IMG/VR virus record: IMGVR_UViG_3300037068_000029
Span: 1-32,634 of that record
Direction: 5' to 3' (one strand)
DNA length: 32,634 nucleotides
Source: a virus
Shown: one piece after another, positions 1 to 32,634 of the stretch
How the letters are laid out: each line of letters opens with the position of its first letter
Position numbering within the stretch: the first letter of the stretch is position 1
Notes under the pieces: model-generated
Database searches by the model: none
Seen by the model: only the letters and a program-made list of their open reading frames with translations
Told to the model about the DNA's origin: nothing
Made by a program: the position numbers and the translations under genes

Positions 1-536
1 CCACCACCAGTGAGCACAAGAGTCTCAGCGATCATGTTGCTCAGCGGCACCGATGAGTGAGAAGCGGCGACACCGATCTGCAATGCCGTGGCCTTGGTGC
101 CGGTCATCGAAAGCATTGTGCCTACGGTCAACGAGGTGACCAGACCGTTGGCACACATGTCGATGTTGGGATCGGCACCAGTCGGGTCGAAACCAACCTT
201 CAGGTTAGTCGCGGTGGCCGTCATGGCAGTCGTAACCTCACCGAGGAACGACTTGATCGCGACACGTCCAGCAACAGCGAAGATGTTGCCAGTGGCGGTC
301 TGAGGAAGCACCGCAGTTGCTCTGGACACCAAAACGCTACCGTCAGCGTTGACGTTTCCGCCATCGAGCAGTGCACCAGCGGTGAACGCTGTAGAGCTAA
401 GTGCAGCGAACTCGAAATCGTTCAGTGTTACTACCGTGCCAGAAGCAACAATGGTCCTGGAGTTCAAGCCAGAAGCCAAAGAAGGCTGGTACGGCAAAGA
501 AACGTTCGCCGCGTTTGTGGTAACAATGTGTGGCAT
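1..536 (-). CDS. Probable virion structural protein, C-terminus cut by window edge
   Basis: The frame opens with ATG at 536 behind a strong GGAGGAGGAG ribosome site and stays open to the window edge, so at least 178 residues are present and the C-terminus is missing. The visible protein (begins MPHIVTTNAANVSLPYQPSL) is rich in Ala, Thr, Val and Gly with alternating hydrophobic residues, as in beta-sheet phage decoration or tube proteins, and has a single Cys. It is the gene downstream of the major capsid protein, separated from it by a GC-rich hairpin. Position and composition suggest a head decoration or other structural protein; I do not recognise the family. Confidence 0.7.
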   Translation of the reverse strand, partial: MPHIVTTNAANVSLPYQPSLASGLNSRTIVASGTVVTLNDFEFAALSSTAFTAGALLDGGNVNADGSVLVSRATAVLPQTATGNIFAVAGRVAIKSFLGEVTTAMTATATNLKVGFDPTGADPNIDMCANGLVTSLTVGTMLSMTGTKATALQIGVAASHSSVPLSNMIAETLVLTGG

Positions 537-570
537 TCTCTCCTCCTCCTTCTTGAGGAAGGTTAAGTGG

Positions 571-595
571 GTGGGGGGCTTTTAAGGCCCCCCAC
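571..595 (-). terminator. GC-rich hairpin after major capsid gene
   Basis: A perfect 9-bp inverted repeat (GTGGGGGGC / GCCCCCCAC) encloses a 7-base loop, right after the capsid gene stop at 601 and before the ribosome site of the next gene. There is no U-run on the minus-strand RNA, so partial termination or mRNA stabilisation that limits expression of the downstream gene is more likely than full termination. Confidence 0.55.
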
Positions 596-600
596 ATCAC

Positions 601-1599
601 CTAAACCTTGGTCATGCGGACGATGCCGCGAGGGTTGAGAATGGCCATACCGATCAGTTCGTCCATGACCCACCCCTTGTGGAACTGCTCCACCTGAGGG
701 TTGTCCTCGACATCGAGCGAGTACATGATCGGCATAACACCCAAGAACTCCGGTGCCGGGGTCAGGTAGACCTTGGCCTTCGGAATCATGATGCTCTTGC
801 CGATCTGGAACTCGCCGAACTGAACGACACGCTCACCGGCCACCACGCGGTCCTTGAAGGCCCAACCGGTTGTGTTGATGTCCCAGCGGTACAGATCGCG
901 GTAACCACGAGGAGAGAACAGCAGACGGGCTGCGTCCAACTCGTGCTCATCCGTGGTCGATACCGCGTCGTACAGCACGTTCGGGCTGATGTATCCACCA
1001 GTCACAGTGATCGAGTGGCTGTGCGGGTCACCAGATGCCACCAGGAAGTCCTTGGAGACATAGTTGGTAACAGCAGCCTCAATCAGCGTTACGAGGCGCG
1101 AGTCCTCCTGCTTCATGATGGCCTGCTTCGACTCGTCCTGTGCGTACTCCACGATGTTCACGCGGAGCATGTACAGGTCTTCCTTCTTGACCTTGGGGAA
1201 GGTCGCGATGCGGAAGAGACCGATCGGAGCGCGCTTGCCCTCGAATGCTGTGATCTTGACTTCGCCCTCGGTGCCATGGAGCAGGTAAGCCTGTCCATAG
1301 TCATCGAGAACGTCGTACTCGATCGGAACACCAGGCGTAAGAGGATCTTCGAGAAGAACATTTCTCACGATGCCCTGGTAGCGCAGCTTCAGTTGGATAG
1401 GACCGATCATCTGCTGACCGAGCCTCTGAAGACCACCCGTCTTGTCGGACAAGATCTGCGCAAGGCGCTGCTGCTTCTGAGCGTTCGAGAGCTTGGCCGC
1501 GCCGAACTTCTTCTGCGCGGTGACAATGTCCCGTACGTACTCGTCTGAAGCGCGGGCCTGACGCTGAAGACCTGAGCCGACTGCCACAAGTGTTGACAT
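601..1599 (-). CDS. Major capsid protein (HK97 fold)
   Basis: This 332-residue protein is the likely shell subunit of the phage head. The N-terminal ~60 residues are charged and helical (QKQQRLAQILSDKTGG). The middle is mixed alpha/beta, and the C-terminal third (VYLTPAPEFLGVMPIMYSLD, then GWVMDELIGMAILNPRGI) has the look of the last strands of an HK97-type capsid P-domain, with the usual ending in which a membrane-like helix is followed by an NPRG turn. The ATG at 1599 follows GGAGGAAAGGCAAAAC, a leader almost identical to that of the preceding gene. It lies in the expected place after portal and protease. The assignment rests on order, size and sequence character. Confidence 0.8.
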   Translation of the reverse strand: MSTLVAVGSGLQRQARASDEYVRDIVTAQKKFGAAKLSNAQKQQRLAQILSDKTGGLQRLGQQMIGPIQLKLRYQGIVRNVLLEDPLTPGVPIEYDVLDDYGQAYLLHGTEGEVKITAFEGKRAPIGLFRIATFPKVKKEDLYMLRVNIVEYAQDESKQAIMKQEDSRLVTLIEAAVTNYVSKDFLVASGDPHSHSITVTGGYISPNVLYDAVSTTDEHELDAARLLFSPRGYRDLYRWDINTTGWAFKDRVVAGERVVQFGEFQIGKSIMIPKAKVYLTPAPEFLGVMPIMYSLDVEDNPQVEQFHKGWVMDELIGMAILNPRGIVRMTKV

Positions 1600-1640
1600 G
1601 TTTTGCCTTTCCTCCCTTCGATCCTCTTGCTCTATTAAGG

Positions 1641-2297
1641 CTAAACGCCCTGCTGTGGGTAGATGACAGGAACGTCGTTAAGCTGGACGACGATCGAAGC
1701 GCCGGTAATACCAGCACCAAGATATGGGCTTGAACCGGTTGGACCACCAGATGGCTTGTACTGGATCAGACGAGCAATCGGTGTCTCAACAACGTTGGTT
1801 CCGTCCATCAGAGCCAGCTTGCCGGGACCATCAGTGTGAGAAGCGTTGGTCACACCCAGCAGAATCACAGAACCATCCGAAGACGCGGTCTCAGACCATG
1901 CCTGCGAAGAAGCGAAAGCTGGAGCGAGAACCTCGAACGTCGCATCCGGACCACCCTGCCACACCGTGAACACGTTGAGGCTTGAGTCGTGCGGGTACTG
2001 GGTCTCATCGATACCCAGGGTTGGTGCGCAGAACAGCGCGGCCAGACCGAAGGCGCGGATGGTGCCACCAGCGAATGCACCAGTGGTGACCGGAAGAACA
2101 CCGCCACCAGAAGCAGTGCCACAAAGCGTGAAGACTTCACCAGCAAGCTTGGCCATGACCATGCCTGGGTAGATGTCCACAGCCTTCGTCCAGTTCGGGC
2201 TCAGGAAGCCGCCGTACGGCGTTGCCTGGCTCTGAGCGTAGAGCGGACGAATCGTGCGCTTCTGAGTAACGTTCGTGATGCTGTTAATTCTGAACAT
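1641..2297 (-). CDS. Probable capsid-associated structural protein
   Basis: The 218-residue product lies between the protease/scaffold gene and the major capsid gene, where many actinophages place a decoration protein or second head protein. It is Gly/Ala/Ser/Thr-rich and predicted mostly beta (VIYPQQGV end, several GG and PG turns), with two Cys and few Lys. The start ATG at 2297 follows GGAGGAAAGGCAAACG, essentially the same leader as the capsid gene, which suggests matched, strong translation. No catalytic motif is visible. A capsid decoration or stabilising role is inference from position and composition. Confidence 0.65.
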   Translation of the reverse strand: MFRINSITNVTQKRTIRPLYAQSQATPYGGFLSPNWTKAVDIYPGMVMAKLAGEVFTLCGTASGGGVLPVTTGAFAGGTIRAFGLAALFCAPTLGIDETQYPHDSSLNVFTVWQGGPDATFEVLAPAFASSQAWSETASSDGSVILLGVTNASHTDGPGKLALMDGTNVVETPIARLIQYKPSGGPTGSSPYLGAGITGASIVVQLNDVPVIYPQQGV

Positions 2298-2324
2298 CGT
2301 TTGCCTTTCCTCCTTCTCTACAAC

Positions 2325-4283
2325 TCAGAAGAGCAGAAGTGTGTCTTCTGCGCTTGAGGCCAACCTTCTATTCTCTGCCTGACGAGCCATAGAAGGCGTA
2401 CGGGCAGAAGCAGTTTTGCCTAGTACTGGAATTGCACTAGACGTGCGAGCCACACGGCCCTGAGGGATCTGAGTCGAGAAAACTTCCTTCACGCGACCAA
2501 GCACCTTGATGGTGTGCGCGGCCACGATCTTCGGCATTCTCTCGATCTCGGCAATGGCCTGGTATCGCGACTCATAAGGCACCAGACCAAGCTCTGTGTA
2601 GAGATCAGCCAACTGGTAAACCTGGGATGCTGAAACCTTCTCCAACACCATCGCCTGCTTCGTCGCGCTCATTCTTGGTGCCGATCCCTGGCCATCAGGA
2701 ATAACACTTGAGGTCTCACTTGAGTTGCCGCCACCCTGAGGCTGGTTGTCAGCATTCTCGTCCCAGGCTGTCTCGCGATACTGAGGCAGAACAGCATCAG
2801 GATCAATCATGTTGGCTACAGGAGCCTCAACATTCGCATCCTGATCTGCCTGAGCCACCTGACTGTTGCTCGTGCCCATGTCGTCGGCCTTCTTCTGGAC
2901 CGAAGACATGATCTGCTCACGATCACCGAAGTCACCAGTCGGGGCTTCCTGATCGAGGTTCTGAACAGTGGTGGAGAAATCAGGTGCGGCCGTCTCTTCG
3001 TCGCCGCCACACGCTGGAGCCTCAGCGGCCGGCGGCTCACTAGCGATGTTCTCTCCAGTGTCCACACCCTCTTCGTTCATCGGGTACTCCCCGAGCGCCC
3101 GAAGCCTTGCCTGAGCCTCAGCCAGCCTCCGCTGACCAAGAGCCTGGCCAACGTTAGCTTGGACGGCTGTTCCTCTACTCACATTGCCCTCCTTTCTAGG
3201 TTGGCCGTTGTACAAGTCGTAAGGGTTTGGTTCGTCGCCATCTTCGTCTTCATCCGACTCGTCTTCGTCGTCGTCATCATCCGAGTCGTCTTCGTCACCA
3301 AAATAATCGAGATCCCCGCTTTCGTCGTCCGCATCGTCATCATCGCGAACGCCGCCGGCCTTTTCTGTATCCGGATCCTGAAGCTCTTCTGGTGGTGTGA
3401 TGTAACCGCAGTTATCGCACTCAATTCCGTTGAATGGAGAACCACACTGAGGACACACATCGTCATCCCGAAGCGTGTCCACTTTTGGTGGGGCGATCAT
3501 TTCTCCATAAGCCAGATAAGTGCTAGAGGCTGTTCTAGCCATCGGCTGAGTGTTCAAGATGATCGTCGAAACAGCACCACTGGCAGCATTCGTAGTTGCC
3601 GTGGTGTTAATCCACCCACCGTATTGATTAGAAGCCATCTTGACTCCTTCCGGCACAAGGAGATCCTGCATCACTGCGGTCTCGTCGGCAGGGTCGAAGA
3701 CGAATGAGATTTCAAAGAAGTTCAGACCACGGCAGATCTCAAAGACCAAAATCCTCTTGGGCTGGTTATTGACCAGCTTGGTCAACTCCTGACCCTTGTT
3801 GTTGAGGATGTGGTCACAGAACTGTTCGGCCGTGGTGGCTACATTTCCACAGTAAGAACAAGTCGAGTTATCAACGTCGCACCCCATGGACACCGAGTCC
3901 ATGTCACCGTTGATGATGTCTCTGGCCAGGTTCGGGAAGGTTTGAGCGTCAACCTCAGGGAGGATGGTGATGTGTGGATCTTCGCTCAGTCCGTGGTACT
4001 GACTGGCCAGGATCACGCCACGAGTGCGCTCTGGATCCTGGTTGTTGTGGTTGACGAAGACCGGTCGACCCTGGAAGGTATGAGCAGCCTTCTGTAGCTC
4101 CACGGACGGGAAGCCATCGAAGTTCTTGTTGATTCTCGCCGAGATAGCTCGCACTCGCGGGTAGATGTACCCAGGACGCGGCTTGAAGGTGAAGCTACCG
4201 AACTTGGAGAGGTCCCGTTGGGCGACGATCAGTTCTGGCCTGTGAATTTTCAGGTCCACAGACGCATACTTGCGAATCGCCAC
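2325..4283 (-). CDS. Capsid maturation protease fused to acidic/scaffold-like region
   Basis: The first ~215 residues resemble the prohead protease of large actinophages: a conserved His in a VNHNN segment, then INGDMDSVSMGCDVD with the likely catalytic Ser, then a Cys/His cluster (CSYCG...CDHI) that accompanies it in this family. After that come a zinc ribbon (CPQCG...CDNCG), a long Asp/Glu-rich stretch, a Pro/Gln-rich linker and a helical C-terminal ~110 residues that may act as scaffold. The last residues, ASSAEDTLLLF, nearly match the end of the 1050-residue neighbour. I prefer the GTG at 4283, which has GAGAGGAG five bases upstream, over the ATG at 4304 that precedes that ribosome site. 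Product length is 652 residues. Confidence 0.8.
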   Translation of the reverse strand: MAIRKYASVDLKIHRPELIVAQRDLSKFGSFTFKPRPGYIYPRVRAISARINKNFDGFPSVELQKAAHTFQGRPVFVNHNNQDPERTRGVILASQYHGLSEDPHITILPEVDAQTFPNLARDIINGDMDSVSMGCDVDNSTCSYCGNVATTAEQFCDHILNNKGQELTKLVNNQPKRILVFEICRGLNFFEISFVFDPADETAVMQDLLVPEGVKMASNQYGGWINTTATTNAASGAVSTIILNTQPMARTASSTYLAYGEMIAPPKVDTLRDDDVCPQCGSPFNGIECDNCGYITPPEELQDPDTEKAGGVRDDDDADDESGDLDYFGDEDDSDDDDDEDESDEDEDGDEPNPYDLYNGQPRKEGNVSRGTAVQANVGQALGQRRLAEAQARLRALGEYPMNEEGVDTGENIASEPPAAEAPACGGDEETAAPDFSTTVQNLDQEAPTGDFGDREQIMSSVQKKADDMGTSNSQVAQADQDANVEAPVANMIDPDAVLPQYRETAWDENADNQPQGGGNSSETSSVIPDGQGSAPRMSATKQAMVLEKVSASQVYQLADLYTELGLVPYESRYQAIAEIERMPKIVAAHTIKVLGRVKEVFSTQIPQGRVARTSSAIPVLGKTASARTPSMARQAENRRLASSAEDTLLLF

Positions 4284-4402
4284 CGACGCTCCTCTCCACC
4301 ACATTTGAACGAGTGAAGAAGACCTGACCTGGCCATGTCAGAAAAACAGGGTCACGAGCTAAAATTTGTCCTGACCAAGCCACCAACCCGAAGGGCTCCT
4401 AC

Positions 4403-4984
4403 GTGGCCAACCGAGCACCGCAAGCACATGGCCGTCAAGCCTACGTAACCGGACGATGCAAGTGTGAAGAGATCTGCCGTAAGGCAGTAAGAGACTACAG
4501 CAGAGCTTATGACAGGAAGAAGGGCGTAAAGCCCCAAACAAGTAAGCCGTGGACTGAAGAAGAGCTTCATCTGCTAAAGACCAGTGAGCTACAAAACTCT
4601 GAACTCGTTCACCTATTACCAGGAAGAACCCTAAAAGCCGTCACTCACAAGCGTACCTTGATAGGTGCTGGCATTCTCCAGCGAGGTCTGAGAGTGGCCC
4701 GTCCAGGTAACCGTGGTAGGGCTGCTTGGAACAGAGGGTTAAAGACCCCGCTACCCGAGATAGTCAGGGGTAGCAGGGTCAAGAACAGCAAGACCGGGAA
4801 GGTCTACCGGATCTGTGGAGTCCATATGGACTCAGATCCGCCGTACGTGTGGCTAGACCGCGTTGACACGATGTTCGGTCGACTCCTGAAGACGACCATC
4901 GAGCGCCTCAACGAGAAGTACGAGGGAGTTCAGAACAAGAATGCCAGTGTGTCTTCTGGCGACTCTGAGGCGTTAGCCATGTAG
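4403..4984 (+). CDS. DNA-binding protein resembling homing-endonuclease accessory domains
   Basis: This is the only plus-strand gene inside the structural block. The 193-residue product has a Cys motif (Cys19, 21, 25, in RCKCEEICRKA) like the small zinc modules of actinobacterial HNH-type proteins. It is followed by a Myb/SANT-like helix segment (PWTEEELHLLKTSELQNSEL, residues ~49-90) and a basic AWNRG stretch (108-112) reminiscent of NUMOD-type modules of homing endonucleases. The C-terminal part (125-170) is a small beta-rich domain with no nuclease motif that I can see. The start is GTG at 4403, with AAGGG seven bases upstream. Its 3' end runs 55 bases antisense into the C-terminus of the neighbour. 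It may be a mobile gene or a regulator. Confidence 0.7.
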   Translation: MANRAPQAHGRQAYVTGRCKCEEICRKAVRDYSRAYDRKKGVKPQTSKPWTEEELHLLKTSELQNSELVHLLPGRTLKAVTHKRTLIGAGILQRGLRVARPGNRGRAAWNRGLKTPLPEIVRGSRVKNSKTGKVYRICGVHMDSDPPYVWLDRVDTMFGRLLKTTIERLNEKYEGVQNKNASVSSGDSEALAM

Positions 4985-7900
4985 TGAGTTCCCTCAAGAT
5001 TCAGATTCGTCTTGTTTCGAGCACCAGGACCACTCTCGCCCTCAGACACGAGTCTGTGCTGATCAGTCGGCGAATAATCTTTCCCAGCTAGGTAGCTCAG
5101 TCCGTACTTCTCACGAAGCTCTGCGGCTGATTCCTTCTCGATGTGATCATCGTCAGACTCGTCACCGGGGTTATCGGTGCCTTCGTCATCATCGGAGTCA
5201 TCGCGCTTGTGAGGTTCGTCGTGCCCACCGTCGTCATCGTCCGAATCGGGCTCATCGCCTTCGTCATCTGAACCATCGTCGGCATCGTTCTCATCTTCGG
5301 CGATTTCTTCGTCTAGGGCTTCGTCGTCATCTGGATCGTCTTCTTCCTCGATGCCGTCGTCGTCTTCCTCAGGTCCCTCATCGTCATCGCCACTGAGCGC
5401 CGCACTGCTGGATTGGATCCCAGTGCTTCCTCTTTCTTGATCTGAGGGAACTGCGTAGTTCGGATCGCCGTCTTCGCTATAAGGATTGTCGCCAGTGTTC
5501 TCGTACGGATCAAACGTTCCGCCGCCACTGTCATCAACCAGGTTTACATCTCCACTGTCAGAGAGCTTTACGTGGGCTGTAACTACTCTAGCAACAGCCC
5601 TTTGAGCCTGACCAGAATGACCAAACCACCCGAGACTCAAGTAGTCCTCAGATGTGCCATCAGACCACACATAGGCATTCCAGCCATTTGCAGTCTTGGC
5701 GATAGTCGCAGTAGGCAGAGTAAGGTCATTGGTTACCCAGTCGAATCCACCGCTCTGAGTACGACTCCAGGAAGTCTTGTTGCCAACACTGGCGAATCTT
5801 CCTGGCTGCCCCTTGGTCTTGCGGGCCTTGGCGTCCAGAGACCTCATCTCGGAGAACAGCGCGTAGGCGTGCGAGCACATACGGCCCACGAAACTACGCT
5901 TCCGCAACCATGCCCAGTGTCCCCAGTCGCAGTCACAAGACCAGCCTGAGACCTGAGTAGAGGTCAACTGCCGGCCCACTCCAGGAGCCACTGACCCGAG
6001 ACGCTGAACCGTGGTGTAGTACCGACCATGATCACCCTGGATGTACGCGGTGATGACATCGGGCCGGAACGCCTCAACGTCAATCGCGCCTTCGGAACGA
6101 AGCCTCTTGGACTTCTGCACCACATCTTTCCAAGCAGCCAGAGCCACCAGACGATCAGATGCGATGGTTTGGAGGTACTCACGCCATGGGGCTGGAGTGT
6201 TCGGTTCAAGCTCGAAAGCGCCCTGGGTCTGCATCTGTCCAGGAGGGCCACCAGGCATGCCCACGGCCATCATCTGCTGCTGCATTTGGTTAAGCAGAGC
6301 CAAGTCGGCCTGAGACCCAGTCCAGTGCCACCAGCCGTTGTTGTCCACGGCCCAGAACTGCATTAGCTGCTCGATCTGGGACTCGATCTGCGTTGGCTGT
6401 GCGTTCGGGTCAGCGGCAGGAGCAGCATGCTTAGCCATCTCGGCCGCACCAGGAACGTTGGCATACAGAGCCTTCTGGTGCTCGCGGGCCTCTGCCTCAG
6501 TGGAGTAACCCTTAGCTTCCTTAGACTCGCCCTTGGCGTTCACCACGTGGTAGCGGCCATTACGCTTTTCGATCTTGTATGGAGCGTGGACTCCACCTTC
6601 GCCAGCACTACTGTGCCGTGAATGATTTCGAGCGATGATGGCCTCTACTGCTGAATGAGCATCCTCGTACGTGTCGTAATGACCATAGTGCTCGCCCTTG
6701 GGGAGCTTTCCATTGCCTGAAGCGATCAGGTAGTAGTGACCATCTCCACCACCAATGTACTTGTCATACCCATCGGAGTAATGCTGCGTAGAAGCATAGT
6801 GATTGTAGCTTCCTGCCGCGTTGGCATCATCCTGATCGTGGTCGACCAGATCCAGAGGCTCTTGTCCGAATAGCTGACCCTGAAGGTAACGCTCGTGAAG
6901 ACCAGGAAGGTCACGAGGCTGCGCCTCTACTCCGTTAGGCGTGCCAGAAGCGGGAGCGGTGTCGAAGTCAGCGTACTTGATGGGGTGCTCAACCTTAAGG
7001 TTCTTGGTCCCCTTCTTCTTCTTTTTGAGAACCTCATCCACACCGTGAGTCTTAGTGTATCCAGCCTCAGTTGGAGTCTTTGGGTTGCTCTCTCCGTGCT
7101 GACCCTTAAGGGGGCTAGAGCCCATAGGCTTGTTTCTCTTGCGACGATCCTTGAGCTTTCCCTCAGCTACAAGCTCGCGGTGCTCCACCTTGGAGTGAAG
7201 TGGAAGAGACTCAGCGCAGCTACACATGTTGGCCAGAAAGTGAAGATCAGCAGTCGTGGAAAGCGCAAGATTAAGAGCAGCAGTGTGGCTCCCACCGCCG
7301 TCTCCACCGTCGCCATCACCATCAGAATCCCCATCACCAGAGCTATCGCTGTCAGAATCCGAATCGTCCGAGTCGTCATCGTCGTCGTCGGAGTCGTCGT
7401 CATCATCGTCTCTAGGGAATCCCGATCCGTAGCCTGATCCATACTCGTGCTGGTGTTCCTTCTTCTTTTTCTTGTCATCGTCCTCATCGGCCGCATACCG
7501 GAGGAAGGACAGATCATCCTCAATGACAAGTCTGTCGTGAGAAGACTCGCGCTCAAAATGAGGCAGGCTACCGTCAAACAGATCGTCAGTATCAACGTGG
7601 TCTGGGTTGATGGGTGAGTTGTCCAGCCCAACTGGAGAATCATCAGGGATTGTGGAAACATCCAGCATCGGCATATCGCTTGACTGGGCGAAGTGCACCC
7701 TACGAGCGCGAGTGTTGGAAAGGTGAGAGTGAGGCTCGAACAGTCCCTCGATATCGGCCTCTACTGGATCTTCGCTCGTGTCGTCGCCAGTCAGCGAGTC
7801 AGAAGCGGTACCCATCTCCAGGTGAGGGTCTGTACCTGGTTGGATGGTGGACGTGGTGCCGTCCCAGCCTGGCCCCTGAGGCTTCGATGGGTATGGAAGA

Positions 7901-8082
7901 GTCGTCTCGTTCTCTTCGTTCGGGATGATCTCTTCTGGGCTCTCTTCAAAACCAGCAGTGATCTGAAGGCCGTCGTACCACCCCTCAAAACCCTCGCCGC
8001 TTACCAGGTAACTAGTCCTGCCGTAAGCCGACTGTGTTCTGAGTACTTGGCCCCAGCCATCCGGCGTGAGTACCTCGTTCAT
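4930..8082 (-). CDS. Large acidic head-region protein with SWIM zinc finger
   Basis: The 1050-residue product starts at ATG 8082 (AGGAG six bases upstream). In order it shows: an N-terminal ~250 residues with alternating ordered and Asp/Ser tracts; a Lys-rich segment; two YxVxxxxGxYxVV-type repeats around residues 440-540, each followed by a TxEEAxxHxxAL helix; a Gln/Met/Pro-rich linker; a SWIM zinc finger at ~712-740 (CDCDWGHWAW...CSHAYALF); and an Asp/Glu-rich tail. SWIM fingers bind nucleic acid or protein. The protein ends in ASESPEDTLAFLF, like the protease/scaffold gene. It sits between portal-linked genes and the protease, so a prohead core or internal head protein is likely. The function is inferred. 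Confidence 0.75.
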   Translation of the reverse strand: MNEVLTPDGWGQVLRTQSAYGRTSYLVSGEGFEGWYDGLQITAGFEESPEEIIPNEENETTLPYPSKPQGPGWDGTTSTIQPGTDPHLEMGTASDSLTGDDTSEDPVEADIEGLFEPHSHLSNTRARRVHFAQSSDMPMLDVSTIPDDSPVGLDNSPINPDHVDTDDLFDGSLPHFERESSHDRLVIEDDLSFLRYAADEDDDKKKKKEHQHEYGSGYGSGFPRDDDDDDSDDDDDDSDDSDSDSDSSGDGDSDGDGDGGDGGGSHTAALNLALSTTADLHFLANMCSCAESLPLHSKVEHRELVAEGKLKDRRKRNKPMGSSPLKGQHGESNPKTPTEAGYTKTHGVDEVLKKKKKGTKNLKVEHPIKYADFDTAPASGTPNGVEAQPRDLPGLHERYLQGQLFGQEPLDLVDHDQDDANAAGSYNHYASTQHYSDGYDKYIGGGDGHYYLIASGNGKLPKGEHYGHYDTYEDAHSAVEAIIARNHSRHSSAGEGGVHAPYKIEKRNGRYHVVNAKGESKEAKGYSTEAEAREHQKALYANVPGAAEMAKHAAPAADPNAQPTQIESQIEQLMQFWAVDNNGWWHWTGSQADLALLNQMQQQMMAVGMPGGPPGQMQTQGAFELEPNTPAPWREYLQTIASDRLVALAAWKDVVQKSKRLRSEGAIDVEAFRPDVITAYIQGDHGRYYTTVQRLGSVAPGVGRQLTSTQVSGWSCDCDWGHWAWLRKRSFVGRMCSHAYALFSEMRSLDAKARKTKGQPGRFASVGNKTSWSRTQSGGFDWVTNDLTLPTATIAKTANGWNAYVWSDGTSEDYLSLGWFGHSGQAQRAVARVVTAHVKLSDSGDVNLVDDSGGGTFDPYENTGDNPYSEDGDPNYAVPSDQERGSTGIQSSSAALSGDDDEGPEEDDDGIEEEDDPDDDEALDEEIAEDENDADDGSDDEGDEPDSDDDDGGHDEPHKRDDSDDDEGTDNPGDESDDDHIEKESAAELREKYGLSYLAGKDYSPTDQHRLVSEGESGPGARNKTNLNLEGTHYMANASESPEDTLAFLF

Positions 8083-8091
8083 CAGTCTCTC

Positions 8092-8856
8092 CTATGGTCG
8101 CAGATCTTCGTCTGCCTGATCCATTAAATGAGCTTCACACTCAGGGCAACCAGGATGGTAGTCATCGCTCCAATGCCAGATTCTCCCTGGACCACGAGAT
8201 CCATGCGTTACAGCCATGTGATAGTTCTCAGGGTCAGTAGCACAATCACCACAGAGGTTAATGTCGGGACCATGCATCTCGCCATCAGTCGCTTCAGCAG
8301 CGCTGATCGGCATTGAAGAATCTCTCTGAGGAGTCTCATCCGGATTTCTGTTGTATGTAGCCTTACCACACGCCCAACAAGGACCAGCAGATCCGGCACC
8401 CTTGATTACGTCGTCGAACGCATCCGCACGCTTCTGTACTGAGTTATGACTCGTTAAGCCACTGTTAACCATGCCACCCAGTTCATTTCTTTGAACTGAT
8501 CTCATGGTTGGCGCTTGAGCAAGATTCAGACCGCGAGAGATGTTCCCGTGATGCTCAAGGAGGGCACCAATAGGATCACGGACTCCACGATACTGATTGT
8601 CTCTGTGGTTGAACGGCTTGTCGAACTCGCCATTCTGATATGGCTGTCCAAGACGAGTAATGTGATACGAGACGTTGTACTTCCCAGGATTCTGGTTAAA
8701 CTCATGGACAATCACATGGTGTGCAAGCGGTCTCACATCATTGCCGTGCTTCTTGTACTGAACATAGTGGTGAGTCGTGCCGATAGGGTTTGGCTCACTG
8801 CCGACCAGCCTGAAGTCATTGCTGAGGAGAACGGCATGGTGCGTGGGCTTTGCCAT
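8092..8856 (-). CDS. Unknown protein with Cys/His clusters, portal-protease interval
   Basis: The 254-residue product has His/Asn-rich N-terminal sequence and a C-terminal half with three metal-binding-like clusters: CWACGKATYN, CGDCATDPENYH and HPGCPECEAHL. The first two together could bind one zinc and the third, with nearby His, another. Its ATG immediately follows the stop codon of the upstream gene, so translation is coupled. It belongs to the head gene run. I do not recognise the family; a structural or DNA-contact role at the portal is possible but not shown. Confidence 0.7.
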   Translation of the reverse strand: MAKPTHHAVLLSNDFRLVGSEPNPIGTTHHYVQYKKHGNDVRPLAHHVIVHEFNQNPGKYNVSYHITRLGQPYQNGEFDKPFNHRDNQYRGVRDPIGALLEHHGNISRGLNLAQAPTMRSVQRNELGGMVNSGLTSHNSVQKRADAFDDVIKGAGSAGPCWACGKATYNRNPDETPQRDSSMPISAAEATDGEMHGPDINLCGDCATDPENYHMAVTHGSRGPGRIWHWSDDYHPGCPECEAHLMDQADEDLRP

Positions 8857-9399
8857 TTACTCCAGGCCCCTTCTCCTACGAGCTTCAATCAGGTTGTTGT
8901 ATAGGTTATCGCCGCCCATGGCGATAGCGTCTTCTGAAGCCTTCATGTGATTGAGGTTAGATATAGCATCCGGAGAAGTTGAGTTGACGAACATCTGCTG
9001 CCAACGATCAGGCTGTAGATGTGTTCTTATCTTGCTAGGATCTTTCTCTAACTCTCTTTGAACCTTCATCGCCTGGGGAAGAGTGTCGAACTCAGCAGAA
9101 TGGCTAACGCCTTCCGGGCTATGCAAAGACATAAAATATGGCTTCTGACCTTGCATGTTTTTGTTTACGACAAGTGGCACGGGTGGCATTGCATGAATCG
9201 CGAAAGTCATCCCTCTGTCGGTAGTCTTGTGCAACAGATCTGGCTCATCCCAAAAATGGTGCCAACCGTCATCAAAGGCTTTCTGCAAGTGTTCCTGGTT
9301 GTAGAGATCTGGGTAATCAGATCTAGATAGAAAACCTCTTAGACTCTGCCCAGATGTCTTCCAGATGGTGTCGTCGGCTCTTGAAATCCTCGATATCAT
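8857..9399 (-). CDS. Unknown protein encoded directly after the portal gene
   Basis: This 180-residue product starts at an ATGA overlap with the portal stop codon, so it is almost certainly translated by coupling to the portal. It contains aromatic-rich segments (AFDDGWHHFWDEPDLLH) and a basic C-terminus (NNLIEARRRRGLE). No signal peptide, membrane segment or catalytic motif is visible. The position suggests a small head or portal-associated protein. I do not recognise the family. Confidence 0.7.
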   Translation of the reverse strand: MISRISRADDTIWKTSGQSLRGFLSRSDYPDLYNQEHLQKAFDDGWHHFWDEPDLLHKTTDRGMTFAIHAMPPVPLVVNKNMQGQKPYFMSLHSPEGVSHSAEFDTLPQAMKVQRELEKDPSKIRTHLQPDRWQQMFVNSTSPDAISNLNHMKASEDAIAMGGDNLYNNLIEARRRRGLE

Positions 9400-11807
9400 T
9401 CTTCACCGACTTCAACACCAGGTGGCAGGTCTACCTTCAACACTTCAGCCCACTTGCGGTTAACGATCGCATCCATAATCGACTCTTCAGTCAGAAGAGA
9501 AGACATACCAACGTGTCTTGGACCAGCAGCCATCCTGGCCTCGCGTAGCTGCTTACCGAATCTCCGGTCACCAAGACGCCTGTGTAGCAACCTAGGCTCG
9601 CCTACTGGGTTGCCATCTTCGTCCTTGTCTTGGTACTCGATATAGCGATCATCTGCCGCGCCAGACTTCTTCGGCATGTTCTTCCGTGCCTGGTCTGAAA
9701 TCTCAGGGCGCTGAGAGATCCAGTTCTTCGGCAGGAAGGTTGAGCCAGGCTCCGTGGCCATCGTCGGCTCCGTGGCGTCAGTTGGCTCTGTGCCAGGGAT
9801 CGACGGAGGCTGGATCAAGTTTGGCGTGAGGTTCGGTGTAGCTGGAGGTGACGTTATGTCGGAAACCGGCATGGACTGCATCAGAGGCATAGCCGCTCCA
9901 GCACCGGCAGGAGCGCCACCAGGAGGGATCGCCCCACCCATCGTTGGATCCTCGGCAGCAGCCTCAGCCATGTCTTCCTGACCCGTTGAGCCAGGCGGAA
10001 GGATCCCTGGAGGAGCAGCGGCCGATCCAGGACCAACCTGAGGCGCCACCATCGGAGGAGCCATCATCGCCTGAAGCTCCGGTGGGATCGGGAGCCCCTG
10101 CATGGTCAGAAGGTCGTAGAGCTTCTGGTTGAAGCGAGCCTCGGCCAGAGCCTTCTTCAGCTTCTCTTCCTCAACCTGGTCAAGCTCTTCCTGCCAGTCG
10201 AACGGAATGTTGACCATGAGCGCGCGGTCCGAGATCGGGACACCAGACATCTTGAGAGTCTGGAGGAACTGCCGCTCCACGTTCTCATCGCGCAAGTTGA
10301 TGGTAGCGAACTTGAGATCAGGGATCAGAAGCTTTGGACGCTTCCTGATGTACTCTTCGCCATCCTCATCAACCTCAAGCACTTCCTCCATTATCGGAAT
10401 CCGAACGTTCCCAGCGGATTCGTAGTCGAAGTGACCTTGAGCCTCTGCGACGATCAGAGCCCTTTCCCGATAATGCTTCTTTACCCACTTCTGCCAAGAT
10501 GACATCAACTGGGTTACGAACTCCTGGTTCAATGCGGAAGAAGCGTATGGTGCACCCGTTCCGCCAGAAACCAAAGCCTCGCCAATTCCCCATGCCTGAA
10601 GCAGCTTCCGCTCGATACGGTCATAGTCCTCACCCAGTCTAGGCATCGCCTCGCGCCCGAAGACGTTCTCGATGTCCAGGCCGAAGTGGTGGACCAGAAG
10701 CCGGAAGTCGGCTGCCAGAGCCAAGTTGAGGTCATTTCGCAGTGAGTCGCGCTCGGCCGCGTCCGGGATCCACGGTGTGCCCGAACCGTCGATGTCCTCC
10801 ACACCGAGCTTGGCCAGGATCAGAGGAGCATAGAGTCGGTCAGCCACAGCATCCTGAGCAGCGTTGAGGGACTGCTCCATCATCAACTGCTCAAAGGTGC
10901 GAAGCATGTGAGGAGTACCGTAGATATCCCACGGACTCATTTTGTTGACAACACGCTTCAGTAGAACATTAGAAACATCCAGTCCTTCGTCCTTCTGGAT
11001 TGCTCTAATGATCTCTGGGTATTCTTCCTTGAGAAGGTTATATTCCCAAAGGGTGTTCTGATCGTTCTGGAGGTCTTTGAGGTACTGTGGGACCTTGAGC
11101 TTGTACCTCCAGTCTCGCTCAAAAGGCGAGTATCTGACTGCAAGATCATCGGGGTTGATGATTTCTTCGGCGTCCCACACACCAAGAGACTCGTTGAAAT
11201 TCGCAAGACCATTGACCTCTCCAACAGTCCAGAACTCACGACCAAAGTCAATGAGGAAAGTCTCGTAGTCGAGCATCTCAAAGAACTGCTGCTCGTAGAA
11301 CTTCACCAAATCAGGGTCTTTGCAGGAGAACTCCATGCCTTGGATCGGGAAGCGACAGTAGGCGTCAACGCACAGAGACACAAGGTAGTGAGTCGCGTAG
11401 AAAGCGCGAGTCCACTGACGGATCGTCAGACGCTCTTTCTCTTCTCCAGTCTGCCACGGGATACCCTTGGCAATCATCGAACCGAGAGGCTCGCGAGACT
11501 TAGGAAGAGCTAGAAGCATGTCGCCAGAAGCTTGCTTTCTAAGCCCAACATTCGGCGATCCCATCTGCCCGGCCAGAGCAGCATTCTTCTGTCGAGTCTC
11601 AGCTATGTAGGCTGAAAGGTTACGATCATTGACAGTTGAATTGAGGTCTGAAACAGATTGAGCCGCACGCCTTGCATCTCTAGGAAGAGCCATTCCGCGA
11701 GCGCGAAGAGTTGATAGTTCCGCGTTCACATTGGACGTAACAAGACGAGAAGGGGCCACTATCGGACCCCTTCCCGACCTTCTGTCCTTAACCTCATAGC
11801 GAGCCAA
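9396..11807 (-). CDS. Portal protein
   Basis: The 803-residue product is the likely dodecameric portal through which DNA enters the head. The central part is typical of portals of large actinophages: ERLTIRQWTRAFYATHYLVS, a helix-rich wing, then WGIGEALVSGGTGAPYASSA followed by a long helix and a region that ends in the FDWQEELDQVEEEKLKKAL stem-like helix. A Met/Pro/Gly-rich low-complexity linker (~residues 575-690) precedes a conserved-looking basic C-terminal domain of ~100 residues. The start is TTG at 11807 with AGAGGA about ten bases upstream. Length is at the long end for portals because of the added tail. Confidence 0.85.
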   Translation of the reverse strand: MARYEVKDRRSGRGPIVAPSRLVTSNVNAELSTLRARGMALPRDARRAAQSVSDLNSTVNDRNLSAYIAETRQKNAALAGQMGSPNVGLRKQASGDMLLALPKSREPLGSMIAKGIPWQTGEEKERLTIRQWTRAFYATHYLVSLCVDAYCRFPIQGMEFSCKDPDLVKFYEQQFFEMLDYETFLIDFGREFWTVGEVNGLANFNESLGVWDAEEIINPDDLAVRYSPFERDWRYKLKVPQYLKDLQNDQNTLWEYNLLKEEYPEIIRAIQKDEGLDVSNVLLKRVVNKMSPWDIYGTPHMLRTFEQLMMEQSLNAAQDAVADRLYAPLILAKLGVEDIDGSGTPWIPDAAERDSLRNDLNLALAADFRLLVHHFGLDIENVFGREAMPRLGEDYDRIERKLLQAWGIGEALVSGGTGAPYASSALNQEFVTQLMSSWQKWVKKHYRERALIVAEAQGHFDYESAGNVRIPIMEEVLEVDEDGEEYIRKRPKLLIPDLKFATINLRDENVERQFLQTLKMSGVPISDRALMVNIPFDWQEELDQVEEEKLKKALAEARFNQKLYDLLTMQGLPIPPELQAMMAPPMVAPQVGPGSAAAPPGILPPGSTGQEDMAEAAAEDPTMGGAIPPGGAPAGAGAAMPLMQSMPVSDITSPPATPNLTPNLIQPPSIPGTEPTDATEPTMATEPGSTFLPKNWISQRPEISDQARKNMPKKSGAADDRYIEYQDKDEDGNPVGEPRLLHRRLGDRRFGKQLREARMAAGPRHVGMSSLLTEESIMDAIVNRKWAEVLKVDLPPGVEVGEE

Positions 11808-11853
11808 GGCTGAATGGTCCTCTCAGCTTGATGTAGTTACCTCGCCCAAGAGG

Positions 11854-13464
11854 TTATCTTCTCCTAGAGCCAGTCGGCTGGATGCTACTCGACTCGCCCT
11901 GGTCTCCACGACTCTGACCTGCGTTGTCGCGCCGATCGGTCTGGCTCGCAAACTCAGTGCTGGCTGGCTGGCTCGAATCGAATGGACCAGCGTCATCACG
12001 AATCTCGTTGGCTGGCATCATTGGTCCGGCACCATCGTGATTGTCACTACCATCGTTGCCACCAGTTGACTCATCCTTGCCCGTGGGCTCGAACAAGCCA
12101 TCGATGTTGGCGTCGTCGTGGTAATCCACGCCCTGCTTGTGGAAGGCGATGTAACCCTCCAGGAACTCCCGACCTGTCTTCTCCCTTGGAGGAAGAGGCT
12201 GGTTCTTGGCCGCTGCGTAGTAACCGCGAACGAACTCAGCTTCTCCAGTCACGCGAGGGTCAGCAACCTTGAGAGCCTCGTTGGCCTCCTTGGCGAGCAT
12301 GCCGGCCACGTAGTTCCACTGCTTATGCACAGCCCAGAAGCGGTCCATAGCAGTTCTGAGTGTGGCTACCTTGGCCATCTTCGTGCTCGCCGTCGCGGCC
12401 AGCGCCGGGTTGATCGAGAGCATCTGCACGTCCTTGAGTGCCATCACAGCACCCTCCAGGGCGTCCTGGATCTGGTCGATCGGAGAGTCCTCAGTGACAC
12501 CACCGGCTACGTCACCATCGTTGTCACGGTCACCAGGAACCGCTGGAGCAGCCGGCGCCATCGGAGCGCCCATCGCACCAGAGTTGTCACCTGGCATCGT
12601 TCCGAAGTTCGGCTGAGCCATGCCTGGTGGTGGTTCCTGAGGCATCGGTGCGTCGGCAACCTTAGTGCTGGACTTTTTATCCATGTCGCCGTCGAAGTCG
12701 TTCTTGCTGCCTTCGCCCTTATCGTCCGAATCGTTGTCGTTATCAGCATCAGCGATCTTGACGTTCCCGGCCGCAGCCATCTTGAACTGATCGCCGCGCA
12801 TCTTGATCTCGCGGGCCATCAGCACGTAGGTGGAAGCGCTTGTTTTTCCAGAACTCATCTGGCGCACCGGCCAAGAGTTCCAGGTCCGGTCGCAGCCGGC
12901 GCAGTGAGTGAACCCTAGATGATCCTGTTCGGTGCCACATCCGGGGCACGCAAACTTCTGCATCGGGTCCTTGCTCGTCCAGAGCTTGGTCCCCTGGTCA
13001 TAGGCCCATGCTGTCTTCGTCACAGCGGCCATGGCTTGGAGATCAGCTACAAGAGCGTTCCCCATCTTCTCAGCGAACGCAGTGCGCTCAGCCGGATCCT
13101 TGATCCACGACTGTTCTGCAACAACTTCTGCTGCTGTTTTTACAGAGGAAGGGCGGTCCTTCTTGACCGGTGCTTGCGCGGGCACTGGCGGGCGTAGAGC
13201 CGCCCCAACCCTCCGAATGACACCAGGTGTAGGAGTCGTTACTTCCGCGATCACCTTGATGACCTGAGGCTTGACCTCAGACCAGCGCTCGTTGAAGTCA
13301 TCCTTCGACTGAGAGTTGGCCAGGTACGATCCGAACCTCTCCTTGGCCCTGAAGATCGCGCGGTCGATCGCCCGCTCTAGCTCAAATCCGTTGTTAGCCT
13401 CTGCCTCCGCTGAAAGCTTACCAGCGTTGGCCATCGCCTCGAAAACACCAAGGTCGCTGCCCAC
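11854..13464 (-). CDS. Unknown head-region protein with zinc ribbon, upstream of portal
   Basis: The 536-residue product begins at GTG 13464, which has GAAGGAG five bases upstream; a TTG at 13506 in the same frame has no good ribosome site. The N-terminal ~100 residues are helical. A zinc ribbon (CPGCGTEQDHLGFTHCAGC) lies in the first half, followed by an Asp- and Pro-rich linker, a helical section, and a segment (EFVRGYYAAAKNQPLPPREK) near the C-terminus. The end is Asp/Gly-rich with a basic RRR terminus. It is the first gene of the structural run and lies just after a hairpin. It may be a portal-associated or internal head protein; the family is not recognised. Confidence 0.75.
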   Translation of the reverse strand: MGSDLGVFEAMANAGKLSAEAEANNGFELERAIDRAIFRAKERFGSYLANSQSKDDFNERWSEVKPQVIKVIAEVTTPTPGVIRRVGAALRPPVPAQAPVKKDRPSSVKTAAEVVAEQSWIKDPAERTAFAEKMGNALVADLQAMAAVTKTAWAYDQGTKLWTSKDPMQKFACPGCGTEQDHLGFTHCAGCDRTWNSWPVRQMSSGKTSASTYVLMAREIKMRGDQFKMAAAGNVKIADADNDNDSDDKGEGSKNDFDGDMDKKSSTKVADAPMPQEPPPGMAQPNFGTMPGDNSGAMGAPMAPAAPAVPGDRDNDGDVAGGVTEDSPIDQIQDALEGAVMALKDVQMLSINPALAATASTKMAKVATLRTAMDRFWAVHKQWNYVAGMLAKEANEALKVADPRVTGEAEFVRGYYAAAKNQPLPPREKTGREFLEGYIAFHKQGVDYHDDANIDGLFEPTGKDESTGGNDGSDNHDGAGPMMPANEIRDDAGPFDSSQPASTEFASQTDRRDNAGQSRGDQGESSSIQPTGSRRR

Positions 13465-13506
13465 AGTCGCTCCTTCTGGAGTGGCTCTGAGTAAAACCAG
13501 AGCCAA

Positions 13507-13545
13507 ATTTGGTAGTCGCCTGACATACCAGTGCGACTACCAAAT
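13507..13545 (-). terminator. Hairpin separating accessory and structural blocks
   Basis: A perfect 13-bp inverted repeat (ATTTGGTAGTCGC / GCGACTACCAAAT) has a 13-base loop in the gap between the stop at 13560 and the start at 13464. There is no clear U-run on the minus strand. It may be a weak terminator or processing site that uncouples structural gene expression from the accessory operon. Confidence 0.5.
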
Positions 13546-13559
13546 ACAACGATCAGGGG

Positions 13560-13832
13560 TCAGCCTTCTACAGGCTCAGCAATCGGTGGGTGGAAGCAAT
13601 TGTCGTGATGGAGATTCTCTTCGATCCTAGGCCACCCGAACCAGAGATCTACTCTTCCTAGGCCAAGACCTACGCCAAGACCCATCTTCTGCCACGGCAT
13701 CGTGAACTCAATCGCCGCTACGCCGTACTTGTACTTGTCGACTCTGAACCTCGGAACAAGCCTCATCCAGTCGAACTCAGAAACCTTATTGGCCATAGAC
13801 CCGAGAAAGACCATGGCCATCTGAACGTCCAC
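13560..13832 (-). CDS. Small unknown protein
   Basis: This 90-residue product starts with GTG at 13832, which shares bases with the TAG stop of the gene before it. It is rich in aromatic residues and Gly (MPWQKMGLGVGLGLGRVDLW) and ends with His/Pro-rich sequence. No known motif is visible. Tight overlap with the 98-residue basic protein upstream says the two are co-translated. Confidence 0.6.
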   Translation of the reverse strand: MDVQMAMVFLGSMANKVSEFDWMRLVPRFRVDKYKYGVAAIEFTMPWQKMGLGVGLGLGRVDLWFGWPRIEENLHHDNCFHPPIAEPVEG

Positions 13833-14128
13833 TACCGGCCACCCCTCTTCTCCAGATCCAGGATGGCATCCACCGAGCGACGCCTACGGGTAGCTGGCCA
13901 GCGGGCAGCCATGATCTCGCCGAACCAGTTCCAGTCGATCCTCGGCATGGTGATGTTGGGTCCTGGGTGCTCAAGAGTTGCCCTCTCTGCGCGCCGAGCA
14001 TCCTTCGCGGCCTTGAGCGCAAGAGACTCTGGACTCTTGACTCTAACCGCAGTTGTGTGTCCCCTACCCCAAGCCTTGCCGCTCTTCCGTTCTGGGTTGC
14101 GAGTCTTGGTCTTAGTCTTGTCCGCCAT
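13832..14128 (-). CDS. Small basic protein
   Basis: The 98-residue product is strongly basic at its N-terminus (KTKTKTRNPERKSGKAWGRG), with a helical Ala/Arg/Lys stretch in the middle and another Arg run (RWPATRRRRSVDAI). It starts by ATG inside the last codons of the HTH gene upstream, a 17-base overlap. The charge suggests nucleic acid binding, but no defined fold is recognisable. It may act with the neighbouring HTH protein. Confidence 0.65.
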   Translation of the reverse strand: MADKTKTKTRNPERKSGKAWGRGHTTAVRVKSPESLALKAAKDARRAERATLEHPGPNITMPRIDWNWFGEIMAARWPATRRRRSVDAILDLEKRGGR

Positions 14129-14330
14129 CTACCTTTACTTTCACTTCGCTGTTCTGGATGTATTCGGCAAAGTCTTCACGCTTGATGCGAAAGGCGCGGC
14201 CGAACCTGTACGCCTTGATCTCCCCTACGGTGATCATCCGGTAGACGGTCATCTTGCTAACGCCTAGCTCTGCTGCAACTTCGGCCACTATCAGCCAGTT
14301 CTCATTTCCACCCTTGTTCGTGCTAGTCAT
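14112..14330 (-). CDS. Excisionase/AlpA-type helix-turn-helix DNA-binding protein
   Basis: The 72-residue product matches the small MerR-like DNA-binding domain of the excisionase family: LIVAEVAAELGVSKMTVYRM (helix-turn-helix), then IKAYRFGRAFRIKREDFAEY, which is the beta-wing and last helix. Such proteins act as recombination directionality factors or small transcription regulators. There is no integrase in the window, so a regulator is more likely here. The ATG overlaps the stop of the phosphatase gene (ATGA), with GAGGGAG upstream. Confidence 0.85.
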   Translation of the reverse strand: MTSTNKGGNENWLIVAEVAAELGVSKMTVYRMITVGEIKAYRFGRAFRIKREDFAEYIQNSEVKVKVDGGQD

Positions 14331-14818
14331 ATTACTCCCTCACGCTCTCGTACGTAACGCTCGAAAGCTTGGTTGACCAGGACATCTTTACCACGGTGCT
14401 TACGAGCAAGCTCAATGGCACCATCGGCAGTGTACCCCAAACGCATGAGGATCAGGGACATCAACAACCCCGAACGGTTGTAGCCAGCCTGGCATCGGAC
14501 CAAGATCTTTTGTCCCTGCTTCCAACGAGCCGCTGCTTCATCGACAGCAGAAGTGATCTTGTTCCAAGTCTCTTCGTCCAGACCGTGCTCGGTGTCATCG
14601 AAGAGAACCAACCTCATGTCGCACTGAGGGAGAGTTTTGTCGTGGAAGCCCTCGATGTAGGCCGACACCACGTAGTCCCAAGATGGATCGCCGGAAACGG
14701 CAGAATACCGACCATCACGGATCCTCCCACCCTCGTCTCTCCAAAGGTGTCCACCGAGGTAGAGGTTTGGGAGGATCTCGTGATATTCGGCATCTGGGTA
14801 AGTAACGCTGTAGGCCAT
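14327..14818 (-). CDS. Dual-specificity/tyrosine phosphatase-like protein
   Basis: The 163-residue product carries the CX5R phosphatase signature in VRCQAGYNRSG, with catalytic Cys109 and Arg115. A plausible general acid lies in FDDTEHG around residues 73-78, and the N-terminal region (ILPNLYLGGHLWRD) is typical of dual-specificity phosphatases. The length equals a bare catalytic domain. The likely substrate is a phosphoprotein or a phosphorylated small molecule or RNA end; the sequence cannot say which. It is followed by the HTH gene at a 4-base overlap and so shares its mRNA. Confidence 0.85.
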   Translation of the reverse strand: MAYSVTYPDAEYHEILPNLYLGGHLWRDEGGRIRDGRYSAVSGDPSWDYVVSAYIEGFHDKTLPQCDMRLVLFDDTEHGLDEETWNKITSAVDEAAARWKQGQKILVRCQAGYNRSGLLMSLILMRLGYTADGAIELARKHRGKDVLVNQAFERYVREREGVI

Positions 14819-14826
14819 GATCCAGC

Positions 14827-15156
14827 TTACATCGCTTCGTCGACCAAGTGGAAGTGGCCATCGGGGTACACCCGGAACACGGCGTTTCCGCAGTTGCCGA
14901 TGTCCAGCACATCGAGAGCGTTCTTCCGCTCCACCCAGAGCGAGAACTGGCTACCGCACATGACCGCCTCGCGGGTCTGACCGTACGTCCAGATGCCGCG
15001 CTGCTTGCCGGGGAAGTTCACCAGCACGAACACGCCGTCGTTCAGCTTGTGGTCGGTGGCGTACTTGGCCGCGTAGGTCAACTGCTCGGGCGTCGGGCCG
15101 AAGTTCGCCTGCTCGTCCGCGATCACGTCTGCGGGCTGGGGAAGGAAGGTGGTCAT
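14827..15156 (-). CDS. Small GC-rich accessory protein, own promoter
   Basis: The product is 109 residues from the ATG at 15156, which has GAGGAG eight bases upstream; an earlier in-frame start at 15225 would overlap the promoter and is rejected. The protein is soluble and mixed alpha/beta (PEQLTYAAKYATDHKLNDGV, FRVYPDGHFHLVDEAM), with no known motif. The coding sequence is visibly richer in G+C at third positions than its neighbours, which suggests a more recent origin from a high-GC host. It has its own promoter. Confidence 0.7.
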   Translation of the reverse strand: MTTFLPQPADVIADEQANFGPTPEQLTYAAKYATDHKLNDGVFVLVNFPGKQRGIWTYGQTREAVMCGSQFSLWVERKNALDVLDIGNCGNAVFRVYPDGHFHLVDEAM

Positions 15157-15196
15157 CTTGGGCTCCTCGTATCGAGTCTTCCTGGTTGGTAGCTCT

Positions 15197-15225
15197 ACTT
15201 TAACAGACGCAGCAGAGCTACACAA
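15197..15225 (-). promoter_or_regulatory. Promoter, TTGTGT-17-TAAAGT
   Basis: On the minus strand, -35 TTGTGT (15220-15225) and -10 TAAAGT (15197-15202) are 17 bases apart, in front of the gene starting at 15156. The -10 lies in GCGTCTGTTAAAGTAGA, which also occurs with one change at the promoter at 19987. An 8-bp inverted repeat GTAGCTCT/AGAGCTAC flanks the -10 box and could be an operator. Confidence 0.7.
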
Positions 15226-15228
15226 CCC

Positions 15229-15399
15229 TCATGCACTCGCTCCAACAGGAACCTTGCCGCACTTGTGCTGAGCGTCCAGGTTGTTGATCTCTCCCAGGTT
15301 CATCTCCTGGACTCTTCTGGCAAAGGTCTCACTACATACCTTGCAGAAGAGCACGACATCTCCCAGGCCGTTCAGTCCTATGATTGTGGTGTTTCGCAT
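15229..15399 (-). CDS. 56-residue Cys-containing protein
   Basis: A short frame from ATG 15399 to TGA 15229 encodes 56 residues, beginning MRNTTIIGLNGLGDVVLFCK. It has an excellent GGAGTGAGGAG ribosome site, and lies 4 bases after the stop of the upstream gene. It contains CKVCSETF and a later HKCG, a possible zinc site. It fills what would otherwise be a gap in the minus-strand operon, which supports it being real. The function is unknown. Confidence 0.65.
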   Translation of the reverse strand: MRNTTIIGLNGLGDVVLFCKVCSETFARRVQEMNLGEINNLDAQHKCGKVPVGASA

Positions 15400-15403
15400 C
15401 TCC

Positions 15404-15688
15404 TCACTCCGCTCTATCAGCGCCGGTCTCCAGCACGACGAACCTCGTTCTGGTGTGCCACTGATCGTTCTTGCTGCTGTGCTTGCGCTCCCAGTTGCCG
15501 ACCGGCATCGGCCTCATCATCGCTCCAGCGATGGCGTCTGCCGCTCTCTGAGCTTGACCAGCAGTGGAGAAATCAAGGGTGGTAGTCATGACACCCTCGC
15601 GCTTTTGGCCATGGAAATCGGTGAAGGTGTACTTCACCCAGCCATACCACCACTTAAGGGGTACTGGCTTCCTCTTGCTCTTGGACAT
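15404..15688 (-). CDS. Small basic unknown protein
   Basis: The 94-residue product starts at ATG 15688 inside the 3' end of the upstream gene, a 35-base overlap. The N-terminus is basic (MSKSKRKPVPLKWW), followed by a beta-like core (WVKYTFTDFHGQKREGVMTT) and an Ala-rich helix. No known domain is recognised. Overlap on both sides shows that it belongs to the minus-strand accessory operon. Confidence 0.65.
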   Translation of the reverse strand: MSKSKRKPVPLKWWYGWVKYTFTDFHGQKREGVMTTTLDFSTAGQAQRAADAIAGAMMRPMPVGNWERKHSSKNDQWHTRTRFVVLETGADRAE

Positions 15689-15986
15689 CTCCGCTCGCCT
15701 TGTCTTCGGGCTCTGGCTTTTCAGTCTCGGTCTTTGGCTTGTCGTCTTCTGACGTGTCCTGAAGAACCGTGACGCTGATCTCTCGAACCGAGATCAAGTT
15801 GCCCTCGCGACCACTGGCGATCACCTGGTAGTTCCGATAGAACTTGATGTGACCGTAACCAGGGTGAGGGCGATACCCGTCATGAGCGTGATGGCTCGGG
15901 TAATCCACGTACTGGGCTTCGATCATCTCTACATACCCGTTAGACCACAAGACCTCATAGGTCCTCATCGGGCGAGTGTCCGGCAT
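15654..15986 (-). CDS. Unknown protein with acidic tail
   Basis: The 110-residue product has an ordered N-terminal ~75 residues, with a His/Tyr/Pro-rich stretch (YPSHHAHDGYRPHPGYGH) and beta-like strands. It ends in a disordered Glu/Lys/Pro/Asp tail. The ATG at 15986 has an AGGAGAGGAAG purine run upstream. It is the first gene after the large inverted repeat at 16003-16051, so it may start a transcription unit controlled by that element. Confidence 0.65.
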   Translation of the reverse strand: MPDTRPMRTYEVLWSNGYVEMIEAQYVDYPSHHAHDGYRPHPGYGHIKFYRNYQVIASGREGNLISVREISVTVLQDTSEDDKPKTETEKPEPEDKASGDVQEQEEASTP

Positions 15987-16002
15987 AGCTCTTCCTCTCC
16001 TA

Positions 16003-16051
16003 AAGCTCGGTTAGCTAGTTCTACTATATCAGAGAACTAGCTAACCGAGCT
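16003..16051 (-). promoter_or_regulatory. 19-bp perfect inverted repeat with a TATAGT -10-like loop
   Basis: Arms AGCTCGGTTAGCTAGTTCT and its exact complement enclose a 10-base loop. Read on the minus strand, the loop is CTGATATAGT and runs into AGAAC, which matches the CTG-N-TAWAGTAGA core of the promoters at 15197 and 19987. It lies between the M23 gene stop (16057) and the gene at 15986. There is no U-run after it, so it is not a standard terminator. An operator around a phage promoter, or an RNA processing hairpin, are the two readings. No good -35 is seen. Confidence 0.6.
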
Positions 16052-16056
16052 AAGTC

Positions 16057-16860
16057 CTAGCAACCTATGTAGATGCCCCGGTCACGCAACCATCTGTCAG
16101 GGCTTGTGACACCCTTCCATGGTCCCCACGGCTGGATCTCCAGGTGAAGGTGTGGTCCGCTCGCGTCTCCGGTCGCACCCACGTAACCGATCACGTCACC
16201 CACGTTGACCCAACCACTGCGAACGCGGTAGCTGGACTGGTGCATGTAGACCTCAGCCATCCCATCATGGCTGATGATCGTCATGTTGCCGCCGCCACTG
16301 TTCCACTGGGTCTGGACATTGCCAGAGTGGACAGCGTGGATCGGTGTCCCGTAGCTCGCCGGGATGTCCTCTCCACGGTGGTTGTAGTGCCCTCTCCACT
16401 GCCAGAAATTGCAGAGCGATGTGTGGCCTGGAAGAGGGTTGGCCCAACCTGACGAAACCTGAACTGCTGCGACTGGAGCCGGTGCAGGAGCCTGGGTCTT
16501 CTTCGTGGGCGCAGTGCCCGCACAGGTGATGTCGATGGTCTCACCCGCGTAGATCCAGTTCTTGTTCCGACCTGGGAAGGACACGTCCTGCCAGTCGTTC
16601 GTACCGCAGTGCTTGGCCACGAGCGCGGAGAAGGTGTCCCCGGCCACGACGTGCACTGGACTTGCAGAGGCAGCGGCACTGAATCCGAAGACCGCAGCCG
16701 TAATCACTGAGAGCGGCACCAGGACTCTTCTAGTCCATCTGGCCTTAAGTGTGTTGGCTGGAGCAGCCTCTTCAGGTGCTCTATGGGCGCCAACATACTC
16801 GGTTCCAAACATGTCGGTCTCTTCCGACGTAGGGATTACAGCCGCGCTTCCTTCAGACAC
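16057..16860 (-). CDS. Secreted LysM-M23 peptidoglycan endopeptidase
   Basis: The 267-residue product has a cytosolic N-terminus (1-45), a membrane or signal segment (46-66, ending SAAASAS), a LysM peptidoglycan-binding domain (69-113, VHVVAGDTFSALVAKHCG) and a Pro/Ala linker. An M23 metallopeptidase domain (150-245) follows, with zinc ligands His161 and Asp165 in HRGED and His239 in HLH. M23 enzymes cut peptide cross-links in peptidoglycan. The architecture looks like secreted host wall enzymes. It is far from the holin/endolysin cassette, so it may act on the wall from outside, during late infection or against competitors. The start is GTG at 16860 with only a weak AGAGG site. Confidence 0.9.
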   Translation of the reverse strand: MSEGSAAVIPTSEETDMFGTEYVGAHRAPEEAAPANTLKARWTRRVLVPLSVITAAVFGFSAAASASPVHVVAGDTFSALVAKHCGTNDWQDVSFPGRNKNWIYAGETIDITCAGTAPTKKTQAPAPAPVAAVQVSSGWANPLPGHTSLCNFWQWRGHYNHRGEDIPASYGTPIHAVHSGNVQTQWNSGGGNMTIISHDGMAEVYMHQSSYRVRSGWVNVGDVIGYVGATGDASGPHLHLEIQPWGPWKGVTSPDRWLRDRGIYIGC

Positions 16861-16869
16861 GGCCTCTGT

Positions 16870-17112
16870 TCACTGTCCATGACAGGTGGGGCAGTTCTTA
16901 CTACACTCAGGCCCATGTGAATGTCTTCTGAATCCACAAGCCCTACTATGTGGTCGCTGATCCTTTTCTAGCGATGGCCCCCTTTCTCTGAAAAGGATGC
17001 CAGCGTTCTGCATCTCCCTGATGCTCTCGTTGGCCTGGTCTTCAGTGAGTCCAGACGCAACGAGAGCACGAAGAACCTTGAACATGGTTTGGTCATCGTA
17101 GTACTCAGACAC
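16870..17112 (-). CDS. Small protein with helical N-terminus and C-terminal Cys/His cluster
   Basis: I take GTG at 17112, just after the upstream stop, giving 80 residues. The first half is helical (FKVLRALVASGLTEDQANES, a UBA-like pattern of short helices). The C-terminus carries CGFRRHSHGPECSKNCPTCHG, a likely zinc site. Longer starts up to 17208 lie in the coding region of the upstream gene and give non-protein-like sequence. The function is unknown. Confidence 0.65.
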   Translation of the reverse strand: MSEYYDDQTMFKVLRALVASGLTEDQANESIREMQNAGILFRERGPSLEKDQRPHSRACGFRRHSHGPECSKNCPTCHGQ

Positions 17113-17113
17113 C

Positions 17114-17473
17114 TTAAGCACCCTTGAGCGAGATGTGGACCACGTTGCTGGCCTGAGGAGAAACCACGATCCCGTCAGTACCAGAGACGTGGATGCTCTG
17201 CTCATCACGAGAGAGCCTCACGGTGAGAGCAGACTTCCAACGCTTGGCGGCCGTTGGGTCCTTGATGTAGAAGTCGATGTGAGCGAACGGAGGAAGAGCA
17301 GTGTTGTCGTTCAGCCCCTCGGCCAAAACGGTGTTGGACGCATCCACCTTGTGACGGTTCTCGTCTTCCAGCCAGGCGTTCTTGGCCTCAAGCCCCTCCA
17401 CCTGGATCCGGAGACGGTTGATCTCGTCCCTCGCATACTTGGGTAGCTTCTCGAACTTGTCCTGGTCCAACAT
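17114..17473 (-). CDS. Coiled-coil plus beta domain protein
   Basis: The product is 119 residues from ATG 17473, which has GGAGGG six bases upstream. The first ~45 residues form a coiled coil (KYARDEINRLRIQVEGLEAK). The rest is a beta-rich domain (FAHIDFYIKDPTAAKRWKSA, then strands to the end VVHISLKGA). It overlaps the end of the preceding gene by 86 bases. No family is recognised; the layout suggests an oligomeric small protein. Confidence 0.65.
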   Translation of the reverse strand: MLDQDKFEKLPKYARDEINRLRIQVEGLEAKNAWLEDENRHKVDASNTVLAEGLNDNTALPPFAHIDFYIKDPTAAKRWKSALTVRLSRDEQSIHVSGTDGIVVSPQASNVVHISLKGA

Positions 17474-17675
17474 CGTTACCCTCCATCGGGTCAGCCATGA
17501 AATCATGAGCCCACATTTGCCTGTAAGAACAGTCTGTGCAGCAGATCCAGCCCGAAGGCGTGGCGAGCAAAACTTGACCATCGTCTGGGCATGTGAACGG
17601 ATGCATCGGCCCGTGCTGCCAAGCGTTGAGAGCTTCAACCTGCTCAACCATCCACGGCGGATGAATCTTGCTCAC
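17388..17675 (-). CDS. Small Cys-rich protein, probably leaderless
   Basis: The 95-residue product starts with GTG at 17675. It contains CPDDGQVLLATPSGWICCTDC, a zinc-ribbon-like pair of Cys sets, in its first half. The C-terminal ~35 residues are Gly/Pro/Asp-rich and lie in the 86-base overlap with the next gene. There is no ribosome site, but a strong -10 box ends six bases before the start, so the mRNA probably begins at the start codon. It is the first gene of a transcription unit. Confidence 0.65.
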   Translation of the reverse strand: MSKIHPPWMVEQVEALNAWQHGPMHPFTCPDDGQVLLATPSGWICCTDCSYRQMWAHDFMADPMEGNDVGPGQVREATQVCEGRDQPSPDPGGGA

Positions 17676-17724
17676 GACTAGAGCCTAACCTAGAGAGGGC
17701 GCAGTGTCAACACTGCTTTTTCAG
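17676..17724 (-). promoter_or_regulatory. Promoter with A-tract, TTGACA-17-TAGGCT, leaderless
   Basis: On the minus strand CTGAAAAA (17717-17724) is followed by -35 TTGACA (17705-17710), 17 bases, then -10 TAGGCT (17682-17687). The GTG start is six bases after the -10, about where transcription would begin. The -35 lies in a palindrome, GCAGTGTTGACACTGC, a candidate operator. The spacer holds CTCTCTAGGTT, also found in the promoter at 23738. Confidence 0.8.
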
Positions 17725-18269
17725 TAGTCTCGGTCTGTGCGGTAGTCGATCACGTACGTGGTGGTCGGATCTTCCAGCCACTCCTGTTTGACCGTGGTCT
17801 CCATGCGGTACTCACAAGCTTTCACCATCGCATATCGCGTGGCGCCCTGGACTGTTTCAGGAAGGAAAAAGTCGGTAACAGCCTCAGGAGCTTCGTCCAG
17901 CAGCGGGTCGAAGTTGGCGATGACCAGTCCATCCTGGACTTCTACGTACTGATGGCCAGCATTGCCAGCAGAGTGGTAGAAACCAACGTAATGCACCTCG
18001 CCAGAGATAAGAGCGATCTTGTTGATGGTCCTTCGCGCGACTCCGAGAAACCCATTGTTCTCCAAAGTCACCAAGAATTCACCTTCATCAAAAACGTTGA
18101 GCAAGCCTTTCTTACCTGGCTGATGCGTGTCCCATGCGAAATCATCAAAGGTCTGTGGAGTTTCAAGCTCTTCGACAACGCCGAGAATGGACAGAAGTTC
18201 GCCCTTTTTGATGCCCGTGCTAATGGTCAAACAGAAGGAAAGCTCATCATCGTCTACAAAACGTGACAC
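17721..18269 (-). CDS. Unknown protein resembling DUF6461-type actinobacterial proteins
   Basis: The 182-residue product starts at GTG 18269, with GGGAG about eight bases upstream. Its pattern is like the DUF6461-type proteins common in Streptomyces: an N-terminal SFCLTISTGIKKGELLSILG, a Glu/Thr-rich middle, a FLVTLENNGFLG strand pair, then YVEVQDGLVIANFDPLLDEA. The role of that group is unknown; some members sit near toxins or defence genes. The family link is my recollection of the motif order, not a search. A short palindrome GACACCGGGTGTC overlaps the start codon and could be an operator. Confidence 0.6.
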   Translation of the reverse strand: MSRFVDDDELSFCLTISTGIKKGELLSILGVVEELETPQTFDDFAWDTHQPGKKGLLNVFDEGEFLVTLENNGFLGVARRTINKIALISGEVHYVGFYHSAGNAGHQYVEVQDGLVIANFDPLLDEAPEAVTDFFLPETVQGATRYAMVKACEYRMETTVKQEWLEDPTTTYVIDYRTDRDY

Positions 18270-18426
18270 CCGGTGTCTCCCACTCTAAAACTGGATGGGC
18301 CTCTATCGCCCCGGACAACAGATTAGCTCCTGAAGTCACCCGTGTCTACCGCTGTCCGATTTGATCAACAGATATCTTGCCTTGTCGATCTTGAGGCCGG
18401 ATCGTTTAGATAGGTGTAGGAGACTG

Positions 18427-19101
18427 GTGATCAAACCAGAAGTCGAGCCTGCTTCAGGGAGTTTTCAAGTGACTGCGTACAGCAGAGAAGACGATCTGGT
18501 CTTGGCACTAAAGTTCGCCAACTACGCAATGGCCAGTGGCGGCCGATTTGACCTTATGCCTGGAGTTGACGCAGAAGAGTCTGCGATTTCTACAGCGCAT
18601 CAAGTCACAGAGGTCGCTGATGTGTACGTAGCCTGGCTGCGTCGAGTTAAGACCGCCACTCTGACGCTAGTAGCAATTGAGGAAATGGATACGGGCGAGA
18701 GTGTCTCGGCCCAACTAACATCGGAAGGTGCAGCAGTGACGAACATCGACACCAGCCAGCAGGCACGCTACACGGTTACCGCCAAGGACGACCGTGGCTT
18801 TGCCGCTGACTACGCTCTGGCCGCTCGTGCAAGCGACTCAACCGTTGTGACCGTGACCTACCTCAACGTGGGTGACGAGGGCAACACCTCCAACGGTACC
18901 GCCACTGAGACCGACCAGCTTGTGGCCGCGTTCGCGGGCACTCTGGGCACCAGCACGGTTGAGGTCTTCGACCCAGCCGTACCTGACGTGGTTCTGGCCG
19001 CTGACACGATCGTTGCCAACCCTGGCGCAGTCGCAGCAGCCGAGCTTGGCGCAGCAGTGATCGAGGAGATCCCAGCCCCACCGGCTCCTCCAGCCCCGTA
19101 G
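18427..19101 (+). CDS. Plus-strand protein, beta-rich with Ala/Pro tail
   Basis: I choose GTG at 18427 because AGGAG lies six bases upstream, giving 224 residues; an in-frame TTG at 18361 is less likely. Residues 1-80 are mixed alpha/beta. The middle is beta-rich, of Ig-like character (TATLTLVAIEEMDTGESVSA, then STVVTVTYLNVGDEG). The last ~80 residues are Ala/Val-rich and end in PAPPAPPAP. Base composition rises from the 5' to the 3' half. The gene stands alone on the plus strand and ends at a strong bidirectional terminator, like a moron gene. A displayed or structural protein is possible; no family is recognised. Confidence 0.6.
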   Translation: MIKPEVEPASGSFQVTAYSREDDLVLALKFANYAMASGGRFDLMPGVDAEESAISTAHQVTEVADVYVAWLRRVKTATLTLVAIEEMDTGESVSAQLTSEGAAVTNIDTSQQARYTVTAKDDRGFAADYALAARASDSTVVTVTYLNVGDEGNTSNGTATETDQLVAAFAGTLGTSTVEVFDPAVPDVVLAADTIVANPGAVAAAELGAAVIEEIPAPPAPPAP

Positions 19102-19139
19102 CCAGTCGGGGTCTGAAGCCCCCACTCACCACCACATAA

Positions 19140-19188
19140 AAACAGAGCAGGTCCGGATCTCCCGCAAGAGTCCGGACCTGCTCTGTTT
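19140..19188. terminator. Strong bidirectional terminator
   Basis: An 18-bp perfect stem (AAACAGAGCAGGTCCGGA and complement) with a 13-base loop is flanked by A-rich sequence on the left and T-rich sequence on the right. It sits between the convergent genes ending at 19101 (+) and 19192 (-), so it should stop transcription from both sides. Confidence 0.9.
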
Positions 19189-19191
19189 CTG

Positions 19192-19947
19192 TCATCGGGT
19201 CGCGAGCGCCGGTCGACCGCTGCTCGACACGCTGTTGCCACCCAGGCTCGCCCGCATGCCCGCTGCGTAGCCCTGGTCCCGGCCCGAGCCGCTCAGGTTG
19301 CGCGGGGTGGCCTTGCGGAGGCTCGGGTACGCCTGGTCGTGCATGCGCTCGACATCGGCGTTCCGGTTGCGCAGGACCAGGTCGGTACCGGTACCAGCAG
19401 CGGCCACGGCCTGCTTGGTGTTGCGCTGGAGACGGTGGTAGATCGCGTTAGCGAAGCCGGCCATCCACGACTTGCGGAAGCTGCGCTTGTTCTCCCACGG
19501 CATGACCTCGGCACTGGCCGCACCCAGGACCATCTGGTTCGAGAGCAGGTCGAAGAGGAACTCGATCCGCTCCAGGTCACTCTCGTAGGCGAAGATGTGC
19601 GCGGTGTAGGTGTAGCTCTGGTGGGTGCCCGAGCGCCGGTTGGGCAGGACCACCATCTTGCCGCCGAGGGCGAGGGTGATGCAGGCCAGCAGCACGCGCT
19701 TGTCCATCGCGTAGTTCTCGGGAATGGTGATCTTCTTGCTGGTGAGCTTGTCCTGGACCTCGCCCGCGTCAGCCAGCTTGGCCTGGTCAACCCGGTACTT
19801 GGTGATGAGTTCGGCGGCCTTCTCGTTGTAGGCGTTGGCCTCTTCCGTGTTGCCGATCTCGGCGGCAGACTGGGCCTTCATCAGAAGAGCCCGGACCTTG
19901 TTGAGCATCTGGTCGTTGGTGTCGGGGGTCGGGGCGAAGTTGCTCAT
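19192..19947 (-). CDS. DUF2786-type protein, GC-rich, own promoter
   Basis: The product is 251 residues from ATG 19947, which has GGAGGG six to seven bases upstream. The N-terminal ~45 residues (MLNKVRALLMKAQSAAEIGN, then EANAYNEKAAELITKYRVDQ) match DUF2786, a helical domain found in actinobacterial and phage proteins of unknown function. The rest fits the longer domain that usually follows it, and the C-terminus is Gly/Ser-rich. The coding sequence is strikingly GC-rich next to its neighbours, which suggests transfer from a Streptomyces-like genome. It has its own promoter and a terminator directly behind it. Confidence 0.8.
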   Translation of the reverse strand: MSNFAPTPDTNDQMLNKVRALLMKAQSAAEIGNTEEANAYNEKAAELITKYRVDQAKLADAGEVQDKLTSKKITIPENYAMDKRVLLACITLALGGKMVVLPNRRSGTHQSYTYTAHIFAYESDLERIEFLFDLLSNQMVLGAASAEVMPWENKRSFRKSWMAGFANAIYHRLQRNTKQAVAAAGTGTDLVLRNRNADVERMHDQAYPSLRKATPRNLSGSGRDQGYAAGMRASLGGNSVSSSGRPALATR

Positions 19948-19986
19948 CTGAGTTCCCTCCATCGGGTCTTCCTCGGTGATGAGTCT

Positions 19987-20027
19987 ACTTTAGCAGACGC
20001 CTCAGGGAGCGTCAACTACTTTTTCAG
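19987..20027 (-). promoter_or_regulatory. Promoter with A-tract, TTGACG-17-TAAAGT
   Basis: On the minus strand CTGAAAAA (20020-20027) precedes -35 TTGACG (20010-20015), 17 bases, then -10 TAAAGT (19987-19992) in GCGTCTGCTAAAGTAGA. It drives the DUF2786 gene. The -35 and A-tract lie in the last codons of the upstream gene. GTCTGC-TAAA-GTAGAC over the -10 is a near palindrome. Confidence 0.8.
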
Positions 20028-20226
20028 AGGCGAACTCGAAGCCTCGTGGCATGGTCCCCTTGACCAGGATCCGCTCTTCGGTGAAGGCGCCATGGTCATC
20101 CAAGACCTCAGCCCACCCCTGCATATCGTCGTAGATGCCACTGGCGATGGACTCTAGCTGAGCCTTGGTGTCATCGTTGTACCCAGGCCAGTCCTCCCAG
20201 TTGTAGTACTCAGTCGTCGTCGTCAT
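20002..20226 (-). CDS. Small acidic protein
   Basis: The product is 74 residues from ATG 20226, beginning with a run of Thr then EYYNWEDWPGYND. It is acidic and aromatic-rich, with one helix (DTKAQLESIASGIYDDMQGW) and short strands. It overlaps the previous gene by 17 bases. Upstream in-frame starts lie in that gene and give low-complexity sequence. The function is unknown. Confidence 0.6.
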   Translation of the reverse strand: MTTTTEYYNWEDWPGYNDDTKAQLESIASGIYDDMQGWAEVLDDHGAFTEERILVKGTMPRGFEFASEKVVDAP

Positions 20227-20500
20227 GAAGCCTGATGGTTGGATCGAGGGTTGTTCCCCGCCTGCCGGTACCGGTGTCTCCAAAGCTGGTTGTGGCTGGC
20301 TCGTTGGGCTGACCCATGCTGTTATGAAACCCAGCCTGACGCTCTGCCCTGACATACTCCTCCTTGGTCACCTCACGCCACTGAGGCTCAAAGATCGAAT
20401 CTGAGAGCCAGAATCGGTCATCCATCTGACCTGCCTTCATGTTGTTGCTGGCCCAGATGACCAGACCAATCACAAGCAGGACTATCCCCGCACCTACCAC
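20210..20500 (-). CDS. Small single-span membrane protein abutting tRNA
   Basis: The 96-residue product starts with GTG at 20500 and has an N-terminal membrane helix (MVGAGIVLLVIGLVIWASNN, residues 2-18). A soluble, charged tail follows and ends in DDDD. The start codon lies one base after the predicted 3' end of the tRNA, and there is no ribosome site, because the tRNA occupies that place. tRNA 3' processing would give an mRNA that begins at or next to the GTG. The function is unknown. Confidence 0.6.
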   Translation of the reverse strand: MVGAGIVLLVIGLVIWASNNMKAGQMDDRFWLSDSIFEPQWREVTKEEYVRAERQAGFHNSMGQPNEPATTSFGDTGTGRRGTTLDPTIRLHDDDD

Positions 20501-20501
20501 G

Positions 20502-20584
20502 CGGAAGCTAAAGGAGTCGAACCCTCAAGTTTTACCTCGGCCTGGTTTTCAAGACCAGTTGCGGTCCACACCGCGCTAGCTTCC
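20502..20584 (-). tRNA. tRNA-Ser(UGA)
   Basis: The minus strand folds as a class II tRNA: acceptor stem GGAAGCT/AGCTTCC (7 bp), anticodon stem CTGGT/ACCAG with loop CTTGAAA (anticodon UGA, reads UCA), a long variable arm with stem AGGT/ACTT, and a T-arm with the TTCGACT loop and two wobble pairs. The discriminator is G, as expected for bacterial tRNA-Ser. CCA is not encoded. The D-arm is short and position 8 is not U, so the fold is somewhat diverged. UCA is rare in Streptomyces and should be commoner in this lower-GC phage. It sits inside an operon, 4 bases after one gene and directly before another. Confidence 0.75.
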
Positions 20585-20588
20585 TCTG

Positions 20589-20876
20589 CTAAACCAAACC
20601 AGGAGGAGGATGAGGAGGGTAAACCTCCGACGAATCTCTCTCCAGCCTGGATCTTTCCATCGCCCTTCTGAGCCTAGATTCTTCCACCTGGTCAGCTTGC
20701 ACATCAAGCACGTTACCTTGCGCGATGAGCAACGCGGATAACTCAAGATCTACTACTACTGATTTTGTAGATGGTTTAGGGGTCAGGTAGATGATACTGA
20801 CCCCACAACCGTCTCTGTATTTGCAGCCCCATGAGTCATGCATCAGGCGCTCATGGCCACATGGGCAGTGGGTCAC
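20589..20876 (-). CDS. Small zinc-finger-like protein
   Basis: The 95-residue product starts with GTG at 20876 overlapping the upstream TGA. Its N-terminus, HCPCGHERLMHDSWGCKYRD with a further Cys, is a compact Cys/His site seen in many small phage proteins. A beta strand and a helical Arg/Glu-rich section follow, then a PPHPPP end. The stop lies 4 bases before the tRNA. Nucleic acid binding is possible; the function is unknown. Confidence 0.65.
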   Translation of the reverse strand: MTHCPCGHERLMHDSWGCKYRDGCGVSIIYLTPKPSTKSVVVDLELSALLIAQGNVLDVQADQVEESRLRRAMERSRLERDSSEVYPPHPPPGLV

Positions 20877-21328
20877 AGGCCCTTCGACTCCGGAGGAACA
20901 ACCTCGTAAGTCGGAAGCGGCTGGTACTGGTAGCCCTGGTACGGAGGAGCCGAAGGCACCGATGGAGGCATCGGGACCGGAGTGGTCGGGTAGGTCTGTG
21001 AGCCGTTGTTGTTGTACGGCGAGAACTGGATGCTCGACGAAGCTGAGTTGAGCATGTTCATCAGCTTGTCGATGTGCTCCCGAAGCGCACGGATCTCGTT
21101 GTCACGCCGCTCGATCTCCTTGCGAGCGTCTTCCAGAGTACGCTGAAGATCGTTGCGAGCCTGGTTGAGTTCGACCTGAACCTGAGCGAGCTTCTGGAAG
21201 TGATCCAGCAGATCGGTCTGTCGCGCGTTGGTGACGGCCTCCACGATGTTGTTGACCAGCATCTTGGCCTGATCTTCGGTCATGGACACGGCCTTCTGGC
21301 CGGGCGTCCAGTTCCAATCGGTTCCCAC
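20873..21328 (-). CDS. Coiled-coil protein with Pro/Tyr-rich tail
   Basis: The 151-residue product starts with GTG at 21328 behind AGGAGAGAG. Residues ~18-92 form a long coiled coil (LNQARNDLQRTLEDARKEIE). The last ~60 residues are a disordered Pro/Tyr/Ser/Gln tail (VPMPPSVPSAPPYQGYQYQP). This layout suits an oligomeric linker or scaffold-like protein. No family is recognised. It is the first gene after a 157-base intergenic region that holds a hairpin. Confidence 0.65.
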   Translation of the reverse strand: MGTDWNWTPGQKAVSMTEDQAKMLVNNIVEAVTNARQTDLLDHFQKLAQVQVELNQARNDLQRTLEDARKEIERRDNEIRALREHIDKLMNMLNSASSSIQFSPYNNNGSQTYPTTPVPMPPSVPSAPPYQGYQYQPLPTYEVVPPESKGL

Positions 21329-21396
21329 GATTCTCTCTCCTTCGGTTTTGGGATATCCCCAACTTCAGTATCAACGGTAACACAAGTCTTATGGTT

Positions 21397-21420
21397 CCGA
21401 TAGGACTCACCCGCTATCGG
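21397..21420 (-). terminator. Possible hairpin terminator
   Basis: A 7-bp perfect stem CCGATAG/CTATCGG with a 10-base loop lies in the 157-base gap between the stop at 21486 and the start at 21328. There is no U-run on the minus strand. The rest of the gap contains GATACTGAAG, similar to the -10 region of the promoter at 22391 but without a clear -35, and a near-palindrome around GGGATATCCC. Confidence 0.35.
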
Positions 21421-21485
21421 AGTTCGTGCCCCTACTGGCCGGTCTCCAGGTCTCCACTCTGAAGCTGAGTCGCCAGGTCAGTGCA

Positions 21486-21620
21486 CTATACGCCGGTTAC
21501 GGTCTTCTTGGCCTTGCGAGGGAATCTACGTCCAGCCTTCCAGCCCCCGAAGAGACCGATGGTCAGGAAGACTCCGTTCCAGATCCACTCAGTGGTGCTG
21601 GGGTTGGTGAAGTGAATCAT
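21486..21620 (-). CDS. 44-residue membrane protein
   Basis: A short frame from ATG 21620 to TAG 21486 encodes 44 residues. It has a GGAGG ribosome site five bases upstream, and its ATG follows directly after the stop codon of the gene before it. The sequence has an amphipathic or membrane helix (TEWIWNGVFLTIGLFGGWKA) followed by a strongly basic end (GRRFPRKAKK). It is a likely inner-membrane microprotein of unknown function. Confidence 0.65.
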   Translation of the reverse strand: MIHFTNPSTTEWIWNGVFLTIGLFGGWKAGRRFPRKAKKTVTGV

Positions 21621-21860
21621 CTAAGCCTCCGCTAGTTCGACGTTGAGGTTGACGCCCTTCGCGGTGAGGTACTCGCTCGCAAGCCGGAAGTGGGCGTCAG
21701 TGTTGCCTCCCCACGTGCCGGGGAAGAGTCCGGGAAAACCTGGGATGCGGTCGCGAACGGCGCCAGGCGCGTAACCGATCCGCGTGCCGTCGCTGAAGTA
21801 GACGAACCCGAACTGGGTCTCTTTGTCCCCACGGTTGTCTCGGTACGCCACCTTGATCAT
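21621..21860 (-). CDS. Small unknown protein
   Basis: The 79-residue product starts at ATG 21860, overlapping the upstream stop (ATGA). It begins with beta strands (IKVAYRDNRGDKETQFGFVY), has a Gly/Pro-rich middle (IPGFPGLFPGTWGG), and ends in a helix and strand. No family is recognised. It is translationally coupled with the genes on both sides. Confidence 0.65.
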   Translation of the reverse strand: MIKVAYRDNRGDKETQFGFVYFSDGTRIGYAPGAVRDRIPGFPGLFPGTWGGNTDAHFRLASEYLTAKGVNLNVELAEA

Positions 21861-22207
21861 GATACTGAAACCTCTTCCTCGTAAGGGATCTTGTTCCCGT
21901 CCACGGGGGTGTTGTGCGCGAACTCGCTGAACGCGAAGTCACGGAGCCGAAGCAACCAACTAGGCCACTTCTCTGAGTTCCACAGATGGATGGTGGGGAT
22001 CTCCATGAACCGCTCGCTGAGGGCGCCGTTCTTGAGCACCACACAGCCACGGACCGTAACCATGACGAACTTGCCGTCGGTGAACTGGAAGATCGCTGAA
22101 CACGGAGAGAGGGTCCACTGCTTGTACTTGATCGTTGGTGCACCCTCCACGGAGTACCACCTGGTGGCCTGAGTGAGGTTGCGAGTGTTCTCGAACTGAA
22201 TAGGCAT
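21857..22207 (-). CDS. Small unknown protein
   Basis: The 116-residue product starts at ATG 22207, with GAGGAG seven bases upstream. It is aromatic-rich and mostly beta-like (ATRWYSVEGAPTIKYKQWTL, then FVMVTVRGCVVLKNGAL), ending acidic (PYEEEVSVS). No motif is recognised. It is the second gene of the unit driven by the promoter at 22391. Confidence 0.65.
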   Translation of the reverse strand: MPIQFENTRNLTQATRWYSVEGAPTIKYKQWTLSPCSAIFQFTDGKFVMVTVRGCVVLKNGALSERFMEIPTIHLWNSEKWPSWLLRLRDFAFSEFAHNTPVDGNKIPYEEEVSVS

Positions 22208-22218
22208 GATCGCGCTCC

Positions 22219-22353
22219 TCAGCGCTCAGTGGGCCAGTAAAGACAGGTGCAGTCACGACGCTCGCAGCCGTTGCCGGGGAGGTGATCCTCGGCCTCCATA
22301 CCGCCGTGACGGCAGGTACAGTTGTGGTCTGGCGCTTCCTGCTCTGGGTTCAC
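22219..22353 (-). CDS. 44-residue Cys/His protein
   Basis: The product is 44 residues from GTG 22353, which has GGGAGG six bases upstream. It contains HNCTCRHGGMEAEDHLPGNG followed by a second Cys cluster (CERRDCTC), a probable zinc site with repeated CTC elements. Longer in-frame starts up to 22449 would run through the promoter and are rejected. It is the first gene after that promoter. The function is unknown. Confidence 0.65.
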   Translation of the reverse strand: MNPEQEAPDHNCTCRHGGMEAEDHLPGNGCERRDCTCLYWPTER

Positions 22354-22390
22354 TTTGGCCCTCCCGTATCGGGACTTGCTCACTGTCACT

Positions 22391-22433
22391 ACAGTATCAG
22401 GAGCATACGCAAAGTCAAGCCCTGTTTTTTCAG
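22391..22433 (-). promoter_or_regulatory. Promoter with A-tract, TTGACT-16-TACTGT
   Basis: On the minus strand CTGAAAAAA (22425-22433) precedes -35 TTGACT (22413-22418), 16 bases, then -10 TACTGT (22391-22396), in CTGATACTGTAG. The A of the A-tract follows the stop codon of the upstream gene. It drives the genes from 22353 leftwards. Confidence 0.75.
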
Positions 22434-22732
22434 TCAAACTCTCTGACACTGCTCACCTCATGATCGTACCGAAGCGTCCTGGGCTCTTCTCCTGGAGACA
22501 TGTCCAGACCAGCCTGGATGCGCTGCTCGGCTGCCTTCACCCTCGCCTCGTTGCCCTCGGCCAGGTACCAGATCATGGCGTACATCTCCCTGATCGTCTC
22601 GTAGGCATCACCGAGGTTCTCAGCAGCGATCATCATGTGACGTGGGTTGCGGAGCATCCCCGTGCGCTCGTTGACCGCGTGGTAGTAGGAGCCGGCCACT
22701 ACTGCACCGGACCTCTCTGGTTCTTCCGACAC
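22430..22732 (-). CDS. Helical unknown protein
   Basis: The 100-residue product starts with GTG at 22732 inside the end of the preceding gene, a 34-base overlap. It is almost wholly helical (MMIAAENLGDAYETIREMYA, then NEARVKAAEQRIQAGLD). No known motif is seen. The stop codon forms part of the A-tract of the next promoter. Confidence 0.6.
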   Translation of the reverse strand: MSEEPERSGAVVAGSYYHAVNERTGMLRNPRHMMIAAENLGDAYETIREMYAMIWYLAEGNEARVKAAEQRIQAGLDMSPGEEPRTLRYDHEVSSVREFD

Positions 22733-23046
22733 TCGTCGACCAGAACCTTGGAAGGGTAGAACACGGCCTGCTTGATCATTGACTCGGTTGGCATGAACCG
22801 ATCCGCGAACAGATCAGCAACACCAAGGCGTATCGCCGAGATCGTGGCTTCCAGGTCAGAGATCTGTCGCTGGTAGCTCTCGATGAGTGCTCCGGTTGTG
22901 TTCTGGTAATCCACAAGGTTGGCGTGCATCAGCTTGGCCAGAAGGGCATTCGCATCGTCTGGTGTCTTAACGTCCTCAATGCCTTCAAGAACTACTCTGG
23001 CCGACTCATCCATTTCCTCAGGCATGCGCCATCGATCTCCACTCAT
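22699..23046 (-). CDS. Helical unknown protein
   Basis: The 115-residue product starts at ATG 23046 and is predicted mainly helical (TPDDANALLAKLMHANLVDY, then ESYQRQISDLEATISAIRLG with coiled-coil character). It overlaps the HAD gene by 29 bases and the next gene by 34, so it is part of a tightly packed operon. No family is recognised. Confidence 0.6.
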   Translation of the reverse strand: MSGDRWRMPEEMDESARVVLEGIEDVKTPDDANALLAKLMHANLVDYQNTTGALIESYQRQISDLEATISAIRLGVADLFADRFMPTESMIKQAVFYPSKVLVDECRKNQRGPVQ

Positions 23047-23539
23047 CAGCCCACTGGAAAGCTATTCCTGCCAGTCGGGCACATGTCTCATCTTCGTCAC
23101 GGTCACCGACCATAAGAGCCATATATGGCGGGTAGTACTCACCCTCGTACTCATGGGTCAGGTCTATCGCCTGCTCAATGATCAGTCCGGGCTTAGGCTT
23201 GCGGCACCAACAGTTAGCCATCTCCAAGTCTTGGGCATCGGGGTGATGCGAGCACCATTGGATCCGATCGAACAGACCACTGCACTGCCTAGCTGTCTCC
23301 ATCATCGCGGCTCTGACCAACTCCGTGGTCACGTACCCGAGCGCGATGCCACCCTGGTTCGAGCACCCGATGATCCTTCCGCCCGCGACTTTCCAACGCC
23401 TCATCATCGTGACTGCATCTGGAAAAACACGAACGTCCTCTGGTCCGTTGACGAACTTGCCGAGAGGATCATCCTTGCCCTCGCGTACTGTCCCATCAAG
23501 ATCGAGACAGAGCAGGGGAACAGCTAGTCGCTCGATCAA
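23018..23539 (-). CDS. HAD-superfamily phosphatase (HAD-IIIA type)
   Basis: I take TTG at 23539, which overlaps the upstream TGA and has GGAAGG upstream, giving 173 residues. HAD motifs are in order: DLDGT with the Asp nucleophile at 13 and Asp15, SNQGG (motif II), then a zinc-loop-like CSHHP...CWCRKPKPG with the motif III Lys, and MVGDRDED (motif IV). This layout is that of the HAD-IIIA group (GmhB, HisB-N and polynucleotide 3'-phosphatase). Sugar or nucleotide phosphate, or a DNA/RNA 3'-phosphate, are candidate substrates. Confidence 0.85.
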   Translation of the reverse strand: MIERLAVPLLCLDLDGTVREGKDDPLGKFVNGPEDVRVFPDAVTMMRRWKVAGGRIIGCSNQGGIALGYVTTELVRAAMMETARQCSGLFDRIQWCSHHPDAQDLEMANCWCRKPKPGLIIEQAIDLTHEYEGEYYPPYMALMVGDRDEDETCARLAGIAFQWADEWRSMAHA

Positions 23540-23730
23540 TTGATGTTCACCTTCCGCATTTCGCCATTTACGACAGCCCACATCCTATAAGGGTACCGAC
23601 CGTGCTCATCGTAGAACTTCTTGGCCACGGCGGTCATGTAGGCGAAGTCCCTGTACAAGTACGGGTACAACTTACCGCGCTCGTTGAACAGGACACCCCA
23701 GTGGTATTTGTCTGTTTGTTCCTCTGTCAC
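23536..23730 (-). CDS. Small unknown protein, probably leaderless
   Basis: The product is 64 residues from GTG 23730, beginning MTEEQTDKYHWGVLFNERGK. It is aromatic- and charge-rich (KLYPYLYRDFAYMTAVAKKF). The -10 box TAGAGT ends seven bases before this start codon, so the mRNA should begin at or near the GTG. This is the first gene of the minus-strand operon that includes the HAD gene. The function is unknown. Confidence 0.65.
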   Translation of the reverse strand: MTEEQTDKYHWGVLFNERGKLYPYLYRDFAYMTAVAKKFYDEHGRYPYRMWAVVNGEMRKVNIN

Positions 23731-23807
23731 GGACTCCACTCTAGCACAACCTAGAGAGACATCAAGCCCCCTTGCGGACAACCGACACGGGACGTAGGAT
23801 GGCAGAC
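23731..23807. promoter_or_regulatory. Divergent leaderless promoter pair
   Basis: Minus strand: TTGATG (23760-23765), 16 bases, TAGAGT (23738-23743), 7 bases, GTG at 23730. Plus strand: TTGCGG (23772-23777), 17 bases, TAGGAT (23795-23800), 7 bases, ATG at 23808. The two -35 boxes are only six bases apart, so polymerases would compete. The minus spacer holds CTCTCTAGGTT, shared with the promoter at 17676. Confidence 0.75.
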
Positions 23808-23993
23808 ATGGCATGGCTTAACAAGATCGACACCCACGTGTGCTGTCCGCCACGCGAGGAGATCGTTGATGGGCTGGTGGCCGAAGACAGCAGATGGCAA
23901 TGCGATGATCCAGGGTGCCGAAAAGTCTGGAAAGTCAAAGGCAGCAAGTGGGACGGTTGGCAGTTCGTGGAGGTAGGGGGAAATGGGAGATGA
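23808..23993 (+). CDS. Small Cys-containing protein, first gene of plus operon
   Basis: I choose ATG 23808, seven bases after the -10 box, giving 61 residues; ATG 23799 overlaps the -10. The protein has CCPPREE and CDDPGCRKVW with nearby Trp and Lys, a probable zinc-ribbon-like unit, and a Gly-rich end. It heads the plus-strand operon. The function is unknown; a small nucleic-acid-binding adaptor would fit. Confidence 0.65.
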   Translation: MAWLNKIDTHVCCPPREEIVDGLVAEDSRWQCDDPGCRKVWKVKGSKWDGWQFVEVGGNGR

Positions 23994-24189
23994 GTGCCCC
24001 TCGGGCAAGATCGCTTACGCCTCCCCTCAGGATGCCTGGGTAGCTGTAAATAGGATCCGTCGTCGCTCCTCAAAGTCTCTGACCGGCGACACAAACAGGA
24101 GAAAACCACAGAGACCACACAAATGTGACGACTGTGGACTTTGGCATACAACATCTAATCCGGGCAAGAAGCCAGCGGACAGAAAGTAG
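23983..24189 (+). CDS. Small basic zinc-finger-like protein
   Basis: The 68-residue product starts at ATG 23983, right after a GGTAGGGGG ribosome site within the last codons of the first gene. It starts GDECPSGKIAYASPQDAWVA, has a basic middle (RIRRRSSKS) and a CDDCGLWHTT motif. This Cys-X2-Cys...WH pattern is common in small actinophage proteins. The basic charge suggests nucleic acid binding. Confidence 0.75.
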   Translation: MGDECPSGKIAYASPQDAWVAVNRIRRRSSKSLTGDTNRRKPQRPHKCDDCGLWHTTSNPGKKPADRK

Positions 24190-24395
24190 TGGTGCGCATG
24201 ACCAAGATGAAGATGCCAACCGAGGAAGATGAGCTACTAACGCCAGGAGAAGTCGCAAGTCTCTTCAAAGTTGATCCGAAGACTGTGACTCGCTGGGCTC
24301 ACACCGGTAAGCTTCCTTCCATCACTACACCTGGCGGACACAAGCGCTTCCGTAGATCAGTCGTCAAGAAGTTTCTTGAATCTGATGATGATTAA
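24189..24395 (+). CDS. bldC-like: BldC-like MerR-family DNA-binding regulator
   Basis: The 68-residue product closely resembles Streptomyces BldC over its DNA-binding domain: LLTPGEVASLFKVDPKTVTR with WAHTGKLPSITTPGGHKRFR following. BldC is a small MerR-like protein that binds head-to-tail on direct repeats and controls the onset of development. The key helix (DPKTVTRWA) and the GGH(K/R)R(F/Y)R wing are intact, and the length matches the host protein. The start could be GTG 24189 or ATG 24198; neither has a strong ribosome site, so coupling to the previous stop is likely. A phage copy could redirect host developmental genes or serve as a phage regulator. Confidence 0.9.
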   Translation: MVRMTKMKMPTEEDELLTPGEVASLFKVDPKTVTRWAHTGKLPSITTPGGHKRFRRSVVKKFLESDDD

Positions 24396-24720
24396 AGGCC
24401 ATGGAGCCGGCAAGATCTACGGTCGCGAAAGCATAAGACCATACGTTGAGATGTGGGAGCAACCACTATCTCGATGGTTGATAGCTCATCTCTATCATCT
24501 GTGGGAGCAAAGAACCTGGAAGCTCCTAAGAAAGATAGAGCCGCTGCACGAGACATTCTTCAACAGAAATGATGATGAGATTTTCATTCCTTTGACCAAC
24601 AGACAAGACCTCAGATGTGCCGATCTGCACGAACGAGGGAAGAAACATCTCATCATGCTTCACATCACAGAAGAACAATACAACACCATCACTGGGAAGA
24701 ACAATGAGGTTCCGACGTAA
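24385..24720 (+). CDS. Unknown protein in plus operon
   Basis: The product is 111 residues from ATG 24385 (a second ATG at 24388 is equally placed), overlapping the end of the BldC-like gene. It is basic and aromatic-rich, with a Trp/Leu/His-rich helix (WLIAHLYHLWEQRTWKLLRK) and a C-terminal NRQDLRCADLHERGKKHLIM. One Cys only, no known motif. It is co-translated with its neighbours. Confidence 0.6.
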   Translation: MMIKGHGAGKIYGRESIRPYVEMWEQPLSRWLIAHLYHLWEQRTWKLLRKIEPLHETFFNRNDDEIFIPLTNRQDLRCADLHERGKKHLIMLHITEEQYNTITGKNNEVPT

Positions 24721-24853
24721 GTGTTGGCATCTTTGGGGTCTCTGGTTTTACGTATTTAATGACGGAAGCGATCTCCAATGGAAGAGATGCCTGAAGTGCG
24801 ACAAGAGAAAGATCAGAAGAGTTCCTAGATACATCAAGAGGGTGATGGTATGA
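24704..24853 (+). CDS. 49-residue basic Cys/Trp protein
   Basis: A short frame from ATG 24704, inside the end of the previous gene, to the TGA overlapped by the next start. The 49 residues begin MRFRRKCWHLWGLWFYVFND and include CLKCDKRKIRRV, so a Cys pair (with the first Cys and a His) may bind zinc. Strongly basic. Chain overlaps on both sides (17 and 4 bases) support it. Confidence 0.65.
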   Translation: MRFRRKCWHLWGLWFYVFNDGSDLQWKRCLKCDKRKIRRVPRYIKRVMV

Positions 24854-25104
24854 CGGGCACAATTAGCAGGACGCCATGTCCTCAGTGCAAAGAGGTTGGC
24901 GGACTGTTTATGAGTGCCCAACTGGTAGCTCAACCTCTGGGAACTTGGAGCTTGTCTGGTGGCCAGATCAAGACTCCAGCCGTCATCAAGCCATACCTCA
25001 AGTGTGCCAACTGCTCATTCAGCCTCGCGGGAGAGTTCGATGGAGAACACCACGCAACCTTCGCACCATCACAGCACACCGAGGATGCACCAGCGGCCGG
25101 GTGA
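24850..25104 (+). CDS. Zinc-ribbon-like protein
   Basis: The 84-residue product starts at ATG 24850 in an ATGA overlap. It has CPQCKEVGG near the N-terminus and CANCSFSLAGEF about 45 residues later, the two halves of a zinc ribbon. The tail is His/Ala/Pro-rich and disordered. Such ribbons often contact nucleic acid or polymerase; nothing more can be said. Confidence 0.7.
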   Translation: MTGTISRTPCPQCKEVGGLFMSAQLVAQPLGTWSLSGGQIKTPAVIKPYLKCANCSFSLAGEFDGEHHATFAPSQHTEDAPAAG

Positions 25105-25462
25105 TCCTGCCTACGTGCTCCTGGACGGTGGACACACCAGCGTTCAGGTAGTGCACCGCAAGGGCTGCTACATCTGCGAAGACAGAGAGTTCGCTCGGAT
25201 GGGCTTGCCTCTGTGCAAGCGATGCTGCCAGTGTGCGGCCAAAGGCAAAGACGGTCACATGCCGGCAGATAGCTATGTCTGCGATGACTGTCAGCACGAT
25301 ATGTGCGAAGCTTGCCTCGAACTACCACCGCAAGAAGCTGAGATCTGTACCTGCGACACGCCATGCTGTGAGGCTGATGTCGGTGTGGGCATCATGACTT
25401 GCGGAGAGCAACACTGCCCGACTCACGGACTACCTGAAGGACAGCCGCCAGGCTGGAAGTGA
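25040..25462 (+). CDS. Cys-rich multi-zinc protein
   Basis: From ATG 25040 (GGGAG six bases upstream) the product is 140 residues and overlaps the previous gene by 65 bases; ATG 25085 would give 125 residues with a weak site. Past a short disordered start it has clusters CYICEDREF, CKRCCQCAAKGKDGH, CDDCQHDMCEACLE, CTCDTPCCEADVG and CGEQHCPTHG, about twenty Cys and His in a RING/treble-clef-like spacing. It is the last gene of the plus operon, followed by a terminator. It may be a multi-zinc scaffold or adaptor; the family is not recognised. Confidence 0.7.
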   Translation: MENTTQPSHHHSTPRMHQRPGDPAYVLLDGGHTSVQVVHRKGCYICEDREFARMGLPLCKRCCQCAAKGKDGHMPADSYVCDDCQHDMCEACLELPPQEAEICTCDTPCCEADVGVGIMTCGEQHCPTHGLPEGQPPGWK

Positions 25463-25499
25463 CCGCGTCCGGCCCGCCATATCACGGACGTAGGAAAGG

Positions 25500-25537
25500 C
25501 AGAACCCCTCTGGAGCAGCGACTTCAGAGGGGTTCTG
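25500..25537. terminator. Bidirectional terminator
   Basis: A 13-bp perfect stem (CAGAACCCCTCTG and complement) with a 12-base loop lies between the convergent genes ending at 25462 (+) and 25567 (-). On the plus strand it is followed by TCTACTC, and on the minus strand by CCTTTCC. Confidence 0.85.
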
Positions 25538-25566
25538 TCTACTCAGGTGTGACCCTAGAGAGACCT

Positions 25567-26664
25567 CTACTCTACAGGAGGTTGGGGCTTCGTGTCACCT
25601 TCACTAACGGGCGGAATTTCATCTGTGCTCTGAGTTTCCAGAGTAGTCTCTCCCGCGTGCCCTCCTAGGGCAGGATCGTAGTAGCCAGCCTTCGGATTAT
25701 AGTCATAGACGTTGTAATCGTCATCGCCAACTGCCGACATAGTTGTAGTCTCGCTGTTGTCAACTGAGTGAGCAGCTTGGTACTTCCTGCGCCTTCTAAT
25801 CCCAGCGATAGCCCAAATCATCAGGCCGACACCAGAGATGAAAGCTAGGAGTCCGCCCCACCCGACTGCCGACATCCCTTTGTTGACCATAATCGGAGTG
25901 GGCTCAGGAGTCAGATGGAAGGTCGGCTGAGTCGAGTCGTCGATGGAAACAGTTGGCTGATCCGACGAAGCATGACTCAAAGCAGGATCGCTCTGGCTAG
26001 GGCTCGGTGTCTCCGTCACTATCTTGATCACTGTCTTCGTCGGTCCCGGCACTGGGCTCGGACTCGCTGCTATCGAGCACAACAGCCTGTAGACAGTTGT
26101 CATGAAGCTGATCGAAGTCACAAGACTCACAGCGGTCCCAGGAGGGCTGTTCGTATAACCAACACCGAAAGACCGGCCGTGGATACTGAGACTGTGATCC
26201 TGTAAAAGTTTCTTTGGATCTGTCCCCGTGTAAGTGTTCGAATCCCCTATTGGCTTTACTTCCCATTGCTTTGTCGTTCCATCGTCATACCATCTCAATG
26301 TTGCATACCCAGCAAAATTTGGATCATCCCAGACCTCAATGCTGAAAAAGTCTGGAAGGTCTGGCGCTGGAGAGCCAGGAAAAGTGGTGTAGATTCCAGC
26401 CGCTAGATCAGGAGTCACCTGGAAGTCTAACACACGATGAATCAGATCTTTGGGGTAAAAGAGCAATCCATCTCTAGTAGGAAGAGGTCTGCGGTCTCCC
26501 TGTTTGGGGTCTGCCCCAGCTTCATCTGAATTTACATACCAGGTATTACTATCTCCACACACGGTCACATATATCGGTCCAGCAGCAGCCTGAGCAGGGC
26601 TTGCCAGTACCAGAGTCCCACCAGCCACGACGGCAAAAGAGAAGAAGGCATATAGCAGTTTCAC
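25567..26664 (-). CDS. Secreted type I membrane protein with Pro/Ser/Thr stalk
   Basis: The 365-residue product starts with GTG 26664, overlapping the upstream TGA. It has a signal peptide (1-26, ending SPAQA), an extracellular domain (~30-200, with Cys36 and Cys196 perhaps in a disulfide), and a Pro/Ser/Thr-rich stalk (200-260). A membrane helix (266-288) follows, with an RRRRK stop-transfer, then a Tyr/Asp-rich cytosolic tail of ~70 residues. It would be displayed on the infected cell. Superinfection exclusion, adhesion or a wall-located signal receptor are possible. No family is recognised. Confidence 0.75.
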   Translation of the reverse strand: MKLLYAFFSFAVVAGGTLVLASPAQAAAGPIYVTVCGDSNTWYVNSDEAGADPKQGDRRPLPTRDGLLFYPKDLIHRVLDFQVTPDLAAGIYTTFPGSPAPDLPDFFSIEVWDDPNFAGYATLRWYDDGTTKQWEVKPIGDSNTYTGTDPKKLLQDHSLSIHGRSFGVGYTNSPPGTAVSLVTSISFMTTVYRLLCSIAASPSPVPGPTKTVIKIVTETPSPSQSDPALSHASSDQPTVSIDDSTQPTFHLTPEPTPIMVNKGMSAVGWGGLLAFISGVGLMIWAIAGIRRRRKYQAAHSVDNSETTTMSAVGDDDYNVYDYNPKAGYYDPALGGHAGETTLETQSTDEIPPVSEGDTKPQPPVE

Positions 26665-27200
26665 GCTCTTGGTCTCCCCATCCCGTAATGCTCTCTGATC
26701 TTCTGAGCCACGCCTCGGTTGGTGATGCTATCGCCTCCTGGTCCCCTCAGGAGCGCTGATCTGACACCCATCACAGCATCCGAGCCAACCATGGCGTACG
26801 GGTCTGTAGCAACTTGAGCACCGGGCGTCTTGGTCGGATCGACCAGGAACTTCTGCACGTGCTTGTCCCACTCTTCCCTCGGCAATGAGTCATCCCGTGG
26901 ACTTGGGTCAAACACGGGATAATCCCAGCTACGGAATCTCCGCTGGTGCCGAGCATACTCTCTATCGAGAAGTTGACCTACGTTCGTAGGATCGTCCGGC
27001 TCTGGTGGTGGTTCGGCCCAATTTCTATCGATGATCTCGTTCTCTAGCCGACGTTGCTCCCACTCGTGCCTACGACGCATCTGCTCTTGCCGGTAAGGCA
27101 GCGGAGGAGTGGGGTCAGAACCGCGCCCACTTGGGCCACGCCTCTTGGCTATGATCCTCCCAGCTATAAGCCAGATCGAATCCCCCGCTCGAATGATCAT
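26661..27200 (-). CDS. Unknown Arg/Pro-rich protein
   Basis: The 179-residue product starts at ATG 27200, overlapping the previous stop. The first ~20 residues are moderately hydrophobic (IIRAGDSIWLIAGRIIAKRR) and then very charged and Arg/Pro-rich (RQEQMRRRHEWEQRRLENEI). The C-terminal 60 residues (DPYAMVGSDAVMGVRSALLR) are Gly-rich. It may be membrane-associated. It lies directly before the secreted protein gene and is coupled with it. Confidence 0.6.
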   Translation of the reverse strand: MIIRAGDSIWLIAGRIIAKRRGPSGRGSDPTPPLPYRQEQMRRRHEWEQRRLENEIIDRNWAEPPPEPDDPTNVGQLLDREYARHQRRFRSWDYPVFDPSPRDDSLPREEWDKHVQKFLVDPTKTPGAQVATDPYAMVGSDAVMGVRSALLRGPGGDSITNRGVAQKIREHYGMGRPRA

Positions 27201-27676
27201 TTGCCTATCAACCTGCCCATGGCGTTCTTGAATCGCTCATGCTGCTTGTCTAGCTCTTCAGGTGTGTTGCCAGTCCAGAGAGACATAGTGTGAAGTCTAC
27301 CGTCTCGGTCCAAGTGATGGTAGCTAAGCTCGTATCTCCTAGGACCCTTGCCAGTTGGCTCTCTGGTCCCTTCATCAACCTTATGATTCACATGGACTGT
27401 GAACTCGTGGTAGCCATCTCCGTTTAGGAGTGCACCAGTCTCCTTGTGGAACTTTGGCTCTTGATTGTTGATGGTCTTTGGACCTAGATCCTTAGAGAGG
27501 TCTCTGGTATAGGTTGCTCTGCCATTGGCATAAGCTGTCTGCGCTGGAGTAGGAGGTTTCTCAAAGTTGAAACCTTCTTGACTTATGAACTGACCAAATC
27601 TGTTTCCAGCGGCCTCTGTCCAAATAGAAGCCTCAGCAATCAGCTTGATCTCGTCTGCACCGAATACCTGAGGCAT
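27197..27676 (-). CDS. Unknown protein after lysis cassette
   Basis: The 159-residue product starts at ATG 27676, with an AGGAG ribosome site. It has an N-terminal helix (GADEIKLIAEASIWTEAAGN), a polar middle and a beta-rich section (YHEFTVHVNHKVDEGTREPT) that ends in a helix. No known motif. It is the first gene of a three-gene chain (27676 to 25567) that follows a hairpin. Confidence 0.6.
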   Translation of the reverse strand: MPQVFGADEIKLIAEASIWTEAAGNRFGQFISQEGFNFEKPPTPAQTAYANGRATYTRDLSKDLGPKTINNQEPKFHKETGALLNGDGYHEFTVHVNHKVDEGTREPTGKGPRRYELSYHHLDRDGRLHTMSLWTGNTPEELDKQHERFKNAMGRLIGK

Positions 27677-27712
27677 CTCGTTCTCCTAGCAGCGCCGTCA
27701 CCAAATAGAACA

Positions 27713-27751
27713 GAGTTGGCCACTCCCTTGGTTAGTGAGAGTGGCCAACTC
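27713..27751 (-). terminator. Hairpin terminator after the lysis operon
   Basis: A perfect 13-bp stem (GAGTTGGCCACTC and complement) with a 13-base loop lies in the gap between the stop at 27774 and the start at 27676. On the minus-strand RNA it is followed by TGTTCTATTTGG, a weak U-rich run. Confidence 0.75.
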
Positions 27752-27773
27752 ATTACCCGCTGCCTGACGGGAG

Positions 27774-28163
27774 CTACTGCGTATAGTCTTCGACGCAGAA
27801 GTTGTCGAACTTCTTGTAGGCGTCGATATACGTTTCTTTCCTGTCCCCGTTATAGGTAACTTCGTAGTACATGCCATCTGGAAGATTGGTGCTGATCAGG
27901 CACTTCCAGTTCTGAAGCACCTTAGCGAACCAGACCACGTACACGTCATCAATTGAGAACGTGTCTCGTGCAGTATCAGTCTTCTCCAGTCTCGGGTATA
28001 CGTAGTCGTATACCAGGTTTCTGGCTCTGTGCTGATAGTCGCCCGTGCGCGGGACCTTTCTCTTTGGCCTCCCCATGGCCACCCCGAAGTCAGGATCGTT
28101 AGCCGCCCGATCCACAACCTCTGCAATTTCAGGAGGTAGCTCATCCATCTCACTGAACTTCAT
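27774..28163 (-). CDS. Conserved phage protein, DUF6275-like
   Basis: The 129-residue product has the pattern of a family common in actinophages and other phages that I recall as DUF6275: DVYVVWFAKVLQNWKCLIST followed by DGMYYEVTYNGDRKETYIDA and a YKKFDN end. The N-terminal half is helical and basic (RKVPRTGDYQHRARNLVYDY). Its role is unknown. It follows the endolysin gene at 11 bases and precedes a terminator, so it is the last gene of the lysis transcription unit. Confidence 0.75.
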   Translation of the reverse strand: MKFSEMDELPPEIAEVVDRAANDPDFGVAMGRPKRKVPRTGDYQHRARNLVYDYVYPRLEKTDTARDTFSIDDVYVVWFAKVLQNWKCLISTNLPDGMYYEVTYNGDRKETYIDAYKKFDNFCVEDYTQ

Positions 28164-28174
28164 GAGGCTAGAGT

Positions 28175-29389
28175 CTAGTCACCACGTCCAGTGTTCTGAA
28201 CTGGGGTGACCACCGGGTTCTGGATCAAGAGAGTTGCTCCATCCGCCAGGACAGCAGCGTCGCCCTTGTCGCCCTTCTGGCCGTCCATGCCGTCCTCTCC
28301 AGGAGGACCCTCTGGGCCTTCAGGACCGACCGGACCTGGCTCACCGTCGTGGCCATCGATGCCGTCGACACCATCGGCTCCAGGAGGACCGGCAGGACCC
28401 TCTGGGCCGGCAGGACCAGGCTCGCCTGGCATACCCTGAGGTCCGGGAGGACCAGCGGGACCGGCTGGGCCAGGAGTTCCGCCAGAGCTTGTCGCACGGT
28501 TGGTAGCCACGAACGAAGCGTCGCCAGTCGAGAGCGTGTGTCCATCCCCGTAGCCCACGAGAGCTACGAACATGGCCGCTGTCTCGTTGCCGTAACCGCC
28601 ATCAGGACCGTACTGAGGAAGGCTGCCACCGTGGGCCAGACCCCAGTTCTGCCACTGCATGACCAGTGCCTTCTTACCGTTCGCCGGCCCATCGCCGTAG
28701 CTAACGATGATCACGTCCCCGTCTCCTCCTCCTGTATTTCCAGTGATGAACAAACGAAGGTCTGTCATCGTGCCACGGAATGCGTTCCCATCACAGGTGT
28801 GCTGAGAACCGATGATTACGTCAGAACTGAACTGAAGGAACACTGGGGTGCGACCGGAGTAAGCATGCCAGCGAGATGAGCCATCGCCAGGATACAACTG
28901 CTGGAGCGTCCCAACTCCATTCACATAATTGCTGGCCCAGAGTGGATCAGGCTGTGGGATGTTTCCGTTGTATGCCCACTCGGGAGCGTAGTGAACGACT
29001 CTTCGACCAGTACGACGAACAAGCTCGGCGCAAGTATCTGCGCCACGCTGAGCTGTCACTTGATCGTAAGACCACTTTTCGGTGTCTACCTGGAAGAAGA
29101 ATCCTGGGTAAGACGACCACCATGGAGTTTGTTCGTTCACGTACGCAAGGAAGTAATCCACCTGTGCTGATACAGACGGGCCAGAACGCGGCACTATATA
29201 CGCACCAAGGAACTCGATCCCCGCTGCCTTCGCTCTGTTCAGAGCATCCCCGTAGTGCACGTGCTTCACGTTCGTGCTCTCGGTGGCCTTGTACGTGAAA
29301 AAATCGACCCCAGCGTTCTTGGCAGCATTGAGATCCATAGGACCACGAGGCCAGTCGTAATCGCTAGCGTCCCACCCGAATATGGTCAT
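28175..29389 (-). CDS. GH25-type endolysin with collagen-like tail
   Basis: The 404-residue product has a GH25 muramidase domain (1-~215) with Asp7 (GWDAS), TYKATE at 32-37, and the catalytic pair Asp102 and Glu104 in VDTEKW; GH25 enzymes cut glycan strands. There is then a ~70-residue domain ([20 protein letters not shown] and following) that looks like a wall-binding or chitosanase-like repeat. It ends with 24 uninterrupted Gly-X-Y triplets (305-377) and a 27-residue tail. Collagen-like repeats are usual in phage tail proteins, not in endolysins. It sits directly after the holin gene, which supports the lysis role. No signal peptide is visible, so it depends on the holin. Confidence 0.85.
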
Positions 29390-29438
29390 CTATCTGCCAC
29401 TTCCTCGACGATAGGGTAGAGCCTATCGCAAGATCTCG

Positions 29439-29783
29439 TCACCCGAAATGCTTCCCGTTGCTCTGGCCTGGAATTCCACCAAGTGGAGGCGCAACAGGCT
29501 TGGGGAAGATGTTGAAGAACTGCTCGATCAAACCGGCGATGTCAGAGTTCTTCCACCATGTGTGGTAGGCCACCTGAGAAGCAGCGAAGACAATGCTGAT
29601 CGCCTGAAGCCAGCTTGCTCCCGTAAAGCTACCAGCAAGCAAAGCAGTGATCGTGCCAACAACCACAGAAGCCAGTAGGGCAACGATGCCCTTTACCCAA
29701 GACTTCCACTCCGAGCGGTTGATGATGGCAACGAGGGCCGGTAGGACGAAACCCACCAGAGCGGCCCATGTGTTAGTTGTCAT
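29439..29783 (-). CDS. Putative holin
   Basis: The 114-residue product has two to three hydrophobic helices (TWAALVGFVLPALVAIINRS; a central IVALLASVVVGTITALLAGS; and a third around AISIVFAASQVAYH) and a short soluble C-terminus. Size, helix number and position immediately before the endolysin fit a class I/II holin that opens the membrane for the enzyme. It overlaps the gene before it by 11 bases. Confidence 0.8.
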   Translation of the reverse strand: MTTNTWAALVGFVLPALVAIINRSEWKSWVKGIVALLASVVVGTITALLAGSFTGASWLQAISIVFAASQVAYHTWWKNSDIAGLIEQFFNIFPKPVAPPLGGIPGQSNGKHFG

Positions 29784-30171
29784 TTTTCATTGCCTCCTTG
29801 GACTCCCGCGCCTTTTCTTTTTCAGCCAAATCAATAGCAACTTCTTCGGGATTGTTCGCCCTAGAGGAATAAACTGCTTCCTTTAGCAGGACCAACTGTA
29901 GTAGCCCGAAGAAGACTAGCGGAAGGAAAGCCGAGATCAACATTACTTCAGCTACGAACACATTGAAGTACTTGCCGAACCACAAGAAGCAAAGATAGAT
30001 AGACAAAAGTACTATATGAACCCAGGATCCTAGCTGAGCCAGACGACCGTATGAGTTCTTTACCCAGCTAGGAATCCATTTCCAGTACAGCATGGTAAAG
30101 AGGATTTGAAGCACTAGGGCTACGATAAGAACCAGACTGAATATCCAATCGAATACAGTCGCACTCACCAC
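29773..30171 (-). CDS. Membrane protein in lysis cassette
   Basis: The 132-residue product starts with GTG 30171 and shows three membrane helices (VFDWIFSLVLIVALVLQILF, one near LGSWVHIVLLSIYLCFLWFG, and one near LISAFLPLVFFGLLQLVLL). A charged, coiled-coil-like tail follows (EKEKARESKEAMKNDN). It may be a second holin, an antiholin or a lysis regulator, since it directly precedes the holin gene. Confidence 0.7.
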   Translation of the reverse strand: MVSATVFDWIFSLVLIVALVLQILFTMLYWKWIPSWVKNSYGRLAQLGSWVHIVLLSIYLCFLWFGKYFNVFVAEVMLISAFLPLVFFGLLQLVLLKEAVYSSRANNPEEVAIDLAEKEKARESKEAMKNDN

Positions 30172-30419
30172 TTGCCCCCGAACGCTTTTCTCAAGGACTC
30201 TCCATAATGATTCCTGCCATCAAGCTGTCTCAGTCGTACTATCGTAGCAGCTACTTCTTTTCTAACTTCGCGCTCTTCTTCTGTCCTAGCCTCGATGTCG
30301 GCTTTCACAGCTTCTATCTCTGATCTATCGCCAGAGACAAGATCATCTTCGCTAGGCAGAATGTCGCTCAGTCGACCCCTCTTAAGTAACTGCTTGTGAA
30401 TGTACGACATGAGACCCAT
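30165..30419 (-). CDS. Small coiled-coil protein in lysis cassette
   Basis: The 84-residue product is charged and mostly helical (EIEAVKADIEARTEEEREVR) with a basic C-terminus. It has no membrane segment. It overlaps the next gene by 7 bases and lies 5 bases after the one before. Function unknown; it may work with the neighbouring membrane proteins. Confidence 0.6.
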   Translation of the reverse strand: MGLMSYIHKQLLKRGRLSDILPSEDDLVSGDRSEIEAVKADIEARTEEEREVRKEVAATIVRLRQLDGRNHYGESLRKAFGGKW

Positions 30420-30424
30420 CTCTG

Positions 30425-30751
30425 TTAACCACCGACATTCGTGTTATTAGAAGCCGGCAGAGAGCTAAGAACTCTGTCCATCGTCTTTGATACCGCCAAC
30501 AGGATGTCTCGGTTTTCCCTGTTGTTCACGCCTATAGCTCTCTCAGCTTCCCACTGAGATTTCCACTCTGCCTCGCCGGCCTTGTGTTCCTCAGCAATCT
30601 GCTTCCAGATGTCTTGAGCGTACTCTACTGACTTCTTCGGGACTAGATCACCTCGGATAATTGCTCTGGTCACCCACACTGCCAGAGCAATCAAGGTGGT
30701 CACTAAGAAGTAGAGGACCCCAATTAATGTTGGATCGGGTCCAGTACCCAC
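30425..30751 (-). CDS. Single-span membrane protein in lysis cassette
   Basis: The 108-residue product starts with GTG 30751 and has an N-terminal membrane helix (LIGVLYFLVTTLIALAVWVT), followed by a long charged helix (KKSVEYAQDIWKQIAEEHKA and beyond). This shape is like small spanin- or holin-accessory proteins, although the host has no outer membrane. It is 3 bases from the preceding gene. Confidence 0.65.
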   Translation of the reverse strand: MGTGPDPTLIGVLYFLVTTLIALAVWVTRAIIRGDLVPKKSVEYAQDIWKQIAEEHKAGEAEWKSQWEAERAIGVNNRENRDILLAVSKTMDRVLSSLPASNNTNVGG

Positions 30752-30754
30752 TTA

Positions 30755-31387
30755 TCACCCCGCATTGGTGAGAAGCTCTACTCTCTTTACAAATTCATCT
30801 ACCACGTGACTGCGAAGAACTTGCTGATTTGCCATGAAGGCAGTCTTCTGCTGCACATAAGCCACAGCAGCCTTACGAACCTGACTACGATCCATACCCT
30901 TGTTCTCACGAACAAAGGCCAACGGCTCAACATGAAGAAACTCATGAAGTTCCGAGCCGCGACGGATCGGTTCCACCGTGGCAGATCTAGCAGTAGCTAC
31001 CCGCTCACCGAGGTTGCGATTCGCGCCAGCTACGGCAACCCTGTAAGTCGGGAGCGATTGAAGGGCTTCCTGTGTGTCAACGTCTATAAATTCAGACGCG
31101 ATAATCTGGAGACTGCGTACTTCTTCCCCAGTCCTGTTCACGAAATCCTGGAGCTTGGCCTGATGATAGAAGCTCAGGCTCTCATCGTCTGGTCCCTGGA
31201 GCAGAGCCCTGGCGGCTGTAGATGCGGACTTCAGCCTGGCCAGTCTCGACTCAATCGACGCCAACGTGCCGTCGTACCACGACGTAGCCGAAGACTCTAC
31301 GCGATCAACTTCGGCAGAGACCTTGGCGAATGAGACCGTGGCCACCTTGCCGATCCTTGGGTCTCTTGCCACCGGTCTGAATACCAT
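30755..31387 (-). CDS. Helical unknown protein between terminase and lysis genes
   Basis: The 210-residue product is almost entirely helical (a coiled-coil stretch around SIESRLARLKSASTAARALL and another in the C-terminus) with no Cys and no membrane segment. It starts at ATG 31387. The position between the terminase-linked gene and the lysis cassette is common for small structural or packaging accessory proteins. No family is recognised. Confidence 0.65.
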   Translation of the reverse strand: MVFRPVARDPRIGKVATVSFAKVSAEVDRVESSATSWYDGTLASIESRLARLKSASTAARALLQGPDDESLSFYHQAKLQDFVNRTGEEVRSLQIIASEFIDVDTQEALQSLPTYRVAVAGANRNLGERVATARSATVEPIRRGSELHEFLHVEPLAFVRENKGMDRSQVRKAAVAYVQQKTAFMANQQVLRSHVVDEFVKRVELLTNAG

Positions 31388-31423
31388 CGTCGCACCTTCC
31401 CTCAGCTACTACATAAGAACGAT

Positions 31424-31753
31424 CTAGTCGCTAGTAGGAGTGAATGTCCCAACCTTGATGTTCGTGCCGCTCCAAACAAACTCGCCAAGACCACCTACAG
31501 GGAAGTGGTTCTGACATCTGCAACAGTATGTAGCTCCGTAGTACCTAGGATTCCTGGCATATGTCTCAGCCAGCGCTACACCCATGGTTGTTACAGCACC
31601 ACACTTCTCATGCACGTAACTCCTACGCACTGGCTCTACAAAGCCTCTTGCCCGCTCTTCCTCACTGAGCACGAGATAAGCCATTTGTTGGTTGTTCTCG
31701 GGATCAATGATGTGAAGCTCTGGGTCATTCGGGTCTGTAGTTATTCCGCCCAT
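31424..31753 (-). CDS. Conserved small phage protein with Cys cluster, next to terminase
   Basis: I take ATG 31753, which starts one base after the terminase stop and has GGAAGG just upstream, giving 109 residues; an in-frame start at 31783 lies in the terminase. The sequence YVHEKCGAVTTMGVALAETY followed by YCCRCQNHFPVGGLGEFVW has the form of a small conserved protein seen in many actinophages, with a likely zinc site. Its role is unknown. The coupling suggests a packaging-related job. Confidence 0.75.
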   Translation of the reverse strand: MGGITTDPNDPELHIIDPENNQQMAYLVLSEEERARGFVEPVRRSYVHEKCGAVTTMGVALAETYARNPRYYGATYCCRCQNHFPVGGLGEFVWSGTNIKVGTFTPTSD

Positions 31754-31754
31754 G

Positions 31755-32634
31755 TCACCTTCCCAACCTTCCCCGTAAACCAAAGCCTTGTGGCCTCTGA
31801 CCCCAACCGCGTGGCTGACCAGCAGACTGCTCCAGTCGCCCGCGCGTAGGTGCGAACCCAGCGCCCGAGTACCGGTAGGACTCGATGCTGCTGAGATTGC
31901 GCTTTAGTGGACTGTCTACTCGCTCGTGGTCTCCACCAGGACCAGACCTTGGGTGTCCACCCTCAGACCCGAACAGCATAGGCTCACGCCCGAGTATTTC
32001 CTTGTACCAGCGGTCCAACGAGTCCTTCAGCAGTCGAACAGTCACGGTGGCCACACAGTCAAACAAGTCCTTCGTGGTGACCGGACCAGCTTCCTGCTTG
32101 ACAACCTTACCGTTCTTCTCCGAGAGGAACTTGCACTCAAGCTCCAGGAGGCTCTTGCCCATGCCCTCCAGACGCTCTTCATAAGACCCGTAGAGGTCAT
32201 CCTTGTATGAGTGAACCCAGCCAAGGTTCAACGCGCTCTTGAAGCTCTCGAACATGTTCTGGGTGTACTGAGCGGTGAAGGTCTCTTCCTTGATGAGAAC
32301 TCTCGGAGCAAACCTCTTCTTCATGTTTGCCACGAAGCCAGGAGAGTTGTACTGGTCAAAGGTGAACATGTTCATTGTTGGGAACCACTGAGGAATCTCT
32401 AGCAGTCTCTCGCCAATGTCCACGTAGTCCACGACGTGATCAGCATAGTCTTCGGGCTTCCACACGTTCATGTAGTCGATGATGACGTGAGGCCAATGAA
32501 TCTCGTGAGGCTTGCCGTCGCGCATCACGATGTCAGGGATCGGGCTCTGCTCCAGGTGTCCCACGGCAACAGCGAAGTTGGCGTTGCTCTTGCTCGGGTC
32601 AGCGTGACCCTGATACTTGAACGCACCCAAGCCT
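31755..32634 (-). CDS. Terminase large subunit, nuclease domain; N-terminus outside window
   Basis: The frame is open to the window edge, so this is the C-terminal ~290 residues of the packaging motor. The nuclease domain shows its three acidic sites in order: HADPSKSNANFAVAVGH (first Asp), MFTFDQYNSPGF (second) and TKDLFDCVATV (third), the RNase H-like fold of large terminases that cuts concatemers. The last ~75 residues are Gly/Arg/Pro/Ser-rich and disordered. The ATPase half lies beyond the window's right edge. Confidence 0.85.
   Translation of the reverse strand, partial: GLGAFKYQGHADPSKSNANFAVAVGHLEQSPIPDIVMRDGKPHEIHWPHVIIDYMNVWKPEDYADHVVDYVDIGERLLEIPQWFPTMNMFTFDQYNSPGFVANMKKRFAPRVLIKEETFTAQYTQNMFESFKSALNLGWVHSYKDDLYGSYEERLEGMGKSLLELECKFLSEKNGKVVKQEAGPVTTKDLFDCVATVTVRLLKDSLDRWYKEILGREPMLFGSEGGHPRSGPGGDHERVDSPLKRNLSSIESYRYSGAGFAPTRGRLEQSAGQPRGWGQRPQGFGLRGRLGR

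Follow-up and report, generated by a model that had tools for sequence, protein, structure and literature searches.

A conserved C-terminal tail on the prohead protease homologue, the phrog_3021 proteins and, in one clade, a SWIM-like protein of actinobacterial phages

At the level of sequence, a conserved C-terminal tail is common to the prohead protease homologue of a group of actinobacterial phages, to the phrog_3021 proteins and, within a single clade, to a SWIM-like protein. We met it in the window—the whole 32,634-nucleotide stretch analysed here, IMG/VR record IMGVR_UViG_3300037068_000029—for which a preliminary description had reported nearly the same C-terminal peptide on two large proteins of the head region. 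This likeness is real: the protease/scaffold protein P0001 (2325-4304, minus strand, 659 aa) ends in RRLASSAEDTLLLF and the SWIM-type zinc protein P0002 (4930-8082, minus strand, 1050 aa) in ANASESPEDTLAFLF or, over a longer stretch, GTHYMANASESPEDTLAFLF. Both proteins are also long and acidic, as described, and the range then considered, 2325-4984, spans the protease gene and the plus-strand ORF 4403-4984 but reaches only the last 18 SWIM codons.

The two tails, SSAEDTLLLF in the protease (2328..2357, minus strand) and ESPEDTLAFLF in the SWIM protein (4933..4965, minus strand), rank as a pair in the top 0.12% of 7,565 within-genome gene-tail pairs; the corresponding pairs in the related genomes L014 and L016 fall in the top 0.30% and the top 0.17%, respectively. 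When all predicted genes of the window were checked, the tail was found on none besides these two. Part of the near-identity is private to the window genome, since the EDTLLLF of its protease is nearer to the SWIM tail than are the protease ends of relatives (EDTLLFVH/FFH).

Gene context and architecture of the two proteins

On the minus strand of the window, the portal gene (9396-11807) is followed by two small genes, the SWIM gene, the protease/scaffold gene, a gene for a 218-aa protein and that for the major capsid protein. The order portal, SWIM, protease, ~170-180-aa protein and capsid protein is the same in Rhodococcus, Gordonia and Mycobacterium phages. The major capsid protein, P0008 (601..1599, minus strand), is phage G gp27-like with an HK97 fold; the related entry, 6wkk, is phage G gp27. 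A genome scan for further relatives of this capsid protein yielded L103 as its single useful contig, besides two short matches that were spurious. The name structural protein is given to several head genes in the record of phage E3 but to neither the SWIM nor the protease homologue, which counts against the docking reading set out below. As a separate observation, three proteins encoded downstream of the capsid gene at 12900, 13748 and 14704 of L013, outside the window, have a common C-terminal motif like YVWxRTA, which is also found in L014; this second shared-tail group probably consists of paralogues.

P0001 matches phrog_18299, a head maturation protease family, over residues 73-211 (E 3e-24) and shares 27-53% identity with proteins annotated as prohead or head maturation proteases and with homologues of these, which makes it, by sequence, a prohead protease homologue. 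Its protease domain (residues ~40-211; 3672..4187, minus strand) is modelled by AlphaFold2 with pLDDT ~60-87 over much of the stretch, and from knowledge of the fold we assume that the candidate catalytic residues are the His in VFVNHN and the Ser in SVSMG. Foldseek matches to the model were weak, the top one being the HCMV protease (prob 0.63, E 0.1), with T4 gp21 lower (prob 0.35). The model was built on 34 homologues and reached a mean pLDDT of only 53, so we used just the succession of ordered and disordered parts: the protease domain, a long disordered acidic linker, helices at residues 555-612 (2469..2642, minus strand; pLDDT ~71-90) that are likely the scaffold part, disorder up to residue 650, and a terminal helix (652-658) that contains the tail. 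The tail is thus predicted to come after ~35 disordered residues; this segment (residues 613-649; 2358..2468, minus strand; pLDDT < 50) bears RTS, KTAS and RLAS motifs.

In each of the 11 isolate genomes that we inspected, a homologue of P0002 comes before the protease gene. A CxC...CxH motif (C716, C718, C736 and H738; 5860..5943, minus strand) is invariant in 24 homologues, but no match to a curated SWIM domain model was obtained in Pfam or NCBIfam at E 0.1, and we therefore call the protein SWIM-like only. Near its end lies a conserved C-terminal module of the family (residues 999-1034; 4981..5088, minus strand) with invariant alignment columns, which closes with LDLxGTHY, or with a GTFY variant in L050 and L052.

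Conservation and distribution of the tail

The preliminary description had read the DNA shared by the two gene ends as a mark of common ancestry or strong selection. A 13-mer, CAGAAGACACACT, is indeed present twice in the window, only at these two ends on the minus strand (reading AGTGTGTCTTCTG at 2338-2350 in the protease tail and at 4946-4958 in the SWIM tail). Yet 13 bp of identity carry little weight: direct repeats of this length form 33 pairs in the window, and close relatives do not preserve the DNA match. In L014 and L016, the SWIM tails are GAGTCACCCGAGGATGTCCTG and GAGTCAGCCGAAGACGTTCTG and the protease tails AGCGCAGAAGACACTCTTCTG: the DNA of the two tails differs while the peptide is retained. 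Across the window-clade lineages, the last 11 SWIM codons show a pS of 0.64-1.0 and a pN of 0.08-0.16; in other words, ES[PA]ED[TV]L[AS]FLF is kept in three lineages with near-saturated synonymous changes and few amino-acid changes. These codon comparisons indicate that the SWIM peptide is under purifying selection and is not a recent copy. Selection on the peptide accordingly stands from the earlier proposal, and the 13-mer as evidence of DNA ancestry does not.

Between the SWIM and protease genes lies the plus-strand ORF 4403-4984, which encodes 193 aa and matches phrog_8936 weakly (E 8e-5). Its 3′ end overlaps the SWIM tail by 55 bases in antisense; other genes occupy this place in L014 and L016. 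Insertion of this ORF was considered as the origin of the tail and rejected, as both relatives keep the tail with those other genes beside it.

Among relatives, the ends of the two proteins part ways. The protease tail is conserved in 65 distinct homologues from Mycobacterium cluster C, Gordonia, Rhodococcus and uncultured phages, with a consensus of about R[VT]AANDPxNDSxLF[IG]; after the anchoring Asp, [LMI] and then mostly F or W stand at fixed places. The long SWIM tail, in turn, is found only in L013 (the same virus as the window), L014=L015 and L016. SWIM proteins outside this clade stop 0-9 residues past GT[HF]Y and have no tail, and the similarity of their ends to the protease tail is at chance level (percentiles 0.13-0.97). 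We had considered these ends as degenerate copies and dropped the idea, given that their likeness to their own protease does not exceed chance. A signal on the SWIM protein across the phage group, as first suggested, is therefore not borne out.

Some further observations concern the same two families. In Gordonia phage Skog, genes 157 and 158 (L007 10847-16795), the SWIM and protease homologues, are both recorded as 'LysM-like endolysin'; for the protease, 51% identical to the window protease domain, this label looks wrong. In L016, the gene after SWIM (6050-6679) starts like the window protein P0005 (8857-9399, minus strand), which suggests that small genes are shuffled around SWIM.

We built a profile from protease tails, window clade excluded, and ranked with it the protein families of 11 genomes plus partial loci, restricted to the 83 families with at least four different tails. 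After the protease itself, phrog_3021 came first (median percentile 0.005; next family 0.13), and the same profile placed the three window-clade SWIM tails at 0.006-0.011. This family, annotated as of function not known, occurs in Tonenili and other cluster C1 phages, Pupper, Skog, E3, Finch, Stormageddon and others, and the tail ends all ~20 members examined. Reciprocally, a profile of nine phrog_3021 tails, with the register set by hand from the alignment, gave 24 proteases a median percentile of 0.0012, window-clade SWIM proteins 0.008 and other SWIM proteins 0.34. The tails are short, which limits statistical power.

We then removed the last 28 residues from the phrog_3021 HMM. This tail-blind model recovered ten further records (Myrna, Phabba, ScoobyDoobyDoo, Phrappuccino and six uncultured phages), two of which (Myrna and the L076 virus) had already been met in the family ranking; the tail was present in ten of ten, at a percentile of ~0.003 or better. 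A scan with a smaller alignment had yielded one new member. At least two families thus share the tail group-wide, and the group-wide partner of the protease is phrog_3021. For the window's clade itself, two fragments of 47.8 and 47.4 kb contain no phrog_3021 gene. In L176 (17467-19634, minus strand), the phrog_3021 gene is apparently interrupted, giving two overlapping ORFs of which only the second bears the tail. The SWIM proteins of L063 (2596-6402) and L087 (3124-6504) match the tail-blind HMM with E 4e-10 and 2e-6, by which the SWIM and phrog_3021 families seem to share a domain. Another apparent bearer, a DUF7178 protein of L043 (RQASFRDDTVDDWLLWT), was set aside as a chance match because its tail is not kept in homologues.

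Candidate cleavage motif and readings of the tail

The motif [RK]xA[AGST] occurs 6-26 residues from the end in 54 of 65 proteases (83%) and in all ten tail-blind phrog_3021 records, against 136 of 2074 other gene tails; ahead of the SWIM C-terminus it was found in none of 47 proteins. The narrower form [RK]TA[AGS] is enriched about tenfold in both the protease and the SWIM family; the sampled capsid proteins have none, and many of the proteins with at least two copies lie in the head gene block. These counts point to [RK]TA[AGS] as a candidate cleavage motif. A T4-type [ILV]xE motif was discarded: its 225 occurrences in the protease are no enrichment over the 214.6 expected, and in SWIM it is only mildly raised.

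A conserved, selected and linker-borne tail in at least two families fits a docking or targeting peptide. The reading we favour, to which we would give an even chance, is that both ends are copies of a single functional module, namely a docking peptide at the C-terminus that is carried by a flexible linker and binds a common site inside the forming head, with a likely protease site before the tail in the protease and phrog_3021. The tail would be an acidic-hydrophobic peptide that follows roughly the pattern P-x-[DE]-D-x-L-x-F and terminates a flexible segment, and its binding site would most likely be the capsid protein lattice or the scaffold core on it. Binding would place the protease/scaffold, the phrog_3021 protein and, in the window clade, the SWIM protein inside the prohead. 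At maturation, the prohead protease would probably cut the tail off, at [RK]xA|[AST] in the protease and phrog_3021; the SWIM tail has no basic residue of this motif. Binding partner, prohead location and cleavage are what we infer by analogy with known systems, along with a gain of the SWIM tail by either duplication or convergence. The tails of phrog_3021 and protease showed no lineage-specific matching (p 0.36 with the window pair, 0.90 without), so that coevolution does not support a common receptor; together with the missing RxA motif in SWIM, this limits the claim of docking and cleavage. A search for interaction, proteomic or structural data on the tail returned none.

The tail might instead be bound by the protease itself, as a substrate or propeptide that holds the enzyme inactive or recruits its substrates, and not dock on the shell. 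Both the presence of [RK]-x-A-[AST] before the tail in most proteases and every tail-blind phrog_3021 record and the enrichment of [RK]TA[AGS] in the protease and SWIM families would suit such a role, and the prohead protease of SPN3US auto-cleaves off a 64-residue C-terminal propeptide (PMC10052503). What makes us regard this as unlikely is that conservation is centred on the very end of the protein, several residues past the candidate cut, and that the window-clade SWIM protein has the tail without the basic cleavage motif. A generic acidic-hydrophobic C-terminus, arisen by chance or through composition, draws some credit from the shortness of the tails and from the ~0.5-1% of other gene tails that match the score of the SWIM tail; but with the pair in the top 0.1-0.3% in all three genomes, phrog_3021 first among the families and the full tail-blind recovery, we consider it improbable.

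Hydrophobic C-terminal residues can also serve as degrons, and the tail could mark scaffold proteins for clearance by a host protease. However, it does not end in Ala-Ala as SsrA-type tags do, and it is also carried by a second, non-protease family, which leaves this reading highly improbable. Hardly credible, finally, is a SWIM tail copied recently from the protease gene by DNA duplication or gene conversion and functionless in itself. The two genes are neighbours and the 13-bp identity exists in the window genome only, as such an event would have it, but exact 13-mers are frequently repeated in the window, L014 and L016 do not keep the match, and the SWIM tail persists in three lineages despite synonymous divergence; this evidence has already largely refuted the idea, and we reject DNA duplication as the origin on the 13-mer counts and the two relatives.

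Known systems and significance

C-terminal docking peptides and targeting sequences are already known in principle. Among open-licence papers, we found none on these proteins, on this particular tail, on its occurrence in both the protease and phrog_3021, or on its gain by SWIM in one clade. The capsid targeting sequence of T4 is N-terminal and is delivered to the scaffolding core, whereas the tail described here is C-terminal and also sits on the protease itself. Both are short conserved peptides on otherwise diverse head proteins, with protease processing that is putative for our tail; the T4 sequence is used by internal proteins (PMC3012670; Mullaney and Black 1996, as cited in PMC10052503).

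A parallel is seen in the herpesvirus protease-scaffolds, whose C-terminus binds the capsid protein and is released by their own protease at the M site (PMC12474303). As in UL26/UL26.5, an N-terminal maturation protease is fused to a scaffold, the C-terminal peptide lies just behind a candidate protease site, and the same tail recurs on a second protein; the protease domain may also bear a weak structural resemblance to the HCMV protease. In herpesviruses, however, a single gene gives rise to both tailed proteins as nested products (PMC12474303), as opposed to separate genes here, and the tail sequence is unrelated to that of our group, whose capsid binding is putative. Encapsulin cargo offers a second parallel: a ~10-residue C-terminal peptide docks in a pocket of an HK97-fold shell (PMC7355545). 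Here, too, a short C-terminal peptide on different proteins would dock inside such a shell, but the shell is that of a phage head and the bearers include the protease/scaffold; the sequence is different and loading is putative. T4-like and giant-phage prohead proteases (T4 gp21, SPN3US gp245, PaBG and JA11) have a homologous protease domain in those phages that were matched by sequence and, in SPN3US, an auto-processed C-terminus (PMC10052503). In the three outgroup proteases that we looked at, the scaffold fusion is missing and the stand-alone gene encodes a short protein of ~255-280 aa; SPN3US cuts after AxE as against the candidate [RK]xA of the window group.

Should the tail indeed dock proteins in the head, foreign protein could be loaded into the heads of the well-studied cluster C mycobacteriophages by means of a short, addressable tag; the unstudied family phrog_3021 would gain a head role, and the herpesvirus protease-scaffold and its tail that binds the capsid would have a counterpart in a bacterial virus. 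A doubtful extension, which we offer only tentatively, is that this actinobacterial phage group has a general C-terminal loading peptide, releasable by the protease: tailed proteins would be docked beside the protease/scaffold and freed at maturation, and new ones such as SWIM recruited by acquiring the tail. If true, a general loading tail would amount to an encapsulin-like cargo system in a tailed phage. The docking tail is a testable prediction for phages that are already in laboratories.
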